Source of the DNA: Sphaerimonospora thailandensis
Lineage (GTDB): Bacteria > Actinomycetota > Actinomycetes > Streptosporangiales > Streptosporangiaceae
Assembly (NCBI RefSeq): GCF_016863115.1
Contig: NZ_BOOG01000041.1
Span: 1 to 64,000 of the forward strand
DNA length: 64,000 nucleotides
Reading direction: 5' to 3'
The translations under genes and the position numbers were made by a program. Below the pieces are notes generated by a model. That model was not told where the DNA came from and searched no databases. It worked only from the letters and a program-made list of their open reading frames with translations. Shown here piece by piece: positions 1-64,000 of this stretch. Numbering within the stretch: position 1 is the first letter of the stretch; the number at the start of each line of letters is the position of its first letter.

Positions 1-470
1 CCCAGCGTCTCCTTGTTCTTGGCGGTGTCGTAGACGCAGTGACCCGCGGTCGCCACCAGGTTCTTGTAGTACCCCTGAACCGAGGTGGCCGAGCACCAGT
101 GCGGCCTGCCGTCGCCACCGGTGAAGAACACCTTGCCCACGGTCCGGGGCAGGTTGACGTTCTTCGTCTTGGCGGTGGCCGCCTTCTGGTCGCCGCTGGA
201 CCCGACGGTGCCGGGCTTGTCGCTGGCGCTGGTCACCGCGCCGTGTTTGACGCCCCTGGTGGAGAGCGTCGTCTCCACGGCGTACGGCGTCGCGTTGATG
301 AGGTTGGCCTTGGCCTCGGCGATCCAGTACTGCACAACCTGCTGGGCGGCGAAGTTGGTCTTCGCCAGGTTGACTGCCGGAGGCGCGTCGGCGGCGTGAG
401 CCGGCGCCGCGATGGCGGCGGTGGCCAGCATGCCGGCCACAGCTCCGCCGAGAGCGAGAGTCCGCTTCAT
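1..470 (-). CDS. Secreted trypsin-like serine protease, C-terminus cut by window edge
   Basis: Begins at the ATG whose first base is 470, preceded by an AGGGAGAAAG Shine-Dalgarno; about 156 codons are visible. The N-terminus is a classical signal peptide (MKRTLALGG, hydrophobic core, APAHA cleavage region), so the product is exported. After a low-complexity propeptide-like stretch comes GKVFF..GRPHWCSATSV and then LVATAGHC, the catalytic-histidine motif of chymotrypsin/V8-fold peptidases. The Asp and Ser of the triad would lie beyond base 1. It is probably an extracellular endopeptidase; specificity cannot be read. A CRP-type palindrome lies 245 bases upstream. Confidence 0.85.
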   Translation of the reverse strand, partial: MKRTLALGGAVAGMLATAAIAAPAHAADAPPAVNLAKTNFAAQQVVQYWIAEAKANLINATPYAVETTLSTRGVKHGAVTSASDKPGTVGSSGDQKAATAKTKNVNLPRTVGKVFFTGGDGRPHWCSATSVQGYYKNLVATAGHCVYDTAKNKETL

Positions 471-839
471 TACTTTCTCCCTGGTCTGTCGTGGAGCGTC
501 ACTTTCGCCCCATTCGTCAGTAAAGGAATGCTCAAAACGCTAACCCAAAGACCAAGGAGTGGGCGCATCTTTATCGATCGACTTTTAGGGTGACCGAAAC
601 TGACATACCCGGTGTTCCTTCTGCCGTTCGCGAGACCTCCTCGTGTCTTTCCTGATCACGGGGATGGCGGCGGACAGCACCTCACGCAGCGTGATGCGGC
701 CCCCCCGCCCTCAATGTGAGCTAAATCACACAGAAAAGGCGGCACGGACAGACCCGGTCAGTACGTCCGATTAGGGACCCACTCCCTCAAGTCCCGCCTG
801 TCGCCCGGAGGAGACCCCGAGGAAGCCCCGAGGGGAGCG
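471..839. other. Intergenic region between protease and MarR gene
   Basis: No convincing coding sequence lies in these 369 bases. The half next to the protease is relatively AT-rich, as expected of a promoter region. The only well-defined element is the dyad at 715-730. ORFs running across the region on the + strand are antisense to the protease signal-peptide gene. Confidence 0.6.
715..730. promoter_or_regulatory. CRP-type palindrome upstream of protease
   Basis: TGTGAGCTAAATCACA matches the TGTGA-N6-TCACA consensus bound by CRP/Rv3676-type regulators at all ten fixed positions. It is one of three such sites seen in the window; the others lie upstream of ehuB and ectA. It probably serves the secreted protease, although it also lies just beyond the end of the MarR gene. 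Confidence 0.55.
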
Positions 840-1391
840 TCAGGCGCGGCCCATGGGCGGGTGGTGGGCTCCCGCGTTCTCGGCGGAGGCGTCGAAGGGG
901 ACGAGCAGCGTACGCAGCAGCCCCGCGAGGGCCTGCCGCTCATGCTGTCCGAGACCGGCCAGGAGTTCGCGCTCCCGGCGCAGCAGGTCGGTGAAGGCGG
1001 CGTCGACCCGGGCGAGACCGGCCGCGGTCAGCCGCACCAGCACACCCCGCCGATCTTCCGGGTCGGGATTCCGGGTGACCAGACCGGCGGCGGCCAGTCG
1101 GTCGATGCGGTTCGTCATCGTCCCGGAGGTGACGAGCGTGGCCCGCAGCAGCGCCCCGGGGCTGAGCTCGTACGGCTTGCCCGCGCGGCGCAGCGCCGTC
1201 AGCACGTCGAACTCCCATGACTCCATGTCGTGCGCGGAGAAGGCGGCCCGGCGCTCGCGTTCGAGATGCCGGCTCAGCCGGGACACCCGGCTCAGCACTT
1301 CGAGCGGGGAGACGTCCAGATCGGGACGCTCCTGCCGCCATGCCGCGACCAGCCGGTCGACCTCGTCCTCGGCGGGCCTCGGAAAGCTCAT
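840..1391 (-). CDS. MarR-family regulator, probable TamR (trans-aconitate responsive)
   Basis: A 183-residue MarR protein. An N-terminal helix (VDRLVAAWRQERPDLD) precedes the winged helix, as in the UrtR subgroup that includes TamR. The wHTH region (about 60-135) has the usual VTSGTMTNRIDRL recognition helix and DPEDRRGVLVRLT wing. It is transcribed divergently from a trans-aconitate methyltransferase, the arrangement known for Streptomyces TamR, where trans-aconitate or citrate relieves repression. The shared 83-base intergenic region holds a 28-base palindrome. No strong ribosome-binding site precedes the ATG. A paralogue with similar N-terminal and recognition helices is encoded at 21777-22277. 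Confidence 0.85.
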   Translation of the reverse strand: MSFPRPAEDEVDRLVAAWRQERPDLDVSPLEVLSRVSRLSRHLERERRAAFSAHDMESWEFDVLTALRRAGKPYELSPGALLRATLVTSGTMTNRIDRLAAAGLVTRNPDPEDRRGVLVRLTAAGLARVDAAFTDLLRRERELLAGLGQHERQALAGLLRTLLVPFDASAENAGAHHPPMGRA

Positions 1392-1407
1392 GCGCCCGAT
1401 TCTAGCT

Positions 1408-1464
1408 GTCTTGACATCGAGATATCCCGGGAAATACCTGATATCTTGACGTCAAGATATCAGG
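1408..1464. promoter_or_regulatory. MarR/TamR operator pair
   Basis: Bases 1437-1464 form a perfect 28-base inverted repeat centred on TTGACGTCAA (arms CCTGATATCTTGAC / GTCAAGATATCAGG). A second, imperfect copy of its core (TCTTGACATCGAGATA) lies about 30 bases away at 1409-1424. They fill the space between the divergent MarR and methyltransferase genes, so a dimer bound here could silence both. Confidence 0.8.
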
Positions 1465-1474
1465 GAGGACATCC

Positions 1475-2290
1475 ATGACGACCAGCGATATCTGGGACCC
1501 GGAGGTCTACGGGTGCTACGCGGACGAGCGGGCCCGGCCGTTCTTCGAACTCCTCAGTCGGGTGAACGCCGACAAACCCGCATGTGTAGTCGACCTCGGC
1601 TGCGGGACCGGCGAGCTCACCACTACTTTGTGCCGCCGCTGGCCCGAGGCCGAGATCCACGGCGTCGACTCGTCCCAGTCGATGATCGGCAAGGCGACGA
1701 GCGGCAAGGCGACGAGCGGCAAGGCGTCGACCGGACCGACGTTCGAGGTGGCGGACGTCCGTGACTGGTGGCCCGCCCGGCCGGTGGATGTGATCGTCTC
1801 GAACGCGGTCCTGCAGTGGATCCCCGAGCACCGTGACCTGCTGGCCCGCTGGGTCGGACAGCTGGCCGAGGACGGCACGCTCGCCTTCCAGGTGCCCGGC
1901 AACTTCGACGCGCCGAGCCACCGGGTCATCCGCGAGCTGTGCCGTACGGCCGCGTGGCGGGAGGAGCTGAGCGACATCTCGAGGACATCACCGGTGGGCG
2001 AGCCTGGCGAATACCTGGACCTGCTCGCCGGGCTCGGCTGCGAGGTGGACGCCTGGGAGACGACGTACGTCCACGTGCTGCCGGGGGATGACGCCGTGCT
2101 GAACTGGGTGAAGGGTACGGCGCTGCGGCCGATGCTCGATCGTCTGCCGCCCGGGCGTCACGCCGGCTTCCTCGCCGACTGCGCCCGCGTCCTGGGCGCC
2201 GCCTATCCGCGGCGGCCGTACGGCACGCCGTTTCCGTTCCGGCGGATCTTCGTCGTCGCGCGGGGTCCGGCAGGGTCTAGCGGGGTCTAG
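1475..2290 (+). CDS. tam: Trans-aconitate 2-methyltransferase
   Basis: A 271-residue class I SAM-dependent methyltransferase. VVDLGCGTGELTTTL (about residues 32-46) is the SAM-binding loop, VDSSQSMIGKA is motif II, and DVIVSNAVLQWIPEH carries the family-typical motif IV. The order and length match Tam, which methylates trans-aconitate, an inhibitor of aconitase, in the cytosol. The ATG follows a strong AGGGAGGA site. A short in-frame duplication, GKATSGKATSGKAS (bases about 1690-1730), is inserted near residue 75. It is divergent from the TamR-like regulator and its last four bases overlap the converging TetR gene. Confidence 0.88.
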   Translation: MTTSDIWDPEVYGCYADERARPFFELLSRVNADKPACVVDLGCGTGELTTTLCRRWPEAEIHGVDSSQSMIGKATSGKATSGKASTGPTFEVADVRDWWPARPVDVIVSNAVLQWIPEHRDLLARWVGQLAEDGTLAFQVPGNFDAPSHRVIRELCRTAAWREELSDISRTSPVGEPGEYLDLLAGLGCEVDAWETTYVHVLPGDDAVLNWVKGTALRPMLDRLPPGRHAGFLADCARVLGAAYPRRPYGTPFPFRRIFVVARGPAGSSGV

Positions 2291-3156
2291 CGGGTTTCGC
2301 GCTCGCGCTGCCTGGCCAGCTCCCGCTGCTCGCGTTCACGCTGCTTCTCCTGCTCGCGCAGGGCCTTCTGCTGCCCCTTGAGCTCGCGCTCGCGCTGCTT
2401 CTCCTGCTCGCGGCGGAGCTTCTCCTGCTTCTTGAGCTTCCGCTCCCGGGCCTTCTCCAGCTCCTTGGATTCCCGTTCGTTCGGCCGGGCCGTACGCACC
2501 TCCGGCATGGGAGCGAGCACGAGGCCACGCGACCCGGGGGTGAGGGCGGGAGCGGGATCGAGACCGGTGAGGCCGTGCCAGGAGAGGTTGACCAGGTGGG
2601 CCGCGACATCCTCCCGGCGCGGCTTGCGCACGTCGAGCCACCACTGGCCCGTCAGCGCGGTCATGCCCACGAGCATCTGGGCATACATCGGAGCGAGATC
2701 GGGATCGTAGCCGCGCTCCTTGAACTCGTCGGCCAGCACGTCTTCGACCTGGCTCGCGATGTCACTGATCAGGCTCGCGAAGGTGCCGGTCCCGGAGGCG
2801 GCGTGCGAGTCGCGCACCAGGATGCGGAACCCCTCACTGCTCTCCTCGATGTACTGCAGCAGGGCGAGCGCGGCGCGCTCCAGCTTCACCAGCGCGTGCG
2901 ACGCGGACAGGGCCTGGGTGACCAGGCTGAGCAGCCGCTGCATCTCGCGGTCGATGACCACCGCGTAGATGCCTTCCTTGCCGCCGAAGTGCTCGTAGAC
3001 GACGGGCTTGGAGACCTTGGCGCTGGCCGCGATCTCCTCGACCGAGGTGCCGTCGAAACCCTTCTCCGCGAACAGGGTCCGGCCGATCTGGATCAACTGC
3101 TCGCGTCGCTCCGCGCCGGTCATGCGTTTTCGCGAGGACTGACTCACGGTTTCCAT
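2287..3156 (-). CDS. TetR-family regulator with long charged coiled-coil tail
   Basis: A 289-residue protein. Residues about 14-65 form a TetR DNA-binding domain (GAERREQLIQIGRTLFAEKGF, then TSVEEIAASAKVSKPVVYEHF). A ligand-binding domain follows to about 205. The last 75 or so residues are almost only E, K, R, Q and L in repeats of the REQEKQRERE type, predicting a long alpha-helical coiled coil unusual for the family. It lies 103 bases downstream of the desaturase on the same strand, and a dyad lies upstream of that gene. Control of membrane-lipid unsaturation is the likely job, by analogy with other TetR/desaturase pairs. The start follows GGAGGACC. Confidence 0.85.
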   Translation of the reverse strand: METVSQSSRKRMTGAERREQLIQIGRTLFAEKGFDGTSVEEIAASAKVSKPVVYEHFGGKEGIYAVVIDREMQRLLSLVTQALSASHALVKLERAALALLQYIEESSEGFRILVRDSHAASGTGTFASLISDIASQVEDVLADEFKERGYDPDLAPMYAQMLVGMTALTGQWWLDVRKPRREDVAAHLVNLSWHGLTGLDPAPALTPGSRGLVLAPMPEVRTARPNERESKELEKARERKLKKQEKLRREQEKQRERELKGQQKALREQEKQREREQRELARQRERETR

Positions 3157-3259
3157 AATGGCGGGTCCTCCTGGCCCGGACCGGGCGGCGGGTCGCCGTA
3201 GGGGAGCCGCAGCCGCATTACGCTCCGCTCCCCCCTGCGATGCCGAGGTCGGCCGTTGG

Positions 3260-4198
3260 TCAGTTGAGCCGTTTCGCCGCCAGACGCTCCGGGCTCGGCC
3301 AGCGCACGTCGTGCACCCAGCCGGCCTTCTCGAACCAGCGGATCAGGCCGGCGCTCAGGTCGATCTGGCCCTTGAGCACGCCGTGGCGAGCGCAGGTCGG
3401 GTCGGAGTGGTGCAGGTTGTGCCAGGACTCGCCGAACGACGGGATCGCCAGCCACCACACGTTGCGCGACTTGTCGCGCACCTCGAACGTCTCCTCGCCG
3501 AAGACGTGGCAGATCGAGTTGATCGACCAGGTGACGTGGTGCAGCAGCCCGATCCGGATCACCGTGCCCCAGAAGAACGCGGTGACCATGCCCTGCCAGG
3601 ACCAGGTCAACAGCCCGCCCAGCAGGGCGGGAAGCACGAGAGAGGTGATCGCCAGCTTCGGGAACCACCTGTGCAGCTTCATCACGTCCGGGTCCTTCAT
3701 CAGGTCCGGCGCGTACTTCGCCCGGTTGGTGCGCTCGGACTCGAACAGCCAGCCGCAGTGCGCGTACAGCAGGCCCTTGCACAGCGATTTGAAGCCCGGG
3801 CCGAAGCGCCACGGGGAGTGCGGGTCGCCGTCCTTGTCGGAGAACTTGTGGTGCTTGCGGTGGGTGGCGACCCAGTCGAGCACGGACATCTCGAGCGAGA
3901 GGCTGCCGGCGATGCCCAGGACGAGCTTCATGGGCCGCTTCGCCTTGAACGAGCTGTGCGTGAAGTAGCGGTGGAATCCGACCGTGACGCCCAGCCCGGA
4001 GATGACGTAGAACGTGAGGGCGATCGCCACATCGGTCCAGCCCAGGCCCCAGCCCCAGGCGAACGGCACGGCGGCGATCACCGCGAGGATGGGGGCCCCG
4101 ACGACGACGCCGAAAATGATCAGCTCGGCTTTCGTCTTCTTCTCCGGCTCGAATTCCGGCTTCGGCTGTGGTCCTGGGCGTTCGGTCAGAACGGTCAT
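3260..4198 (-). CDS. Membrane fatty-acid (acyl-CoA delta-9 type) desaturase
   Basis: 312 residues with the three histidine boxes of the integral membrane di-iron desaturases: HRYFTH (76-81), HRKHH (113-117) and HNLHH (260-264). Pairs of hydrophobic segments lie at about 26-70 and 182-220. These enzymes insert a cis double bond into acyl chains using O2 and reductant at the cytoplasmic membrane and so set membrane fluidity. It probably shares a transcript with the TetR gene that follows. The dyad at 4246-4273, about 50 bases before the ATG, is a candidate binding site for that regulator. Confidence 0.92.
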   Translation of the reverse strand: MTVLTERPGPQPKPEFEPEKKTKAELIIFGVVVGAPILAVIAAVPFAWGWGLGWTDVAIALTFYVISGLGVTVGFHRYFTHSSFKAKRPMKLVLGIAGSLSLEMSVLDWVATHRKHHKFSDKDGDPHSPWRFGPGFKSLCKGLLYAHCGWLFESERTNRAKYAPDLMKDPDVMKLHRWFPKLAITSLVLPALLGGLLTWSWQGMVTAFFWGTVIRIGLLHHVTWSINSICHVFGEETFEVRDKSRNVWWLAIPSFGESWHNLHHSDPTCARHGVLKGQIDLSAGLIRWFEKAGWVHDVRWPSPERLAAKRLN

Positions 4199-4245
4199 GG
4201 GCTACTACCTCACGGTTTGTCGCGACGCATGTCGTGGCTACGCAA

Positions 4246-4273
4246 CCGTAACCTACGCCATCGTAAGTTACGG
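4246..4273. promoter_or_regulatory. Candidate TetR operator before the desaturase
   Basis: An inverted repeat with half-sites CCGTAACCTACG and CGTAAGTTACGG (11 of 12 pairs complementary) separated by four bases. Its place between the desaturase start and the divergent HTH gene, together with a TetR gene in the same operon, makes it the natural candidate operator. Confidence 0.6.
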
Positions 4274-4466
4274 AGAGCCAAGGGCGAATGTCGGGAAGGT
4301 GACGCTCCCGCCTGGATCTGGTGGTGACTCCGTGTCTTGCATCACGGTCACCCCATCTGCTAAAGCGGCCCCTTATCCTCCCGGCGGCCTGTGCGGGGCC
4401 GCCCCGCCGCCTCCCGACCTCGGTAATCAGCCGGAAACTGTCAGTGACCCGAATTAGAGTTCGAGC

Positions 4467-5345
4467 ATGTCCAGGACCTCCCAGCGGGCCGACAGGTTCG
4501 AAGCCCTCCGCGCGGAGGCGGCGGCCCTCCGCGCGGCCGGCAAGTCCCGCATGCAGATCAAAGAGACCCTCGGCATCCGCAGCAACGGAACCCTCGACGA
4601 ACTCTTGAAGGGCACCGTCCCGCCGGAGTCGCTGCTCCGGCCGCGAGCCAAGGACGACTTGCGGCAGCGCGCTCGCGAGCTGCGTGCCCAGGGGTGGACC
4701 TATCGGGAGATCGGTGCGGAACTCGGAGTGTCCAAGTCCTCGATCTCCCTGTGGGTCAGGGATCTTCCTCGGGAGGGGCGGCTCAGCTATGAGGAGTTCC
4801 GTAAGCGGAACGACGAGGGGCGACGCCGTTACTGGGACCAGGAGCGCCGCACTCGCGAGGCCGCTCGCGGTGCCATAAGTGACGCCGCCGCGGATGAGAT
4901 CGGCTTGTTGACCGACCGGGAGATCCTGATGCTCGGTGCGATCGCCTACTGGTGCGAGGGGGCGAAGAACAAGCCGCACCACCGTTACGATCGCTTGACA
5001 TTCGTCAACAGCGACGCCGGCTTGATCAAGCTCTTTCTGCGGTTCCTCGACGTGGCCGGTGTCGATCGCGGGGATCTCATTTTTCGCCTCATGATCCATG
5101 AGAGTGCTGACGTGGTCGCCGCGCAGGAGTACTGGCGGGAGATCACGGGCGCGTCCGCCGAGCTGTTCAAAGAGCCGAGTCTGAAGCGCCACAACCCCAA
5201 GACCGTTCGGCGTAACGTGGGTGACGGCTACCGTGGCTGCCTGCGGATAGACGTGCGTCGATCGATGTGGCTGTATCGGAAGATCGAGGGATGGGTGAGG
5301 GGCGTGGTGCACGAAATCGAGGCTCCGGTCTCCGCACCTTCGTAG
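4467..5345 (+). CDS. Double helix-turn-helix protein with LAGLIDADG-like C-terminal domain
   Basis: A 292-residue protein of unknown role. Two helix-turn-helix stretches lie at about 24-40 (AGKSRMQIKETLGIR) and 72-95 (GWTYREIGAELGVSKSSISL), the second like resolvase or transposase HTHs. Residues about 145-280 (LGAIAYWCEGAK, FVNSDAGLIKLFLRFL, LMIHES, then GCLRIDVRRS) resemble the fold pattern of LAGLIDADG homing-endonuclease and WhiA-type domains. That similarity is by eye and needs a profile search. It ends about 105 bases before tRNA-Gln. It could be a domesticated endonuclease or an HTH regulator. Confidence 0.6.
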   Translation: MSRTSQRADRFEALRAEAAALRAAGKSRMQIKETLGIRSNGTLDELLKGTVPPESLLRPRAKDDLRQRARELRAQGWTYREIGAELGVSKSSISLWVRDLPREGRLSYEEFRKRNDEGRRRYWDQERRTREAARGAISDAAADEIGLLTDREILMLGAIAYWCEGAKNKPHHRYDRLTFVNSDAGLIKLFLRFLDVAGVDRGDLIFRLMIHESADVVAAQEYWREITGASAELFKEPSLKRHNPKTVRRNVGDGYRGCLRIDVRRSMWLYRKIEGWVRGVVHEIEAPVSAPS

Positions 5346-5449
5346 ACTGGACGCCACGTGCACCGATCATCGCGAGACTGGAGCGTTTGCCGGTAAGGTG
5401 GAGGGGGTCAAGGCGACGATCATATAGGTGAGCTCGTAGTTTTGATCTT

Positions 5450-5521
5450 TCCGGCGTGGGGTAATTGGCAGCCCGCGGTCTTTTGGTGTCCGTTGTTCAG
5501 GTTCGAGTCCTGACGCCGGAG
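5450..5521 (+). tRNA. tRNA-Gln (anticodon TTG)
   Basis: The acceptor stem is TCCGGCG paired with CGCCGGA, with G as discriminator. The D-arm is GGG-TAATTGGCAG-CCC and the T-arm TCAGG-TTCGAGT-CCTGA. The anticodon loop TTTTGGT gives anticodon TTG, which reads CAA. The fourth pair of the anticodon stem (CGGTC / GTCCG) is a T-T mismatch. CCA is not encoded. A tRNA-Gln just before glmU is usual in streptomycete-type genomes. Confidence 0.93.
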
Positions 5522-5682
5522 CTGCTCGTTTGGCGAAGTTTCAGGGGTAGGGTCTGGATCGGGTCCGGGAGGGCGGAAGGTAAGCTCTGACCTTGTCGGG
5601 CGGATGACCGTGTGACGCCCCGAACGGGTGCGCGGGAGGCGCTTCGACTCGTGTCAGCCGCGATGCCGAGGGAGCTCAGTCC

Positions 5683-7185
5683 GTGAGTGTGCCGGGTCCG
5701 GCCGCCGTCATCGTCCTCGCAGCGGGCGAGGGCACGCGGATGAAGTCGAAAACCCCCAAGGTCCTCCACGAGATCTGTGGTCGCGCGCTCGTGGACCACA
5801 TGCTCGCAGCCTCACGCGGGCTCGCCCCGCAACGGCTGATCGTGGTCGTCGGCCATGCCAGGCAGCAGGTGACGGCCCATCTGGCGGCCACGTCGCCGGA
5901 CGCGCTGCCGGTCGTCCAGGAGAAACAGAACGGCACCGGCCATGCCGTACGGACCGTCCTGGAAGCGGTGGGCCCGATCACCGGGACCGTCCTCGTGACG
6001 TACGGCGACACGCCGCTGCTGCGTACCGAGACGCTCGCCGCCCTGCTCGACCGGCATGGCAGTGAGGGCAACGCGGTCACGGTCCTCACCGCCGAGGTGC
6101 CCGATCCGACCGGATACGGCCGGATCATCCGCGACGCGGGCGGCGCCGTACTCGAGATCGTCGAGGACCGGGACGCCACTCCGGAGCAGCGGGTGATCCG
6201 GGAGATGAACTCCGGCGTCTACGCGTTCGACGGAGCGCTGCTGGCGGACGCCGTCCGCCGCGTCGGGGCCGCCAACGCCCAGGGCGAGGAGTACCTCACC
6301 GACGTGCTGTCCATCCTGAGGGAGGACGGGCACCGGGTCGGCGCCCACATCGCGGCGGACCACGTCGAGGTCGAGGGCGTCAACGACCGTGTGCAGCTCG
6401 CCTTCGCCCGTCGCGTGCTCGGCGAGCGCATCCTGCGAGCGCACATGCTGGCCGGGGTGACCATCGTCGACCCCGCCGCCACCTGGATCGACGCGGACGT
6501 GACGATCGAGCCCGACGCGGTGATCCATCCCGGCACGCACCTCAGGGGCGTGACGAGGGTCGCGTCCGGCGCCCAGGTCGGCCCGGACTGCACGCTCACC
6601 GACACCGTCGTCGGGGCCGACGCGGTGGTGCGCAACGCGGTCTGCGAGAGCGCCGAGATCGGGCCGGAGTCGTCCGTCGGACCCTTCGCCTACCTTCGCC
6701 CGGGCACCGTGCTCGGCCGCAAGGGCAAGATCGGCACATATGTCGAGACCAAGAACGCGACGATCGGCGACGGATCGAAGGTCCCGCACCTGACCTATGT
6801 CGGGGACGCCACCATCGGCACCGGTTCCAACATCGGGGCGGCCTGCGTCTTCGTGAACTACGACGGCATCGCCAAGCATCACACCGTGGTGGGCGATCAC
6901 GTGCGGGTGGGCAGCGACAACATGCTCATCGCGCCCGTGACGATCGGCGACGGCGCCTACACCGCGGCCGGTTCGGTGATCACCGCGAATGTCCCGCCAG
7001 GGGCGATGGCGGTGGCACGCGGCCGGCAGCGCAATATTGAAGGGTGGGTGGCCAGCCGGCGGGCCGGCACCGCCTCCGCGGCGGCCGCCCAGCGTGCCAT
7101 CGCCGCCGAAAACGCGGCCGCCGAAAGTGCGGCCGCCGAGAATGACGCGATCGCCGCCGAGGACGTGGAGGGCACGGCCGAGTAG
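5683..7185 (+). CDS. glmU: Bifunctional GlcNAc-1-P uridyltransferase / GlcN-1-P acetyltransferase
   Basis: A 500-residue GlmU making UDP-GlcNAc, the precursor of peptidoglycan, in the cytosol. The N-terminal Rossmann-type pyrophosphorylase domain shows LAAGEGTRMKS (12-22) and later YGDTPLL. From about residue 250 comes a left-handed beta-helix of hexapeptide repeats with GRKGKIGTYVETKNATIGDGSK and NYDGIAKHHT, the acetyl-CoA site. The last 45 residues are an Ala/Glu-rich disordered tail typical of actinobacterial GlmU. It starts at GTG after GAGGGAGC. A 160-base leader separates it from tRNA-Gln, and prs follows on the same strand. Confidence 0.97.
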   Translation: MSVPGPAAVIVLAAGEGTRMKSKTPKVLHEICGRALVDHMLAASRGLAPQRLIVVVGHARQQVTAHLAATSPDALPVVQEKQNGTGHAVRTVLEAVGPITGTVLVTYGDTPLLRTETLAALLDRHGSEGNAVTVLTAEVPDPTGYGRIIRDAGGAVLEIVEDRDATPEQRVIREMNSGVYAFDGALLADAVRRVGAANAQGEEYLTDVLSILREDGHRVGAHIAADHVEVEGVNDRVQLAFARRVLGERILRAHMLAGVTIVDPAATWIDADVTIEPDAVIHPGTHLRGVTRVASGAQVGPDCTLTDTVVGADAVVRNAVCESAEIGPESSVGPFAYLRPGTVLGRKGKIGTYVETKNATIGDGSKVPHLTYVGDATIGTGSNIGAACVFVNYDGIAKHHTVVGDHVRVGSDNMLIAPVTIGDGAYTAAGSVITANVPPGAMAVARGRQRNIEGWVASRRAGTASAAAAQRAIAAENAAAESAAAENDAIAAEDVEGTAE

Positions 7186-7416
7186 GGGAAACACGCCCTG
7201 GCACAGGAGACCCGTACGGTGGCTCGGCCGGTCGGCCGCGGGTGCCGTACGTAAGCGGGAAAAGCGAAGAAGAGAACGAAAGATCGATGCGCGGACCCGA
7301 GCGCGCAGCCTCCGAACCCGGGGGCGGGAGGACACCGTGAACTACCAGCGGGACCGGGCATGTGACCAGGCATGCGGCCGGCCATGGAGGCAGGGTCGAA
7401 AGGTGAGGAGCACGGC

Positions 7417-8394
7417 ATGAGCGGCAAGAAGACCACGGGAGAGCGGAACCTGATGTTCTTCTCCGGCCGTGCGTACCCGGAGTTGGCCGAGGAGATCGCG
7501 AACAATCTCGATATCGAGATCACGCCCACCGCGTTGCGGGATTTCGCCAACGGCGAGATCTACGTCCGCTATCTGGAGTCGGTTCGCGGATGCGACGCGT
7601 TCGTGTTGCAGAGCCACACGGCGCCGATCAACCAGTGGATCATGGAACAGTTGATCATGGTGGACGCCCTCAAACGGGCGTCGGCCAAGCGGATCACTGT
7701 GATCATGCCGTTCTACGGCTACGCGCGGCAGGACAAGAAGGGCCGCGGCCGTGAGCCGATCACGGCCCGCCTGATCGCGGACCTTTTCAAGGAGGCGGGC
7801 GCCGACCGGCTGATGTCGATCGACCTGCACACCTCCCAGATCCAGGGGTTCTTCGACGGTCCGGTCGACCACCTTTTCGCCCTTCCGGTGCTGCTCAAAT
7901 ATCTCCAGGGCAAGCTCGACCCGGCGACCACGACGATCGTCTCGCCCGACACCGGCCGCGTGCGGCTGGCCGAGCGCTGGTCCGACACGCTGGGCACCCC
8001 GGTGGCGTTCATCCACAAGCGACGCGACCTCGACGTGGCCAACCAGGTGAAGGTGCACGAGGTGGTCGGCAAGGTCCGGGGCCGGACCTGCGTGCTGATC
8101 GACGACATGATCGACACCGGTGGCTCGATCTGCAAGGCGGCGGACGCGCTCTATGAGCACGGCGCGACCGATGTGATCGCCGCGGCGACGCACGCGGTGT
8201 TCTCCGACCCCGCCGTGGACCGTCTGAAGAATTCGCGGATCTCCGAGGTGGTCGTCACCAACACGCTGCCGATCCCCGAGGAGAAGAGGTTCGACAGCCT
8301 CACGGTCCTGTCGATCGCACCGCTGATCGCCCGAGCCATCGAGCAGGTGTTCACCGACGGCTCGGTCACCAGCCTGTTCGAGGGCGACAGCTGA
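7417..8394 (+). CDS. prs: Ribose-phosphate pyrophosphokinase (PRPP synthase)
   Basis: 325 residues beginning MSGKKTTGERNL. The ATG at 7417 is chosen because an AGGTGAGGAG site lies six bases upstream; the in-frame extension to 7372 has none. It converts ribose-5-phosphate and ATP to PRPP for nucleotide, His and Trp synthesis. Visible motifs are FYGYARQDKKGRGREPI, DLHTSQIQGFF, VSPDTGRVRLAE and the PRPP loop VLIDDMIDTGGSI. The glmU-prs order is conserved in Gram-positive bacteria, and both feed cell-wall and nucleotide precursors. Confidence 0.96.
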   Translation: MSGKKTTGERNLMFFSGRAYPELAEEIANNLDIEITPTALRDFANGEIYVRYLESVRGCDAFVLQSHTAPINQWIMEQLIMVDALKRASAKRITVIMPFYGYARQDKKGRGREPITARLIADLFKEAGADRLMSIDLHTSQIQGFFDGPVDHLFALPVLLKYLQGKLDPATTTIVSPDTGRVRLAERWSDTLGTPVAFIHKRRDLDVANQVKVHEVVGKVRGRTCVLIDDMIDTGGSICKAADALYEHGATDVIAAATHAVFSDPAVDRLKNSRISEVVVTNTLPIPEEKRFDSLTVLSIAPLIARAIEQVFTDGSVTSLFEGDS

Positions 8395-8503
8395 CCGGCG
8401 CGGCCGCGGTAAGGTAGTGGGGTTGCGCTCGTAACGCCTTCCGCTAGGGCGGGTGAGGGGGAGCGCTCATCCATCCGTCGAGTTCATCCCTAGGAGATGT
8501 GCT

Positions 8504-9088
8504 GTGGCTGACGTCGTCATTTCCGTCGAACCGCGCAACGAGTTCGGCAAGGGCGCCGCGCGCAAGATCCGTCGCGCCCACAAGGTTCCCGCTGTGCTGT
8601 ACGGCCACGGCACCGAGCCGCGGCACCTGACCCTGCCGGGTCACGAGCTGCTGCTCGCGCTGCGCACGCCGAACGTGCTGATCCACCTCCAGGGCGAGGG
8701 CGTCGACGAGATCGCGCTGCCCAAGGGCGTCCAGCGCGACCCGATCAAGGGCTTCCTCGAGCACATCGACCTGCTCCTGGTCAAGCGGGGCGAGAAGGTC
8801 ACCGTCGAGATCCCGGTCACGGTCACGGGCGACCCGATCGGCAGTGCGATCGTCGACCAGCAGCTCGTCACGCTCGCCGTCGAGGCCGAGGCGACCGACA
8901 TCCCGACCGGTGTCGAGGTGGACGTCGCCGGCAAGGACGTCGGCTTCGTCGTCAACGCGGGCGACATCACGCTGCCGCAGGGCGCCACGCTGGTCGACGA
9001 CCCCGAGGCGCTGGTGCTGCACGTGATCGCCGCGCCGGCCGCCGCCCTGCCGGAGGCCGCCGAGGGCGAGGCCGCGGCCGCCGAGTAA
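8504..9088 (+). CDS. rplY: 50S ribosomal protein L25 / Ctc
   Basis: 194 residues. The GTG at 8504 is preceded by TAGGAG, giving MADVVISVEPRNEFGKGAARKIRRAHKVPAVLYGHG, the standard start of the long CTC form of L25. The N-terminal 5S-rRNA-binding domain covers about 1-93 and the C-terminal beta domain about 94-180, followed by an Ala/Glu-rich tail. It binds 5S rRNA in the large subunit and acts in general stress in Gram-positives. A strong hairpin follows. Confidence 0.95.
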   Translation: MADVVISVEPRNEFGKGAARKIRRAHKVPAVLYGHGTEPRHLTLPGHELLLALRTPNVLIHLQGEGVDEIALPKGVQRDPIKGFLEHIDLLLVKRGEKVTVEIPVTVTGDPIGSAIVDQQLVTLAVEAEATDIPTGVEVDVAGKDVGFVVNAGDITLPQGATLVDDPEALVLHVIAAPAAALPEAAEGEAAAAE

Positions 9089-9134
9089 CGGCCGAGCAAC
9101 GTACGAATCGACCGCCGCCATGACGGTCGAGTGA

Positions 9135-9171
9135 GAGAGTCCTCCACGGGATCGCCTGTGGAGGACTTCTC
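9135..9171 (+). terminator. Hairpin terminator after rplY
   Basis: GAGAGTCCTCCAC pairs with GTGGAGGACTTCTC (one bulge) around a 10-base loop, 46 bases after the rplY stop and 36 bases before pth. The downstream tract is only weakly T-rich, as is common in high-GC actinobacteria. Confidence 0.8.
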
Positions 9172-9206
9172 TGTTGTGATGACCACACCTGTCTGAGGAG
9201 ACGGCG

Positions 9207-9830
9207 ATGTTTTCCCGCGGCAATGGAGTCGCCGAACGGCGGTGGTTGATCGTCGGCCTGGGCAATCCGGGGCCGGAGTACGCCGGAAACCGGCACAACG
9301 TGGGTTTCATGGTGCTGGACGAGCTCGCCTCCCGGGTCGGCGGGCGGTTCAAGGCGCACCGGTCGCGAGCGGAGATCGTCGAGGGCAGGCTGGCGGGCAC
9401 GCCGGTCGTCCTGGTGAAGCCGCTGTCGTTCATGAACCTCTCCGGCGGCCCGGTCAAGGCGCTCGCCGACTTCTTCAAGGTCGCGCCGGACAGCGTGATC
9501 GTGGTGCACGACGAGCTGGACATTCCGTACGGCGCGTTGCGCACGAAGGCGGGCGGCGGCGACAACGGCCACAACGGGCTGAAGTCGATCACCAAGACCC
9601 TGGGCACCCGCGACTACCTGCGGATCCGCTTCGGCATCGGACGGCCTCCCGGGCGGATGGACCCGGCGACCTTCGTGCTGCGGGACTTCGCCACGGTGGA
9701 GCGCAAGGATCTGCCGTTCCTGGTCGACCGCACGGCCGACATGGCGGAGTCGCTGCTCACCGCCGGTGTCGAGGCCACCCAGAACAAGTTCCACGCGGCG
9801 GACCTCAACCCGGCGAAGCCGCCGCGCTGA
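9207..9830 (+). CDS. pth: Peptidyl-tRNA hydrolase
   Basis: 207 residues. It releases peptides from prematurely dissociated peptidyl-tRNA so the tRNA can be reused. The conserved opening [23 protein letters not shown] contains the catalytic His and substrate-binding Asn. Later landmarks are [20 protein letters not shown] and [13 protein letters not shown]. The start follows TGAGGAG. It sits 118 bases after rplY, beyond a hairpin, so it probably has its own promoter. The rplY-pth order is standard. Confidence 0.96.
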
Positions 9831-9910
9831 AGCCGCACCCGCCGGACAGAACCGTCCGCTGAATGAGCGGCTGAATACACGCCGGAGCTGTCATCCGCAA
9901 TGACGACCTT

Positions 9911-9930
9911 GGGTGTTTCTATAATCACCC
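9911..9930 (+). promoter_or_regulatory. Promoter with perfect -10 box before the sugar transferase
   Basis: TATAAT at 9920-9925 is the sigma-70-type -10 consensus, rare by chance in this GC range, and is enclosed in the short dyad GGGTG...CACCC. No good -35 is obvious. Its place argues that the sugar-transferase coding region starts at the GTG at 9969, not at the upstream ATG at 9900. Confidence 0.5.
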
Positions 9931-9968
9931 TTGGTAGTCGAGTTGCGATCAGCAGCCTGGAGGCACGC

Positions 9969-10694
9969 GTGCTGGACGGTGAGATGCCCCCGGCGAGCAC
10001 CGGCAGTGAGTCGTTCACCGGCGGGCCGCCGCCCTCCATGCGGCCATCCGAGGTTCGACCGGCCGGGGCTTCACCATCCGGGCCGACGCGTGCGCGACGC
10101 CTCGGCAAGGCCTGCTTCGACCGGATGGTCGCCGCCGTCGCGCTGATCTTCCTGGGTCCGGTCATGGTCGCGATCGCCGTGGCCGTACGGCTCACCAGTC
10201 GCGGGCCGGCGCTGGTCGGCCGGCGGCGGATCGGCAGAGACGGCGCGGAGTTCACGCTCCTGAGATTCCGTACGACGCGGCAGGGCGCGCAGGACCGGAG
10301 GGTCGAGCTCCTCGGAGACCTCGTCAGCGACCGGCACGGCCCACTTCTCAAGATCGGGCGGGATCCGAGGGTGACGCCGCTCGGCGTCCGGCTGAGACGG
10401 CGTTCGCTCGACGAGCTCCCCCAACTGATCAACGTGCTGCGCGGTGACATGTCCCTGGTCGGCCCGCGCCCCATGCCGCCGGAGGAGGTCGAGCGGTACG
10501 GTGACCACGCGCGCGGGCGGCTGGTGGTCCGGCCGGGGATGACCGGGCCGTGGCAGGTTGACGGCGGCGCCGACCTGTCGTGGGAGGAATCGGTACGGTT
10601 GGACCTGCGTTATGTCGAGAACTGGTCTGTGATGTTGGATCTGCGGATCCTGTGGAAGACATGGTCCACGGTGGCCCGCCGGGCGGGAGCGTAG
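9969..10694 (+). CDS. Bacterial sugar transferase (undecaprenyl-phosphate type)
   Basis: 241 residues from the GTG at 9969, which has GGAGG five bases upstream; an ATG at 9900 is the alternative. The catalytic domain of the polyisoprenyl-phosphate sugar-1-phosphate transferase family occupies about residues 40-235: one hydrophobic re-entrant helix (VAAVALIFLGPVMVAIAVAV), LTSRGPALVGRRRIGRDG, SLDELPQLINVLRGDMSLVGPRP, then RPGMTGPWQVDG. The usual KFRSM is LRFRTT here. It would place the first sugar phosphate on undecaprenyl phosphate at the membrane. There are no other polysaccharide genes nearby; cysQ starts three bases after it ends. Confidence 0.85.
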   Translation: MLDGEMPPASTGSESFTGGPPPSMRPSEVRPAGASPSGPTRARRLGKACFDRMVAAVALIFLGPVMVAIAVAVRLTSRGPALVGRRRIGRDGAEFTLLRFRTTRQGAQDRRVELLGDLVSDRHGPLLKIGRDPRVTPLGVRLRRRSLDELPQLINVLRGDMSLVGPRPMPPEEVERYGDHARGRLVVRPGMTGPWQVDGGADLSWEESVRLDLRYVENWSVMLDLRILWKTWSTVARRAGA

Positions 10695-10697
10695 CTG

Positions 10698-11486
10698 ATG
10701 ACGATCCGGGACGACCATTCCCTCGCCGGTGACCTGGCCACCGAGGCGGGGGAGCGGCTCCTCGAGCTCCGCGCCCGTCACGGGTTCGAGGATCAGCGGG
10801 CCCTGCGGGACGCCGGCGATCGCGCCGCGCACGTCTTCCTCACCGAGGCCCTGGCGCGTCTGCGGCCCGGCGACGCGGTGCTGTCGGAGGAGGCGACCCG
10901 CGAGGAGCGGGCCGATCCCCGGCGGCTGTCCGCCCGGCGGGTGTGGATCGTCGATCCTCTCGACGGCACCCGCGAGTTCGGCGAGGCCGGCCGGTCCGAC
11001 TGGGCCGTGCACGTCGCCCTGTGGGAGGACGGGAGGCTGGCAGCGGGCGCCGTCGCGCTCCCGGCTCAGGGCCGTACGCTCACGACGGCGAAACCACCCG
11101 TCCTGCCGGAGCCGGCGGGACGGTTCCGCATCGCGGTCAGCCGCAGCCGTCCTGCCGAGTTTCTCCCGGAGCTGGCCGATCAGGTGGGCGCGGAGCTCGT
11201 ACCGATCGGATCCGCCGGAGGCAAGATCGCCGCAGTGCTGAGCGGCGAGGCCGAGGCGTACGTCCACGCCGGCGGGCAGTACGAGTGGGACTCGGCGGCT
11301 CCGGTGGCGGTGGCGCTCGCGGCGGGAGCCCACGCGAGCAGGATCGATGGCGCAACGCTGACCTACAACCGGGCAGACCCGTGGCTCCCGGATATCCTGG
11401 TCTCCCTACCGGATCTGGCGACAACCCTGCTCGCCGGAATCCGTGACCTGCAGTCTCCCCTAAGGAAGCCCAATGCTTCAGCGTGA
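10698..11486 (+). CDS. cysQ: 3'(2'),5'-bisphosphate nucleotidase
   Basis: 262 residues of the inositol-monophosphatase fold. Metal-binding motifs are LSEEAT (the Glu pair), IVDPLDGTREF and, near the C-terminus, YEWDSAAPVAVA. CysQ hydrolyses PAP, the by-product of PAPS-dependent sulfation or reduction, to AMP. Its 3' end overlaps the cysD start by 14 bases, so the two are co-transcribed and probably translationally coupled. That fits removal of PAP where PAPS is consumed. Confidence 0.9.
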   Translation: MTIRDDHSLAGDLATEAGERLLELRARHGFEDQRALRDAGDRAAHVFLTEALARLRPGDAVLSEEATREERADPRRLSARRVWIVDPLDGTREFGEAGRSDWAVHVALWEDGRLAAGAVALPAQGRTLTTAKPPVLPEPAGRFRIAVSRSRPAEFLPELADQVGAELVPIGSAGGKIAAVLSGEAEAYVHAGGQYEWDSAAPVAVALAAGAHASRIDGATLTYNRADPWLPDILVSLPDLATTLLAGIRDLQSPLRKPNASA

Positions 11487-12387
11487 CTACACGACGTCGC
11501 AGCTCGACGTGCTCGAAGCCGAGGCGATCCACATCATGCGTGAGGTCGCGGCGGAGTTCGAACGGCCGTGTCTGCTCTTCTCGGGCGGCAAGGACTCGAT
11601 CGTGATGCTGCGGGTCGCGGAGAAGGCGTTCTGGCCCGCCCCCATTCCGTTCCCCCTCATGCATGTGGACACCGGCCACAACTTCCCCGAAGTGATCGAG
11701 TTCAGGGACCGGCGGGTGGCCGAGCTGGGCGTGCGGCTCGTCGTCGCCTCGGTCCAGGCGTCCATCGACACGGGCCGGGTGGTCGAGCAGACCGGGCGGC
11801 GGGCCTCCCGCAACCGGCTGCAGACCACCACGCTGCTCGACGGGATCGAGGACAACCGGTTCGACGCGGTGTTCGGCGGCGGCAGGCGCGACGAGGAGAA
11901 GGCCCGGGCCAAGGAGCGGGTGTTCTCCTTCCGCGACGAGTTCGGCCAGTGGGACCCCAAGAACCAGCGGCCCGAGCTGTGGAACCTCTACAACACCCGG
12001 ATCCGCACGGGTGAGCACATCAGGGTGTTCCCGCTGTCCAACTGGACCGAGCTGGACGTGTGGCACTACATCCGGCGGGAGGGCGTGGAGATCCCGTCGA
12101 TCTACTACGCGCACACCCGGAAGGTCTTCGAGCGCGACGGCATGCTGCTCGCCGACGCGACCGTGGTCCAGCGGGGCGACGACGAGCCCGTCTTCGAGGC
12201 CATGGTCCGCTATCGCACGGTGGGCGACATGACCTGCACCGGAGCCGTGGAGTCCACCGCCACGACGGTGGACCAGATCATCGACGAGATCGCCGCCACC
12301 CGGATCACCGAGCGCGGCGCCACCCGGGCCGACGACCGGGCCTCCGAGGCCGCGATGGAAGACCGCAAGAAGGAAGGCTACTTCTGA
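11473..12387 (+). CDS. cysD: Sulfate adenylyltransferase subunit 2
   Basis: 304 residues of the PP-loop pyrophosphatase superfamily. LLFSGGKDSIVMLRVAEKAF (about 36-55) is the ATP-binding PP-loop and HVDTGHNFPEVIEFRD follows. GGGRRDEEKARAKERVFSFRD and the end EDRKKEGYF are diagnostic of CysD. With CysN it forms adenylyl sulfate (APS) from ATP and sulfate in the cytosol. It starts inside cysQ after a CTAAGGAAG site. Its stop shares one base with a 32-codon ORF that leads directly into cysN. Confidence 0.97.
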   Translation: MLQRDYTTSQLDVLEAEAIHIMREVAAEFERPCLLFSGGKDSIVMLRVAEKAFWPAPIPFPLMHVDTGHNFPEVIEFRDRRVAELGVRLVVASVQASIDTGRVVEQTGRRASRNRLQTTTLLDGIEDNRFDAVFGGGRRDEEKARAKERVFSFRDEFGQWDPKNQRPELWNLYNTRIRTGEHIRVFPLSNWTELDVWHYIRREGVEIPSIYYAHTRKVFERDGMLLADATVVQRGDDEPVFEAMVRYRTVGDMTCTGAVESTATTVDQIIDEIAATRITERGATRADDRASEAAMEDRKKEGYF

Positions 12388-12485
12388 TGCGCCTTCCCAT
12401 GGCCCGCGGCGCTTTCGCACGCGCGGGTGATCTTCCGGGTGCGAGCCGTACGACCTTCGCCAAAGCTGGAGTAGCGGGAGAGTAA
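12387..12485 (+). CDS. Candidate 32-residue ORF bridging cysD and cysN
   Basis: Reads MRLPMARGAFARAGDLPGA, then SRTTFAKAGVAGE, and stop. Its ATG uses the last base of the cysD stop (TGATG) and its TAA shares a base with the cysN ATG (TAATG), so all three frames are linked head to tail with single-base overlaps. It is basic and resembles nothing I recognise. It could be a real small protein, or merely a way for ribosomes leaving cysD to reach cysN by re-initiation. A GCGGGAGAG site at its end could also serve cysN directly. Confidence 0.4.
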   Translation: MRLPMARGAFARAGDLPGASRTTFAKAGVAGE

Positions 12486-13747
12486 TGGACATCCTTCGTT
12501 TCGCGACGGCGGGAAGTGTCGACGACGGCAAGTCCACGCTGATCGGACGGCTGCTCTTCGACTCCAAGGCGATCTTCGAGGACCAGTTGGAGGCCGTGGA
12601 GCGCACCTCGCGCGACCGCGGCACCGAATACACCGATCTGTCCTTGCTGACCGACGGCCTGCGTGCCGAGCGGGAGCAGGGCATCACGATCGACGTCGCC
12701 TACCGCTACTTCGCCACCCCCAGGCGGAAGTTCATCATCGCCGACACCCCGGGTCATATCCAGTACACCCGGAACATGGTGACCGGCGCCTCGACGGCCG
12801 ACCTGGCGATCATCCTGATCGACGCGCGCAAGGGCGTGCTGGAGCAGTCGCGGCGGCACGCGTTCCTCGCGACGCTGCTGCGGGTGCCGCACCTCGTGCT
12901 CGCGGTGAACAAGATGGACCTGGTCGACTACTCCGAGGAGCGGTTCGAGGAGATCCGTGAGGAGTTCACCGCGTTCGCGTCGAAGCTGAACGCGACGGAC
13001 CTCACGTTCGTTCCGATCTCCGCGCTGCACGGCGACAACGTGGTCGCCCGTTCGGAGAACATGCCGTGGTACGGCGGCTCCTCGCTGCTCCACCACCTGG
13101 AGAACGTGCACATCGCCTCCGACCGCAACCTGGTCGACGTACGGTTCCCGGTGCAGTACGTCATCCGGCCGCACAGCGCCACCAGCCAGGAACTGCACGA
13201 CTACCGCGGGTACGCCGGGCAGGTCGCCGGGGGGGTGCTCAAGGCCGGCGACGAGGTCATGCACCTGCCCTCGGGGCTCACCACCACGATCAAGGCGATC
13301 GACACGTTCGAGGGCCGGGTGGAGGAGGCGTTCTCCCCCATGTCGGTCACGCTCCGGCTGGACGACGACATCGACATCTCGCGCGGCGACATGATCTGCC
13401 GGCCGAACAACCAGCCGAAGGCCGCCCAGGAGATCGAGGCGATGATCTGCTGGATGGCCGACGGCCTCAAGCTGCAGCCCCGGACCAAGCTCGTGATCAA
13501 GCACACCACGCGTACGGCCCGGGCCCTGGTCAGGGACCTGCACTACCGGCTCGACGTCAACACCCTGCACCGGGACGAGACGGCGACCTCGCTCGGCCTC
13601 AACGAGATCGGCCGGGTGTCGCTGCGCACGACCCAGCCGCTTTTCGTGGACGAGTACGCGCGCAACCGCCTCACCGGCGGGTTCATCCTGATCGACGAGG
13701 CCACCAACGGCACGGTCGGCGCCGGAATGATCATCGACTCGCACTGA
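12485..13747 (+). CDS. cysN: Sulfate adenylyltransferase subunit 1 (GTPase)
   Basis: 420 residues of the translation-factor GTPase class. G1 is TAGSVDDGKSTLIGRLLFDSK (about 8-28), G2 REQGITIDVAYRYF, G3 DTPGHIQY and G4 NKMDLVDY. EF-Tu-like beta barrels follow. GTP hydrolysis by CysN drives APS formation by CysD. There is no C-terminal APS-kinase fusion; the kinase is encoded separately at 43291-44547. The start is the ATG overlapping the preceding small ORF, with GGGAGAG just before it. A strong hairpin ends the operon. Confidence 0.97.
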   Translation: MDILRFATAGSVDDGKSTLIGRLLFDSKAIFEDQLEAVERTSRDRGTEYTDLSLLTDGLRAEREQGITIDVAYRYFATPRRKFIIADTPGHIQYTRNMVTGASTADLAIILIDARKGVLEQSRRHAFLATLLRVPHLVLAVNKMDLVDYSEERFEEIREEFTAFASKLNATDLTFVPISALHGDNVVARSENMPWYGGSSLLHHLENVHIASDRNLVDVRFPVQYVIRPHSATSQELHDYRGYAGQVAGGVLKAGDEVMHLPSGLTTTIKAIDTFEGRVEEAFSPMSVTLRLDDDIDISRGDMICRPNNQPKAAQEIEAMICWMADGLKLQPRTKLVIKHTTRTARALVRDLHYRLDVNTLHRDETATSLGLNEIGRVSLRTTQPLFVDEYARNRLTGGFILIDEATNGTVGAGMIIDSH

Positions 13748-13757
13748 GGTTCTCGAA

Positions 13758-13796
13758 GGGGGACGGGCGGGAACGCCGGAGCACCCGCCCACCCCC
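13758..13796 (+). terminator. Hairpin terminator after cysN
   Basis: GGGGGACGGGCGGG pairs with CACCCGCCCACCCCC across a 10-base loop, 10 bases after the cysN stop. The stem is very stable, and the lack of a T-run is usual for this GC range. Confidence 0.75.
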
Positions 13797-13950
13797 ATGT
13801 TCACGTCTCGAATGACAAACCTGAAATTACACGTGCGACGTCTGGGTACGGAGATCCCCAGAGCCGAGTAGATCATCGGAGCATCCCCGATCCGGCGGTA
13901 ACACCCCGCGTTAGGTTCATCGCGTTTCGTATCGATAACGTGGAGGACCA

Positions 13951-15066
13951 GTGGCCGAGGCCGATCCGGTGATCTTCATAGGGGGGCTCGGGCGTAGCGG
14001 CAGCATGCTGCTGGAACGCCTGCTCGGTGAGCTGCCCGGGGTCGCGCCGCTCGGAGAGGTCGCCCACCTGTGGCGGCACGGCGTACAGGCGGGCGAACCC
14101 TGTGGTTGCGGGCAGCCGTTCGAGCATTGCCCGTTCTGGCGGAAGGTGGGCGCCCGAGGCTTCGGCCAGTGGCGGGAGAGCCAGATCGGATGGCTGAGGC
14201 GGCTGTGTGTGCGGGTCGACCGTACCCGCCGCATCCCGGCGTACGCCCTCGGGTTCGTGTCGCGAGAGGCGGAGTTGGTCGAGTACGTCCGCTCGTACAC
14301 CCGGATCTACGCCGCGGCCGCCGAGATCGCCGACGCCCACACCGTCGTGGACTCGAGCAGGCACGCCTCCCTGGCGTACTGTCTATCCGCGATCATGGAT
14401 CTGCGGATCGTCCATCTGGTGCGCGACCCGCGGGCGGTGGCTGCTTCCAGGCGCGGAAAGGCGCGGCACAGGAAGCCGCGCCTGCCGGAGGACGGTCGGC
14501 CGACGACCCGGCCGGAGGCCCGGTGGACGCCGGTCAGGACGGCCGTCGACTGGTTCGTGCAGAACCTCGCCTTCGAGTTCCTCCGGGGCAAGGGCGTGGA
14601 CGTCGTCCGCGTCCGCTACGAGGACCTGCTGGCCCGGCCGGCGGAGACGCTGGACGCGTTGACCACCCGGCTCGGCCTGCCGCACGCGACGGAGTCCTTC
14701 GCGTTCCTCGGCGATCGGCAGGCGCGGATCGGCGTCGCGCACACCGTCGCAGGCAATCCGCTGCGGTTCGGCGTCGGCCGGATCGGGTTCCGTGACCGTC
14801 CGGTGAAGCTGCCGGCCACCCACCGGTGGCTGGTCACCGCGCTGACGTGGCCGTTGCTCCTCCTGTACGGCTACCGCCTCGGCGGCCTGACGCCACGGCG
14901 ACGGGCGACCGCGTCGCGGGTCCGACGGCCGCATATCATCGACGGCGCATCGTCCTCCGAGCCTGCGAGAGTCCATGTTCCGCACACTGATGAAGTCGAA
15001 GATCCACCGTGCCACCGTCACCCAGGCCGACCTGCACTACGTCGGATCAGTCACCATCAGCGCTGA
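13951..15066 (+). CDS. PAPS-dependent sulfotransferase family protein
   Basis: 371 residues starting at GTG after [29 protein letters not shown] (about 7-26) is the 5'-phosphosulfate-binding loop. [21 protein letters not shown] (about 149-169) matches the 3'-phosphate-binding RDPR motif, and [17 protein letters not shown] is also typical. The cluster [13 protein letters not shown] near 50 is common in actinobacterial members. It transfers sulfate from PAPS to an unknown small molecule or glycolipid. Its position right after cysQDN links it to sulfate activation. The last 30 codons run through the start of panD, an unusually long 92-base overlap. Confidence 0.85.
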
Positions 15067-15397
15067 CCTCATGGCCGCGGCCGATCTCGTGGCGGGCGAG
15101 AAGGTCGACATCGTCGACATAGACAACGGCAACCGCCTGTCGACGTACGTCATCGAGGGTCCGGCGGGTTCCGGGGTGATCGGGATCAACGGCGCCGCGG
15201 CCCGGCTCGTCGGCGTGGGCGACCTCGTGATCATCATCGCGTACGCGCTGGTGGCCGAGGAGGAGCTGGGCTCCCTCAAGCCGAGCGTGGTCTTCGTCGA
15301 CCGGGACAACAAGATCGTCCAAGTCGGCGCCGACCCCGCCGACGCCCCCGACGGAACCGGCCTGACCCGCGGCGACACAGTCAACCCCACCGGTTGA
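14975..15397 (+). CDS. panD: Aspartate 1-decarboxylase
   Basis: 140 residues opening [28 protein letters not shown], the classical PanD sequence. The GS at 25-26 is the self-cleavage site that generates the catalytic pyruvoyl group. LSTYVIEG and the [22 protein letters not shown] core follow. It makes beta-alanine from aspartate for pantothenate and CoA synthesis. No other pan genes are nearby. The start lies inside the sulfotransferase gene in another frame, with GCGAGAG upstream; an ATG at 14990 is possible but would remove conserved residues. Confidence 0.95.
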
Positions 15398-15432
15398 CGG
15401 CAGCGCTGGGCGCTCCACGCGACGGTGTATGT

Positions 15433-15454
15433 ACTTCGGAATACGTTTCGAAGT
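15433..15454. terminator. Short hairpin after panD
   Basis: ACTTCGGAA and TTTCGAAGT form a 9-base stem with one mismatch around TACG, 36 bases after the panD stop. It could end the panD transcript or serve as an operator for the downstream methyltransferase. Confidence 0.4.
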
Positions 15455-15546
15455 GAAGGTGCTCAGGTCACTGGAGGGTCGAATCGCGGCGATCCGCATC
15501 GAGTACGTCCTGCCGGATTGTCGGTGGCGGTTGTGATGATGCGGTC

Positions 15547-16194
15547 ATGACATCGACTCCTTCCATCGCCGAATACTGGGACGCCGAGGCCGGGCGCTTC
15601 GACGAGGAAACCGATCACGGGCTCAGGGACGCCTCGGTGCGGGCTGCCTGGGCAGAGCGGCTGCGGGCGTGGTTGCCCGACAGCCCGTCAAACGTGCTGG
15701 ATCTGGGCTGCGGGACCGGATCGCTGAGCCTTCTTCTGGCCGAGCAGGGGCACCGGCCGGTGGGAGTCGATCTCTCGCGGAGGATGGTCGAGCAGGCCCG
15801 AACCAAGCTGACCGGAACCGGAGTCTGTGCCGAGGTGATGGTTGGTGATGCGGGAGATCCGCCGGTGGGAGAGCGACGGTTCGATGTGGTTCTGGCCCGG
15901 CACCTGCTGTGGACGCTGCCCGATCCGCAGGCCGCGCTGCGCCGCTGGATCGGGCTGCTGCGGCCGGGCGGCCGCCTCGTGCTGGTCGAGGGTCGGTGGA
16001 ACACTCCGTCGGATGGCCTCTCGTACGCCCAGGGGGCCGAGTCCATGCCCTGGATGGGCGGCGTGAGCGCCGCCACGCTCGTGGACTCGCTCGAAGGGTT
16101 GGTGGCCGATCAGAGGGTCGAGCCGCTGACCGATCCGACGCTGTGGGGTCGTGAGATCGACGACGAACGGTACGCCCTCATCGCCATGACCTGA
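15547..16194 (+). CDS. Class I SAM-dependent methyltransferase
   Basis: 215 residues of UbiE/Methyltransf_11 type. VLDLGCGTGSLSLLLAEQGH (about 50-69) is the SAM loop, GVDLSRRMVEQA motif II, FDVVLARHLLWTLPDP motif IV and LLRPGGRLVLVEG motif V. The N-terminus IAEYWDAEAGRFDEETDHG is the lid seen in small-molecule methyltransferases. The substrate cannot be deduced. It stands alone, with no clear Shine-Dalgarno before the ATG, and is unrelated in sequence to tam at 1475. Confidence 0.85.
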   Translation: MTSTPSIAEYWDAEAGRFDEETDHGLRDASVRAAWAERLRAWLPDSPSNVLDLGCGTGSLSLLLAEQGHRPVGVDLSRRMVEQARTKLTGTGVCAEVMVGDAGDPPVGERRFDVVLARHLLWTLPDPQAALRRWIGLLRPGGRLVLVEGRWNTPSDGLSYAQGAESMPWMGGVSAATLVDSLEGLVADQRVEPLTDPTLWGREIDDERYALIAMT

Positions 16195-16326
16195 CCGTGC
16201 TCCCCTGGGAACCGTGCCGTAATGCCACCTCCCGGCGTTTGGGGGCTCCAGCGCTCATAGAGCGTGTCTTTCGCAGGCCGTTGAGTTACAGTTATTTCAG
16301 ATGTGGTTCCGTCTGTGGAGGTGGTC

Positions 16327-16776
16327 ATGTCGCGCACCGGCATCCTGGCTCGTGCCACATGTGTTGAGCCGATCGACAGCGATCGTGAGTTGCTTGCTGA
16401 ACTCCGGTCTGCCGATCCACCATGCGCGCGGTTGGTGCTGCGCGGATCCGACGGCCGAGACACCGTGCTGCCGGAGGGGCTCGTGCGCCTGGTACTAGCC
16501 GCAGCCCAGGATTTGGCGAAGGGTAACTCCATAGTGGCTCTGCCAGTAGAGACCCGACTGACTCCGAGTGAGGCCGCCCAACTGCTCGGCCTGTCACGGC
16601 CCTTCATTGTGCGCTTGCTCGACGAAGGTGAGATCCCGTCTCAGCACCTGCCTGGCAGCCGTCATCGTCTCGTCCGGCTCACAGACATCTTGGAGTTCCA
16701 GGCGAGACGGGAGCGGCGTGCAGAAGGCCGTAGCAGGATCATTGAAGCCGCAGAGGAGGCAGAGCTGCCCTACTGA
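16327..16776 (+). CDS. Excisionase-type HTH antitoxin (partner of PIN toxin)
   Basis: 149 residues from the ATG at 16327, which follows GGAGGTGG; a slightly longer upstream start is possible. The first 70 residues are a mixed alpha/beta dimerisation-type region. Residues about 74-125 (TRLTPSEAAQLLGLSRPFIVRLL, then GSRHRLVRLTDILEF) form a MerR/excisionase-like helix-turn-helix. The gene lies 23 bases before a PIN-domain gene, the organisation of type II toxin-antitoxin loci in which the HTH protein neutralises the nuclease and represses the operon. Confidence 0.75.
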   Translation: MSRTGILARATCVEPIDSDRELLAELRSADPPCARLVLRGSDGRDTVLPEGLVRLVLAAAQDLAKGNSIVALPVETRLTPSEAAQLLGLSRPFIVRLLDEGEIPSQHLPGSRHRLVRLTDILEFQARRERRAEGRSRIIEAAEEAELPY

Positions 16777-16799
16777 CATTTCTCTGGGGGTATCAACTG

Positions 16800-17372
16800 A
16801 TGGCGAGGGTGTTCATCGACACCAACGTGTTGTTTCCGTTCTCGCTCATGGATCTGATGCTCGCCCTGACGGAAGACTCGGTTCACACGATGGTTTGGAC
16901 CGATCATCTGCTGGAGGAATGGGAACGAGTCATCGTGCGGGAGCAGAGACGCTCGACGCCGTCGGCGTCCCGCATATGTGCGGCCATCCGGGAGTTTTTC
17001 GAAGATACCCGTATACCCGAAGAAGAGTACAAGTGTCTGATTGATCAGATGGAGGGCCCTGATCTCGATGATTGCCACCATATGGCCGCTGCCATAGTCG
17101 GGCGCGCTCAGGTGTTAGTCACGTGGAATCTTGGCGACTTCCCCGCTGGCTTTCTCGGCCGATATGGTGTGAACGTCGCGGATCCCGACGCTTACCTCTG
17201 CTCGCTGCTGGCCCAGTTTCCCAACGAAGTAGCTGCGGTCCTCATCAGGATGGCGGCAGGCAAGAGGCGACCACCTATGACAGCTTCGGACGTCGCCGAT
17301 GCGCTTGATCGGGCGGGAGTTCGTACGTTTGCCCAGCGCGTCCGCTCGCTCTTGCCCGCTCAGTCGATATAG
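16800..17372 (+). CDS. PIN-domain ribonuclease toxin
   Basis: 190 residues. The PIN acidic residues are visible: VFIDTNVLFPF (Asp 7), an internal Glu (LLEEWERV), GPDLDDCHHMAAA and TWNLGDFPAG. PIN toxins cleave RNA with Mg or Mn bound by these residues. A C-terminal helical extension (about 130-190) goes beyond the minimal VapC fold. It begins two bases after a TGA, in step with the HTH gene upstream. Base composition is somewhat lower in GC than the neighbours, consistent with a mobile toxin-antitoxin pair. Confidence 0.8.
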   Translation: MARVFIDTNVLFPFSLMDLMLALTEDSVHTMVWTDHLLEEWERVIVREQRRSTPSASRICAAIREFFEDTRIPEEEYKCLIDQMEGPDLDDCHHMAAAIVGRAQVLVTWNLGDFPAGFLGRYGVNVADPDAYLCSLLAQFPNEVAAVLIRMAAGKRRPPMTASDVADALDRAGVRTFAQRVRSLLPAQSI

Positions 17373-17546
17373 AAATCAGCGGATATCGCACGAATCGCTT
17401 GTCATGTTCCGCATGGCTTTAGGGGCAGGGCTGAGCACGAGTCGCGGGACTGGCCGTAAAGCTCCCGCTAGATCATTGGAGGGCGCGGGATGACCTTGGA
17501 CTGGTTAGAGTCGTAGCCGACCGCGTCCCCCACCGTCGGAGAACGG

Positions 17547-19133
17547 ATGTCTGCCCCACATCCCCCAGAGCCAGGTGATCCGACTCAACTCGGCCCCTAC
17601 CGGATCAGGGGACGGATCGGGGAGGGCGGCCAGGGCGCCGTCTATCTGGGCGAGACGGAGGCCGGGAAGCCGGTGGCCGTCAAGCTCTTCCACGCCCGGT
17701 TCGACCTGGACTCGGCCGCCCGCGACGACTTCATCCGCGAACTGGAGGTGGCCAAGCGGGTCGCCCGCTTCTGTACGGCCCAGGTCCTGGACTTCGGCAT
17801 CGCGGGCAACCGGCCGTACATCGTCAGTGAATATGTTCCCGGGCCCTCGCTGCACCAGGTGGTCAACGCGGAGGGACCGCGCTCGGGCAGCGCTCTCGAA
17901 CGGCTCGCCGTCGCCACGGCCACGGCCCTGATCGCCCTGCACGACGCCGGGATCGTCCACCGGGACCTCAAGCCGCAGAACGTGCTGCTCGGCCCGGACG
18001 GCCCCAGGGTCATCGACTTCGGCATCGCCAGGGCTCTGGTCGGCGACAGCATGACGACCAGCCAGGTCGTCGGCACACCCGCCTACATGGCGCCCGAGCA
18101 GCTCACCGCGGGGCCGCTCGGCCTCGCCGTGGACGTGTTCGCCTGGGCGTCCACGATCGCTTTCGCGGCGTCGGGCCGCCCACCGTTCGGCAACGACGCG
18201 ATCCCCGCCGTCATCACCAGGATCCTGAACGAGGAGCCGCGGCTTGACGGCATCGAGCAGCCGCTTCGCGACCTGCTCGCCGGCTGCCTCGCCAAGGATC
18301 CCCAGCGTCGCCCGTCGGCCCGGGAGATCCTCGACCGGCTGGTGGGCAGCGCCGCTTCGCCTTCAGTTCCGACTTCGGTCCCGTTCCCCGTTTCGACTTC
18401 CGGCCCGCCTACGGGTCCTATGACCGAACCGGGGACCGCGGTGGGCCAGGTGCCACGCCGGGCCAGGTGGATCGCCGCCATGTCCGCCACGGGGGCCGTG
18501 GTCGTCACGGGTGTCGCCCTGGCCGTCGCCCTGCTGCCCGGCGGCGACGTGACGCCGTCTCAGCCGGTCGGCGCGGAGGTCCCGGTGCGGACGCCGGTGG
18601 TGAGTGCGGCCGTCCCGGAGACCGCGGTCCCGGTGGCCCTGGAGACCGGTATGCCTGCCGACCTGGTCACGCCGAGTCCCCGCGTCAGGGTCACACGTCG
18701 CCCCACCACGAAACCGACGGCGGCGCCGAGGCCGACGACCCCCGCCACGGCCACGCAACGCCCCACGGCGAAGCCGACACCCCGGGCAACGGCTACACAT
18801 CGGCCCCCAGCGAAGCCGACAACCGAGCCCAAGCCGACAACCTCGTCGCGCCCCCCGGCGCAGACGGAGCCCCCTCGACCGTCACCGGCGCCGACACGGC
18901 TGGTCGAGCTCGGTCCGGGGCACTTCACCGAATACTGCGTGTCGATCGGCTGGGAGTGGGTGGAGTATCGGGAGACGCCCCAGCCGGGCGCCTACTGTGT
19001 GAAGAACAAGGACAAGGCCGCCACGTACCTGACGCAGAGCCAACGTGACGCGGGCTGCCGTTGGCGCTTCAACGACCCGCACGCCTTCCACCGGTTCAAG
19101 GGCAAGTCCAACTACTGCTACGCCTATCGTTGA
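17547..19133 (+). CDS. Transmembrane Ser/Thr protein kinase with Cys-containing exterior domain
   Basis: 528 residues. The kinase domain (about 16-265) has GEGGQGAVYLG, catalytic Lys in VAVKLF, HRDLKPQNVLL, DFGIA and GTPAYMAPEQ. A Pro/Ser-rich linker leads to one membrane span (WIAAMSATGAVVVTGVALAV, about 311-330). An extracellular Pro/Thr stalk with repeated TTKPT/PTAKPT motifs covers about 385-450. A final domain of about 75 residues holds four cysteines (FTEYCVSIGW, AYCVKNKD, AGCRWRF, NYCYAYR). It is a Hanks-type signalling kinase that senses something outside the cell; the ligand is unknown. Confidence 0.9.
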   Translation: MSAPHPPEPGDPTQLGPYRIRGRIGEGGQGAVYLGETEAGKPVAVKLFHARFDLDSAARDDFIRELEVAKRVARFCTAQVLDFGIAGNRPYIVSEYVPGPSLHQVVNAEGPRSGSALERLAVATATALIALHDAGIVHRDLKPQNVLLGPDGPRVIDFGIARALVGDSMTTSQVVGTPAYMAPEQLTAGPLGLAVDVFAWASTIAFAASGRPPFGNDAIPAVITRILNEEPRLDGIEQPLRDLLAGCLAKDPQRRPSAREILDRLVGSAASPSVPTSVPFPVSTSGPPTGPMTEPGTAVGQVPRRARWIAAMSATGAVVVTGVALAVALLPGGDVTPSQPVGAEVPVRTPVVSAAVPETAVPVALETGMPADLVTPSPRVRVTRRPTTKPTAAPRPTTPATATQRPTAKPTPRATATHRPPAKPTTEPKPTTSSRPPAQTEPPRPSPAPTRLVELGPGHFTEYCVSIGWEWVEYRETPQPGAYCVKNKDKAATYLTQSQRDAGCRWRFNDPHAFHRFKGKSNYCYAYR

Positions 19134-19148
19134 TCGTCGGAGTCCGCG

Positions 19149-19180
19149 GAACTGTAGTTCACGGAACTATACTTCTGTAA
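19149..19180. promoter_or_regulatory. Tandem dyads before the ATPase gene
   Basis: GAACTGTAGTTC (19149-19160, arms GAACT/AGTTC) is followed 15 bases later by the near copy GAACTATACTTC (19164-19175). The second overlaps a TATACT -10-like box. They look like paired operator half-sites over the promoter of the downstream ATPase gene. Confidence 0.5.
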
Positions 19181-19210
19181 TTCGCCGGACGAGTGGGGCA
19201 GGTAAAGCAG

Positions 19211-20686
19211 ATGGTGACCAAGCCGGAGCGGATCTTCGATCGGGTGCGCGAGTGGCAAGGGCTGGTCGCTTTCGCCACGGGTGTGCGGCAGGGACCGGGA
19301 GGCGCCGGCCTCGGAGTCGTCAGCGGGCGACGCCGTCAGGGGAAGAGCTTCCTGTTGCAGGCATTGACGGAGGCGACCGGCGGGCTGTACTTCGCGGCGA
19401 CCGAGGCGACGGAGGCGGAGTCCCTCCGGCTCTTCACCGAGGCACTCACCCGATACAGCCGGGAGATCGTGAGCATCCCCTTCCGGGACTGGAACGACGC
19501 CATCGCCTACCTCTTCCGGGCCTTCCGCGGTCGGCCGGTTCCCGTGGTCATCGATGAGTTTCCCTTCCTGTCCAAGGTGTCGCCGTCTCTACCGTCGATC
19601 ATCCAGCGGGAGCTCGGTCCCGGCGGCAGCGGAGGGGAGAGCGACGCGCGCCTGGTGCTCTGCGGATCGGCCATGTCCGTGATGGGAGGGCTCCTGTCGG
19701 GGAACGCCCCGCTGCGGGGCCGAGCCGGTCTCGAACTCGTGGTCCAGCCGTTCCGCTATCGGGACGCCGCGCAGTTCTGGGGGATCGACGACCCCCGGCT
19801 GGCGGTCCTCGTCCATGCGATCGTCGGTGGAACCCCGGCATACCGCTATGAGTTCACCCAGGGTGACGCGCCGGAGGGGATCGCCGACTTCGATCCCTGG
19901 GTGATCAGGACGGTGCTGAATCCGCAGAAGCCGCTCTTCCGGGAGGCGCGTTATCTCCTGGCGGAGGAGACGGACATCCGCGACCCGGCGCTCTATCATT
20001 CGGTGCTCGCCGCCATCGCGAGCGGCAACACCACCAACGGCGGCATCGCCAATTACATCGGTCGTAAGTCCGACCAGATCACTCATCCGCTCAACGTTCT
20101 GGAAGACAGCGCTCTGATCGCTCGGGAGCCTGACCTTTTCCGGGCGGGCCGCGTCCGGTACCGCATCGTGGAGCCGCTGATCACCTTCTATCAGGCCGTA
20201 ATGCGGCGGCGCTGGGCGGAGCTTGAGATCCACCGGGCGGAGAGAGCCTGGTCCTCGTTGCGGCAGACGTTCCTCGCCCAGGTGGTGGGGCCGCATTTCG
20301 AGGCGCTGTGCCGGAGCTTCGCCGTTGAGTCCGGGGAGGCGCTGTACGGCGATTTTCCCGCAGAGGTCGGCTCAGGAGTGGTGAACGATCCGGCGGGCCG
20401 CTGCCAGATCGAGATCGACGTGGCCGTTCTCGACGCGGAAGATCATGGAAGGCCGCGCCGGATCCTCTCGTTGGGTGAGGTCAAGTGGGGCGAGACGATG
20501 GGTCATCACCACGTGGAGCGCCTGGCGAGAGCACGTGATCTTCTCGCGCTGAAGGGGTATGACACCCGGGAGACGGTCCTTGCCTGTTATGGCGGGTCCG
20601 GTTTCACCGAAGAGCTTCGGGCTTCCGCGGCCGACGACCGCCGCATCCTCCTGGTCGATCCGGAACGCCTCTATCGGCCCGACTGA
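19211..20686 (+). CDS. Archaeal-ATPase/DUF234 family ATP-binding protein
   Basis: About 491 residues from the ATG at 19211 (MVTKPERIFDR); a GTG at 19193 is the alternative. The N-terminal AAA-like domain has VVSGRRRQGKSFLLQAL (Walker A) and VPVVIDEFPFLSK (Walker B). A winged-helix region follows (SGNTTNGGIANYIGRKSDQI). The C-terminal DUF234 region carries EIDVAVLD and LGEVKWGE, matching a PD-(D/E)XK nuclease-like active site. The family is spread by horizontal transfer and its role is unknown; a link to defence or mobile elements is only inference. Confidence 0.8.
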   Translation: MVTKPERIFDRVREWQGLVAFATGVRQGPGGAGLGVVSGRRRQGKSFLLQALTEATGGLYFAATEATEAESLRLFTEALTRYSREIVSIPFRDWNDAIAYLFRAFRGRPVPVVIDEFPFLSKVSPSLPSIIQRELGPGGSGGESDARLVLCGSAMSVMGGLLSGNAPLRGRAGLELVVQPFRYRDAAQFWGIDDPRLAVLVHAIVGGTPAYRYEFTQGDAPEGIADFDPWVIRTVLNPQKPLFREARYLLAEETDIRDPALYHSVLAAIASGNTTNGGIANYIGRKSDQITHPLNVLEDSALIAREPDLFRAGRVRYRIVEPLITFYQAVMRRRWAELEIHRAERAWSSLRQTFLAQVVGPHFEALCRSFAVESGEALYGDFPAEVGSGVVNDPAGRCQIEIDVAVLDAEDHGRPRRILSLGEVKWGETMGHHHVERLARARDLLALKGYDTRETVLACYGGSGFTEELRASAADDRRILLVDPERLYRPD

Positions 20687-20702
20687 CGGCCGCCCTGCGA
20701 GG

Positions 20703-21671
20703 TCAGCGCGTCCGGCAGCTCTCATCGGCGAGAACCTGACGCGCAGGGCCCGAACCGGGTGATGGGGACCGTCCGACGGCGGTGGGTTTCGCCGGTGTCT
20801 GGCCGAGCAGGGTGCCGCCGAGGGCGATGGCCATGCCCAGCAGTTGGAGCGGGGTGAGGGCCTGGCCGAGGGCCGCCCAGCCGATGGCCGCCGCGGACAG
20901 CGGACTGATCAGGGTGAGGAACGCGACCGAGGTCGCGGGGAGGCGGGAGAGGCCGCGGAACCAGAGCCAGTACGCGATGGCGGTGCCGACGATGCCGAGA
21001 TAGGCGTAGCCGAGAACGTTCTCGCCGGTGAGGGCGGGCGGTGGGCCCTCGATGAGCAGTGCGACGGGGACGAGCAGCAGCCCGCCGGCGGTGAGCTGCC
21101 AGCCGGTGAGGGTGAGCGCGCTGACACCGTCGGGGCGGCCCCAGCGCTTGGTGAGCACCGTACCGGCCGCCATGGACGCCGCCCCGGCCAGGCCGGCGAG
21201 CACCCCGACGGTGTCCAGCCCCGCGTTGGCGCGCAGGACGACCAGGCCGACCCCCAGCACTCCGGCGAGGCCGGCCAGCAGCCTGCGCGGCGTCGGCCGT
21301 TCGGCGAGCAGCGCGGCGGCGAAGCCGAGCGTGAACAGCGGACCCACCGCGCCCAGTACGGCCGCGACGCCGCCGGGCAGCCGGTACGCCGCCAGGAACA
21401 GCATCGGGAAGAACGCGCCGATGTTCAGCGCGCCGAGCACGGCCGCCCGCCAGATCCACTGCCCGCGCGGCGGCGTCCGGGTGATGGCGAGCAGCACCAG
21501 CCCGGCCGGCAGCGCCCTCGTCAACGCGGTGAAAAGCGGACGGTCGGGCGGCAGGAACTCCGTGGTGACGGCGTAGGTCGAGCCCCACACCAGCGGCGTG
21601 AACGTGGTGAGAGCGAGAGTCCCCGCGTGCGGCAGGGCCCCGGCAATGCGCGTGCCGGCGATGACGCCCAT
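20703..21671 (-). CDS. EamA/DMT-family transporter
   Basis: 322 residues with two EamA repeats and about ten hydrophobic helices (for example LALTTFTPLVWGSTYAVTTE, then GVLAGLAGAASMAAGTVLTK in the second half). Members export amino acids or other metabolites across the membrane. The ATG follows GAGGAG. It is transcribed divergently from a MarR regulator across 105 bases containing a palindrome, so its substrate is probably that regulator's ligand or a toxic compound. The hydrophilic C-terminal tail runs to the edge of the ATPase gene. Confidence 0.87.
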   Translation of the reverse strand: MGVIAGTRIAGALPHAGTLALTTFTPLVWGSTYAVTTEFLPPDRPLFTALTRALPAGLVLLAITRTPPRGQWIWRAAVLGALNIGAFFPMLFLAAYRLPGGVAAVLGAVGPLFTLGFAAALLAERPTPRRLLAGLAGVLGVGLVVLRANAGLDTVGVLAGLAGAASMAAGTVLTKRWGRPDGVSALTLTGWQLTAGGLLLVPVALLIEGPPPALTGENVLGYAYLGIVGTAIAYWLWFRGLSRLPATSVAFLTLISPLSAAAIGWAALGQALTPLQLLGMAIALGGTLLGQTPAKPTAVGRSPSPGSGPARQVLADESCRTR

Positions 21672-21694
21672 CCTGATCGCTCCTCATTGATAAA

Positions 21695-21750
21695 CTCAAC
21701 GTTGAGATAACAGCATGGCACTCGTCTCTACGTCAAGTAGATCAACGTTC
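21695..21750. promoter_or_regulatory. Candidate MarR operators between EamA and MarR genes
   Basis: CTCAACGTTGAG (21695-21706) is a perfect 12-base palindrome about 25 bases before the transporter ATG. A related core, ATCAACGTTCAT, lies at 21741-21752. Two copies between divergent genes resemble the double operator at 1408-1464, but with a different core sequence. Confidence 0.6.
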
Positions 21751-21776
21751 ATAATCTCTCCGGTGAGAGGAGTTCG

Positions 21777-22277
21777 ATGGGCGACGCGGTGGATGTGGTG
21801 CTGGCCCAGTGGCGACGGGAGCGTCCCGACCTGGACGCGTGGCCGATGGGCGTCATCGGGCGGATCTCCCGGCTTTCGCGGCTGCTCGACCGCGAGCTGA
21901 AGGACTTCTTCGCCGGGCACGGGCTGGAGATCTGGGAGTTCGACGTGCTGGCCACGCTGCGCCGATCCGGCCCGCCGTACGAACTCACGGCGAGCGACCT
22001 GTACCGGGCGGCGATGGTGACCTCCGGGGCGATCACCAACCGGGTCGACCGGATGGCGGTCAAGGGGCTCGTCGAGCGGATCCCGGACGAGGAGGACCGG
22101 CGGTCGGTGCGCGTCCGCCTGACTGAGCAGGGGCTGGCCAAGGTCGAGGAGCTCGTCGGGCTGCACGTGGCGAACGAGGTCCGCCTCCTGGCGGCGCTGG
22201 CCCCGGAACAGCGTGATCAGCTGTCGGGTGCGCTGCGCACCCTGCTGGAGTCGTTGGGCGACACACCGCCGGAGTGA
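21777..22277 (+). CDS. MarR-family transcriptional regulator
   Basis: 166 residues, a paralogue of the protein at 840-1391. It shares the N-terminal helix (VVLAQWRRERPDLDAWPMGVI), the WEFDVLATLRRSGPPYEL region and the VTSGAITNRVDRM recognition helix. DEEDRRSVRVRLTEQG is the wing. Like its paralogue it faces a divergent target gene, here an EamA exporter, and presumably represses it until a small ligand binds. The ATG follows AGAGGAG. Recognition helices are alike but operator cores differ (CAACGTTG versus TTGACGTCAA). Confidence 0.88.
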   Translation: MGDAVDVVLAQWRRERPDLDAWPMGVIGRISRLSRLLDRELKDFFAGHGLEIWEFDVLATLRRSGPPYELTASDLYRAAMVTSGAITNRVDRMAVKGLVERIPDEEDRRSVRVRLTEQGLAKVEELVGLHVANEVRLLAALAPEQRDQLSGALRTLLESLGDTPPE

Positions 22278-22311
22278 GGCGTTCCCCGCACGCGCACTCA
22301 GCCGGGCCGGC

Positions 22312-23571
22312 TCACCGCTGGTCGGGTCGGCCGCGTCTGCGGGTGCTCTGATGCCAGTTCGACCGGGCCTGCTTGGAGACCCGGTTGGGGTCCGCCTGCG
22401 CCGTGTCGATGTACTCGTCGAACTCCTTGGCCTGCAGGGCCAGCTCGTCGGCGTTCGGGGCCCAGGACAGCGCGTCCTCGATCTGGGCTCTGCCGCTGCT
22501 CAGCAGCGTCATCGCCCGGGTGACGTCGCCTTCGAGGAGAGCGTCGGAGGCCTGTCGCTTGGTGTCCTGTACGTCCTGGAAGAGGCGTTCGGCGCGCACG
22601 ACGGGGTTGGGCAGCCGCTTGGCGGCCTCGTCACCCGGGACCACATTCACGCTGATCGGCACCGTCGTCGTGTACGAGGTCAGCGTCTCGGTGTCGACAT
22701 AGGTGAGAGCGAGCTCGGCCACGGTGGCGGGGCCCAGGGCGGCGATCCCCGGTACGGCCAGCTTTATCAGGACCTTCCGCTGCTCCGCGGCGTAGAAGTC
22801 ACCCAGTTCGACGAGTACCGCACTGTCCGCGAGCGGAGACGCGGGCAGCCCGCCGTACAGAAGCACCGACGTCACCGATGATCGCGGGGTGATGGTGAGC
22901 GAGGTGGCCTGGGTGACCTTCGACAGCAGGCCCTCGGCCTCGGCGGCGATCAGCCGGCCCGCGGCGTCGGGGTCCTCGGCGTGCAGCGCGCTCCCGGCGC
23001 CGCCGTCCGCGATGGCGGTCATCAACCGCTCGTCGTAGACGAGGCCATAACCGAGGGTGGTGGTGGAAACGCCGTGATGACGTGCGTCCGCCGCGATGCG
23101 GGCGAGCTTGTCGTGATCGACGATCCCGGTGTTGGTATGGCCGTCGGAGATCACAAGCAGGGTGGCGCCGGAGTCGCCGCCGGCCCGCCGGGCCTCCTGC
23201 ACACCGCGGAGCAGACCGCTGGACAGGTCGGTCATGCCGCCCGCTGTGAGTGCGGCGATCGCACGCTTGGCCGCGGTCTTGTCGGTCAGCGGCGCGGCGG
23301 GGATCTCCACCCGGGCCACGTCGTCGAACGTGACCAGGCCGAAGTTGTCGGCGGGGTCGAGCCTGTCGACCAGGGCGAGCAGCGCCCGCTGGGCGCCGGG
23401 CAACCGGTCGCGCCCCATCGAACCGCTGCGGTCGAGGACGATCTGGAGGGTCGCGGGCGGCCGGTCTCGCGGGCCGTCGGGGGTCGGAGCGGCGATCTCC
23501 AGCAGGATGGTGATCTCATCGTCGGTGTCGAGCGGGACCACCGTCAGGTCGAGATGAGCGTCTATATGCAT
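22312..23571 (-). CDS. von Willebrand factor A domain protein
   Basis: 419 residues from the ATG at 23571 (MHIDAHLDLTVV), which has AGAGAG upstream; in-frame sequence further upstream is Pro-rich and unlikely to be coding. The VWA domain (about 40-220) has a complete MIDAS: DRSGSMG, the Thr of GGMTDLSSG and ISDGHTNTG. The rest is beta-rich then helical, with no signal peptide or membrane span. It is probably a cytosolic metal-dependent adhesion or scaffold protein. No MoxR ATPase partner is adjacent; the next gene is a lipoprotein on the same strand. Confidence 0.85.
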   Translation of the reverse strand: MHIDAHLDLTVVPLDTDDEITILLEIAAPTPDGPRDRPPATLQIVLDRSGSMGRDRLPGAQRALLALVDRLDPADNFGLVTFDDVARVEIPAAPLTDKTAAKRAIAALTAGGMTDLSSGLLRGVQEARRAGGDSGATLLVISDGHTNTGIVDHDKLARIAADARHHGVSTTTLGYGLVYDERLMTAIADGGAGSALHAEDPDAAGRLIAAEAEGLLSKVTQATSLTITPRSSVTSVLLYGGLPASPLADSAVLVELGDFYAAEQRKVLIKLAVPGIAALGPATVAELALTYVDTETLTSYTTTVPISVNVVPGDEAAKRLPNPVVRAERLFQDVQDTKRQASDALLEGDVTRAMTLLSSGRAQIEDALSWAPNADELALQAKEFDEYIDTAQADPNRVSKQARSNWHQSTRRRGRPDQR

Positions 23572-23854
23572 ATGAGGCTCTCTGAGGGAGTGTGGTGGAG
23601 GGGGTGGCGTCGCTCTTCTCAGCGCAAATGAAGACGCCGGAGCGCATGCCCCGCCATCGTAGTCCAAATCCCAGCATTATGCTAGTGAAGTCAATACACA
23701 TCCATTGTGTGCTCGATTGCGTGGTTCTTTCAGGGCGGGGACGGCTGCGGGTCCTGGCCGGCCGGACCGCGCACGTCTGGGCTCGCGGCCAAACGCCCCC
23801 CAAGGACGGCCGGCTCAAGAGTGTTCGGCGTCGAACGACGCCGTCCCGCTGCCG

Positions 23855-24229
23855 TCAGGCGCAGGCCTTGCCGTGCAGTTCGTTCATCTCCTCGGAGAAC
23901 TTGAGCAGGGCGTCCGGGCCGTCCATCGGCGTGCCTTGAGCGAACTCCTTCAGAGCCTTCGCCAGTTCGGTGTCACCGGCCTGATCGGCGAGATCGCTGA
24001 ACTTGGTCCGCATGCCGTCGACCGCTGCCTGCAGGGCCTTCGCGTCGGGCGTGCCCTTCGTCAGGGTCTTGGTGACCCCGTCGAGGGCCTTGGTGACTTC
24101 GCTGCAGATCGGTGACTTCTCCGCCGTGTTCCCGGCGGCCGCCGTGCCCTCGTCGGCTGCCGCGCAGCCCGCAAGCGGGAGTGCCGCGACGAAGGCGACG
24201 GCGATCAGCCGGGTAAGTGAAATGGACAT
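23855..24229 (-). CDS. Small secreted lipoprotein, function unknown
   Basis: 124 residues beginning MSISLTRLIAVAFVAALPLAGCAAADE: a signal peptide ending in the lipobox LAGC, so the cysteine is expected to be lipidated and held on the outer face of the membrane. The mature part is mainly helical (EVTKALDGVTKTLTKG, MRTKFSDLADQAGDTELAKALKEFA) with two further cysteines, one near each end (PICSE and GKACA), possibly a disulfide. The ATG at 24229 is preceded by GGGAAG. It is not recognisable as a named family. Confidence 0.75.
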   Translation of the reverse strand: MSISLTRLIAVAFVAALPLAGCAAADEGTAAAGNTAEKSPICSEVTKALDGVTKTLTKGTPDAKALQAAVDGMRTKFSDLADQAGDTELAKALKEFAQGTPMDGPDALLKFSEEMNELHGKACA

Positions 24230-24304
24230 TTCTTCCCATTCTGTTGGTGAAACGAGCGCCAGGAGCCTAGCGCCGGATCTCATGCTGTTACTGCTGTTTC
24301 ATCA

Positions 24305-24335
24305 AAAAATCACCACTTCAGCGCCCCAAGTGGTG
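24305..24335 (-). terminator. Intrinsic terminator of the ehu operon
   Basis: On the - strand, CACCACTT, a 9-base loop and AAGTGGTG form a perfect 8-bp stem followed by ATTTTTTG. This is a textbook Rho-independent terminator with a T-run, rare in such GC-rich DNA, about 104 bases after the ehuA stop. Confidence 0.85.
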
Positions 24336-24438
24336 TATGGACCGATTGAAGCGGACTTCTCGCCGGGTGACTATCGGGGAGACGGCAGAGCCCGTCGTCG
24401 CCGTCCTCCCGCGATGCCCGCTTGCCACGGGGTCGTCC

Positions 24439-25257
24439 TCAGGCGTCCAGCACCGCCTGCAGGAATTCTCGGGTGCGCTGGTGCGCCGGCTCGCTGAAGA
24501 TCTGCTCGGGTGGGCCGTCCTCCACGATCCGTCCCTGGTCGAACATGAGGACCCGGTGGGAGATGTCCTTGGCGAATCGCATCTCGTGGGTGACGCAGAG
24601 GAGTGTCAGGTCGCCCCGGTGCGCGATGTCGCGCAGCAGGTCCTGTACGCCCGAGACGAGTTCCGGGTCGAGCGCGGAGGTGACCTCGTCGAGCAGCAGC
24701 ACCTCGGGTTCCATCGCGAGTGCCCGCGCGATGGCGACCCGCTGCTGCTGACCGCCGGACAGCCGTGAGGGGTGTTCGAGCGCCTTGTCGGCCAGGCCGA
24801 CCATCTCCAGTAGTTCGCGGGCCTTCTCCTCGGCCTGCTCACGGGGGACGCCGAGCGACCGCACCGGCGCCTCGGTGATGTTGCGCAGCACGTTCATGTT
24901 CGGGAACAGGTTGAACTGCTGGAACACCATGCCGATCTTCTTGCGGATCCTGCGCAGGTGCCGCTCGTCGGCGGGTACGAGTCTGTCGCCGCGCTTCATA
25001 TGGGACAGGCACTGCCCGTCGACGTCGATCGTGCCGGAGGTGACGCGTTCGAGGGTCATCAGCAGGCGCAGGATGGTGGTCTTTCCGGACCCGCTCGGCC
25101 CGATCAGCGTTACCCGCTCGCCGGGCCGTACGTGGAAGTCCAGCTCACGCAGGACCGTGAGGTCGCCGAACCGCTTGACGACCTTGTCGAACCGGATCAT
25201 CCACGGCTGCTCGGTCCCGACGGGCGAATCGTGATGGGATGGGACTTCAGTTGCCAA
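24439..25257 (-). CDS. ehuA: Ectoine/hydroxyectoine ABC transporter, ATP-binding protein
   Basis: 272 residues. Walker A is LIGPSGSGKTTILRLL, the Q-loop VFQQFNLFPNMNVL, the signature LSGGQQQRVAIARALA, Walker B VLLLDEVTSALDPE and the H-loop CVTHEM. It is a polar-amino-acid-type ATPase and the last gene of ehuBCDA. It energises uptake of ectoine and hydroxyectoine. The TTG at 25257 is taken as start because GGAG lies eight to ten bases upstream and the gene then overlaps ehuD by 11 bases; an internal ATG at 25200 is the alternative. Confidence 0.92.
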   Translation of the reverse strand: MATEVPSHHDSPVGTEQPWMIRFDKVVKRFGDLTVLRELDFHVRPGERVTLIGPSGSGKTTILRLLMTLERVTSGTIDVDGQCLSHMKRGDRLVPADERHLRRIRKKIGMVFQQFNLFPNMNVLRNITEAPVRSLGVPREQAEEKARELLEMVGLADKALEHPSRLSGGQQQRVAIARALAMEPEVLLLDEVTSALDPELVSGVQDLLRDIAHRGDLTLLCVTHEMRFAKDISHRVLMFDQGRIVEDGPPEQIFSEPAHQRTREFLQAVLDA

Positions 25258-25900
25258 GGCGGCGCTCCAGACGACGGACGAAGATCGATGCCGGGATCGC
25301 CACGAGAAGGAAGAACAGCCCGGCGACGGTCATCGGCTCGAGATAGCGGAACCGCTCCGAGCCGAGCTCCCGGGCGAGGCCCACCACGTCGACGACGGTG
25401 ATGATGGACAGCTGGGGCGACTCTTTGAAGATCGCGATGAGGTAGTTGCCCAGGGCGGGCAGCGATCGGCGTACGGCCTGCGGCAGGACGACGCTGATCC
25501 AGATCCAGTGGCGGGGGAGGTTGAGGGCGATCGCCGCTTCCCACTGCCCCTTCGGCACCCCGTCGATGCCGGCCCGGTACACCTCGGAGGTGTAGGAGGC
25601 GTAATGCAGGCCGAGCCCGATGATCCCCGTCATCAGCGCGGTCATCTTGACGCCGAAGTCGGGCAGCACGTAGTAGACGACGAACAGTTGCACCAGCAGC
25701 GGCGTGCTGCGGATGAACTCCATGACGGCGCCCACCGGGCGGCTCACGAACGGGTTGCGTGAGCGGCGCAGCAGTGCCACGAAGAGGCCCAGGACGAACG
25801 CGAGCACCGCGCCGCCCAGCGTCGCCTGGACGGTGACGAGCAACCCCTGGGTGAGCAGCTCGGGGAGAATCTCACGTGTCCAGTCCCAGTCCCAGATCAT
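25247..25900 (-). CDS. ehuD: Ectoine/hydroxyectoine ABC transporter, permease EhuD
   Basis: 217 residues from the ATG at 25900, preceded by GGAGGGAGCC. The start overlaps the ehuC stop as ATGA. It is a His/Gln-family inner-membrane permease with about five spans. The EAA loop that contacts the ATPase is visible as AAIALNLPRHWIWISVVLPQAVRRSLPALGN. MEFIRSTPLLVQLFVVYYVLP is the conserved helix pair. With EhuC it forms the channel of the ectoine importer. Confidence 0.92.
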   Translation of the reverse strand: MIWDWDWTREILPELLTQGLLVTVQATLGGAVLAFVLGLFVALLRRSRNPFVSRPVGAVMEFIRSTPLLVQLFVVYYVLPDFGVKMTALMTGIIGLGLHYASYTSEVYRAGIDGVPKGQWEAAIALNLPRHWIWISVVLPQAVRRSLPALGNYLIAIFKESPQLSIITVVDVVGLARELGSERFRYLEPMTVAGLFFLLVAIPASIFVRRLERRLGN

Positions 25901-26706
25901 CGGGCTCCCTCCACGGACGGGGTCTCCGCCGATGGGATCTCCACTGACGGGATCTCCACCGAGGGAACGGGCCGGCGCGGCCGCGGGGAGCGCCACGCTC
26001 TGCGCGGCCTGCCCTGAGGTCCGTCACGGCCGACCATGCGTGCGGCCCGTCCCTCGACGAACCGCATGATCAGCGTGATCAGGTAGGAGAACAGGAAGTA
26101 GATCAGCAGCAGGAGCGCGAAGACGATCAGCTGGTCACTGCCGGAGTTCACCAGCAGCCTGCCCTGGTACGTCAGGTCCGCCACGGTGATGACCGACAGC
26201 AGCGACGTGGCCTTGAGCAGTTCGATGAGCAGGTTGTTCATCGGCGGGATCATTCCGATGAACGCCTGCGGCAGGATGACGTACCGCATCCGGTGGTATG
26301 GCGAGAAGTTCAACGCGATCGCCGCCTCTCGCTGACCCCGGGACACGGACCGCACCGCGCCGCGCACCACCTCCGAGCCGTACGCGCCGAGGTTGAGGCC
26401 GAGCGCCAGGATGCCGGCGAAGCTCTTGTCCAGTTGGAAGCCGGTGAGGATGGGCATCGCGTAGTAGAGCCAGAACAGCTGCACCAGGACCGAGGTGCCG
26501 CGGAAGAACTCCATGTAGACGCGGGCGACCGCCCGTACGGCGCCGCGGTGCGACATCGCCATCAGCCCCACGGGCAGGGCGATGGCGATGGCGAGCACGG
26601 AGCCGCCCAGGGTGGCCTGCAGAGTGATCACCGCTCCCTTGCACAGGAACGGCATCGCCTCGCCGAAGGTCCCGGGCAGCTCCGCGCTGCATGGACTGAT
26701 CGTCAT
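25897..26706 (-). CDS. ehuC: Ectoine/hydroxyectoine ABC transporter, permease EhuC
   Basis: 269 residues beginning MTISPCSAELPGTFGEAMPF, 17 bases after ehuB. The permease has spans such as GAVITLQATLGGSVLAIAIALPVG, the EFFRGTSVLVQLFWLYYAMP pair and the EAA loop AAIALNFSPYHRMRYVILPQAF. Beyond the last span sits an unusual tail of about 45 residues: basic and Pro/Arg-rich, then tandem (V/A)E(I/T)PS repeats from a 15-base repeat at about 25905-25965. The repeat DNA also carries the ehuD ribosome-binding site. The start has only a weak Shine-Dalgarno. Confidence 0.9.
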   Translation of the reverse strand: MTISPCSAELPGTFGEAMPFLCKGAVITLQATLGGSVLAIAIALPVGLMAMSHRGAVRAVARVYMEFFRGTSVLVQLFWLYYAMPILTGFQLDKSFAGILALGLNLGAYGSEVVRGAVRSVSRGQREAAIALNFSPYHRMRYVILPQAFIGMIPPMNNLLIELLKATSLLSVITVADLTYQGRLLVNSGSDQLIVFALLLLIYFLFSYLITLIMRFVEGRAARMVGRDGPQGRPRRAWRSPRPRRPVPSVEIPSVEIPSAETPSVEGAR

Positions 26707-26723
26707 CAGGTTCGTCCGGATCG

Positions 26724-27668
26724 TCAGGTGGCGCTGCAGAGCTGTTGGGCGGTGAGCTCCGCCGCCTTCTCGACATCGGTCGCGCTGAATCCGAACTTCT
26801 CGATGATCGGCAGCACGCCCCCCGCCTCCTGCAGTTTCTTCAGCTCCGCGTTGAAGGCGTCGAGCAGGGCGGTGTCCTCCTTGCGGAAACCGAACCCGCC
26901 GGCGCCCACCACCTCCTTGCCGTCGACGACCGGGATGAAGGACTCGGTCACCTCCAACGGCTTGTCCGCGTACTGCTGCTCCAGCGTCCAGCGCAGCGAG
27001 GTCGAGGTCAGCGCGACCGCGTCGACCCGCTCGGCGAGGATGCCCTTGAAGGCCGCGTTCTGGTTGGGGAAGACCTTGATCTGGTCGCCCGTCACCCCGT
27101 TGCTCGTCGCGAAGCCCTTCTCGACGGCGCCTTCGAGCACCCCGACCTTCACCTCGCCCTTGGCGATGTCCTCGAAGCTCCTGATGCTCTTCGGGTTGCC
27201 CTTGGCGACCAGGAACGCGGTGGTCGAGGCGTAGTCGGGGTTGGAGAACGCGATCTGCTGACACCGCTCCGGGGTGATGGACATCCCCGCGGCGATGACG
27301 TCGTACTGCTTGGACTGCAGCCCGGGGATCAGCGAACCGAAGGAGTCGACGATCTCTGCCTCGAGTTCGTCGATGCCGAGCGCCTTGAAGATCACCCGGG
27401 CGATCTCCGGGGCCTCGCCGGTCAGATTCCCAGACTTGTCGCGATATCCGTACGGCTGCTCGTTGGCGACGCCCACCTTGATCTTGCCCGCCTCCCGGAA
27501 CCGGGCGAGCGGGTCGGCGCCGGTCTCCGCGGTGGCGGAGGCGGTGGCGCCGCCACCGTCGTCGACGCGGCTGCAGGCGGCGAGCAGGGCGGGGCCGCCG
27601 ACCAGTGCCGCCGCCGTCAGGCCCGAACTCTTGAAGAAATCACGACGCGTCCACCTCTGGGCCGTCAC
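26724..27668 (-). CDS. ehuB: Ectoine/hydroxyectoine substrate-binding lipoprotein
   Basis: 314 residues from a GTG preceded by GGGAGCGG. The N-terminus has a twin-arginine motif (TRRDFFKSSG) followed by the lipobox LLAAC, indicating a Tat-exported lipoprotein. The mature part is a family 3 solute-binding protein (IKVGVANEQPYGYRDKSGNLTGEAPEIARVIFKALGI, split here: KVGVANEQPYGY and LTGEAPEIARVIF). These stretches are typical of EhuB. It captures ectoine or hydroxyectoine outside the membrane for EhuCD-A. First gene of the operon; 514 bases separate it from ectD. Confidence 0.92.
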   Translation of the reverse strand: MTAQRWTRRDFFKSSGLTAAALVGGPALLAACSRVDDGGGATASATAETGADPLARFREAGKIKVGVANEQPYGYRDKSGNLTGEAPEIARVIFKALGIDELEAEIVDSFGSLIPGLQSKQYDVIAAGMSITPERCQQIAFSNPDYASTTAFLVAKGNPKSIRSFEDIAKGEVKVGVLEGAVEKGFATSNGVTGDQIKVFPNQNAAFKGILAERVDAVALTSTSLRWTLEQQYADKPLEVTESFIPVVDGKEVVGAGGFGFRKEDTALLDAFNAELKKLQEAGGVLPIIEKFGFSATDVEKAAELTAQQLCSAT

Positions 27669-27752
27669 ATTCCGCTCCCGTTCGTGTCGCTGCGGTCACT
27701 GCTCTCCCGAACGGATCTTTATGGGACGATGTCCCGCCGCTCGGTGGAGCCT

Positions 27753-28077
27753 CGAACCTAGCGAACGGCTTTCCGCGGCCGCCCCGGCCGACTTCGGGCC
27801 CCGATGTTTGGACTTGGGGCGTCACCGGGTAGGGCGAGACAGTTGGGCCGGTCCACGTCGCCGCATGGTTCGTGCGGGATCACGTGGGCACCGCCCGCGG
27901 AGCCGATATCCGCGAACCGACCAGGGGTTTTCGCTGAGGGACGAGCAGTCGGCCCGCCGTGTGGCCGGCCCCCGGCGCCGGTCGTGACGACATCCGTGAT
28001 CCCCTCGGTCGAGGACTCGGAAATGGTAAATTTTTGTGAGAGAGATCACATCATTTTGATGTCAACCTGTGACCTGG
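27753..28077 (-). promoter_or_regulatory. ehu upstream regulatory region (514-base gap 27669-28182)
   Basis: No gene is seen in the gap. Blocks in common with the region before ectA appear in the same order, given here on the + strand: CGAACCTAGCGAAC (27753-27766), CCCGATGTTT (27800-27809), GGGTAGGG (27827-27834), GTGTGGCCG (27959-27967), GTCGAGGAC (28008-28016), the CRP-type dyad (28035-28050) and CTGTGACC (28067-28074). In-between sequence is diverged, so these are probably bound or promoter elements retained after duplication. Confidence 0.7.
28035..28050. promoter_or_regulatory. CRP-type palindrome upstream of ehuB
   Basis: TGTGAGAGAGATCACA is a perfect TGTGA-N6-TCACA dyad about 370 bases before the ehuB start and 133 bases past the ectD stop. 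The equivalent site before ectA sits at the same place within the shared block order. Confidence 0.65.
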
Positions 28078-28182
28078 GTAAAGCGACGCCACTCATCTCA
28101 CGAGACCTGTGCAGGGAGGGCCGTACCGCCGGGCCCGGGGTCGGGCCCGGACTGTACGGCCCCCGCGAAGAGCCGGGACCGG

Positions 28183-29064
28183 TCAGCCGACCGGGGTGAA
28201 ATCCCGGGAGGCGATGAAGGACGGGCGCGGTGTTTTCGCGGCGAACGGCTCACCGCAGACGTTGTCCACGCTGTTGTAGACGAAGAACACGTTCGACCGG
28301 GGGAACGGGGTGATGTTGCCGTTCGAGCCGTGCATGCAGTTGCAGTCGAACATCGTGGCCGAGCCGGCCGGCCCGGTGAGCAGCTCGATCCCGTGCTTCT
28401 CCGCCAGCAACCTGAGGCTGTCCGGGTCCGGAGTCCCGATCTCCTGGCTCTTCAGCGACTCCTTGTAGTGGTCGGCAGGCGTCTGTCCGGTGCAGCAGAC
28501 GAGGGTGCGGTGCGAGCCCGGGATGATCATCAAACCGCCGTTGTGCACGAAGTTCTCCGTGAGCGCGATCGAGATGCTCACCGCGCGCATGCGGGGCATG
28601 CCGTCCTCCGCATGCCAGGTCTCGAAGTCGGAGTGCCAGTAGAAGTCCTTCCCTTCGAAACCCGGCTTGTAGTTCACCCGGCTCTGATGGATGTACACGT
28701 CGGAGCCGAGGATCTGCCTGGCGCGGCCCACGATGCGCGGGTCGGCCGCGAGCTCCGCGAACACCTCGCTGATGCGGTGCACCTCGAAAATCGAACGTAC
28801 TTCCTGCGACTGTCGTTCGGTGATGACCCGCTCGTCACCCCTGAGCCCCTCGTCCGTGAGGAGACGGCGCAACTCGGCGCGGTACCGGTCGACCTCCACC
28901 GGGTCGATCAGCTGCTCGACGGTGAGGAACCCCTTCTCTCCGAATTCCTTGAGGGTCTTCTCGTCGATCGGGCCGTCCTCCGGTCCGCCGTACACAACCG
29001 GATCCCGCCGGAAGACAAGGGTCGGTTCGATCGTCTTACGCGTCGGATAGATGTCCATGGGCAT
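28183..29064 (-). CDS. ectD: Ectoine 5-hydroxylase
   Basis: 293 residues of the non-haem Fe(II)/2-oxoglutarate dioxygenase superfamily. The EctD signature is present: FYWHSDFETWHAEDGMPRMRA, split as FYWHSDFETWH and AEDGMPRMRA (about 140-160), with the HxD iron ligands. The distal His is in MHGSNGN and the 2-oxoglutarate Arg in FPRSNVFFVYNS. It hydroxylates ectoine to 5-hydroxyectoine in the cytosol. It is the last gene of ectABCD, 28 bases after ectC. The start may be MPMDIYPT (29064) or two codons later. Confidence 0.96.
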   Translation of the reverse strand: MPMDIYPTRKTIEPTLVFRRDPVVYGGPEDGPIDEKTLKEFGEKGFLTVEQLIDPVEVDRYRAELRRLLTDEGLRGDERVITERQSQEVRSIFEVHRISEVFAELAADPRIVGRARQILGSDVYIHQSRVNYKPGFEGKDFYWHSDFETWHAEDGMPRMRAVSISIALTENFVHNGGLMIIPGSHRTLVCCTGQTPADHYKESLKSQEIGTPDPDSLRLLAEKHGIELLTGPAGSATMFDCNCMHGSNGNITPFPRSNVFFVYNSVDNVCGEPFAAKTPRPSFIASRDFTPVG

Positions 29065-29092
29065 GCCGATCTTTCCTCCGAATTCCGTCGTT

Positions 29093-29488
29093 TCAGGAGC
29101 CGGTCTCGATGATCAGGGGATAGACGCCGTTCTCGTCATGCACTTCGCGTCCCGTGCAGGGCGGGTTGAACACGCACACCGTGCGCACGTCGGTGTGGGC
29201 CCGCAGGGTGTGGCGCTCGTGCCCGTCGAGCAGATACATGGTTCCGGGCGCGATCTGGTGCGTCTCGCCGGTCTCGTGGTTGACGAGCTCGCCGGTTCCG
29301 GCGATGCAGTACACAGCCTCGATGTGGTTCGCGTACCACATTTCGGTCTCGGTCCCCGCGTAGAGGACCGTGTCGTGCAGCGAGAAGCCGACCCGCTCCT
29401 TGGCCAGCACGAGACGCCGGCTGGACCAGGTCGGCGCCTGAACATCGCGTTCGGTGCCGATGATGTCGTTCAGCGAGCGAACGATCAC
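29093..29488 (-). CDS. ectC: L-ectoine synthase
   Basis: 131 residues, the normal length of EctC, a cupin. [21 protein letters not shown] is the typical opening. The barrel carries the metal and substrate residues in [21 protein letters not shown] and [15 protein letters not shown]. It closes N-gamma-acetyl-diaminobutyrate to ectoine. It lies 64 bases after ectB and directly before ectD, the canonical order. Confidence 0.96.
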
Positions 29489-29552
29489 GGGAAACTCCTT
29501 CCAGAGGGTTGGACACGGGATTTCAGTGGGTCGGGCACAGAGGTGTTCCCGG

Positions 29553-30812
29553 TCAGGCGGGTTGTTTCTCGCAGACGGCCTGGACGGACTCGGCGAGCAG
29601 TTCGAGCCCTTCCGTGAGTTCCTCGTCGGAGGTGGTGAGCGGCGGAAGCAGCTTGGCCACCTCGCCCTCCGGGCCGGACGTCTCCATCAGCAGGCCACGC
29701 TCGAACGCGGCTTCGCACACCCTCGGCGCGAGCTCGGGCCGGTTGAAGACGAGCCCCCAGGCGAGGCCGCGTCCGCGCACACCGGTGATGACGTCGGAGT
29801 GTTCGGCCGTGATCAGATTCAGGGCCTGCCGGACCTGAAGGCCCTTCTCGAGGGTCTCCTTCTGCAGCCTTTCGTCGGTCCAGAAGTCCAGGGCGGCGGC
29901 GGCCGTGACGAAGGCGGGATTGAAGCCGCGGAACGTCCCGTTGTGCTCGCCGGGCTCCCATACGTCCAGGTCCGGGCGAATGAGCGTGAGCGCGAGCGGA
30001 AGCCCGTACCCGCTGAGGGACTTCGACAGGCAGACGATGTCGGGTGTTATCCCGGCCGGCTCGAAGCTGAAGAACGGGCCGGTCCGCCCGCAGCCCATCT
30101 GCACGTCGTCGACGATGAGCAGGATGTCGTGCCGCCGGCACAGGTCGGCCAGGCCGCGCAGCCACTGGGCGCTCGCGGGGTTGAGACCGCCCTCTCCCTG
30201 TACGGTTTCCACGATCACCGCGGCGGGTCTGTCGATGCCGCTGCCGCTGTCCTCCAGCAAGCGCTCGAAGAGCAGGAAGTCGGGGGTCCGGCCGTCGAGG
30301 TAGTTGTCGTAGGGCATCGTGACGGTGTGGTTCAGCGGGACACCCGCCCCGTTGCGCTTCATGGAGTTGCCGGTGACCGCGAGGGAGCCGAGGGTCATGC
30401 CGTGGAAGGCGTTGGTGAAGTTGACGATCGTCTGGCGGCCGGTGACCTTGCGGGCCAACTTCAGCGCCGCCTCGACCGCGTTGGTGCCGGTGGGACCGGG
30501 GAACTGGATCTTGTAGTCGAGCCCTCTCGGGGAGAGGACGACCTCCTGGAATTTCTCCAGGAAATGGCGTTTGGCCACCGTGTGCTTGTCGAGGCTGTGC
30601 ACGATGTTGTCGTCGGCGAGATAGAGCAGGAGGCTCGACTTCAGCTGCGGATGGTTATGCCCGTAGTTCAGGGCGCCCGCACCCGCGAAGAAATCGAGGT
30701 AACTCCGCCCGTTCTCGTCGTGGACGCGGCTTCCCAGCGCGGTGCGGAACACCGTGGGCCAACTCCTGCAGTAACCTCTTACTTCTGATTCGAGTCGTTC
30801 GAAGATTTCCAT
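29553..30812 (-). CDS. ectB: L-2,4-diaminobutyrate transaminase
   Basis: 419 residues of class III PLP-dependent aminotransferases. [21 protein letters not shown] precedes the cofactor region; [21 protein letters not shown] holds the PLP-contacting Asp; [18 protein letters not shown] carries the Schiff-base Lys. The opening [22 protein letters not shown] is diagnostic of EctB. It converts aspartate semialdehyde with glutamate to diaminobutyrate, the first step of ectoine synthesis. Confidence 0.96.
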
Positions 30813-30855
30813 GATTCATCGTGTCCTTGGTTGATATCGCGAATTCCAGAACGAC

Positions 30856-31392
30856 CTAGCTCCGGGGCTCCAGCGCGCCGATGCGGAAGAGCACCTCGGG
30901 CTCGTGGGAGGCCGGGAAGTGCTCGCTTCCGAAGACCGGACGCCGCTCAAGCGGGCTCCCCCAGTCCCTGGCGAAGGACTCGAACAGACGCTCCGAGGCC
31001 GTGTTGTCCGGGGTCACGGTGGCTTCGAGGTAGCGATGCCCCCGGGCCACCATCCGTTCGGCGAGCCAGTCGAGCATGCGCCTGGCCAACCCCTGGCCGC
31101 GCCATGAGCGATCGACGGCGACCTGCCAGACGAAGAACGTGTCCGCTGCCCTCGGGCGAGTGAAGCCCGTCACGAAACCACATGCATCACTACCGTCCCG
31201 CGCGACCACCGAAGTATCGGAAAAGTCGCGGCACCACAGTAGGTAACTGTAGGGAGAATTCACGTCCAAGGTTTCGGAGTCGCGGGCGATGCGCCACAGC
31301 CGCGACCCATCGTCAATCTTCGGCTCCTCCATGTAGGCGTTTCTTGGATCTCCTGAACTTTGTGTCCGCATCGGGGCGTGTTCGCCTGACAT
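30856..31392 (-). CDS. ectA: L-2,4-diaminobutyrate N-gamma-acetyltransferase
   Basis: A GNAT acetyltransferase using acetyl-CoA. LDVNSPYSYLLWCRDFSDTSVVA and TFFVWQVAVDRSWRGQGLARRML contain the EctA signatures, including the Q/RxxGxG/A acetyl-CoA loop RGQGLA; EATVTPDNTASERLFESFAR follows. The longest frame starts at 31392 (178 residues), but its first codon is only seven bases from the shared promoter-like block and lacks a Shine-Dalgarno. An ATG at 31332 (MEEPKIDDG, 158 residues) fits better with the spacing seen at ehuB. First gene of ectABCD; no dedicated aspartokinase or EctR-like gene is adjacent. Confidence 0.93.
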   Translation of the reverse strand: MSGEHAPMRTQSSGDPRNAYMEEPKIDDGSRLWRIARDSETLDVNSPYSYLLWCRDFSDTSVVARDGSDACGFVTGFTRPRAADTFFVWQVAVDRSWRGQGLARRMLDWLAERMVARGHRYLEATVTPDNTASERLFESFARDWGSPLERRPVFGSEHFPASHEPEVLFRIGALEPRS

Positions 31393-31398
31393 GGAACA

Positions 31399-31700
31399 CG
31401 AACCTAGCGAACTGGCTTCAAGGCTCCGGAGTCATGAACCACGGCCCGATGTTTAGGCTCAGTTGGCCGGGGTAGGGTCAAAGGCTTTCCGATTTTCGGG
31501 TTCTCGGGTGATCGCAGGCAACGTCGGCGAAAATGAGCAAACCCGGGTCTGGGCAGGGAGAACCGCGAGCATCGCGGGCCCGTCGCCGGCCCGTGTGGCC
31601 GCCTCCGTCGAGGACGGTTCACGGCCACCGGGAGGCATTGGTTTACCTGAAGATTGTGTGATTTAGATCACAGCATACCGTTACTCAGCTGTGACCCTGG
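31399..31700 (-). promoter_or_regulatory. ect upstream regulatory region (348-base gap 31393-31740)
   Basis: No gene is seen. On the + strand it carries CGAACCTAGCGAAC (31399-31412), CCCGATGTTT (31445-31454), GGGTAGGG (31470-31477), CGTGTGGCCG (about 31592-31601), GTCGAGGAC (31607-31615), the CRP-type dyad (31657-31672) and CTGTGACCCTGG (31689-31700). This is the same order and nearly the same spacing as before ehuB. It is therefore the probable ectABCD control region. Confidence 0.7.
31657..31672. promoter_or_regulatory. CRP-type palindrome upstream of ectA
   Basis: TGTGATTTAGATCACA is a perfect TGTGA-N6-TCACA dyad about 265 bases before the longest ectA start. It also lies just downstream of the ABC permease stop at 31741, which is read in the same direction. 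Confidence 0.65.
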
Positions 31701-31740
31701 CGAACTGCGGCGACCGGGCGCGGGCCCGGGGCCGACGCCG

Positions 31741-34239
31741 TCACTCGACGGGCGAGCGCAGAGCGCGCAGCATCGGGATCCGCGCTGCCCGGGATCCCGG
31801 CCCCAGCGAGGCGAGTACGCCGATCGCGACGGCGGCGGCGAAGAAGAATGCCAGCCGCGTCCAGGGGATGACGAGGGCGGCTCCCTCCTGGCTCAACACG
31901 GCCGCTGCGCCGATCAGACTGCCGACGACGACCCCGAGTCCGGCGCCGAGCACCGAGATCACTGCCGACTCGAGCCACAGGACGACGCCGACCCGCCGCC
32001 GGTCCATGCCGAGCGCGCGCAGCACGCCGATCTCGCGGACACGCTCATAGACGGCCATGCTCATGGTGTTGACCACGCCCAGGGCGCCGATCAGGACGGT
32101 GATGCTGAGCAGCGCGTACATGATGTTCATCAATGGAACGAATGGGCGGCCGGCCTCCTGCCTGACCTCCGCGCGGCTTTGGACGAGGAGCGCGGGATTG
32201 TCCAGCGCGCGCTGGATGTCGCGGCGGAGCGCCCCTTCCCGGCCGGGGGCGGCCTTGACGAAGACCGCACTGATGAACGGCCGGTCCGCCGCGGTGCGGG
32301 CGGTCGGCAACCTCCGGGTGGAAAGCAGGGCGGGGGTGAACGTGTCCGGCCCGTCGTAGATCGCGACGATCGGAAGGTCGATCTTCCGCTCATCGCGGGC
32401 GAACGTGCCGGAGACGCGGGAGCCGAGCTTCCAACCGTGGGCCGTTGCCGCGTCTTCGGTGACGGCCACGCCGTCGTCGAGGTGCTCAAGGGAGCCCTGC
32501 AGCACGGTGAGGGCGCCGAGGCGGGCCACACCGGCGGGATTGACGGCGGACGCCTGGAGGAATCTGTCATCGGCGAGGCGGATGGGCGCGTCGATCACCG
32601 GCGTGACCGCCTCGGCGCCGGGAAGCCGCGCGATCCGGCCGGCGGTGTCCGCGCTGATGTCGGCGAAGTCGACGGCGGTGACCCGCAGGTCACCGGCCAT
32701 CCTGTTCTCAGCTTCCTGCTCCGCGTGGTGGCTCAGGGAGGAGATGCCCACAGTGATCGTGCAGACCAGGGCGAAACCGATCATGAGGGCGGTGGCGGTT
32801 GCGCCGCTGCGCCGAGGATTACGGCGGGCGTTCTCAGCGGCCAGCGTGCCACGCATGCCGGCCAGCCGAGTCAGGGGTGCGCGGGCCGCTTTGGCCAGTC
32901 CCATGGCCAGCAGCGGGGTCAGGATGATCAGGCCGACCATGAGGACGGGCGGACCGATGTAGAGGAGATCCTGCGTGCCGATCGCGGCGAGGGTGAGCAG
33001 CGCGCCGAGCGCGGTGACGGCCAGACCTGCGGCGTTGCGGCGACGCAGCGACGCGGGGGTCGCCGGACTTCCGGTACGCAGTGCCGCCACCGGTGCCACG
33101 GCCGATGCCCGCCGGGCCGGAAGGTAGGCCGACAGCGCGGACACGCCGATGCCCACGGCGAAAGCCGCGAGCAGTGGCCCGGCCGTGAAGAACCGCAGCG
33201 GCGGGGCCGCGTCCACTGTGGTGCCGAACAGCGTGTTCAGCACGGCCGCCACGCCGATCCCAAGGAGATAACCGGCGAACGAGGCGATCGCCCCGACCAA
33301 CAGGGCCTCGGCCAGGACAAGACGCATGACGTAGCTCCTGGTCGCGCCGATCGCACGCAGGAGCGCGTGTTCGCGGGCACGGGCCGCGCTCAACATGGTG
33401 AAGGTGTTGGCGATCAGGAAGGTCGAGACGAACAACGCGATGCCGGCGAAGCCGAGCAGCAGCATGCTCAGTTTGTCGTCGGCGGGGGCGGCCTCGGCGT
33501 CCAACGCCGACCTGGTGACGGCCTCAAGCCCCGGAGGAAGCAGCTTTGCCGCCCGCTCGGCGAGGATCTCCTCGGATGTTCCGGAAGCCGCTGTCAGGGT
33601 GATCGCCGTGTAGCCGTCCGGCGTGGGGCTGAACTGCCGCCGCGCGGTGGCGGTGTCGAAAGCGGTGAGGCTTCCTCCCGCGGTCAGCCGAGGGTCGTGG
33701 GCGGTGAAGACCCCGACGAGCCGGGCATCTCGGGCCGTTCCGTTGACGACGATCCGTACCTGCTCGCCCACCCGATAGCCGGCACGCTCGGCCGATCGCC
33801 GGTCGACGGCGATCTCACCTCTGTCATGGGGTCCGCGTCCCGCCGTGATCGGATAGCGGTGGTCTCGGCCGTCGGCGGAGGCGACGTAGTTGACTCCGCC
33901 GGCCCAGCCGAGCGAGCCCACCAGGGCGCCGTCGGAGCCGACGAGGAAGGACCGGCCTTCGGCGGTGCCACGCGCGGCCGCGGCGCCCGGCAGCGCCCGG
34001 AGCCGGTCAAGCAGCCTGTCATCGAGAGGCCCGTCGGGAGAGCCGGGGGACGCATCCGGGCGAACGATGACGGAGACATCCGGCTGGGAGGTGATCGTCG
34101 CCAGTGTCATGGCCTCGTCGAGGGACTGGGTGTAGATCAATGAGCCCGTGGCGAACCCCACGCCGAGCACGACGGCGATGGCAGGCATCACGAAATGGAG
34201 AAACTGGGAGCGCAAAGTGCGGAAAGCCGCGCGGAACAT
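31741..34239 (-). CDS. FtsX/MacB-type ABC transporter permease
   Basis: 832 residues. One N-terminal span (VMPAIAVVLGVGFATGSLIY) is followed by a large extracytoplasmic region. A first FtsX domain (about 260-400, with TMLSAARAREHALLRAIGATRSYV) and a second at the C-terminus (MSMAVYERVREIGVLRALGMDRRRV) follow. This is the ten-span layout of MacB/LolC-like exporters for lipoproteins, peptides or antibiotics. It follows its ATPase gene by nine bases and is divergent from a two-component system that probably controls it. Confidence 0.9.
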   Translation of the reverse strand: MFRAAFRTLRSQFLHFVMPAIAVVLGVGFATGSLIYTQSLDEAMTLATITSQPDVSVIVRPDASPGSPDGPLDDRLLDRLRALPGAAAARGTAEGRSFLVGSDGALVGSLGWAGGVNYVASADGRDHRYPITAGRGPHDRGEIAVDRRSAERAGYRVGEQVRIVVNGTARDARLVGVFTAHDPRLTAGGSLTAFDTATARRQFSPTPDGYTAITLTAASGTSEEILAERAAKLLPPGLEAVTRSALDAEAAPADDKLSMLLLGFAGIALFVSTFLIANTFTMLSAARAREHALLRAIGATRSYVMRLVLAEALLVGAIASFAGYLLGIGVAAVLNTLFGTTVDAAPPLRFFTAGPLLAAFAVGIGVSALSAYLPARRASAVAPVAALRTGSPATPASLRRRNAAGLAVTALGALLTLAAIGTQDLLYIGPPVLMVGLIILTPLLAMGLAKAARAPLTRLAGMRGTLAAENARRNPRRSGATATALMIGFALVCTITVGISSLSHHAEQEAENRMAGDLRVTAVDFADISADTAGRIARLPGAEAVTPVIDAPIRLADDRFLQASAVNPAGVARLGALTVLQGSLEHLDDGVAVTEDAATAHGWKLGSRVSGTFARDERKIDLPIVAIYDGPDTFTPALLSTRRLPTARTAADRPFISAVFVKAAPGREGALRRDIQRALDNPALLVQSRAEVRQEAGRPFVPLMNIMYALLSITVLIGALGVVNTMSMAVYERVREIGVLRALGMDRRRVGVVLWLESAVISVLGAGLGVVVGSLIGAAAVLSQEGAALVIPWTRLAFFFAAAVAIGVLASLGPGSRAARIPMLRALRSPVE

Positions 34240-34248
34240 CGATGTCCT

Positions 34249-35025
34249 TCAGAGGGATGCGGAGGGCTGGTGGGCGTCGAGATGCTTCATCTGCTCCAGC
34301 ACCGCGGAGGTGGTCGGCCGCGGCATCTCATGAACGATGCGGCCGTCGGCCAGGAACAGCGCGCGGTCCGCGTGGGCGGCGGCCACCGGGTCATGGGTGA
34401 CCATCACGATCGTCTGGCCCATGTCCCGGGAGGCGGACCGCAGCAGGGCGAGGACCTCGGCTCCTGAGCGGGAGTCGAGGTTGCCGGTGGGCTCGTCGGC
34501 GAAGACGATCGCGGGTCTGGATGCGAGGGCGCGGGCACAGGCGACCCGCTGCTGCTGACCGCCGGACAGCTGGGCGGGGCGATGGTCCAGACGGTCGGCG
34601 ATCCCCATCGTGGCCAGCAGGTGATCCAACCATTTCCGATCGATGTTCTGCCCGGCCAAGGCCGCCGGCAGCGTGATGTTCTCCAAAGCGGTGAGGGTGG
34701 GCAGCAGGTTGAACGCCTGGAAGATGAACCCGATGCGCTCGCGCCGCACCTTGGTCAGCCGCGCGTCGTCGAGCTGCGCCAGATCGATCTCGCCGATCCT
34801 CGCGCTGCCGGAGGTCGGGGTGTCCAGGCCGGCCAGGCAGTGCATGAACGTGGACTTGCCTGACCCCGACGGTCCCATGATCGCGGTGAATTCGCCCTGG
34901 CGGAACCTGGCCGACACCCCCGCCAGCGCGATGACTCTGGCCTCACCCTCGCCGTAGACCTTCGTCAGATCGTCGGCCGCTGCGACGACCGCCCCTGACG
35001 GCACGGGGTCGATTCGCTGGTTCAT
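34249..35025 (-). CDS. ABC transporter ATP-binding protein (MacB/LolD type)
   Basis: 258 residues from the ATG at 35025; GTG codons just upstream are alternatives, with GGAGAG about 12 bases away. Walker A is IMGPSGSGKSTFMHCLAGLD, the Q-loop FIFQAFNLLPTLTAL, the signature LSGGQQQRVACARALA, Walker B IVFADEPTGNLDSRSG and the H-loop VMVTHDP. It powers the adjacent FtsX-type permease and begins the operon. A strong hairpin sits in its leader. Confidence 0.92.
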   Translation of the reverse strand: MNQRIDPVPSGAVVAAADDLTKVYGEGEARVIALAGVSARFRQGEFTAIMGPSGSGKSTFMHCLAGLDTPTSGSARIGEIDLAQLDDARLTKVRRERIGFIFQAFNLLPTLTALENITLPAALAGQNIDRKWLDHLLATMGIADRLDHRPAQLSGGQQQRVACARALASRPAIVFADEPTGNLDSRSGAEVLALLRSASRDMGQTIVMVTHDPVAAAHADRALFLADGRIVHEMPRPTTSAVLEQMKHLDAHQPSASL

Positions 35026-35045
35026 CACACACACTGCTCTCCGGG

Positions 35046-35067
35046 GTGCCCGGTGGCTTCCGGGCAC
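35046..35067 (-). promoter_or_regulatory. Leader hairpin before the ABC operon
   Basis: GTGCCCGG and CCGGGCAC form a perfect 8-bp stem around six bases, about 20 bases upstream of the ABC ATPase start. It could be an operator for the divergent response regulator or an mRNA structure near the ribosome-binding site. Confidence 0.4.
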
Positions 35068-35233
35068 GGTCCCTCTTGGTTGTTGTCTCTTGGTCGCGCC
35101 GGCACCTGTCCGGGTCCCAATCCTGGGATGTGAAGTGGGGGCGGCGGATCCACCGGAAAGCCGACCGGCTCGGCCGGCTACTCGGCCGAAAGGTTGAGGT
35201 GGCCGGACCGGGGCGGCGATAGCGTCACCTGCT

Positions 35234-36454
35234 GTGATAGACGAATGGCGAACACGTCCCCTCTACCAGCAGGTTCTCGCCGCACTGGCAGTCGCAGGGG
35301 TGGCCGTGCTGCTGGTGCTGGAGGGGCTCGACACCAGGTTTCTTCCGACAACCGTGGGCGTCGTCGCCTGCGGTGCGCTCTGCGTGGTGGCACTGGTCGT
35401 TCCGCCGGCGCGGCTTCCCCGCTACACGGGCATGGCCGTGGCGGCGTCCTGCGTGTTGTCCCTGGTGCAGTTCCAGTTGTCCGTGCGGCCTGAGCACACG
35501 CCGGGCATGACCGAGCTGGGCGTGTTGCTGCTCCTCATCACCCGGGCCGTCCGCCGCTGCTCGCCGCTCTGGGCGGTGGCCATGACGGCGGGACTCTCCG
35601 TGGCCGCCCTCCTGGTGCCGGTACGGATCCCCGAAGACCAGAGAGACGCCACATCGTTGGTCATGGTGGCGATCTTTTGCTGCCTGCCGCTCATGGTGAT
35701 GTCGGGCCTTGTGCTGCGGCTGCGCGACAGACTGCGGGCCCGGGAGTTGGATGCCGCCCTGCAGGCCCAGCGACTGGAGTACGCCAGGGATCTGCACGAC
35801 TTCGTCGCCCACCATGTCACCGGGATCGTCATGCAGGCCAAGGCCGTGCGGTTCGCCACGGAGACCGGCCTGCCCCAGGGCCCGGAAGAGCTGGAGCGGA
35901 TGCTCGCCGGCATCGAGGACGCCGGGGGCAAAGCGCTGGACGCCATGCGGAGCATGGTGCGGACGCTGCGTGACCAGACGCCGGCTCCCCTTGGGCCGGT
36001 GCCTGGCTTGCCGGAGCTGCTGATGGAGCTGTCCGAGGACTTCGCCGGGACGGGTCCGCCCATGGAGGTGACCGTGGATCCCCGGCTGACTGGCCGGTAT
36101 CTCCATCCCCAGATAGTGGATGTGGTCGGCAGGGTTGTCCGAGAGGCGCTGATCAACGTGCGTAAGCACGCCGTCGCTGCGACCCGTGTCACGGTGTCCG
36201 CCGGGCTCGGGAACGATGACTGGTTGGAGGTGTCGGTAACCGATGACGGCGGGAACCCCGGCTCGCCCAGCCTCTTGGCTCGCTCTGGTTTGGCTCGCTC
36301 CGGTCTGGCTCGCTCCGGCGGCGGGTTCGGCCTCACCGGTCTGGCCGAGCGTGCCGAGAAGGTCGGCGGCCAGATCACGGCCGGCTGGGACGATGGCTGC
36401 TCCGGTTGGCGGGTGGCGGTCCGGTTGCCGATGCGACTCAACAGCGATCAATAG
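35234..36454 (+). CDS. Two-component sensor histidine kinase
   Basis: 406 residues from a GTG. Four or five membrane helices occupy about 14-165. The HisKA_3 dimerisation helix has the phospho-acceptor His in YARDLHDFVAHHVTGIVMQAK, and a HATPase_c domain follows (REALINVRKHA for the N box, VTDDGG, GFGLTGLAERAEKVGG). This is the NarL-class kinase layout without a large external sensor, as in envelope-stress systems. An in-frame 15-base repeat gives LARSGLARSGLARSGG inside the ATP lid. It is divergent from the ABC exporter and 31 bases ahead of its regulator gene. Confidence 0.92.
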   Translation: MIDEWRTRPLYQQVLAALAVAGVAVLLVLEGLDTRFLPTTVGVVACGALCVVALVVPPARLPRYTGMAVAASCVLSLVQFQLSVRPEHTPGMTELGVLLLLITRAVRRCSPLWAVAMTAGLSVAALLVPVRIPEDQRDATSLVMVAIFCCLPLMVMSGLVLRLRDRLRARELDAALQAQRLEYARDLHDFVAHHVTGIVMQAKAVRFATETGLPQGPEELERMLAGIEDAGGKALDAMRSMVRTLRDQTPAPLGPVPGLPELLMELSEDFAGTGPPMEVTVDPRLTGRYLHPQIVDVVGRVVREALINVRKHAVAATRVTVSAGLGNDDWLEVSVTDDGGNPGSPSLLARSGLARSGLARSGGGFGLTGLAERAEKVGGQITAGWDDGCSGWRVAVRLPMRLNSDQ

Positions 36455-36485
36455 CAGAACGGCCGCTTTCCGCAGGTCTGAGACC

Positions 36486-37184
36486 ATGGACGACATGACG
36501 ATCCGGCTGCTGATCGCTGATGACCAGGAGATGGTCCGTTCCGCCTTCCGCATGATCTTGGGCTCTCAGCCGGACATGGACGTCGTCGCCGAGGCCGCCG
36601 ACGGCGCCACGGCAGTCGAGGAGGCACGCAGGCTACGACCAGACGTGTGCATCCTCGACATCCGGATGCCCAGAATGGACGGCCTGGAGGCGACCAGACT
36701 GCTGGCGGGACCGGACGTCCGAGATCCCCTCAACGTCCTGATCGCCACGACGTTCGACCTCGATGAGTACGTCTACGGCGCCCTGCATGGCGGCGCCTGC
36801 GGTTTCCTGCTCAAGGACGCTTCACCCGCCCTGCTGGTCGAGGCGGTGCGCGCGGCGGCGGCGGGGAACGCGCTGATCTCTCCCTCGATCACTGTCCGTC
36901 TGCTCGCCCACATGGCTTCCCAGCGCGGCGGATTTTCCCCTTCGCCTGCTGTCAGAAAGCAGACAGGCAGGCCCATCGAGCCGCTGACCCAGCGCGAGCT
37001 CGATGTCGTACGCCTCCTCGCCCGTGGCCGTACCAACGAGGAGCTGGCCCTGGAGCTCTACGTGACCCCGGCCACGATCAAGACCCACCTGGCGAACGTG
37101 CAGCGCAAACTCGGCGTACGCAATCGAGTCGAGATAGCTGCCTGGGCGTGGGAGAACGGGATCTGCGGCCCAGGACAGCCGTGA
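36486..37184 (+). CDS. NarL/LuxR-family response regulator
   Basis: 232 residues from the ATG at 36486 (MDDMTIRLLIADDQEMVR). The receiver domain (about 5-125) has the acidic pair in IADDQE, phospho-acceptor Asp in VCILDIRMPRMDG, the switch Thr in IATTFD and the Lys in LLKDAS. A LuxR-type HTH at about 165-225 reads PLTQRELDVVRLLARGRTNEELALELYVTPATIKTHLAN across two parts. It is the partner of the kinase just upstream, probably acting on the divergent ABC operon. Confidence 0.93.
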   Translation: MDDMTIRLLIADDQEMVRSAFRMILGSQPDMDVVAEAADGATAVEEARRLRPDVCILDIRMPRMDGLEATRLLAGPDVRDPLNVLIATTFDLDEYVYGALHGGACGFLLKDASPALLVEAVRAAAAGNALISPSITVRLLAHMASQRGGFSPSPAVRKQTGRPIEPLTQRELDVVRLLARGRTNEELALELYVTPATIKTHLANVQRKLGVRNRVEIAAWAWENGICGPGQP

Positions 37185-37186
37185 AC

Positions 37187-38005
37187 TCAGAGTAGCGACT
37201 CCAGGTGATCCACCACGGGGTTGAGCCACTCACTCGGCGGGCCGAGCGGTTCGTGGCCGTCGCGGCGGTGCCGGTCGGCCAAAGTGATCAGGTAGTGGGC
37301 GGCGACTCCGCGAGCGTCCGCCGTCGAGGTCCCGATGATGCGGCCGGACCGCGCCAGACAGGCCGCGGCGGCCTCCCGCGGCCGCATCCGGCGCAGGCAG
37401 CGGTGGAAGAAGTAGTGCAGGGCGTCGAATCCGTACGGCACGCCGGTGGCGAACCGTTCCCAGTTCCAGACCAGCAGCCGACCGTCGGCCGCGGCCGCCA
37501 CGTTCCACGGCGTGAAATCACCATGCCAGGCGCAGCCGTCATCGGAGCCGAGGGTGGCGATCTCCGCCACGGCCGCCTCGAGCAGGTCCGCCGGCACCCG
37601 GGACCTGACGGAGAAGCGGGACGGGACGGGCAGGGGGGACAGCAGCAACACGTCGAGATCACCCGACGCGCCGTGATGCAGCACGGTCGGTGGCACCACG
37701 GTCTTCAGCGGCCGGTCGGCGAGCATCCGGAGGACTTCGCTCTCGTGCCTGACCGCCTCGCGGGCTTGCTCCGTGCCACCGATCTTCACGATGCCGGCCA
37801 GACCGGCAGGGCCGTACGCCTCCAGGGCGGACTCGGCGTGAGACCGGCGGGCCGGCGGCCGTACGACGATCCGGATCGGCTGGCCGAGGGCTTCACTGAG
37901 GTGGGACTCGATGGCACGTGGGCCGTCGGCCGCCGCCAGGCCGAGCGCGTGATGCCGCCAGACGTGTGAGACCAATCGCCACGGGGCGAGCCGGTGAGAC
38001 AGCAC
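37187..38005 (-). CDS. Aminoglycoside-phosphotransferase-fold kinase-like protein
   Basis: 272 residues from a GTG with a very good GGAGGAGG site. The C-lobe contains CAWHGDFTPWNVAAAADGRLL, where HGD..N is the catalytic motif of APH/choline-kinase enzymes. The metal-binding DWE position reads LVWNWERF, so the usual Asp is Asn. The N-lobe (GIVKIGGTEQAREAVRHESEVL) has the Lys and Glu pair. The substrate is unknown. The 5' end overlaps the preceding small membrane-protein gene by 113 bases, and the response regulator converges on it with a two-base gap. Confidence 0.75.
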   Translation of the reverse strand: MLSHRLAPWRLVSHVWRHHALGLAAADGPRAIESHLSEALGQPIRIVVRPPARRSHAESALEAYGPAGLAGIVKIGGTEQAREAVRHESEVLRMLADRPLKTVVPPTVLHHGASGDLDVLLLSPLPVPSRFSVRSRVPADLLEAAVAEIATLGSDDGCAWHGDFTPWNVAAAADGRLLVWNWERFATGVPYGFDALHYFFHRCLRRMRPREAAAACLARSGRIIGTSTADARGVAAHYLITLADRHRRDGHEPLGPPSEWLNPVVDHLESLL

Positions 38006-38396
38006 GCGAAGGACCTCCTCCAGTTGACGTGATCTCCGGTGTGAATTCCAGCGGTTTGTCCGGCGGCATGCTGTCGTGTTTTCGCAATTCTTCGGAATCG
38101 CGATTTATCGACATGTCGGTGGCGATGCCGTTGATGTTGGTGGAATGCGCGATCTGCGATTTTCTGTCGAGATTGAGAGGTTCGTGCTGTCGGAAACTCG
38201 GTGGATTGTCCTGGTCTGGAATGCTCGTCGGAAGCACCCGGAGTTGGGGGACAAGGGGGTGTTCGGGTGGGGTCACGGCGAGCAGTACCAGACCGCCGGC
38301 CACCCCTCCGACCAGCCAGATAGCGAGCAGCGGCCACCGCCGGTGCGGCGGCGGGCCGTGGTCGGCGAGCCCCCGGCCGTCCGGTGGCAGACTCAT
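37893..38396 (-). CDS. Putative small membrane-anchored protein
   Basis: 167 residues from the ATG at 38396, which has AGGAG six bases upstream. A short cytoplasmic segment leads to one span (WPLLAIWLVGGVAGGLVLLAV) and then a polar tail (LVPQLRVLPTSIPDQDNPP onward) with no recognised domain. The coding region between about 38040 and 38200 is clearly lower in GC than its surroundings. The final 37 codons lie inside the kinase-like gene in another frame, so the true end or even the gene itself is uncertain. It resembles the short accessory membrane proteins found near polysaccharide genes. Confidence 0.5.
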   Translation of the reverse strand: MSLPPDGRGLADHGPPPHRRWPLLAIWLVGGVAGGLVLLAVTPPEHPLVPQLRVLPTSIPDQDNPPSFRQHEPLNLDRKSQIAHSTNINGIATDMSINRDSEELRKHDSMPPDKPLEFTPEITSTGGGPSRAVSPARPVAIGLTRLAASRARPGGGRRPTCHRVPPQ

Positions 38397-38581
38397 GAAC
38401 ATCTCCTACTCGGTTCCGTGTCCCGAACTATAGGGCGAGACGGTCTTTTGCCTGCCGGTTATTCATGATTTTCTGCCAACTTTTCCTCGGCGAGATAACG
38501 GAAACCGGTCCCGGGACTTCACCGGTTGGGCAATGGTGAATCCTGACCAATCGCAGGGGGCTGCGGAGAAGAGGGGACACG

Positions 38582-39730
38582 ATGCGGGGAGTCGTCGGCT
38601 TGGCCGTACTGGTGGCGGGGGGGTGCCTCGCGATGTGCACCGCGTGCGCGGTGGCGTCCGGCACGTCTGAGGGCGCCTTGGGGGGAACAGCGAGTAGGCC
38701 GGAGGACATGCCGGCGGGCCCGTTAGGCGGTGTGCGGAGAGACAGGACATGGGAATCGCCGGGAGGCGCGTCGCCGGGCGTGGGTGTGCCCGGGGGGCGT
38801 GCGACGCCGGGCGCCTGTGCGGTGACGGACAAGCTCATCCCGACCTGCGGGGCGTGGTGGGGGATCGCGCCCGACGTCTTCTCCGGGCGGGGACCGCTGC
38901 GCGCGACCGAGATGGCCGAGCGCCGGATGGGCCGCCACGCCGACATCGTGCACGTCTACCACCGCGGTGACGAACTGTTCCCGACGCGGCAGGAGCGCGC
39001 GGTCGCCAAGGGGCCCCGGCTGCTGTTGATCAACTGGAGGCCGGCGCCCGACCGCACCTGGGCACAGATCGCGCGAGGAGAGGCGGACGCGCGCATCGAC
39101 CGACTGGCCGGCCACATCGTCCGGACCTTTCCCGGCCGGTTCTTCCTGACCATCCAGCACGAGCCCGAGACGGATGTACGGCGCGGCGCCGGCTACTCGG
39201 CCGCCGACTATGTGGCCATGTATCGCCATGTCGTCACCCGGCTGCGAAATCGGGGCGTACGTAATGCGGTGACCGTGATGACCTACAGGGGAGGGCCCGT
39301 CTGGGTGTCCAAGCCCTGGTTCGACCGCCTCTACCCGGGCGATGACGTGGTCGACTGGGTGGCCTTCGATTCCTACGCTGACGGCAGGGTGAGCGACTTC
39401 GCGGGCCTGGTGAGCCAGACCCGGTCCGATCGCCCGAATTGGCCGGGCTTCTACCGCTGGATGCAGGGGCGCTTCCCGGCGAAACCGATCATGCTCGCCG
39501 AGTGGGGAGCCTTCGAACGCCCCGGCCTGCCCCGCTACAAGCGGGACTTCTTCGCCTCGGTCGAGCGGCAGATCGGCGACTACCCGCAGATCAAGGCGCT
39601 CGTCTACTTCGACTCGCCGGTGGCGTCCAGGGGAGACACCCGTTTCGACACCACGCCGGGCGCGAGCAGGGCGTTCTCCCGGCTGGCCCGCAACCCGAAG
39701 TTCACCGCCCCCTCCGTCCCGCCCGCCTGA
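38582..39730 (+). CDS. Lipoprotein glycoside hydrolase, GH26-like
   Basis: 382 residues. The N-terminus (MRGVVGLAVLVAGGCLAMCTAC) offers lipobox cysteines, so the enzyme is probably tethered outside the cell. A Gly/Pro-rich linker runs to about 80. The catalytic barrel has IQHEPE (acid/base Glu) and MLAEWGAFE (nucleophile Glu), with VDWVAFDSYADG between. This arrangement is that of GH26 beta-mannanase-like enzymes; the specificity is not readable. An extracellular polysaccharide role fits the neighbouring membrane and kinase-like genes. Confidence 0.75.
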   Translation: MRGVVGLAVLVAGGCLAMCTACAVASGTSEGALGGTASRPEDMPAGPLGGVRRDRTWESPGGASPGVGVPGGRATPGACAVTDKLIPTCGAWWGIAPDVFSGRGPLRATEMAERRMGRHADIVHVYHRGDELFPTRQERAVAKGPRLLLINWRPAPDRTWAQIARGEADARIDRLAGHIVRTFPGRFFLTIQHEPETDVRRGAGYSAADYVAMYRHVVTRLRNRGVRNAVTVMTYRGGPVWVSKPWFDRLYPGDDVVDWVAFDSYADGRVSDFAGLVSQTRSDRPNWPGFYRWMQGRFPAKPIMLAEWGAFERPGLPRYKRDFFASVERQIGDYPQIKALVYFDSPVASRGDTRFDTTPGASRAFSRLARNPKFTAPSVPPA

Positions 39731-39804
39731 GCAACGGTCTGCAACACATCGGGAAGCGCCGGACACTGACCTGGGTGTCCGGCACCTTTCGATGAGGAGA
39801 CCCC

Positions 39805-40317
39805 GTGTCACAGCGAGATCGCTTCGAAGCGATCTATGACGCCTGCTACCCGGCGATACATCAGTACGCCGCCCGCCGTACCGGCTCGCCTGATGACACC
39901 GCCGACGTCATCGCCGAGACGTTCCTCACCGCCTGGCGGCGCGTCGACGACGTGCCCGAGGGCGAGAAGGCGCTGCTCTGGCTGTACGGCGTGGCCCGCC
40001 GCGTGCTGGCCAATCAGCGGCGCGGCGCCGTACGCAGGGCGGCGCTCGCCGAGCGGCTGCGCGCGGAGCTGGCGGCCGAGCGCCCGGTGACGCCGGTGGA
40101 ACTTGAGCATGTGCGCGCGGCCTTCGACGAACTGCCCGAGCGTGATCGCGAGGTGCTGGCCCTGGCCTGCTGGGAGGGCCTGACCAGTGAGCAGATCGCG
40201 GAGGTCGTGGGAGGTACGGCGATCGCCGCCCGAACCCGGCTGCACCGTGCGCGCAGACGCCTGGCGGCGACGTTGGAGCGGCGGCATTTCCCGGAAATCG
40301 CGATGGGGGAAGCATGA
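39805..40317 (+). CDS. ECF-family RNA polymerase sigma factor
   Basis: 170 residues from a GTG after GATGAGGAGAC. Region 2 (about 8-75) reads FEAIYDACYPAIHQYAARRT and DVIAETFLTAWRRVDDVP; region 4 (about 105-155) reads AFDELPERDREVLALACWEGLTSEQIAEVVGG across its helices. There is no sigma region 3. It overlaps the following membrane protein as ATGA, so that protein is expected to be its anti-sigma or signalling partner. Confidence 0.92.
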   Translation: MSQRDRFEAIYDACYPAIHQYAARRTGSPDDTADVIAETFLTAWRRVDDVPEGEKALLWLYGVARRVLANQRRGAVRRAALAERLRAELAAERPVTPVELEHVRAAFDELPERDREVLALACWEGLTSEQIAEVVGGTAIAARTRLHRARRRLAATLERRHFPEIAMGEA

Positions 40318-41225
40318 ACGGCGGCATGAACGACATCGACAACCTGGTGCGGGCCATCGACCTAGCGCCAAACGCGCCGGCGCAGGGGCCCGGCGCGCGC
40401 GAGCTCCGCGACGCGATCATGGCGACCCCGGTCCAGAGCGGTCGGCTGTCCCGGCTGTCCAGGAGGCCGGGGCGTGTCCGTCGGCCCGTGCTGATCTCGG
40501 CGGTCACCGCCGCCGTGGCGGCGGCGGCCGCGATCGGCATCGGTGTCCTGCCGGGCGGTCCGGCCACCCAGTACGCCAACGCGGCTGTGTCGATCAAGAA
40601 GACCGAAGACCATTTCAGCGTCACCATCACCGATCCCGCCGCCGACCACCGGCGCTTCGAGGAGGCGTTCCGCGCGGTCGGGCTGGACGTCGTCGTGAAG
40701 GTCGTCCCGGTGGCGCCGGCCGAGGTGGGCAGCCTGATCGGCCCGATCGCGCCAAAGGGCTTCAAATGGCACGGCAGCATCGGGGTGCAGCGGGTGACCC
40801 CGTGCGCCTCGGCGTTCTGCGGCAAGGTCTGGATGCCCGCCGATTTCCCCGGCCAGGTCGTGTTCGGGGTCGGCCGCCCCGCCGAGCCGGGCGAACCGTA
40901 CGCACAGGATCCCGCCTTCGACCCTTCCGGAGCGGAGGCGCTGGACGGCTACACGGCGCATGGCAAGCGGGTCGCGACCGTACGCGCCGAGGCGGGGCGG
41001 CGCGGGCTGAAGGTCGGCTACCGCCTGCTCTGGACCCGCCCCGACGGAAGCTTCTTCGACGAGCCCGTCCCGGGCAGCCGCGTCAAGGACGACTGGATCG
41101 TCGAATGGTCCCGCCATCGCAGCTCCGACACCGTCGATCTCTTCGTGGTCCCCGGCCCCGGCTCCGGTCCGGCACCCGACCCGCAGGAGATCGCCACTCC
41201 TCAGTGGTACGACCTCCCCGACTGA
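40314..41225 (+). CDS. Membrane protein co-expressed with ECF sigma factor
   Basis: 303 residues. A cytosolic N-terminus of about 60 residues (IDNLVRAIDLAPNAPA, ELRDAIMATP) precedes one span (VLISAVTAAVAAAAAIGIGVL, about 60-80). The external domain is Gly/Pro/charged-rich, with a cysteine pair (TPCASAFCGKVW). It resembles the CU044-type proteins often paired with ECF factors in actinobacteria, which act as candidate anti-sigma factors, but no zinc-binding anti-sigma motif is visible. The start overlaps the sigma-factor stop. Confidence 0.75.
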   Translation: MNGGMNDIDNLVRAIDLAPNAPAQGPGARELRDAIMATPVQSGRLSRLSRRPGRVRRPVLISAVTAAVAAAAAIGIGVLPGGPATQYANAAVSIKKTEDHFSVTITDPAADHRRFEEAFRAVGLDVVVKVVPVAPAEVGSLIGPIAPKGFKWHGSIGVQRVTPCASAFCGKVWMPADFPGQVVFGVGRPAEPGEPYAQDPAFDPSGAEALDGYTAHGKRVATVRAEAGRRGLKVGYRLLWTRPDGSFFDEPVPGSRVKDDWIVEWSRHRSSDTVDLFVVPGPGSGPAPDPQEIATPQWYDLPD

Positions 41226-41230
41226 GCGGG

Positions 41231-41637
41231 TTCCTGGGATGATGCCACTCAGGGCTCGGGCAAGAGCCTCACCATGACCTTCCTGGTGCGCAAGCTGCGC
41301 GCCACGCCCGCCCTGGCCGACACGAAGGTCGTGGTGGTCACCGACCGGACCAGCTCCAGGGGCAGCTCAGCGAGACCATGGAGCTCAGCGGCGAGCACGT
41401 GGAGGTGGCCGAGCAGTTGATCGCCGCCAAGGCCAAGAACATCCTGCGGCACTACGTCGAGAAGATCCTGCCCGAGGGCTTCAAGGCCCAGGTGGTCGCC
41501 GCCGACCGGAAGGCGACCGTACGCGGCGTCACGATCACGGCGCGGAGTTCTGGCGGCTGGTCGAGCGGGTGATGCCAGGCTACCCGGACTCCCGGGAACG
41601 GCTGCGGCGGCTCGGCCCCGACCTCTGGCTCCCCTGA
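41231..41637 (+). pseudogene. Remnant of type I restriction enzyme R subunit (hsdR)
   Basis: Short stretches in shifting frames match HsdR: a damaged Walker A region (GMM, then TQGSGKSLTMTFLVRKLRAT), KVVVVTDRT, then after a one-base shift QLQGQLSETMELSGEHVEVA and HYVEKILPEGFKAQVVAADR. A further shift gives FWRLVERVMPGYPDSRERL before a stop at 41635-41637. The N-terminal nuclease domain, most of the helicase and the hsdM and hsdS genes are absent. It is a decayed fragment of a defence locus beside an intact toxin-antitoxin-type operon. Confidence 0.8.
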
Positions 41638-41767
41638 ACTCGGACAGGGCGGCCCACAAAGGTGAGGCCGAAGGCTCCGAAAGCCGCGGATGGCTGCTAG
41701 CTCTTCAGCCAGCCGAGTTGATCGTAGTCTGGCAGAGCGCGGCGCGTTCCGGCAGCCGCCAAGCTTG

Positions 41768-42208
41768 TCAGAGAAGATCGCTGGGCCGAAGCATGGGCAA
41801 TTGATACGCGTCCGCGCCCAGACGGGACAGGATCGCCGTTACCCCCTCACGCACGAATGGGTAGGCAGCGGGCCATGCGAAGGAGTCCCCGAAGGCCTTC
41901 AACCGTTCGTGATCACCACCGACCCAGTTCTCCGCGTTGGCATTGCGCGGGACATACGTCACGACAAGCGACAGAGACAGTTGGACCAAGGGGTCGTTCT
42001 CGTCAACGTCGACGAGGCTGCCGTCAAGGTCGAACTTGTAGGAGAGCGCTTGTTCGGTGAGCGCGAAACCGGCTGCCACCGAGAGCTGGAGGTTGCTGCC
42101 TCGCCCAGGTTTGAGTCGTTGGCCGGAAAACGCGACCGCGCTGACATCTTGGAGCTCCACCAGCTCGGCGAGGGCAAGCGAATCCCGGGTGGACATGCTG
42201 TCGTTCAC
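41768..42208 (-). CDS. SecB-like chaperone of a toxin-antitoxin-chaperone operon
   Basis: 146 residues from a GTG overlapping the antitoxin stop (GTGA). After a beta-rich body (LQLSVAAGFALTEQALSYKF, PLVQLSLSLVVTYV) it ends SFAWPAAYPFVREGVTAILS and LPMLRPSDLL. This matches the C-terminal pattern of SecB and of mycobacterial Rv1957 (YP(Y/F)(A/I)RE then a hydrophobic L-P segment). Actinobacteria lack an outer membrane and normally have no SecB except in TAC loci. The likely role is to fold or protect the antitoxin encoded next to it. Similarity is by eye. Confidence 0.7.
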   Translation of the reverse strand: MNDSMSTRDSLALAELVELQDVSAVAFSGQRLKPGRGSNLQLSVAAGFALTEQALSYKFDLDGSLVDVDENDPLVQLSLSLVVTYVPRNANAENWVGGDHERLKAFGDSFAWPAAYPFVREGVTAILSRLGADAYQLPMLRPSDLL

Positions 42209-42717
42209 GTCGTGAACATCCTTTTGCCCAAAGGTGTGAAGCTGTTGGCAGCCGGCAGCGTGGTTACCTCAGCCTCGACGCGGAAGGATTCAGTTCGGCC
42301 GGTGGCGGCCCAACGGACCAGGACGGGACGGTCATCGCCCTCGTTCGTGACGAACACTCCAGACGTGGTCGGTTGAGGACGCCGGATCCGCCAATCTTCG
42401 AAGGCAGGCCGTACTGCTCGCTGTTCGAGCGCCGCCTGCCGGGGTTCACCGGCGCGGACAAGACGAAGATCGGCTTCGAAACCCATCGCGTGCAGGTACT
42501 CGGCAAGGGTGTTGGTGCGAATGTTGCCGTCCCCACGAAAGACCTGGTTCGCGGCTGAACGACGAACACCCAACTCTCGGGCCACGTCGCTCTGTGTCAT
42601 TCGGGATGCGAGTTGTGCCTGGTGGAGGAGGGCGAGGACTTCGTGACGCAGACGAGCCGCCGCCACCGCCCGGGCCCCCTTCAGCGTGGCGGTGACGCGT
42701 TCGTAGAGACTTCTCAT
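42205..42717 (-). CDS. HigA-like XRE antitoxin with C-terminal extension
   Basis: 170 residues from the ATG at 42717, which overlaps the toxin stop as ATGA. Residues about 37-85 form an XRE helix-turn-helix (MTQSDVARELGVRRSAANQV, then NIRTNTLAEYLHAMGFEADL). Beyond it lies an extension of about 85 residues rich in aromatic and hydrophobic positions (FEDWRIRRPQ, GVFVTNEGDD, VLVRWAATGRTESF). In TAC systems such an extension is the chaperone-addiction region that SecB-like proteins bind. It should bind the toxin and repress the operon. Confidence 0.78.
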   Translation of the reverse strand: MRSLYERVTATLKGARAVAAARLRHEVLALLHQAQLASRMTQSDVARELGVRRSAANQVFRGDGNIRTNTLAEYLHAMGFEADLRLVRAGEPRQAALEQRAVRPAFEDWRIRRPQPTTSGVFVTNEGDDRPVLVRWAATGRTESFRVEAEVTTLPAANSFTPLGKRMFTT

Positions 42718-43130
42718 GGCGACAGATCCTCCTTCCGCACCCAGATCGCTTCCCGTATGTACTTGGGTGGCGTCTTCCAACTCTTCTTTAAAAACCCGCT
42801 GGTGAGCCGTACCGCTCCCGTGGGGGACCGGGGAACATCGAAGAAGGGGAGCCGTACGTCTCCCGCCTTGATTTCCTTGATGCCGTCCTCAAGATCGTTG
42901 AGTTCCCTCGGAACCGGCAGGCTTCCCGTCAGGGCAAAGCGTTCGAAGCGGACGACAATGTCTGCGAGCCGGGTGAGGTTCTTACGGCTGCGAGTGCTTT
43001 CAAGCTCGGTGATGAAAGCATCCGCCCTGCACTCGCCTGCGGTGGTTCTTGCTGCCTCGATCATCTTGGCCGGACCCCGCTCGTAGTAGATGCGACCGCA
43101 GTCCGGGCACGATCGCCGGTGTACAGTCAA
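42714..43130 (-). CDS. HigB/Gp49-like toxin with N-terminal Cys motif
   Basis: About 138 residues. The C-terminal half (RFERFALTGSLPVP, ELNDLEDGIKEIKAGDVRLP, then VRLTSGFLKKSWKTPPKYI and EAIWVRKEDL) shows the RelE-fold HigB/Gp49 pattern, including the basic GF-KK-KTP segment. It adds an N-terminal SCPDCGRIYYERG segment not found in minimal HigB. The TTG at 43130 is preferred because GGGGAGG lies eight bases upstream; a frame from an ATG at 43193 has no ribosome-binding site. It is the first gene of the operon and a likely mRNA interferase. Confidence 0.72.
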   Translation of the reverse strand: MTVHRRSCPDCGRIYYERGPAKMIEAARTTAGECRADAFITELESTRSRKNLTRLADIVVRFERFALTGSLPVPRELNDLEDGIKEIKAGDVRLPFFDVPRSPTGAVRLTSGFLKKSWKTPPKYIREAIWVRKEDLSP

Positions 43131-43138
43131 AACTGTAC
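43121..43138. promoter_or_regulatory. Operator-like palindrome at the toxin start
   Basis: GTACAGTCAAAACTGTAC has perfect 7-base arms around CAAA and spans the toxin start codon, abutting its Shine-Dalgarno. It is the expected type of site for autorepression by the XRE antitoxin, and it could also block ribosome access as an RNA hairpin. Confidence 0.65.
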
Positions 43139-43290
43139 CTCCCCAGGTAGCGATCGCCTCACACTCTCGAAGGCCGCCATCCTGACACGACATGCTGCTC
43201 CGAAGCAGGGAAATCCAGAAACGATTGGATCATTCCATTACGGGCAGGCGTTCCAGATGAAAGACGACACCCAGGCCGGCGGGCAGACGG

Positions 43291-44547
43291 TCAGCGGATC
43301 CAGCCGCCGGAGGTGAGGGTGCCGAGCACGGTGCTCACGGCGTGCTCGACGCTCATGCCGGTGGTGTCGATGACGAGGTCGGCGTCGTCGGGCTCCTCGT
43401 ACGGGTCGCTGATCCCGGTGAACTCCGGGATCAGCCCGGCCCGGGCCTTGGCGTACAGGCCCTTCCGGTCGCGGCGCTCGCACTCCTCCAGCGGGGTGGC
43501 CACGTGGACGAGCAGGAAGTCGGCGCCCACCTCCTCGGCCATGGCGCGGACCTCCTGCCTGGTCGCGGCGTACGGGGCGATCGGGGCGCAGACGGCCAGG
43601 CCGCCGTGCCGCGCGACCTCGGCCGCCACGAAGCCGATCCGCCGGATGTTGCGGTCGCGGTCCTCGCGGGAGAACGTCAGCCCGGCCGACAGCATCCGCC
43701 GGACCACGTCGCCGTCCAGGTAGGTGACGGTCCGCCCGCCGCGCTCCAGCAGCACGTCGCGCAGGCCCCTGGCGATGGTCGACTTGCCCGAGCCGGACAG
43801 TCCGGTGAAGAACACCACGAGCCCGCGGCGGTGCGGCGGGCCGGGGATCGCGACCGGCGCCGGCCCCGCGTAGTGCTCGGTCGCGCCGTAGTTGCGCGCC
43901 ACGTGCTCGCGCAGCTCCAGGTCGATCTCGGCGTCCTCGCGCGGCGCGAGCGGTACGGCGACCACCGTCGAGCCGGGCAGCCGCTCGGCCGCCTTGAGCG
44001 CGGCGCGCACCACCGCCGGGCCGCCCTCACCGAAGACGAGGGGCAGCAACACGATCGCGGCTTCCAGCTCCTCGGCGGTGGCCGCCACGTCCTCCAGCGC
44101 CGTGCCGTCCAGCGGCCCGCGCATGGTCACCGCCAGGATCTCCCCCTCGGGCAGTTCCTTGCGGACCTCCTCGGGGGTACGGCGCAGCCGGGCGAACGGG
44201 CCGTACGCCGGCGTGTCCAGCGCCTCCACCGGACCTGCCACGTGATATCCGTGCCCGTGCCCGTCCCCGTCTCCGGACAGTTCCCGGACGGTCAGTACGG
44301 CCACCGCGGCGCCCTCGGGGTCCCGTAGCGTGATCCGGTCGCCGAGCCGGATGGCTTCGGGCTGGATCTCCCGCGGGAGGGCGAGCGCGATGGGATCGGG
44401 CCAGGCGCCGCCGTCGGGCAACTGGCCGTGCTCGGTGACCTCGGACGCCTCGGCGGCGGTAAGAAACCCCGTCAGCGGAGCGAAGGCGCCGGAGAGCAGC
44501 AGCTCCAGGTCGGCCAGCTCCCGGGCGTCGGGAATCCACTCAATCAT
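43291..44547 (-). CDS. cysC: APS kinase fused to a degenerate ATP-sulfurylase domain
   Basis: 418 residues from the ATG at 44547 (MIEWIPDARELADLELLLSG), after CCAGGAAG. The first 235 or so residues resemble the PUA-like and catalytic parts of Sat-type ATP sulfurylase (GAFAPLTGFLTAAE, GDRITLRDPEG, VARNYGATEHYAGP). The catalytic QxRNP and GRDHAG motifs are missing. The C-terminal APS kinase is intact: FFTGLSGSGKSTIARGL (P-loop), YLDGDVVRRMLSAGLTFSRE, then GLYAKARAGLIPEFTGI. It should phosphorylate APS made by CysDN to PAPS. It lies 71 bases after a methyltransferase gene. Confidence 0.9.
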   Translation of the reverse strand: MIEWIPDARELADLELLLSGAFAPLTGFLTAAEASEVTEHGQLPDGGAWPDPIALALPREIQPEAIRLGDRITLRDPEGAAVAVLTVRELSGDGDGHGHGYHVAGPVEALDTPAYGPFARLRRTPEEVRKELPEGEILAVTMRGPLDGTALEDVAATAEELEAAIVLLPLVFGEGGPAVVRAALKAAERLPGSTVVAVPLAPREDAEIDLELREHVARNYGATEHYAGPAPVAIPGPPHRRGLVVFFTGLSGSGKSTIARGLRDVLLERGGRTVTYLDGDVVRRMLSAGLTFSREDRDRNIRRIGFVAAEVARHGGLAVCAPIAPYAATRQEVRAMAEEVGADFLLVHVATPLEECERRDRKGLYAKARAGLIPEFTGISDPYEEPDDADLVIDTTGMSVEHAVSTVLGTLTSGGWIR

Positions 44548-44618
44548 GCTGTTCTTCCTGGCCGCGTCGTTCCGGTAGATAGATTGGTAACGCACTTTAC
44601 CTGGAACGAGGTCAGCGG

Positions 44619-45377
44619 CTAGATGAGCCGGGCGAAGTGGTTCTGGGGGCGGCGGATCACCATGGTGATCTCGTCCTCGGTCCCGTTGAGCCGGCCGCGC
44701 GACAACGCGGCCACCGCCCGGCAGACCGCGCCGACCAGCCCGGGGTGCGGCCCCTGCCGCGCCGGGCCGCTCACCGCCGAGTAATCCTCTGCGATCATGA
44801 GTCCCCGGGTCAGGCAGAACGCCTGCACGCCCTCGCGCGATGTCAGCGGCTCGTACACCGCCGGGAGCGGCCCCACGGATTCGGCCGGGGACAGCCCGCG
44901 CCACAGCATCCGCCGCAGCCATCGCGGGGCGGCACGGTCACACAGCCGGGCGCAGAAGCCGTACGCCGACCGCCGGTCCCGCATCTTGAGCAGCAGCAGG
45001 CCGCCGGGCCGCAGTGCGGCGACCAGCCGGTCGAGGACCACCTCCGCGTTGCGGACGCGCTCCAGCAGGAAGGACACGTAGACCACGTCGAACGTGCGGG
45101 GCCGGAGCGGCACCAGGCGCAGGTCGCCCAGGTGCACCTCGTCCAGGTCCTTGCGATCGACGGCATGGGCCCGCAGCGGGGGCAGATCCTCGTCCACCCC
45201 GCAGATCCGGGGCTCGTGCCGCCCGACGTCCAGGACGCCGTCCCGGCCGCATCCCGCGATGAGGATGTCGAGCCGCCGGCCCAGCTGGTCGGTCCACTGC
45301 TCGCGGATCCGCTGGCTGAACACGTCGTCCTGATCCACGAACGGGTCCACGGACGACCATCGAACCTGAGAAGACAT
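44619..45377 (-). CDS. Class I SAM-dependent methyltransferase
   Basis: 252 residues from the ATG at 45377 (MSSQVRWSSVDPF); a slightly longer start at 45395 is possible. LDILIAGCGRDGVLDV is the SAM loop, ICGVDEDLPPL motif II, FDVVYVSFLLERV motif IV and LRPGGLLLLKM motif V. The C-terminal part (LPAVYEPLTSREGVQAFC) resembles methyltransferases of surface-sugar or small-molecule pathways. It precedes cysC on the same strand by 71 bases, hinting at a shared sulfation-related pathway, which is inference. No substrate can be named. Confidence 0.82.
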   Translation of the reverse strand: MSSQVRWSSVDPFVDQDDVFSQRIREQWTDQLGRRLDILIAGCGRDGVLDVGRHEPRICGVDEDLPPLRAHAVDRKDLDEVHLGDLRLVPLRPRTFDVVYVSFLLERVRNAEVVLDRLVAALRPGGLLLLKMRDRRSAYGFCARLCDRAAPRWLRRMLWRGLSPAESVGPLPAVYEPLTSREGVQAFCLTRGLMIAEDYSAVSGPARQGPHPGLVGAVCRAVAALSRGRLNGTEDEITMVIRRPQNHFARLI

Positions 45378-45551
45378 GACACCGAGAGTAATCATGCTTG
45401 TACGATCAGCGGTGGATTCGCCTCGTCAAGATTTGGACGGCACGCGCGGGCGGTGCCCGTACAGGCGTAGCCTGGATAACCTGATAATCCCCCGGTCCGA
45501 TCTCGGCTCGGGGTTGTTTCGCTTGCCGTCGTGGGGCTGCAGAAGGCATAG

Positions 45552-48500
45552 ATGTCTCTTTCCGGACTGCTCGACCTTGTCTCCGCCGAACCGAAGCTCG
45601 CCGCCGCGCTGGAGGACTCCGGAGGGCCGGGGGATGCCGGCGCCGAACTGGTCGCGCCGCCCGCGCTGCGGCCGTTCGCCGTCGCCGCGCTCGCTCGCGT
45701 ACGGCCCGTGCTGGCCGTCACCGCCACCGGGCGCGAGGCCGAAGACCTGGCCGCCGCGCTGACCAGCCTCATCGACGAGGCATCCGTGGCGATCTTCCCG
45801 GCGTGGGAGACGCTGCCGCATGAACGACTCTCCCCGCGCAGCGACACCGTGGGCCAGCGCCTCGCCGTACTACGTCGTCTGGCGCACCCGGTGCAGGGGG
45901 ATCCGAACGCCGGCCCGCTGCGGGTCGTCGTGGCGCCGGTCCGCTCGCTGCTGCAGCCGATCGTGTCGGGCCTGGGGGAGTTGGAGCCGGTACGGCTGCG
46001 CGCCGGTGACGACGCCGACCTGGACGACGTGGTCACGAGGCTGGTCGAGAACGGCTACCACCGCGTGGACATGGTGGAGAAGCGCGGCGAGGTCGCCGTA
46101 CGCGGCGGCCTGCTCGACGTGTTCCCGCCCACCGAGGAGCACCCGCTGCGGCTGGAGTTCTGGGGGGACTCGGTCGAGGAGATCCGCTGGTTCAAGGTGG
46201 CCGACCAGCGTTCGCTGGAGATCGCCCAGGATGGCCTCTTCGCCGCTCCCTGCCGTGAGCTCCTGCTCACCGACGACGTACGGCGGCGCGCCCGTGACCT
46301 GGGGGACGAGCACCCGGCGTTGAAGGACGTCCTGGACCAGCTCGCCGACGGCGTGCCGGTCGAGGGCATGGAGGCGCTGGCGCCGGTGCTGGCCGGGTCG
46401 ATGGACCTGCTCGTCGATCATCTGCCGGTGCGGTCGGCGGTCTTCGTCTGCGACCCCGAGCGCATCCGGACCCGGGCCGTGGAGCTCGTGCGGACCAGCC
46501 AGGAGTTCATGGAGGCGTCCTGGGTCACCGCGGCGGCCGGCGGCGAGGCGCCGATCGACCTGCGGGCGGCCGCCTTCCGGACGCTGGAGGAGGTCCGCGA
46601 CCACGCCCGTGAGATCGGCCGGCCGTGGTGGACGATCGCGCCGTTCGGTGAGGGCGCCGAGATGGACGCCCACGACGTGGAGGCCTACCGCGGCGACACG
46701 CAGCGGGCGCTGGCCGACATCAAGGGCTGGCTGGGCACGGGCAAGGCCGTCGTCCTGCTCAGTGAGGGCCATGGCCCGGCCGAGCGCATGGTCGAGCTGC
46801 TCAGGGGCGTGGACGTGCCGGCCACGCTCGTGCCCGCGCTCGACGGACGGCCGGACCGTGACGTGGTGCGGGTCACCACGGGCCGCATCGACCACGGCTT
46901 CGTCACCCCGGACGTGGCGGTGATCACGCACCTCGACCTCGTCGGACAGAAGGCGTCGACCAAGGACATGCGGCGACTGCCGTCGCGGCGGCGCAACATG
47001 GTCGACCCGCTCCAGCTCAAGATCGGCGACCATGTCGTACACGAGCAGCACGGGGTCGGCCGGTACGTCGAGATGGTGCAGCGCACGATCCATGGCGCGA
47101 CCCGCGAGTACCTCGTGATCGAGTACGCCAGGGGCGACCGCCTCTACGTGCCGACCGACCAGCTCGACGAGGTCACCCGGTACGTCGGGGGAGAGGCGCC
47201 GACCCTCAACCGGATGGGCGGCGCCGACTGGGCCAAGGCCAAGACCAAGGCCAGGAAGGCGGTCAGGGAGATCGCCGGTGAGCTGATCAGGCTCTACTCG
47301 GCCAGGATGGCCTCGCCGGGTCACCCGTTCGGCGTGGACACGCCCTGGCAGCGGGAGATGGAGGACGCCTTCCCCTACGCCGAGACGAACGACCAGCTCG
47401 AGGCCATCGAGGAGGTCAAGCGCGACATGGAGCGGCCGACTCCGATGGACCGGCTGATCTGCGGCGACGTCGGGTACGGCAAGACCGAGATCGCGGTGCG
47501 CGCCGCCTTCAAGGCGGTGCAGGACGGCAAGCAGGTCGCGGTGCTGGTGCCGACGACGCTGCTCGTGCAGCAGCACCTGTCCACGTTCGGCGAGCGGTTC
47601 GCGAGCTTCCCCGTCACGGTCAAGCCGATCTCCCGGTTCCAGAGCGACAGAGAGGTGAAGCAGACGCTCGAGGGCCTCAGGGCGGGCGGCGTCGACGTCG
47701 TGGTCGGCACCCACCGGCTGCTGTCGCCGGAGGTCGCGTTCAAGGACCTCGGCCTGATCATCGTGGACGAGGAGCAGCGGTTCGGCGTCGAGCACAAGGA
47801 GGCCATGAAGCACCTGCGCACGCAGGTGGACGTGCTCGCCATGTCGGCCACGCCGATCCCGCGCACGCTGGAGATGGGCCTCACCGGCATCCGGGAGATG
47901 TCCACGATCCTCACCCCGCCCGAGGAGCGGCATCCGATCCTCACGTTCGTCGGACCGTACGACGAGAAGCAGATCGCGGCGGCGATCCGGCGCGAGCTGA
48001 TGCGCGACGGGCAGACGTTCTTCGTCCACAACCGGGTGCGCAGCATCGACAGGGTCGCGGCGCGGCTGCACGAGCTGGTTCCCGAGGCGCGGATCGCGGT
48101 CGCGCACGGCCAGATGAACGAGACCCAACTCGAAAAGATCATGGTGGACTTCTGGGAGCGCGACTTCGACGTGCTCGTCTGCACCACGATCGTGGAGTCC
48201 GGTCTCGACGTGCCGAACGCCAACACGCTGATCGTCGACCGGGCCGACAACTACGGCCTGTCGCAGCTGCACCAGCTGCGCGGCCGGGTCGGCCGGGGCC
48301 GCGAGCGCGGGTACGCGTACTTCCTCTACCCGCCGGAGGCGCCGCTGACCGAGACCGCGCACGAGCGGCTCGCGACGATCGCCCAGCACACCGAGATGGG
48401 CGCGGGCATGTACGTCGCGATGAAGGACCTGGAGATCCGCGGCGCCGGCAACATCCTCGGGGCCGAGCAGTCCGGTCACATCGCGGGTGTCGGCTTCGAC

Positions 48501-49049
48501 CTGTACGTCCGGATGATGGCGGAAGCCGTACAGGAGCAGAAGTCCAAGCTCGCCGGTGTGGAGCAGGTGGAGGAGCGGCCGGAGGTCAGGGCCGAGCTGC
48601 CGATCAACGCGCACGTGCCGCACGGGTACGTGACGTCGGAGCGGCTGCGGCTGGAGGCCTACAAGCGGATCGCCGCGATCGGCACCGAGGCCGACCTGAC
48701 CGCGGTGCGCGACGAGCTGACCGACCGGTACGGCAGGCCGCCGCAGGAGGTGGAGAACCTGCTGGAGGTGGCGCGCTTCCGGATGAAGGCCCGGGAGGCC
48801 GGGCTGACGGACGTCACCATCCAGGGGCAGCAGATCAGGTTCGCCCCGGTGTCGCTGAAAGATTCACAGCAGGTGCGGTTGCAGCGGCTTTATCCCAAGT
48901 CGCTCCTGAAACAGGCGACCGGCATCCTGCTGGTGCCGGTGCCGCGTACCAAGCCGATCGGCGGACAGCCGCTGCGCGACCTCGACCTGCTCAAATGGTG
49001 CGAGGACCTGGTCGAGGCCATGTTCCTGGAGCCGATGCGGGTACAGTGA
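45552..49049 (+). CDS. mfd: Transcription-repair coupling factor
   Basis: 1165 residues. The UvrB-like N-terminal module covers about 1-350 (PRSDTVGQRLAVLRRL, VAVRGGLLDVFPPTEEHPLR by parts). The CarD-like RNA-polymerase-interaction domain is at about 490-550 (LKIGDHVVHEQHGVGRYV). The RecG-like translocase shows ICGDVGYGKTEIA (Walker A, about 636), VDEEQRFGVEHKE (about 738) and GRVGRGRERGYAYF. The TRCF domain ends the protein. It removes stalled RNA polymerase and recruits UvrA. mfd followed by mazG and eno is the usual actinobacterial order. Confidence 0.98.
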   Translation: MSLSGLLDLVSAEPKLAAALEDSGGPGDAGAELVAPPALRPFAVAALARVRPVLAVTATGREAEDLAAALTSLIDEASVAIFPAWETLPHERLSPRSDTVGQRLAVLRRLAHPVQGDPNAGPLRVVVAPVRSLLQPIVSGLGELEPVRLRAGDDADLDDVVTRLVENGYHRVDMVEKRGEVAVRGGLLDVFPPTEEHPLRLEFWGDSVEEIRWFKVADQRSLEIAQDGLFAAPCRELLLTDDVRRRARDLGDEHPALKDVLDQLADGVPVEGMEALAPVLAGSMDLLVDHLPVRSAVFVCDPERIRTRAVELVRTSQEFMEASWVTAAAGGEAPIDLRAAAFRTLEEVRDHAREIGRPWWTIAPFGEGAEMDAHDVEAYRGDTQRALADIKGWLGTGKAVVLLSEGHGPAERMVELLRGVDVPATLVPALDGRPDRDVVRVTTGRIDHGFVTPDVAVITHLDLVGQKASTKDMRRLPSRRRNMVDPLQLKIGDHVVHEQHGVGRYVEMVQRTIHGATREYLVIEYARGDRLYVPTDQLDEVTRYVGGEAPTLNRMGGADWAKAKTKARKAVREIAGELIRLYSARMASPGHPFGVDTPWQREMEDAFPYAETNDQLEAIEEVKRDMERPTPMDRLICGDVGYGKTEIAVRAAFKAVQDGKQVAVLVPTTLLVQQHLSTFGERFASFPVTVKPISRFQSDREVKQTLEGLRAGGVDVVVGTHRLLSPEVAFKDLGLIIVDEEQRFGVEHKEAMKHLRTQVDVLAMSATPIPRTLEMGLTGIREMSTILTPPEERHPILTFVGPYDEKQIAAAIRRELMRDGQTFFVHNRVRSIDRVAARLHELVPEARIAVAHGQMNETQLEKIMVDFWERDFDVLVCTTIVESGLDVPNANTLIVDRADNYGLSQLHQLRGRVGRGRERGYAYFLYPPEAPLTETAHERLATIAQHTEMGAGMYVAMKDLEIRGAGNILGAEQSGHIAGVGFDLYVRMMAEAVQEQKSKLAGVEQVEERPEVRAELPINAHVPHGYVTSERLRLEAYKRIAAIGTEADLTAVRDELTDRYGRPPQEVENLLEVARFRMKAREAGLTDVTIQGQQIRFAPVSLKDSQQVRLQRLYPKSLLKQATGILLVPVPRTKPIGGQPLRDLDLLKWCEDLVEAMFLEPMRVQ

Positions 49050-49121
49050 CCGCGGTCGTTCGCAATCTCCGCGATGTCCCAGAAATCGGCATCAGCCGGG
49101 TGTTATCGGAAGGATCAGAAC

Positions 49122-49772
49122 GTGAAGTCGTACCGTGTGCGCGTCGCGGCCGCGGTCGTGGTCGCGGCGGTCGCCGCCGGCCCGCTGAGCGCTTGCGCCC
49201 CCGTGCAGGCCGGTGCCGCGGCGATCGTCGGCAAGGAACGTGTCAGCTCCAGCGAGCTTGACGCCGCGGTCCGGTCCATTCATGAGGATGCGGCCGCAAA
49301 CGGCCTGGACGGAGCGGACAAGCAGCGCGCCACTCCGCCGCTGCCCGGGCCGCGTCAGGTCCTGACCACGATGGCCACCACCAGGCAGTTGATCGAGTTC
49401 GGCCGTCAGAAGGGCATCAACGTCACCGATCGGGAGATCGACGACATGCTGATCGGCGTCGAGACCCAGGCCAAGCAGCAGGGCATGACGGTCAACCAGA
49501 TGCTGCTGCTGAACGGCATCCCGCTGTCGGAGGGCCGGACGGTCGTCCGCGCTCTGCTCACCCAGCAGAAGCTGGGGTCGCGGATGGCCGGTGCCGCGGC
49601 CGACCCGCAGACCGCGGCGGAGAAGCTCGGCAAGGAGGTCGAGGCGGCGGTGCCGATCAAGTTCAGCCCGCGTTACGGCAAGTTCGACCCCCAGCAGGGG
49701 ATCTTCCTCGCCGACGACCGCTTCGGCGCCGTCCAGTCCGCCGCCCCCGCCGCGGCCGTCCCCCAGGACTGA
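49122..49772 (+). CDS. SurA-like lipoprotein (SurA N-terminal domain)
   Basis: 216 residues from the GTG at 49122, after GGAAGGATC. The signal peptide MKSYRVRVAAAVVVAAVAAGPLSAC ends in lipobox LSAC, so the protein is anchored outside the membrane. The mature region AAIVGKERVSSSELDAAVRSI and the helical stretch to about 200 match the SurA N-terminal chaperone domain. The peptidyl-prolyl isomerase parvulin domain is absent. It ends in an Ala/Pro-rich tail. It lies between mfd and mazG as in other actinomycetes, and probably assists folding of exported proteins. Confidence 0.85.
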   Translation: MKSYRVRVAAAVVVAAVAAGPLSACAPVQAGAAAIVGKERVSSSELDAAVRSIHEDAAANGLDGADKQRATPPLPGPRQVLTTMATTRQLIEFGRQKGINVTDREIDDMLIGVETQAKQQGMTVNQMLLLNGIPLSEGRTVVRALLTQQKLGSRMAGAAADPQTAAEKLGKEVEAAVPIKFSPRYGKFDPQQGIFLADDRFGAVQSAAPAAAVPQD

Positions 49773-49793
49773 CCTGCTGGTTAGGGTGGGGAC

Positions 49794-50864
49794 ATGCCGT
49801 TGATCGTGGTGACGACCTCGCCCCGGGTGCCGCCGGGGCTGCTCACGCCCGCGGCCTGGAAGGCGCTCAGCGACGGGCGGGTGCTGACCGGCTGCGCCGA
49901 TCACCCCTATCTGCCCTACCTCGCCGAGGCGGGCACAAAGGTCGAGGTGATCGCCCTGGCCTCGGATTCGGCTGCGGATTCGGCTGCGGATTCGGCTGTG
50001 GTTTCGGCTCCGGCGGACATCGCGCGCCGGAGCCGTACGGAGAAGCTCGTCTGGCTGGCCGCGCAGGACGGCGACGAGGCGTTCATGCGCGCCGTCGGCC
50101 ACGCCGCCCTCGCTCTGGACGACCCGCCGGTCATCGAGGTCGTACCCGGCTCCTACGACCTGCCGGGGGCGAGACTGCTCGATCTCGTCCAGGTCATGGA
50201 CCGCCTCAGAAGTGAGTGTCCCTGGGACCGTGGACAGACCCACGAGTCGCTGGTGCCGTACCTCGTGGAGGAGGCCTACGAGGTGCTCGACACCATCGAC
50301 CAGGGTGATTACGGGGCACTCCAGGAGGAACTCGGCGACCTGCTGCTCCAGATCGTCTTCCACGCCCGGATCGCCCAGGAGAGAACGGGCACAGAAAGGT
50401 CGGTGCAGGATGGCGACGGGTTCGACATCGACGACGTCGCCACCGGGATCGTGGACAAGCTGATCCGCCGCCATCCCCACGTGTTCGCCGACGTAAGGGT
50501 GTCCGGCGCCGCCGAGGTCAGTGACAACTGGGAGGCGATCAAGGCGGCCGAGCGTGCCGCCAAGGGCGAGACGGAGTCGGCGCTCAGCGGCGTGCCGATG
50601 GCCCAGCCCGCGCTCTCCCTCGCCGCCCAGCTGCTGCGCCGGGCCGGCCGCGCCGGAGCGCCCGACGAGCTCGCCGACGAGCTTGGCGACGAGCTTGGCG
50701 ACGAGCATGGCGACGGCCTGCCCACGAACACCGGCGCGCGGCTCTTCCAGCTGGTACGGCAGGCGCAGGCGGCGGGGGTCGACCCGGAGGCCGAGCTGAG
50801 GGCGGCCGCCAGGGAATACCGCCGCCGGGTGGAGGAATGGGAGCGCGAACGAAGCCCGCAGTGA
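49794..50864 (+). CDS. mazG: Nucleoside triphosphate pyrophosphohydrolase
   Basis: 356 residues. The MazG all-alpha NTP-PPase domain is at about 125-245: MDRLRSECPWDRGQTHESL, VEEAYEVLDTIDQGDYGALQEELGDLLLQIVFHA in parts (EEAYE and EELGD bind Mg), and NWEAIKAAERA. It hydrolyses aberrant NTPs to NMPs and pyrophosphate. The N-terminal 120 residues are an actinobacterial extension. Two in-frame micro-repeats occur: (D/V)SAA/DSAA (about 49970-50010) and LADELGDELGDEHGD (about 50670-50715). It begins 21 bases after the SurA-like gene. Confidence 0.93.
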   Translation: MPLIVVTTSPRVPPGLLTPAAWKALSDGRVLTGCADHPYLPYLAEAGTKVEVIALASDSAADSAADSAVVSAPADIARRSRTEKLVWLAAQDGDEAFMRAVGHAALALDDPPVIEVVPGSYDLPGARLLDLVQVMDRLRSECPWDRGQTHESLVPYLVEEAYEVLDTIDQGDYGALQEELGDLLLQIVFHARIAQERTGTERSVQDGDGFDIDDVATGIVDKLIRRHPHVFADVRVSGAAEVSDNWEAIKAAERAAKGETESALSGVPMAQPALSLAAQLLRRAGRAGAPDELADELGDELGDEHGDGLPTNTGARLFQLVRQAQAAGVDPEAELRAAAREYRRRVEEWERERSPQ

Positions 50865-50894
50865 TCGGGGTGCCTTCGCCGTACTGAGTAGTAG

Positions 50895-52226
<1,332 letters not shown>

Positions 52227-52251
52227 CGAGCCGGAAGGTGGCTGATCGGCG

Positions 52252-52671
52252 TTGGCGAAACGACCACAGCTGAAACGGCCGCAGCTGACCGGGCGGGCGG
52301 CGATCCTCGCGGTCGTCGTCTGCGCCAACGCCATGAGCCTCGCCTACCCGGCGCGGGAGGTCATCGCCCAGCGGCGGGAGATCGCCCGGCTAGAGGAGGA
52401 GCAGACGCAGGCCCTCCACAGGCTGCGCACGCTGGAGGAACGGCGCAAGCAGCGCGAGGACCCGGAGTACGTCAAGCAGATGCTCAAGGAGCGGCTGCAC
52501 TACTGTGAGCCGGGCGCGAAGTGCTACGTCGTGCTCGACCAGAAGCCGGCCGGGTCCGCTCCCCGGGGCGGCGGCAAGAAGCCGGAGCCGCCCGCGTGGT
52601 ACGTCACGCTGTGGCAGTCCGTCGAGGCCGCGGACCAGGGCCGCGACAGCGTTCCGGCGAGCCGGAACTAG
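52252..52671 (+). CDS. Septum formation initiator (FtsB/DivIC family)
   Basis: 139 residues from a TTG with GGAAGG upstream. A short basic N-terminus and one span (AAILAVVVCANAMSLAYPA, about 15-33) are followed by a coiled coil (QRREIARLEEEQTQALHRLR, about 40-75). The conserved DPEYVKQMLKERLHYCEPGAKCYVV block follows, with two cysteines. This is the bitopic divisome protein found after eno in actinobacteria. It links FtsL/FtsQ-type partners at the septum. Confidence 0.9.
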   Translation: MAKRPQLKRPQLTGRAAILAVVVCANAMSLAYPAREVIAQRREIARLEEEQTQALHRLRTLEERRKQREDPEYVKQMLKERLHYCEPGAKCYVVLDQKPAGSAPRGGGKKPEPPAWYVTLWQSVEAADQGRDSVPASRN

Positions 52672-52689
52672 AAACCAGGGAGTTCGACG

Positions 52690-53214
52690 GTGGTGGATCG
52701 GGCCGACCTGGCGGCGGTGCGGGCGCAGCTCGGGCGGCCGCCGCGCGGGGTGCGGGCGGTGGCGCACCGGTGCCCCTGCGGGCTTCCCGACGTGCTGGAG
52801 ACCGCGCCCCGGCTGCCCGACGGCACGCCGTTTCCGACGCTGTTCTATCTGACCTGTCCGAAGGCGGCGTCGGCCATCGGCACGCTGGAGGCCTCGGGGC
52901 TGATGCGGCGGATGCAGGACCGGCTCGCCGAGGAGCCCGAGCTGGCCGCCGCCTACCTTGCGGCGCATGAGGACTACCTCGCCCGCCGGGACGGCGCCGC
53001 CGAAGAGGAGGGCGTGGAGCCGCTGCCCCGGGGCACGCAGACCGCCGGGGGCATGCCGGACCGCGTCAAGTGCCTCCACGCGCTGGTCGCGCACGAGCTC
53101 GCGGTGCCCGGCGCCAACCCGTTCGGTCGGGAGGCGCTCGACGCCCTGCCCGAGTGGTGGGCCGACGGTCCGTGCGTCGCCCCGGACCCGGGCAGCGAAG
53201 AGGAGGACTCATGA
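52690..53214 (+). CDS. DUF501 family protein
   Basis: 174 residues from a GTG after CAGGGAG. The conserved opening VRAQLGRPPRGVRAVAHRCPCGLPDVLETAPRL (in parts) and FPTLFYLTCPKAASAIGTLE are DUF501 landmarks, as is RVKCLHALVAHELAVPGANP near the end. Three cysteines and several histidines suggest a metal or redox site. The function is unknown, but the place between divIC and ppx is near universal in actinobacteria. It overlaps ppx as ATGA, implying coupling. Confidence 0.92.
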   Translation: MVDRADLAAVRAQLGRPPRGVRAVAHRCPCGLPDVLETAPRLPDGTPFPTLFYLTCPKAASAIGTLEASGLMRRMQDRLAEEPELAAAYLAAHEDYLARRDGAAEEEGVEPLPRGTQTAGGMPDRVKCLHALVAHELAVPGANPFGREALDALPEWWADGPCVAPDPGSEEEDS

Positions 53215-54197
53215 CGCGGGTCGCGGCCATCGACTGCGGGACGAACTCGGTCCGGCTTCTCATCGCGGATATTTCGGGTGAGCGGCTCACCGATGTCGAA
53301 CGGCGGATGGAGATCGTACGGCTCGGCCAGGATGTGGACCGGACCGGACGGCTCGCGCCGGAGGCGCTGGAGCGCACGTTCGCCGCGATGCGCGGCTACG
53401 CCAAGCTGATCAGGGAGCACGCCGTGCCGGGCGATGAGCCTGCTCGAACGCCGGTGGGGATGCCCGTACGCGTGGTCGCCACCTCGGCGACCCGTGACGC
53501 CGCGAACCGGGCCGACTTCGTGTCGGGGGTCCGCGAGATCTTCGGCGTCGAACCCGAAGTCGTCACCGGGGCGGAGGAGGCCGGGCTGTCGTTCACCGGC
53601 GCCACCCGCGGTCTGGCCGCCGAGGGAGCCGGAGAGGCCGCGGAGGGGCCGTACCTGGTGGTGGACATCGGCGGCGGTTCGACGGAGTTCGTCGTCGGCA
53701 CAGTCGCAGGGACGGCCGAGGGCGTCGTCACGGGCGCCATGTCCGTCGACATCGGTTGCGTCCGGCTGACCGAACGGCATCTCACGTCGGCGGGCGACCC
53801 GCCGAGCCGCGAGGCCGTACAGGCCGCGATCACGGACATCGAGGCGGCCATGGACCGGGTGGAGGCCGCGGTCCCGGTACGGAACGCCCGTACGCTGGTC
53901 GGCCTGGCCGGCTCGGTCACCACGGTCGCGGGCATCGCGCTCGGCCTGCCCGCGTACGACCCGGCGCGGATCCACCACTCCCGCATTCCCGCCGAGCGGG
54001 TCCACGAGGTGAGCGGTCGGCTGCTGCGGATGACCCATGAGGAGCGGGCGGCCATCCCGGTCATGCACCCCGGCCGGGTCGACGTCATCGGCGCCGGTGC
54101 GCTCATCCTGGGCCGCATCGTCGGCCGGTACGGCTTCCGCGAGGTGGTCGTCAGCGAGCACGACATCCTCGACGGCATCGCCTGGTCCCTCGTCTGA
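53211..54197 (+). CDS. ppx: Exopolyphosphatase / pppGpp phosphohydrolase family
   Basis: 328 residues from the ATG at 53211, overlapping the DUF501 stop and preceded by GAGGAGGA. It is an ASKHA-fold enzyme: VAAIDCGTNSVRLLIADI (phosphate 1), the catalytic Glu in GAEEAGLSF, VVDIGGGSTEFVVG (phosphate 2) and GLAGSVTTVAGIAL. It is the shorter Ppx1/GppA type without the C-terminal HD domain. It degrades polyphosphate, and possibly pppGpp, so it may affect the stringent response. Confidence 0.93.
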   Translation: MTRVAAIDCGTNSVRLLIADISGERLTDVERRMEIVRLGQDVDRTGRLAPEALERTFAAMRGYAKLIREHAVPGDEPARTPVGMPVRVVATSATRDAANRADFVSGVREIFGVEPEVVTGAEEAGLSFTGATRGLAAEGAGEAAEGPYLVVDIGGGSTEFVVGTVAGTAEGVVTGAMSVDIGCVRLTERHLTSAGDPPSREAVQAAITDIEAAMDRVEAAVPVRNARTLVGLAGSVTTVAGIALGLPAYDPARIHHSRIPAERVHEVSGRLLRMTHEERAAIPVMHPGRVDVIGAGALILGRIVGRYGFREVVVSEHDILDGIAWSLV

Positions 54198-54233
54198 CCT
54201 CACCGTCTTCTCCTCTCAGGGGGGAGATCTTGC

Positions 54234-54258
54234 CACTATTGCGCATTGCGCAGTAGTG
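54234..54258. promoter_or_regulatory. PadR operator
   Basis: A 25-base near-perfect palindrome: CACTA at one end, TAGTG at the other, and two TGCGCA units inside; 22 of 25 positions are symmetric. It ends eight bases before the PadR GTG start, consistent with autorepression and with a very short or leaderless mRNA. Confidence 0.75.
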
Positions 54259-54266
54259 TGCGATGC

Positions 54267-54593
54267 GTGGACAGCACTCAGCTCCTCAAAGGCGTCCTCG
54301 ACCTCGCCGTGCTCGCGGTGCTCGCCGAGCGTGACGGTTACGGCTACGACGTCGTGCGCCGCCTGCGTGAGGCCGGGCTGGAGGACGTCGGCGACGCCTC
54401 CGTGTACGGAACGCTCCGCAGGCTCTTCCGGGCCGGTGCGCTCACCTCCTACGTGGTCGCCTCCGACGAGGGACCGCACCGCAAGTACTACGGCCTCAAC
54501 GACGTGGGCCGGTCGCTCCTCGACTCCTCGGCCAAGACATGGCGGTCGTTCTCCAACATCATGAACGACCTGCTCAAGGAGGTCCCTTCGTGA
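54267..54593 (+). CDS. PadR-family transcriptional regulator
   Basis: 108 residues from the GTG at 54267 (MDSTQLLKGVLDLAVLAVLAERDGYGYDVV). The winged helix follows the PadR pattern, with YGYDVVRRLREAG, GDASVYGTLRRLFRAGAL and GPHRKYYGLNDVGRSLL. There is no ribosome-binding site, in keeping with a leaderless transcript. It overlaps the HAAS-domain gene as GTGA. PadR/HAAS pairs are common: the repressor controls its partner membrane protein. Confidence 0.92.
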   Translation: MDSTQLLKGVLDLAVLAVLAERDGYGYDVVRRLREAGLEDVGDASVYGTLRRLFRAGALTSYVVASDEGPHRKYYGLNDVGRSLLDSSAKTWRSFSNIMNDLLKEVPS

Positions 54594-55639
54594 TGAATTC
54601 CCCGATGACCCCCAAGGCGTACGCCGATGCCGTGCGCGAGGCCCTCGCCGACCTGCCGGCGAAGGACCGGGAGGCTCTGCTGGAAGACCTCGACGATCAC
54701 CTCGCGGAGGTCGCGGCCGAGCACGGGCTGCCCCTGGAAGAACGTCTGGGCTCTCCCGAGGCGTACGCCGCGGAGCTGCGGGCGGCCTACGGGGGGCGGG
54801 CCCGGGATGAGAGCCCGTCCATCGCCCGTCGGGTAGGCAGGCGGGTGACCGCTAAAGCGAGCGGGGTCCACGGCCGAATGCTCCGGCTGCCGCCCTATCG
54901 GCAGGCGGCGGCGTTCGCACCGGAGCTGCGCCCGGCCTGGTGGGTGCTGCGCGGTTACGCGATCGCCATAGGCGTGCTGGCCCAGTTTCCCACCCCTGGA
55001 TATCTGCCCGACGATCTGGCGGAGTGGGTGTTCACACTCGCCGTCATCTGGGCTTCGGTGTGGTTGGGCCGGTCCACTCGTACGGCGGCGGCGCCGACCT
55101 GGGGCCGGCTGCTGCTGCTCGGGGGGAACGCGCTGGCCGTGTTCCTGGTGCTCATCGCGCTGGCGGACGCCCGGCGGCCGTCGTATGTCGCCATCGACAG
55201 CGGCCCGCGTCCAGCCGGGAACGTGTGGGTGGAGAACACCGCCACGTTCGGCGACGGCGACGTGTACAACATCTTCCCGTATGCCGAGGACGGCACGCCG
55301 CTGCGGAACGTGCGGCTCTACGACCAGGACGGCCGACCGATCACCACGCTCGACCCGGAGATGTACGACCAGCGGCTCGCGATCCCCTGTGGCGGCGAAC
55401 CGCCGATCCGCAATGCCTATCCTCTGCCGCTCACACCGATCACGGAGGACGACAGAGGCATGCCGGAGTCCGCCGATTGCGTCCCGTCTGCCGAGATGCC
55501 CACGCCGACGCCCGTACCGTCGCCCGCCGCCACCGCGGAGGGGGCACCCAGCGCGTCCCCCTCACCGACTCCCGAGCCGACTCCTGAGCCTACTGCCGAG
55601 CCGACGCCGTCGCCGAGCCCCGGCAAGAGCCGTCGCTGA
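54590..55639 (+). CDS. HAAS-domain membrane protein paired with PadR
   Basis: 349 residues from the GTG at 54590, which has AAGGAGG seven bases upstream; an ATG three bases later is equally possible. A HAAS-type helical domain (about 5-70: AYADAVREALADLPAKDREA, LLEDLDDHLAEVAAEHGLPL, LGSPEAYAAELRAAYG) is followed by three membrane spans (about 120-200). An external domain with two cysteines and a Pro/Ser/Thr-rich tail with PEPTPEPTAEPTPSPSP repeats end the protein. HAAS domains relay signals to or from PadR regulators. Confidence 0.85.
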   Translation: MMNSPMTPKAYADAVREALADLPAKDREALLEDLDDHLAEVAAEHGLPLEERLGSPEAYAAELRAAYGGRARDESPSIARRVGRRVTAKASGVHGRMLRLPPYRQAAAFAPELRPAWWVLRGYAIAIGVLAQFPTPGYLPDDLAEWVFTLAVIWASVWLGRSTRTAAAPTWGRLLLLGGNALAVFLVLIALADARRPSYVAIDSGPRPAGNVWVENTATFGDGDVYNIFPYAEDGTPLRNVRLYDQDGRPITTLDPEMYDQRLAIPCGGEPPIRNAYPLPLTPITEDDRGMPESADCVPSAEMPTPTPVPSPAATAEGAPSASPSPTPEPTPEPTAEPTPSPSPGKSRR

Positions 55640-55700
55640 CGACCGGCCCGGTGGACGACGTTCGGTCGTGGCCGAAGTGGGTGTGACGCATGCTGGGAGC

Positions 55701-56453
55701 ATGGCTCGTACAGAAGGTCCAGTCGGCGGGGCTCGTGCGCAGCGCGTGGGGGCCCGTCTCGCCGCGATGGCCGCCCTGCTCGCCGACGAAACCCGGGCGG
55801 CGTTCTGCCTCGCGCTTCTCGACGGCCGCGCGTGGACGGCGAGCGAGCTCGCGCGGCATGCTGGCGTGGCCGCCTCCACCACCAGCGAACACCTCGGCAG
55901 ACTCGTCGAGGGCGGGCTGCTCGCCGAGGAACGGCAGGGCCGTCACCGTTACGTACGGCTGGCGGATCCGGAGATCGCCCACCTCATCGAGGACCTCGCC
56001 GGGCATGCCGTACCGGCCGGGACCGGGCCCGCGGAGGGCGGACCGCGCACGCTCCGTGCCGCGAGCGCGAGCAACGCCCTCGCGCGCGGGCGCACCTGCT
56101 ATGACCATCTCGCCGGGCGGCTCGGCATCTCCATCACCGAGGCGATGACCGAACGCGGGCTGCTGCGGCAGGACACCGGGTTCGCGCTCACCGACGAGGG
56201 GCTGCGCTGGTTCGGCGAGCAGGGCATGGCCCTGACAGGGCAGCGGACGCGGCGTCCTCTCGTACGCGGCTGCCTGGACTGGACCGAGCGCAGGCCACAT
56301 CTGGCGGGAACGGCCGGGGCCTTGCTGTGCCGCCACGCGTTCGACGCGGGATGGTGTGTACGAATAGGTTCCGGCCGGGCGGTGAAGGTGACGCCCGGCG
56401 GTGAACGGGCACTGGCGGAACTCCTGGGCATCAGCCCGGAAACGCTTCGCTGA
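55701..56453 (+). CDS. ArsR-type winged-helix regulator
   Basis: 250 residues from the ATG at 55701. An ArsR/SmtB-like winged helix occupies about 20-100 (MAALLADETRAAFCLALLDG, TASELARHAGVAASTTSEHL, LLAEERQGRHRYVRLADPEI). The long C-terminal domain, with several cysteines and histidines (GRTCYDHLAGRLGISITEAM, RGCLDWTERRPHLAGTAGAL, LLCRHAFDAGWC), is typical of larger ArsR members in actinobacteria. The EamA exporter begins 32 bases downstream on the same strand and may be its target. Confidence 0.88.
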   Translation: MARTEGPVGGARAQRVGARLAAMAALLADETRAAFCLALLDGRAWTASELARHAGVAASTTSEHLGRLVEGGLLAEERQGRHRYVRLADPEIAHLIEDLAGHAVPAGTGPAEGGPRTLRAASASNALARGRTCYDHLAGRLGISITEAMTERGLLRQDTGFALTDEGLRWFGEQGMALTGQRTRRPLVRGCLDWTERRPHLAGTAGALLCRHAFDAGWCVRIGSGRAVKVTPGGERALAELLGISPETLR

Positions 56454-56485
56454 ACACCGAAACGATCGCGGCTTAGCTTCGCCGC

Positions 56486-57424
56486 ATGGAAATCTCATCG
56501 CGTCGGCGGGCGGCCCGGCCCGCCGCGGCGGCCGCGGGCGTCACGGTCGTGCTTTGGGCCTCGGCCTTCGTCTCCATCCGCAGCGCCGGTGCGGCCTACT
56601 CGCCGGGTGCCCTGGCGCTGGGACGGCTCCTCGCCGGGACCCTGGTGCTGGGAGTGATCAGCCTTGTCCGCCGTACCGGATGGCCCGCGCGGGCTGCCTG
56701 GCCGGGCATCGTCATCTCGGGGGTTCTGTGGTTCGGCGGATACATGGTCGCGCTCAACTGGGGCGAGCGCGAGGTCGACGCGGGCACGGCCGCGTTGGTC
56801 GTCAACATCGGGCCGATCCTCATCGCGTCGCTGAGCGGCAGGCTGCTGGGGGAGGGCCTGACGCGTGCACTTCTCGCGGGGATGGCGGTGTCCTTCATCG
56901 GCGCGGTGGTCGTGGGGGCCTCGATGTCCGGGGCCGGTCACGCGTCCGTGCTCGGCGTTCTGCTGTGCCTGCTGGCGGCGGTGTCCTACGCCGGGGGCGT
57001 GGTCGCCCAGAAGCCGGCGCTCGGACATGCCGGGGCGCTACAGGTCACCACGTTCGGCTGCGCCGTCGGGGCCGTGGCCTGCCTGCCCTTCACCGGCGTC
57101 CTCGTGTCGGAGGCCTCACGAGCCCCGCTCTCAGCAACGCTCAACATGCTCTACCTGGGTGTCTTCCCAACCGCTCTCGCGTTCACCACCTGGGCCTTCG
57201 CCCTGGCCCGCACCACGGCCGGCCGCCTTGGCGCGACCACCTACGTGGTGCCCGCGCTGGTCGTGGTCATGTCATGGCTGCTGCTCGACGAGGTGCCCGG
57301 CCCGCTCACGCTGGTAGGCGGCGCCCTGTGCCTGGCCGGCGTGGCCGTCTCCCGCCGCGGTTCCCGTCCCGCCGAATCTCCCCATCCTCGTGAGCTCAAG
57401 GTTCCTCGCAGTTTTCGCCCCTGA
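56486..57424 (+). CDS. EamA/DMT-family transporter
   Basis: 312 residues, two EamA halves with ten predicted helices (GVTVVLWASAFVSIRSAG at the start, ALVVVMSWLLLDEVPGPLTL near the end). The VLWASAF and LNWGEREVDAGTAALV motifs match RhaT/YdcZ-type exporters. It probably exports a metabolite or drug and is likely co-expressed with the ArsR-type gene just upstream. It is distinct from the EamA protein at 20703-21671. The final 20 residues are a hydrophilic, likely disordered tail. Confidence 0.88.
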   Translation: MEISSRRRAARPAAAAAGVTVVLWASAFVSIRSAGAAYSPGALALGRLLAGTLVLGVISLVRRTGWPARAAWPGIVISGVLWFGGYMVALNWGEREVDAGTAALVVNIGPILIASLSGRLLGEGLTRALLAGMAVSFIGAVVVGASMSGAGHASVLGVLLCLLAAVSYAGGVVAQKPALGHAGALQVTTFGCAVGAVACLPFTGVLVSEASRAPLSATLNMLYLGVFPTALAFTTWAFALARTTAGRLGATTYVVPALVVVMSWLLLDEVPGPLTLVGGALCLAGVAVSRRGSRPAESPHPRELKVPRSFRP

Positions 57425-57449
57425 GCAGGTGTCCGCGATCCGATGGTCG

Positions 57450-57493
57450 GCCGTGCACGTTTGTCAGTAGGAGCCGTGCAAATTTGTCAGTAG
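57450..57493. repeat. Two direct repeats, IS-end-like
   Basis: Two 21-base copies (57450-57470 and 57473-57493, 19 of 21 identical) share GCCGTGCA and TTTGTCAGTAG with a 23-base period. Multiple direct copies of a terminal sequence are characteristic of IS21-type element ends; no transposase remains. The rest of the gap to 57686 holds no recognisable gene. It marks the boundary between core genes and the sugar/MetRS cluster. Confidence 0.5.
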
Positions 57494-57686
57494 CCTCGTC
57501 CGCGACTTGTCATCGTTGAGGGGATGCGGAACGTAGACGCCGCTGCCGTTCGGCGACCGGCTCACCTCCATCCCGATCTCCTATCTCTGGGAGGCCGGGT
57601 GAGTACGTCTATGGAGGGCGAACCGATCGCCGCAGGCGTGGCCGGTCCCCGCAGTCCCGGGTCGGCGGTTCGGTCACGGCGACCTG

Positions 57687-58670
57687 TCACGATGTGATCG
57701 AACCGCCGGCTGCGCCGTTCATGCCGACCAGTCGACGATAGGCCGAGGTGCGGAACCAGTCGACTGTTGCCGATATGCCTTGCCCCACCGGTACCGGTGT
57801 CACTGTCGGGAAGAGCGTTCGCAGGCGCGTGCTGTCGGCCTGAGAGTGGGGGATATCACCGATGCGATTGGGCGTGTGCTCCCGGCGAGCGGGGCACCCG
57901 GTTGCGGCCTCGATCTCCGGAATCAGGTTCAGCAGGGACATACGCGTCCCGAAAGCCAGGTTCACCGGGCAGGGCTCGACCACCCGGCGCAGGAGGGCGT
58001 CTGCGAGGACGTGACAGACGGTGCCCACGTACGTGAAGTCTCGTGTCTGGCTACCGTCACCATGCACGATGACCGGCCGGCCGGCGAGTGTGGCGCTGAT
58101 CCACTTCGGGATGACGGCGGCATAGAGGTGGTCGGCGCGTTGGCAGGGGCCGTAGACGTTGAAGAGGCGGAAGGGCAGGACCGGTAGGTCGAAGCTGTGG
58201 TGGTACGCACGTAGATACGCCTCGGTAGCGAGCTTGGTGACCGCGTAAGGGCTCATTGGGGCGATAGTGAGATCTTCGTGCTTGGGTAGGTGGGAGTTCG
58301 CGCCGTAAACAGAGGACGAGGAGGCGGCGATCACGTGCAGGTTGCCGGCTCGGCGGGCGGCTTCGAGGACCTGGAGGGTCCCCGTCGCGTTGGCGTGGTG
58401 GCTCGTCAGAGGATCCTTTACCGAGCGCGGTACGGAGGGCAGGGCGGCCAGGTGGACGATGGCGTCCGCGCCACGAAATGCCAGGTCCAGAAGAGCGGAG
58501 TCCTGGACGTCGCCCTTGAAGAAGTGGACGTCGAGGTCAGTGAGGTTCTCCTTGTGGCCGGTGGAGAGGTTGTCAATCACCCGAACGTGGGTGATCCCGG
58601 GGCTTTCGATCAACGTCCGGGCGAGATTACTGCCGATGAATCCGGCACCGCCGGTGATCACGATCTTCAC
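57687..58670 (-). CDS. NAD-dependent sugar epimerase/dehydratase (GalE-like)
   Basis: 327 residues from the GTG at 58670, preceded by AAGGGAAAG. It is an extended short-chain dehydrogenase. MKIVITGGAGFIGSNLARTL carries the NAD-binding GxxGxxG, IDNLSTGHKENL follows, IAASSSSVYG and the catalytic SPYAVTKLATE (YxxxK) are intact, and FRLFNVYGP is conserved. It is most like UDP-GlcNAc/UDP-glucose 4-epimerases of the WbpP/GalE group and would supply an activated sugar. It is divergent from the metG-like gene. Confidence 0.9.
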   Translation of the reverse strand: MKIVITGGAGFIGSNLARTLIESPGITHVRVIDNLSTGHKENLTDLDVHFFKGDVQDSALLDLAFRGADAIVHLAALPSVPRSVKDPLTSHHANATGTLQVLEAARRAGNLHVIAASSSSVYGANSHLPKHEDLTIAPMSPYAVTKLATEAYLRAYHHSFDLPVLPFRLFNVYGPCQRADHLYAAVIPKWISATLAGRPVIVHGDGSQTRDFTYVGTVCHVLADALLRRVVEPCPVNLAFGTRMSLLNLIPEIEAATGCPARREHTPNRIGDIPHSQADSTRLRTLFPTVTPVPVGQGISATVDWFRTSAYRRLVGMNGAAGGSITS

Positions 58671-59026
58671 GTGCTTTCCCTTCAGAGAGAATCGGCGTGT
58701 GCCCCGACGAGTCGGCGGCAATCGAGGGTGTACGAGGCGCGTGCGGTGATCACAGGGTGGTCGAAGGTGTCGTGGTCGGTCCGAGATCCGCTTGGCTGCC
58801 CGTCTCGGACGGCCGAGCGCCCTATGTGCTCTGCGCGGGTCGGGCGCAAATCACCGGGAAGACCGAACCCCCGGTTCGATAGGATGGTTACGGCTTGTAG
58901 ACCCGACCCGTCACCATGCGTGACGTGGCAATGCGGTCTAAGTGATCGCATCGACTGCAGTTTCCCGACTTGGGTTCGCCGTGGGACCGTCACCGGCGCC
59001 GTACGTATGAAATGGAGCATCCGAGG
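58671..59026. other. Divergent intergenic region before metG-like gene
   Basis: 356 bases without a supportable gene. A small stem CGAACC-CCC-GGTTCG is followed at once by a TAGGAT -10-like box near 58880, and GTCAC...GTGAC forms another small dyad near 58910. No T-box leader or other known riboswitch is apparent, although the downstream gene is an aminoacyl-tRNA synthetase. Confidence 0.5.
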
Positions 59027-60751
59027 ATGGCTCGACACCTGGTCACCAGCGCGCTTCCCTACATCAACGGGATCAAGCACCTGGGCAACATGGTCGGGTC
59101 GATGCTTCCGGCGGATGTTTACTCCCGGTACCTTCGCCAGCGCGGTCACGACGTCCTCTACATCTGTGCCACGGACGAGCACGGCACGCCGGCCGAACTG
59201 GCCGCCCAAGAGGCCGGGCTCCCTGTCGACCAGTTCTGTACGCAGGCGCATGACGCACAGAGGGCTGTGTACGACGGGTTCGAGCTGGCCTTCGACTACT
59301 TCGGGCGCAGCTCCTCGCAGCAGAACATGGAGATCACTCAGCACTTCGCACGCAAGCTCAACGAGAACGGCTTCATCGAGGAGCGTGCGATCCGCCAGGT
59401 GTACTCGCCGGCTGACGGCCGCTTCCTGCCAGACCGGTATGTCGAGGGCACGTGCCCGCACTGCGGCTATGACAAGGCCCGTGGCGACCAGTGCGAGAAC
59501 TGCACCCGTGTTCTTGATCCGACCGATCTGATCGGCCCGCGCTCGGCGATCAGCGGCTCCACGGAGCTGGAGGTCCGCGAGACCAAGCACCTCTTCCTGC
59601 TGCAGTCCAAGCTTCAGCACGAGGTCGAAGAGTGGATCGATGCGGTCAGTGCGGAGTGGCCGCAGCTGTCGTCGTCGATCGCCCGCAAGTGGCTGACCGA
59701 GGGCCTGCACGACCGGGCGATCACCCGGGACCTCGACTGGGGCGTTCCCGTCCCGGCCGACACCTGGCCGGAGCTCGCAGCCGAGGGAAAGGTCTTCTAC
59801 GTCTGGTTCGACGCCCCGATCGAGTACATCGGCGCGACGAAGGAATGGGCTGACGTCGCACCGGACGGCGAGAGCCGTGACTGGAAGTCGTGGTGGTACG
59901 AGGCCGACGACGATGTCCGCTACACCCAGTTCATGGCGAAGGACAACGTCCCCTTCCACACGGTGATGTTTCCCGCCACCGAACTCGGCCTGCGTGAGCC
60001 GTGGAAGAAGGTCGACTTCGTCAAGGGCTTCAACTGGCTCACCTACTACGGCGGCAAGTTCTCCACTTCCCAGAAGCGTGGCGTCTTCACGGACGCCGCG
60101 CTGGAGGTCCTGCCTGGCGACTATTGGCGCTACTTCTTGATTGCCAGCGCCCCCGAGTCCGATGACTCGTCCTTCACGTGGGAGCACTTCACCGCCACGG
60201 TCAACAAGGACCTGGCCGACACCCTTGGCAACTTCGTCAACCGCGTTCTGTCCTTCTCCCGCAAGCGGTTCGGCGACGAGGTCCCGGCTGGTCACGCCGC
60301 TGGCGAGGCGGAGGCGAAGCTGGGCGAGGAGATCGCACGGCTGCTTGCCGAGTACGAGGAGCAGATGGAGGCCCTCCAGTTCCGCAAGGCCGCGGCCGCG
60401 CTGCGCGCCCTGTGGTCTGCGGGCAACTCCTATCTGGAAGAGAAGGCACCCTGGCTGGAGATCAAGACCGACCCGGACGCCGCCGCGCTGACCCTGCGCA
60501 CCGCCATGAACCTGATCCACCTGTACGCGATCGTCTCCGAACCGCTCATCCCGGCCTCGGCCGCCGCCATGCGCGGTGCTTTCGCGCTGGCCGGTGACAC
60601 CGCGACCTGGGTGACCTCCGAGCAGGTCAAGGCTCTGGATATCGTCCCGGCGGGGACCGCGTTCACCGTCCCGCCCGTACTCTTTTTGAAGATCACGGAG
60701 GAGGACCTGGAGTCCTACCGCGCCCGCTTCGGTGGTGCCGGGAACGCCTGA
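59027..60751 (+). CDS. metG: Methionyl-tRNA synthetase, atypical (probable second copy)
   Basis: 574 residues from the ATG at 59027, with GGAG nine bases upstream; further ATGs lie at 59012 and beyond. It is a class I synthetase: HLGN (18-21) stands for HIGH, a zinc knuckle [17 protein letters not shown] lies near 145-160, and the catalytic loop reads [13 protein letters not shown] (Lys344) in place of KMSKS. An anticodon-binding helical domain follows; there is no C-terminal dimerisation domain. It differs strongly from the usual streptomycete MetG opening known to me. It is surrounded by sugar and methyltransferase genes and convergent with a phosphatase. Confidence 0.88.
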
Positions 60752-60783
60752 CGTCGCCGTCCTCGTCCGTACTGAATCGGGTC

Positions 60784-61422
60784 TCATCGGGTGCTACCGG
60801 TGGGCAGGTGCCAGGCCAGCTCGCCGGGCGGCGCGTTTGTCAGCCGGATTCGAGGCGCATTCTCGGCGAGTTCGACCCAGGTCACGCATCCTGAACCGGG
60901 CACGTACTCAAGGTAACGCTCGAAGCCGTGCTGCGTCAGTCTCAGCAGGAGACAGGCGATCCCGCCGCCGTGCCCGACCAGGATGGTCGTGCGGTGTGGA
61001 CCGGCGCAGATCTCTTCCCACAGACTCCCATAACGGGCTTGTACGTCTTCGGACGATTCCCCGCCCGGCGTGCGGAGCTGATGGATGGGGACACCCCGGC
61101 AGGCGGCCTCCTCCGCCGCGAGCCCCCGGGGCTGGCCGGCAAGATGACCGCTGTTTTTGGCGGCCAGCCGACTGTCCACGCGTGCGGCTGTCGGCGCGAG
61201 CACGGCCGTGAGGAGCGCCGCCGATTCGCGGCATCGGGACATCGGACTGACGAGCATCTGGTCGGCCACGACTCCGGCCGCAGCGAGGGCGGCGCCAACC
61301 GTACGGATGTCGTCACGTCCGCGTTTGCTGAGGGTGCCACCGACGGCCTGACCCTGATGGATGCCGCGCGCGTTCTCCTCGGTCTCACCGTGCTTGATCA
61401 GGTAGATGTGCTTTGAGCGCAT
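60784..61422 (-). CDS. Histidine phosphatase family protein
   Basis: 212 residues of the phosphoglycerate-mutase-like superfamily. The phosphohistidine motif reads IYLIKHGETEEN, with Lys replacing the usual Arg of RHG. VSPMSRCRESAALL carries the second Arg, GGESSEDVQARY the acid region and VGHGGGIACLLL the second His. It dephosphorylates a small substrate, perhaps a sugar phosphate of the surrounding cluster. It follows the FkbM-like gene by 21 bases on the same strand and converges with the metG-like gene. Confidence 0.85.
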   Translation of the reverse strand: MRSKHIYLIKHGETEENARGIHQGQAVGGTLSKRGRDDIRTVGAALAAAGVVADQMLVSPMSRCRESAALLTAVLAPTAARVDSRLAAKNSGHLAGQPRGLAAEEAACRGVPIHQLRTPGGESSEDVQARYGSLWEEICAGPHRTTILVGHGGGIACLLLRLTQHGFERYLEYVPGSGCVTWVELAENAPRIRLTNAPPGELAWHLPTGSTR

Positions 61423-61443
61423 GGTGTTCCGTCCTCTCTCCGG

Positions 61444-61998
61444 TCAGTCCCAGTCACGGACGTCGATGCAGGCGGAGACGGCGGTGACGAGCTGGTCGTG
61501 ATCGGCGCGACTCATGGCTGGGAAGCGGTCGTGGTGCCACTCGATGTAGAGGATGGAGATGAGGTTGATCGTGCCGTCGGCGACCAGCTTTCTGAGGACG
61601 GGGTACTCGGCGCCCTCGATGTCCATCTTCACGACGACATGGTCGTCCGGAGTGACGGTCCGGCGCAGCCAGGCGCTGAAGTCGATGGCAGGGACCGGAA
61701 CCGGTGAGTCGTAGTCGATCTGCTGGTCGTACACCGGCGGGACACGCTTGCCCGGCATCACGGTGGAGCTCTCGTGGTGGCCGAGGAAGAGGTTGATCGT
61801 CCCGTCGTGTGTCCATACTGCGCTGGGGGAGACTTCCACCTGGGGCGAGTGAGGCGCGCGTGCGACTTCGCGGTGGATGGCTGGCAGAAGCTCCTTGTTG
61901 GGCTCGAAGGCGTAAAAGTCGTGATCGGGGAGCTCCTTGATGAAGCGGCTCAGCACGATTCCGAGGTTGGTTCCGCAGTCGACGAGAACTTTGCGCAC
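61444..61998 (-). CDS. FkbM-family methyltransferase
   Basis: 184 residues from a GTG preceded by GGGAGT. It opens directly with the SAM loop (MRKVLVDCGTNLGIVLSRF), then DFYAFEPNKELLPAI (motif II), VSPSAVWTHDGTINLFLG and the FkbM hallmark VVVKMDIEGAEYPVLRKLV. Members O-methylate sugars or polyketide hydroxyls. It lacks an N-terminal extension and overlaps the upstream membrane-protein gene by 49 bases, implying tight co-translation. Confidence 0.88.
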   Translation of the reverse strand: MRKVLVDCGTNLGIVLSRFIKELPDHDFYAFEPNKELLPAIHREVARAPHSPQVEVSPSAVWTHDGTINLFLGHHESSTVMPGKRVPPVYDQQIDYDSPVPVPAIDFSAWLRRTVTPDDHVVVKMDIEGAEYPVLRKLVADGTINLISILYIEWHHDRFPAMSRADHDQLVTAVSACIDVRDWD

Positions 61999-63545
61999 AG
62001 AGGACTCCCATGGTCGGTTGTGGAGACGGGCAGGTGGATCTCCTGCACGACTTGGTCGGCGAGCAGGACGAAGTCACCGGTATCCGGGCGGTAGCAGCGC
62101 TCCTGGTAGCGAATGATGATGCGGCGCACCGGTTCCTTCCCGCGGTATGGAGGAAGGTCGCCCCACTGGTAGAGCTGGCCGCCGGGAGCCTTGAGACGGC
62201 GCAGACGCCGCGGTAGCGGACTCTTCGGCGTATCGGCGCGGAGACGGATGAACATCGCTGTCAGGAACGCGATGTGCTCGATCGCCTGCTTGTCATCCGC
62301 CTGCACCTGACCCTGAGCCTGCTTGAGGCGATGAAGTTCATCGCGGTCGTTCACCGCGTGGACGAGTCGGTCGCGGAGGTCCCGGTCCCAGACGATGCCG
62401 AGGTGGCCGTGGACAACGGGTTCGTCGGTGAAGAAGTAGCCCAGAACGCGACCGAACTCGCGCTCATAGGGGCACATGAAGTTGTTGTAGAGACCCAACG
62501 TCGCGCCGGAGGCGGTTTCCACCTGCCAGTGGATGCGAGCTGTGAAAGGTGAGTCCCACCAGCCCAGGTGCCAGGGTTGCCACAGTAGATCAGCTGCGCT
62601 GAGCAAGAGCGCCGCGAGCGCGATCAGTGCGGCGAGCCAGCCGAATGCGGTGTCGTACTCTGCGTCGGGGAGCAGTGCGACAGTGATAGCGAGGGCGATG
62701 TTGGTGCCGATGTTCTCCCAGAAGAAGATGCCGGAAGCGAGAACGACAGCGATGTTGAAGAGGGCGGTCGCCGCGAGGATCGTGATCAGCAATCGGCGAT
62801 CGAGAAACGCGACGAGTCCGGCGGCCTCGACGGCCATTGTGAAGAAGTTGACCGGACGATCGACGAGGCGCACTCGGCGCAGCATGCGGGACACGGTCTC
62901 AGCGCTTAGAAAGCGTGCCCAGCCCCAGCAGTACGCGGAAGCCATGAGGTAATGGGTGCGGTTGTGCCAGGCCCAGGACCACGGCCATGGTCCGAGCCGG
63001 GCCTTGCTCCACGCCGGCTTGACGTAGTGGGAGAGCGAGACGCAACCGAGCACCATCAGCAGCCCTGCGGTGGATCTTGTGCTCCCGAAGGGCGTCGCCA
63101 CCAGGAACCAGGCGAGGTATGCCTTGAGCAGCCGCAGGGGCATCATCGCGTGGTGCTTCCACCCATTCAGCCGACCGCAAATGACGGTGAGCCACGGCAG
63201 CAGGGCAGGCGGCCAAAGGCAGGATGCCACCGCAAGGAGTAGAAGCACCGCTTTGGCGTGGCGTTGCGGCCTGATGGGTTGGGTCACGTCGTAGTCGCTC
63301 GTGGCACCCTGCCAGGTGAGCATGATGATTACGAAGGCAACGAACCAGCGGAAGGGGCCCGGGTCGGGCAAGGGGAGGAAGACCATCGCCACGGAGGGGA
63401 CGGCGGTTGCAAGCGACGCGAGCAGGAGCGTCGGTCGACGGGACAGTGCCCGCACTGCCGGGGAGACGGCGAAGCGGTAGCAGAAAACGACGGCCGCCAC
63501 GGTCACGGCAGTGGGCACGTACGCGGGGACTGAAGCCAGGTCCAC
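61950..63545 (-). CDS. Multi-pass membrane protein with C-terminal soluble domain, family unrecognised
   Basis: 531 residues from a GTG. About eight to ten hydrophobic segments fill residues 1-320 (AVTVAAVVFCYRFAVSP, FRWFVAFVIIMLTWQGA, LITILAATALFNIAVVLASG). A Trp-rich stretch (LGPWPWSWAWHNRTHYLMAS) lies between helices. The cytosolic end (about 330-531) contains EREFGRVLGYFFTDEPVVHG and EPVRRIIIRYQERCYRPDTG. I cannot assign a family; a lipid-linked or polymer-associated enzyme or carrier is possible from context only. It sits between a glycosyltransferase and the FkbM-like gene in one operon. Confidence 0.75.
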   Translation of the reverse strand: MDLASVPAYVPTAVTVAAVVFCYRFAVSPAVRALSRRPTLLLASLATAVPSVAMVFLPLPDPGPFRWFVAFVIIMLTWQGATSDYDVTQPIRPQRHAKAVLLLLAVASCLWPPALLPWLTVICGRLNGWKHHAMMPLRLLKAYLAWFLVATPFGSTRSTAGLLMVLGCVSLSHYVKPAWSKARLGPWPWSWAWHNRTHYLMASAYCWGWARFLSAETVSRMLRRVRLVDRPVNFFTMAVEAAGLVAFLDRRLLITILAATALFNIAVVLASGIFFWENIGTNIALAITVALLPDAEYDTAFGWLAALIALAALLLSAADLLWQPWHLGWWDSPFTARIHWQVETASGATLGLYNNFMCPYEREFGRVLGYFFTDEPVVHGHLGIVWDRDLRDRLVHAVNDRDELHRLKQAQGQVQADDKQAIEHIAFLTAMFIRLRADTPKSPLPRRLRRLKAPGGQLYQWGDLPPYRGKEPVRRIIIRYQERCYRPDTGDFVLLADQVVQEIHLPVSTTDHGSPLCAKFSSTAEPTSESC

Positions 63546-63551
63546 CGCCGC

Positions 63552-64000
63552 CTACCGAACGGACGAGAAGGGGATGCGTCGGATGCGCCCACGGGTCGTC
63601 GGCAGTGCCTCCAGGTAGGAGGCGATCCGCTCTCGGGAGTCCTGGACGAGGTAGAGGTTCCGGTGCCGTTTGACATTGGCGCGAAGCTCCCGGGTCCGGT
63701 TGAGGAAATGGAGCACGGATCCGCTGTCGATCCGTGGAGCGGTGGTGCCGAGCTCCGCCTTGTGGACCTCTCTCGCGCACCAGTGCTGGTCGTACGTCGG
63801 CAGGGGCACCAGGTGGACCGGCTTGCCAAGGACGAACGCTTCGCTGATGAGGTTGAAGCCGGCGTTGGAGAAGACGGCATCGGAACGCGCGAGGTCGGCG
63901 ACGAACGCGTGACGGTCGAAGGGGCGGATTTCGATCCTGGCTTCGGCGTACTGACGCAGTGTCCCGATCTCGTCCGAGTGCGCGTAGATCCGCAGGGCTC
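63552..64000 (-). CDS. Glycosyltransferase (MurG/GT28-like C-terminal half), cut by window edge
   Basis: The reading frame runs from the stop at 63552 to the window end without a start, about 148 codons. The visible part matches the nucleotide-sugar-binding half of GT-B enzymes: LARSDAVFSNAGFNLISEAF, then VLGKPVHLVPLPTYDQHWCA, where the Gly/Glu-rich loop holds the donor diphosphate. A basic tail ends the protein. It is the first visible gene of the - strand operon containing the membrane protein, FkbM-like and phosphatase genes. Confidence 0.82.
   Translation of the reverse strand, partial: ALRIYAHSDEIGTLRQYAEARIEIRPFDRHAFVADLARSDAVFSNAGFNLISEAFVLGKPVHLVPLPTYDQHWCAREVHKAELGTTAPRIDSGSVLHFLNRTRELRANVKRHRNLYLVQDSRERIASYLEALPTTRGRIRRIPFSSVR

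Follow-up and report, generated by a model that had tools for sequence, protein, structure and literature searches.

The APS kinase Tbd_0210 of Thiobacillus denitrificans (PDB 3CR8), said to have been described by Gay in 2009, reportedly joins an N-terminal ATP-sulfurylase (Sat)-like domain without Sat activity to an active C-terminal kinase. According to PMC13213808, this enzyme is a hexamer with tight contacts, for which a stabilising role of the Sat-like half is proposed. The same paper describes EhAPSK of Entamoeba histolytica, a dimer whose dead domain activates the kinase across protomers: deleting that domain or introducing E90A or Y133A cuts kcat ~20- to 130-fold, with a loss of ~50- to 60-fold for E90A. 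The authors call kcat/KM largely unchanged; in their table it rises up to ~fourfold in the point mutants and falls in the deletion, a construct that, they warn, aggregates. Of the E90–Y133 pair, the Thiobacillus enzyme is stated there to have the glutamate and not the tyrosine. Penicillium ATP sulfurylase (1I2D) likewise consists of two halves, one of them dead and kept, but is the mirror image, in that the kinase-like half is dead and serves as a PAPS-binding regulator (PMC3734648). The sections consulted of PMC13213808, PMC6715247, PMC4373884 and PMC3734648 name two APS kinases in which the Sat half is dead.

The window, by which we mean the whole 64,000-nucleotide stretch of DNA from the soil actinomycete Sphaerimonospora thailandensis that was analysed, carries at 43291–44547 on the minus strand a gene in which an apparently dead Sat half is fused to an APS kinase. 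The reading frame, whose strand the original prediction left unnamed, runs from an ATG at 44547 to a stop at 43291–43293 and encodes 418 residues, of which 1–235 resemble the Sat core without its catalytic motifs and 241–418 make up an intact APS kinase. PUA_2, the N-terminal part of Sat, was matched by Pfam at residues 7–89 (44281–44529, minus strand; 62.5 bits, cut-off 27), and the Sat catalytic family PF01747 had no Pfam match in the protein. Alignment placed TMRGPL at the former QTRNPM site (residues 141–146; 44110–44127) and YAGPAPV at the former IVGRDHA stretch (residues 226–232; 43852–43872), both on the minus strand. The kinase domain (residues 241–394; 43366–43827, minus strand; Pfam and motifs) retains its P-loop GLSGSGKST, DGDVVR and lid; the fusion exceeded the cut-offs of the APS kinase families PF01583 (191.9 bits versus 21.1) and TIGR00455 (180.7 versus 138.7), and scored 366.3 against the bifunctional Sat/APS kinase equivalog NF004040, below its cut-off of 669. 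These results bear out the original prediction of a Sat-like N-terminal stretch of 235 residues lacking QxRNP and GRDHAG, followed by a complete APS kinase. Chance, sequencing error and a frameshift or assembly artefact were rejected, given that each of the 80 named loci retained as the best of 357 relatives had the same short form and that the fusion matches of 61 family genomes had no internal stops. Also rejected was a separate working Sat elsewhere in the S. thailandensis genome, where a genome-wide search with PF01747 found no match.

Over aligned residues 138–150, the active actinobacterial Sat–APS kinase fusions (n = 14) read VAFQTRNPMHRAH, as compared to LAVTMRGPLDGTA in the window protein, and over residues 218–230 an example of an active fusion reads KNHGCTHLIVGRD, as compared to RNYGATEHYAGPA; an example of a long dead form reads LAVATREPLHRKQ at the motif site. 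The active fusions thus carry QTRNPMHRAH and GRDHA, the latter site being YAGPA in the window protein. QxRNP, P(M/L)HxxH and GRDHA were each found in 14/14 active fusions and in 0/105 short forms (88 distinct sequences, 17 of the 105 being duplicated), with counts of 0/26, 1/26 and 0/26, respectively, in long dead forms. The latter comprised 25 of the 36 long-form family genomes plus L148, and the remaining 11 long-form genomes were assessed by PF01747 score alone. Sat motifs in an altered yet plausible form were also looked for, and the alignment shows none. The P-loop, DGDxVR and lid, which we take as the APS kinase motifs, were found in all 105 short and all 26 long forms.

The N half has also shrunk, a point beyond the original prediction. 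Its median length is 358 residues in active fusions, 314 in long dead forms and 223 in short forms (active fusions having ~135 residues more than short ones), and the median distance from the former GRDHAG site to the kinase is 103, 84 and 12 residues, respectively, indicating that in the short form, the window protein included, most of the C-terminal region of Sat has gone as well. Besides its mutations, the Sat half of the window protein shows a shortening of about 70–90 residues relative to the long and active forms (72–91 by medians). Because all three motifs and the C-terminal Sat subdomain are gone, we infer that the N half is without ATP-sulfurylase activity. As read from the alignments, the relatives show a series from an active Sat–APS kinase through a dead but nearly full-sized half to the short form. 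The earlier proposal that the Sat half is dispensable as an enzyme is supported, with the Sat motifs gone and a CysDN encoded that can cover the Sat reaction, whereas its description as 'decayed' understates a half that has fixed new sequence and a core fold predicted to be intact.

Structure prediction, proposed at the outset as a check, gave the N half a Sat fold. An AlphaFold2 model of the window protein, built with 65 relatives as a single chain, had a mean pLDDT of 87.2, and values for ten-residue blocks of the N half lay between 83 and 97 except at residues 91–100 (60), 111–120 (62) and 231–240 (49). By VIA-align, model residues 1–235 matched truncated yeast Sat 1r6x (Z 22.9, rmsd 2.8, 234 residues aligned), with the alignment stopping at chain residue 298, and the N half is thus predicted to fold as the Sat core. 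Foldseek returned 3CR8 as the best match of the model (E 7e-33, TM 0.53, rmsd 12.7), and VIA-align ranked it second, tied with 2GKS (Z 26.6 and 26.8). The high rmsd to 3CR8 is probably due to a differing placement of the two halves; the single-chain model, at a pTM of 0.57, carries no information on their arrangement.

A sequence search of the PDB likewise placed 3CR8 first, at 333 bits (236.8 for the kinase part and 98.2 for the N half), followed by 2GKS, 1I2D, 1M8P and 23VK. The Thiobacillus enzyme shares the order of an N-terminal Sat-like domain and a C-terminal kinase, but has 97 residues between the aligned parts compared to ~6 in the window protein, retains QARQP and PMHRAQ, and in the trees lies apart from the clade that contains the window protein (100/100). 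EhAPSK (23VK, 23VL) resembles the window protein in its dead Sat-like domain, active kinase and shortened linker, but according to PMC13213808 it acts in mitosomes and its Sat-like domain is 293 residues long. Its E90 corresponds to E78 of the window protein, a residue invariant in 88/88 distinct short forms, but its Tyr133 is replaced by Gly116, so that the Entamoeba contact is not shown for the window protein by this alignment. We dropped E78 as a special mark of the dead half, since 13/14 active fusions have it too. The bifunctional Sat/APS kinases (NF004040, Aquifex 2GKS, L149–L162) have the same domain order as the window protein; L149–L162 differ in their active motifs (14/14) and in their longer N half. 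With a Sat fold at the N terminus, Sat motifs lost and kinase motifs kept, the window protein fits the Thiobacillus/Entamoeba type as judged from sequence and model. No description of the actinobacterial short form was found in the open-licence literature, among the matches listed.

The fusion was present in 61/61 genomes of the family sample, 25 with the short and 36 with the long form by our reading of the match table, and in none of the 61 did the fusion gene lack the Sat half. In 59/61, the fusions were the only APS kinase matches at E up to 1e-20, the exceptions being G016 and G029, and a few further family genomes had weaker APS kinase matches outside the fusion. The N half was matched in 99/296 genomes of the phylum sample, many of these matches probably being ordinary Sat as judged from open-frame length; the same sample supplied the active actinobacterial relatives L149–L162. 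The kinase tree and the N-half tree each set the dead forms used apart from 3CR8 and the 14 active fusions (100/100 in both), and the short forms made one group (support of 97/91 and 99/98, respectively), with an S. thailandensis paralogue (L002) inside it. The kinase tree placed this group within the long forms (82/80), and the N-half tree left the order of the dead groups without resolution. Long branches were those of Aa2GKS, Eh23VK, L149, L148 and L002, and Aa2GKS and Eh23VK met in the kinase tree. In a smaller kinase tree, from which Aa2GKS, Eh23VK and L002 were removed and in which 9 of the 20 short rows were used, L177 and L179 joined the dead clade (99/97) and support for the short group was only 91/74. 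Given this position of L177 and L179, two independent deaths of Sat are not claimed.

Several further occurrences were observed. L177, L179, L185, L186 and L187 are dead, shortened Sat–APS kinase fusions in another order of Actinomycetota, and by eye L179 and L185 lie near sulfite-reductase-like ORFs. A plasmid search matched 499 records; among the 20 listed, one Nonomuraea record (11.8 Mb) had the short form (71%), and the other 19 were bifunctional enzymes, kinases or partial matches. A short fusion from a metagenome assembly (L104:1729–3618) carries an additional domain of the low-molecular-weight tyrosine phosphatase family (PF01451, 71 bits), members of which often accompany exopolysaccharide genes. 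The S. thailandensis paralogue (L002:1498–2709, minus strand, contig C4) is another APS kinase with a dead Sat half, here eroded further; it shares 54% identity with the window protein over residues 36–418 and had no PUA_2 match at E up to 0.01. Its contig (L002, L006, L007) also holds, by eye, arylsulfatase-, dehydrogenase- and monooxygenase-like ORFs, together with CysQ-like, CysN and CysD genes and three PF13469 sulfotransferases, and is perhaps a sulfation/desulfation catabolic region.

Constraint on the dead half was measured by the ratio of non-synonymous to synonymous divergence (dN/dS; Nei–Gojobori, own script), a method that suits GC-rich genes poorly. The closest named relative, Sphaerimonospora mesophila (L067; protein 92% identical to the window's and identical to that of G030, listed in the window's genus), gave dN/dS values of 0.28 for the N half and 0.16 for the kinase. 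Over 2893 of 3160 non-independent pairs, omitting L104 and 267 pairs outside the dS range of 0.1–0.8, the medians were 0.39 and 0.22, respectively, with an N-half maximum of 0.69; the N half therefore evolves faster than the kinase. Invariant positions in 66 aligned short forms numbered 34/94 in the Sat core, 26/85 in the PUA part and 91/173 in the kinase. At the former active site, T141, R143, G144 and H225 were identical in 88/88 distinct short forms and E224 in 87/88, so that a TxRG stretch is fixed there throughout. Among long dead forms, R143 was kept in 13/26 and T141 in 1/26, which assigns the fixed stretch to the short clade. These patterns indicate that the dead half is under purifying selection and not in random decay, and conservation and dN/dS make it likely that, as originally supposed, the half is kept for a function. 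Folding by itself might account for such constraint, if a misfolded half would spoil the kinase.

Between pth and mfd, the window holds CysDN, a sulfotransferase and the fusion. One block (9900–15066, all plus strand) comprises, in order, a bacterial sugar transferase (9900–10694; PF02397), a CysQ-like phosphatase of the inositol monophosphatase family (10698–11486; 105.8 bits, below the TIGR01331 cut-off of 228.8), the ATP sulfurylase subunit CysD (11473–12387; 451 bits versus 396.6), the GTPase subunit CysN (12485–13747; TIGR02034, 579 bits versus 336) and a sulfotransferase (13951–15066; PF13469, 58 bits). The original claim that CysDN is encoded in the region thus holds, CysD and CysN both exceeding their NCBIfam cut-offs. 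The 420-residue CysN has no fused kinase and is not of the CysNC type, in which the kinase is fused to CysN. A second block (43291–45395), adjoining mfd, consists of the fusion and, upstream on the same strand, a SAM methyltransferase-like gene (44619–45395, minus strand). The methyltransferase and mfd were within ~5 kb of the fusion in 79/80 named loci, some with intervening ORFs; the exception (L075) is a sequence that starts 1.9 kb before the gene. The other flank of the fusion carries, in L102, Wzz, a TauE-family exporter, a GH26 match at the borderline, a flippase-like protein, a Wzy_C match below cut-off, and sulfotransferases, one over and one below cut-off; L118 adds WecG to genes of this type, and L078 has, on the same side, a sulfotransferase, CysN, CysD, CysQ and a sugar transferase. 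This gene content points to a sulfated exopolysaccharide.

The ~28 kb at window positions 15100–43200 include, by eye, ectoine-like and ABC transporter genes among others, none of which occur in a compact locus in a relative (L182), and the relatives' exopolysaccharide genes seem largely missing from this interval. One ORF there (37893–38402, minus strand) starts like the relatives' Wzz genes and had no Pfam match. Pfam also matched nothing in another ORF (37187–38005, minus strand), for which counterparts were recognised by eye among the exopolysaccharide genes of L068, L078, L102 and L118; the L102 counterpart likewise had no Pfam match. The CysH of S. thailandensis passed the APS reductase model by 0.1 bit (235.4 versus 235.3), passed the broader PAPS reductase models NF002537 and TIGR00434, and failed TIGR02057. 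It has the CC and CxxC pairs, a motif suggesting that it uses APS as its substrate; if so, PAPS would be unnecessary for cysteine.

The explanation that we favour, and hold to be reasonably probable, is that the window protein, descended from a bifunctional ATP-sulfurylase/APS-kinase, is now a monofunctional APS kinase, with the dead half kept to assemble or activate the kinase, for which the Thiobacillus and Entamoeba enzymes are the best precedents. In this reading CysDN took over the Sat activity, a plausible cause of the death of Sat. CysD–CysN, whose families are evident from the matches, would make APS from sulfate and ATP, and the C-terminal kinase of the fusion, whose motifs are intact, would convert APS to PAPS. 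Judging from gene content, PAPS may be used by the sulfotransferases coded nearby, probably on exopolysaccharide, and PAP may be removed by the CysQ-like phosphatase. By analogy with Entamoeba, the N half would remain folded and, as a partner domain, keep the kinase in a working oligomer and/or raise its turnover through contacts across the dimer. That the half is kept in every sampled family genome despite CysDN suggests that it still helps the kinase. The linkage of CysD and the fusion on one contig in 44/61 family genomes and the compact locus of L182, both described below, also favour this explanation, as do the constraint on the N half and the invariance of E78. Pointing against it are the presence of E78 in active fusions as well, the Gly116 in place of Tyr133, the chance that constraint stems from folding alone, the more eroded L002 half, the faster evolution of the N half, and the location of CysD and the fusion on separate contigs in 17/61 family genomes.

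The distribution of CysD also bears on a different reading, close to the docking option of the original proposal, namely that the dead Sat half binds CysD/CysN and passes APS to the kinase, replacing the covalent CysN–CysC fusion of other actinomycetes. CysD exceeded its cut-off in 62/62 dead-fusion genomes (the 61 family genomes and G252), compared to 1/14 active-fusion genomes, although these counts follow phylogeny and the 62 genomes are not independent events. PF01747 scored 268–314 bits in the 14 active-fusion genomes; of the 62 dead-fusion genomes, 37 had no match, and 25 had a weak one that lay at the fusion gene and reached at most 54 bits. Docking of CysDN would agree with the co-occurrence of CysD and the dead fusion, with the lack of a fused kinase in the window CysN, and with two arrangements in relatives: in L182, pth, CysQ-like, CysD, CysN, TauE, fusion, methyltransferase and mfd share one compact locus (pth, methyltransferase and mfd by eye), and in L187, from the other actinobacterial order, the fusion, CysD and a CysN-like ORF (by eye) are consecutive on one strand. 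APS channelling is also known in some bacterial N-sulfurylase/C-kinase fusions, according to PMC3734648. However, co-occurrence and linkage indicate a shared pathway and not contact. CysD and the fusion shared a contig in 44/61 family genomes, 2.4–34.4 kb apart (median 16 kb) and at 10–30 kb in 34 of the 44. Moreover, G016 has CysNC as well, and G132, the single active-fusion genome with CysD, which also carries a dead fusion of the L177 kind, has, next to CysD, a gene of CysNC size that matches the kinase. We thus consider docking unlikely, and quite unlikely in the specific form in which the half was re-used as a non-covalent CysDN docking module with the TxRG/EH residues in a new interface. 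If that form were true, the old enzyme would now serve as the adaptor for what replaced it.

The fixed residues could instead mean that APS, PAPS or sulfate still binds in the former Sat pocket and that the kinase is regulated in this way, as in the first option of the original proposal. Arg143, at the position of the Sat arginine of QxRNP, is kept together with T141 and G144 in all distinct short forms, and in the mirror arrangement of fungal Sat, PAPS regulates through the dead partner domain (PMC3734648). Set against this are the disappearance of the three catalytic motifs and of most of the stretch between Sat core and kinase, the patchy retention of Arg143 among long dead forms, and the report, in PMC13213808, that the Entamoeba dead domain has lost substrate binding; a sensing role seems to us decidedly improbable. 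Very doubtful, too, is the view that the half is functionless and survives simply through the need to fold without disturbing the kinase to which it is fused. The progressive erosion from active to long to short N halves, carried further in L002, and the higher N-half dN/dS are what such a fossil would be expected to leave, but the half is missing from the gene in none of the sampled family genomes, and the residues fixed in the short form (TxRG, H225) differ from those of long and active forms, so that their origin is probably later than the loss of the enzyme's activity.

Regardless of how the dead half would act, whether by assembling or activating the kinase, as we favour, or otherwise, the dead-Sat arrangement occurs here in every sampled genome of a whole bacterial family. 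The steps away from the active enzyme, namely death, deletion of a subdomain and the appearance of new conserved residues, are visible among the relatives, with takeover by CysDN as a plausible cause. Domain order alone makes such genes resemble a bifunctional sulfate adenylyltransferase/adenylylsulfate kinase, which calls for caution in annotation. The relatives offer a natural series for testing the use of a dead enzyme half.
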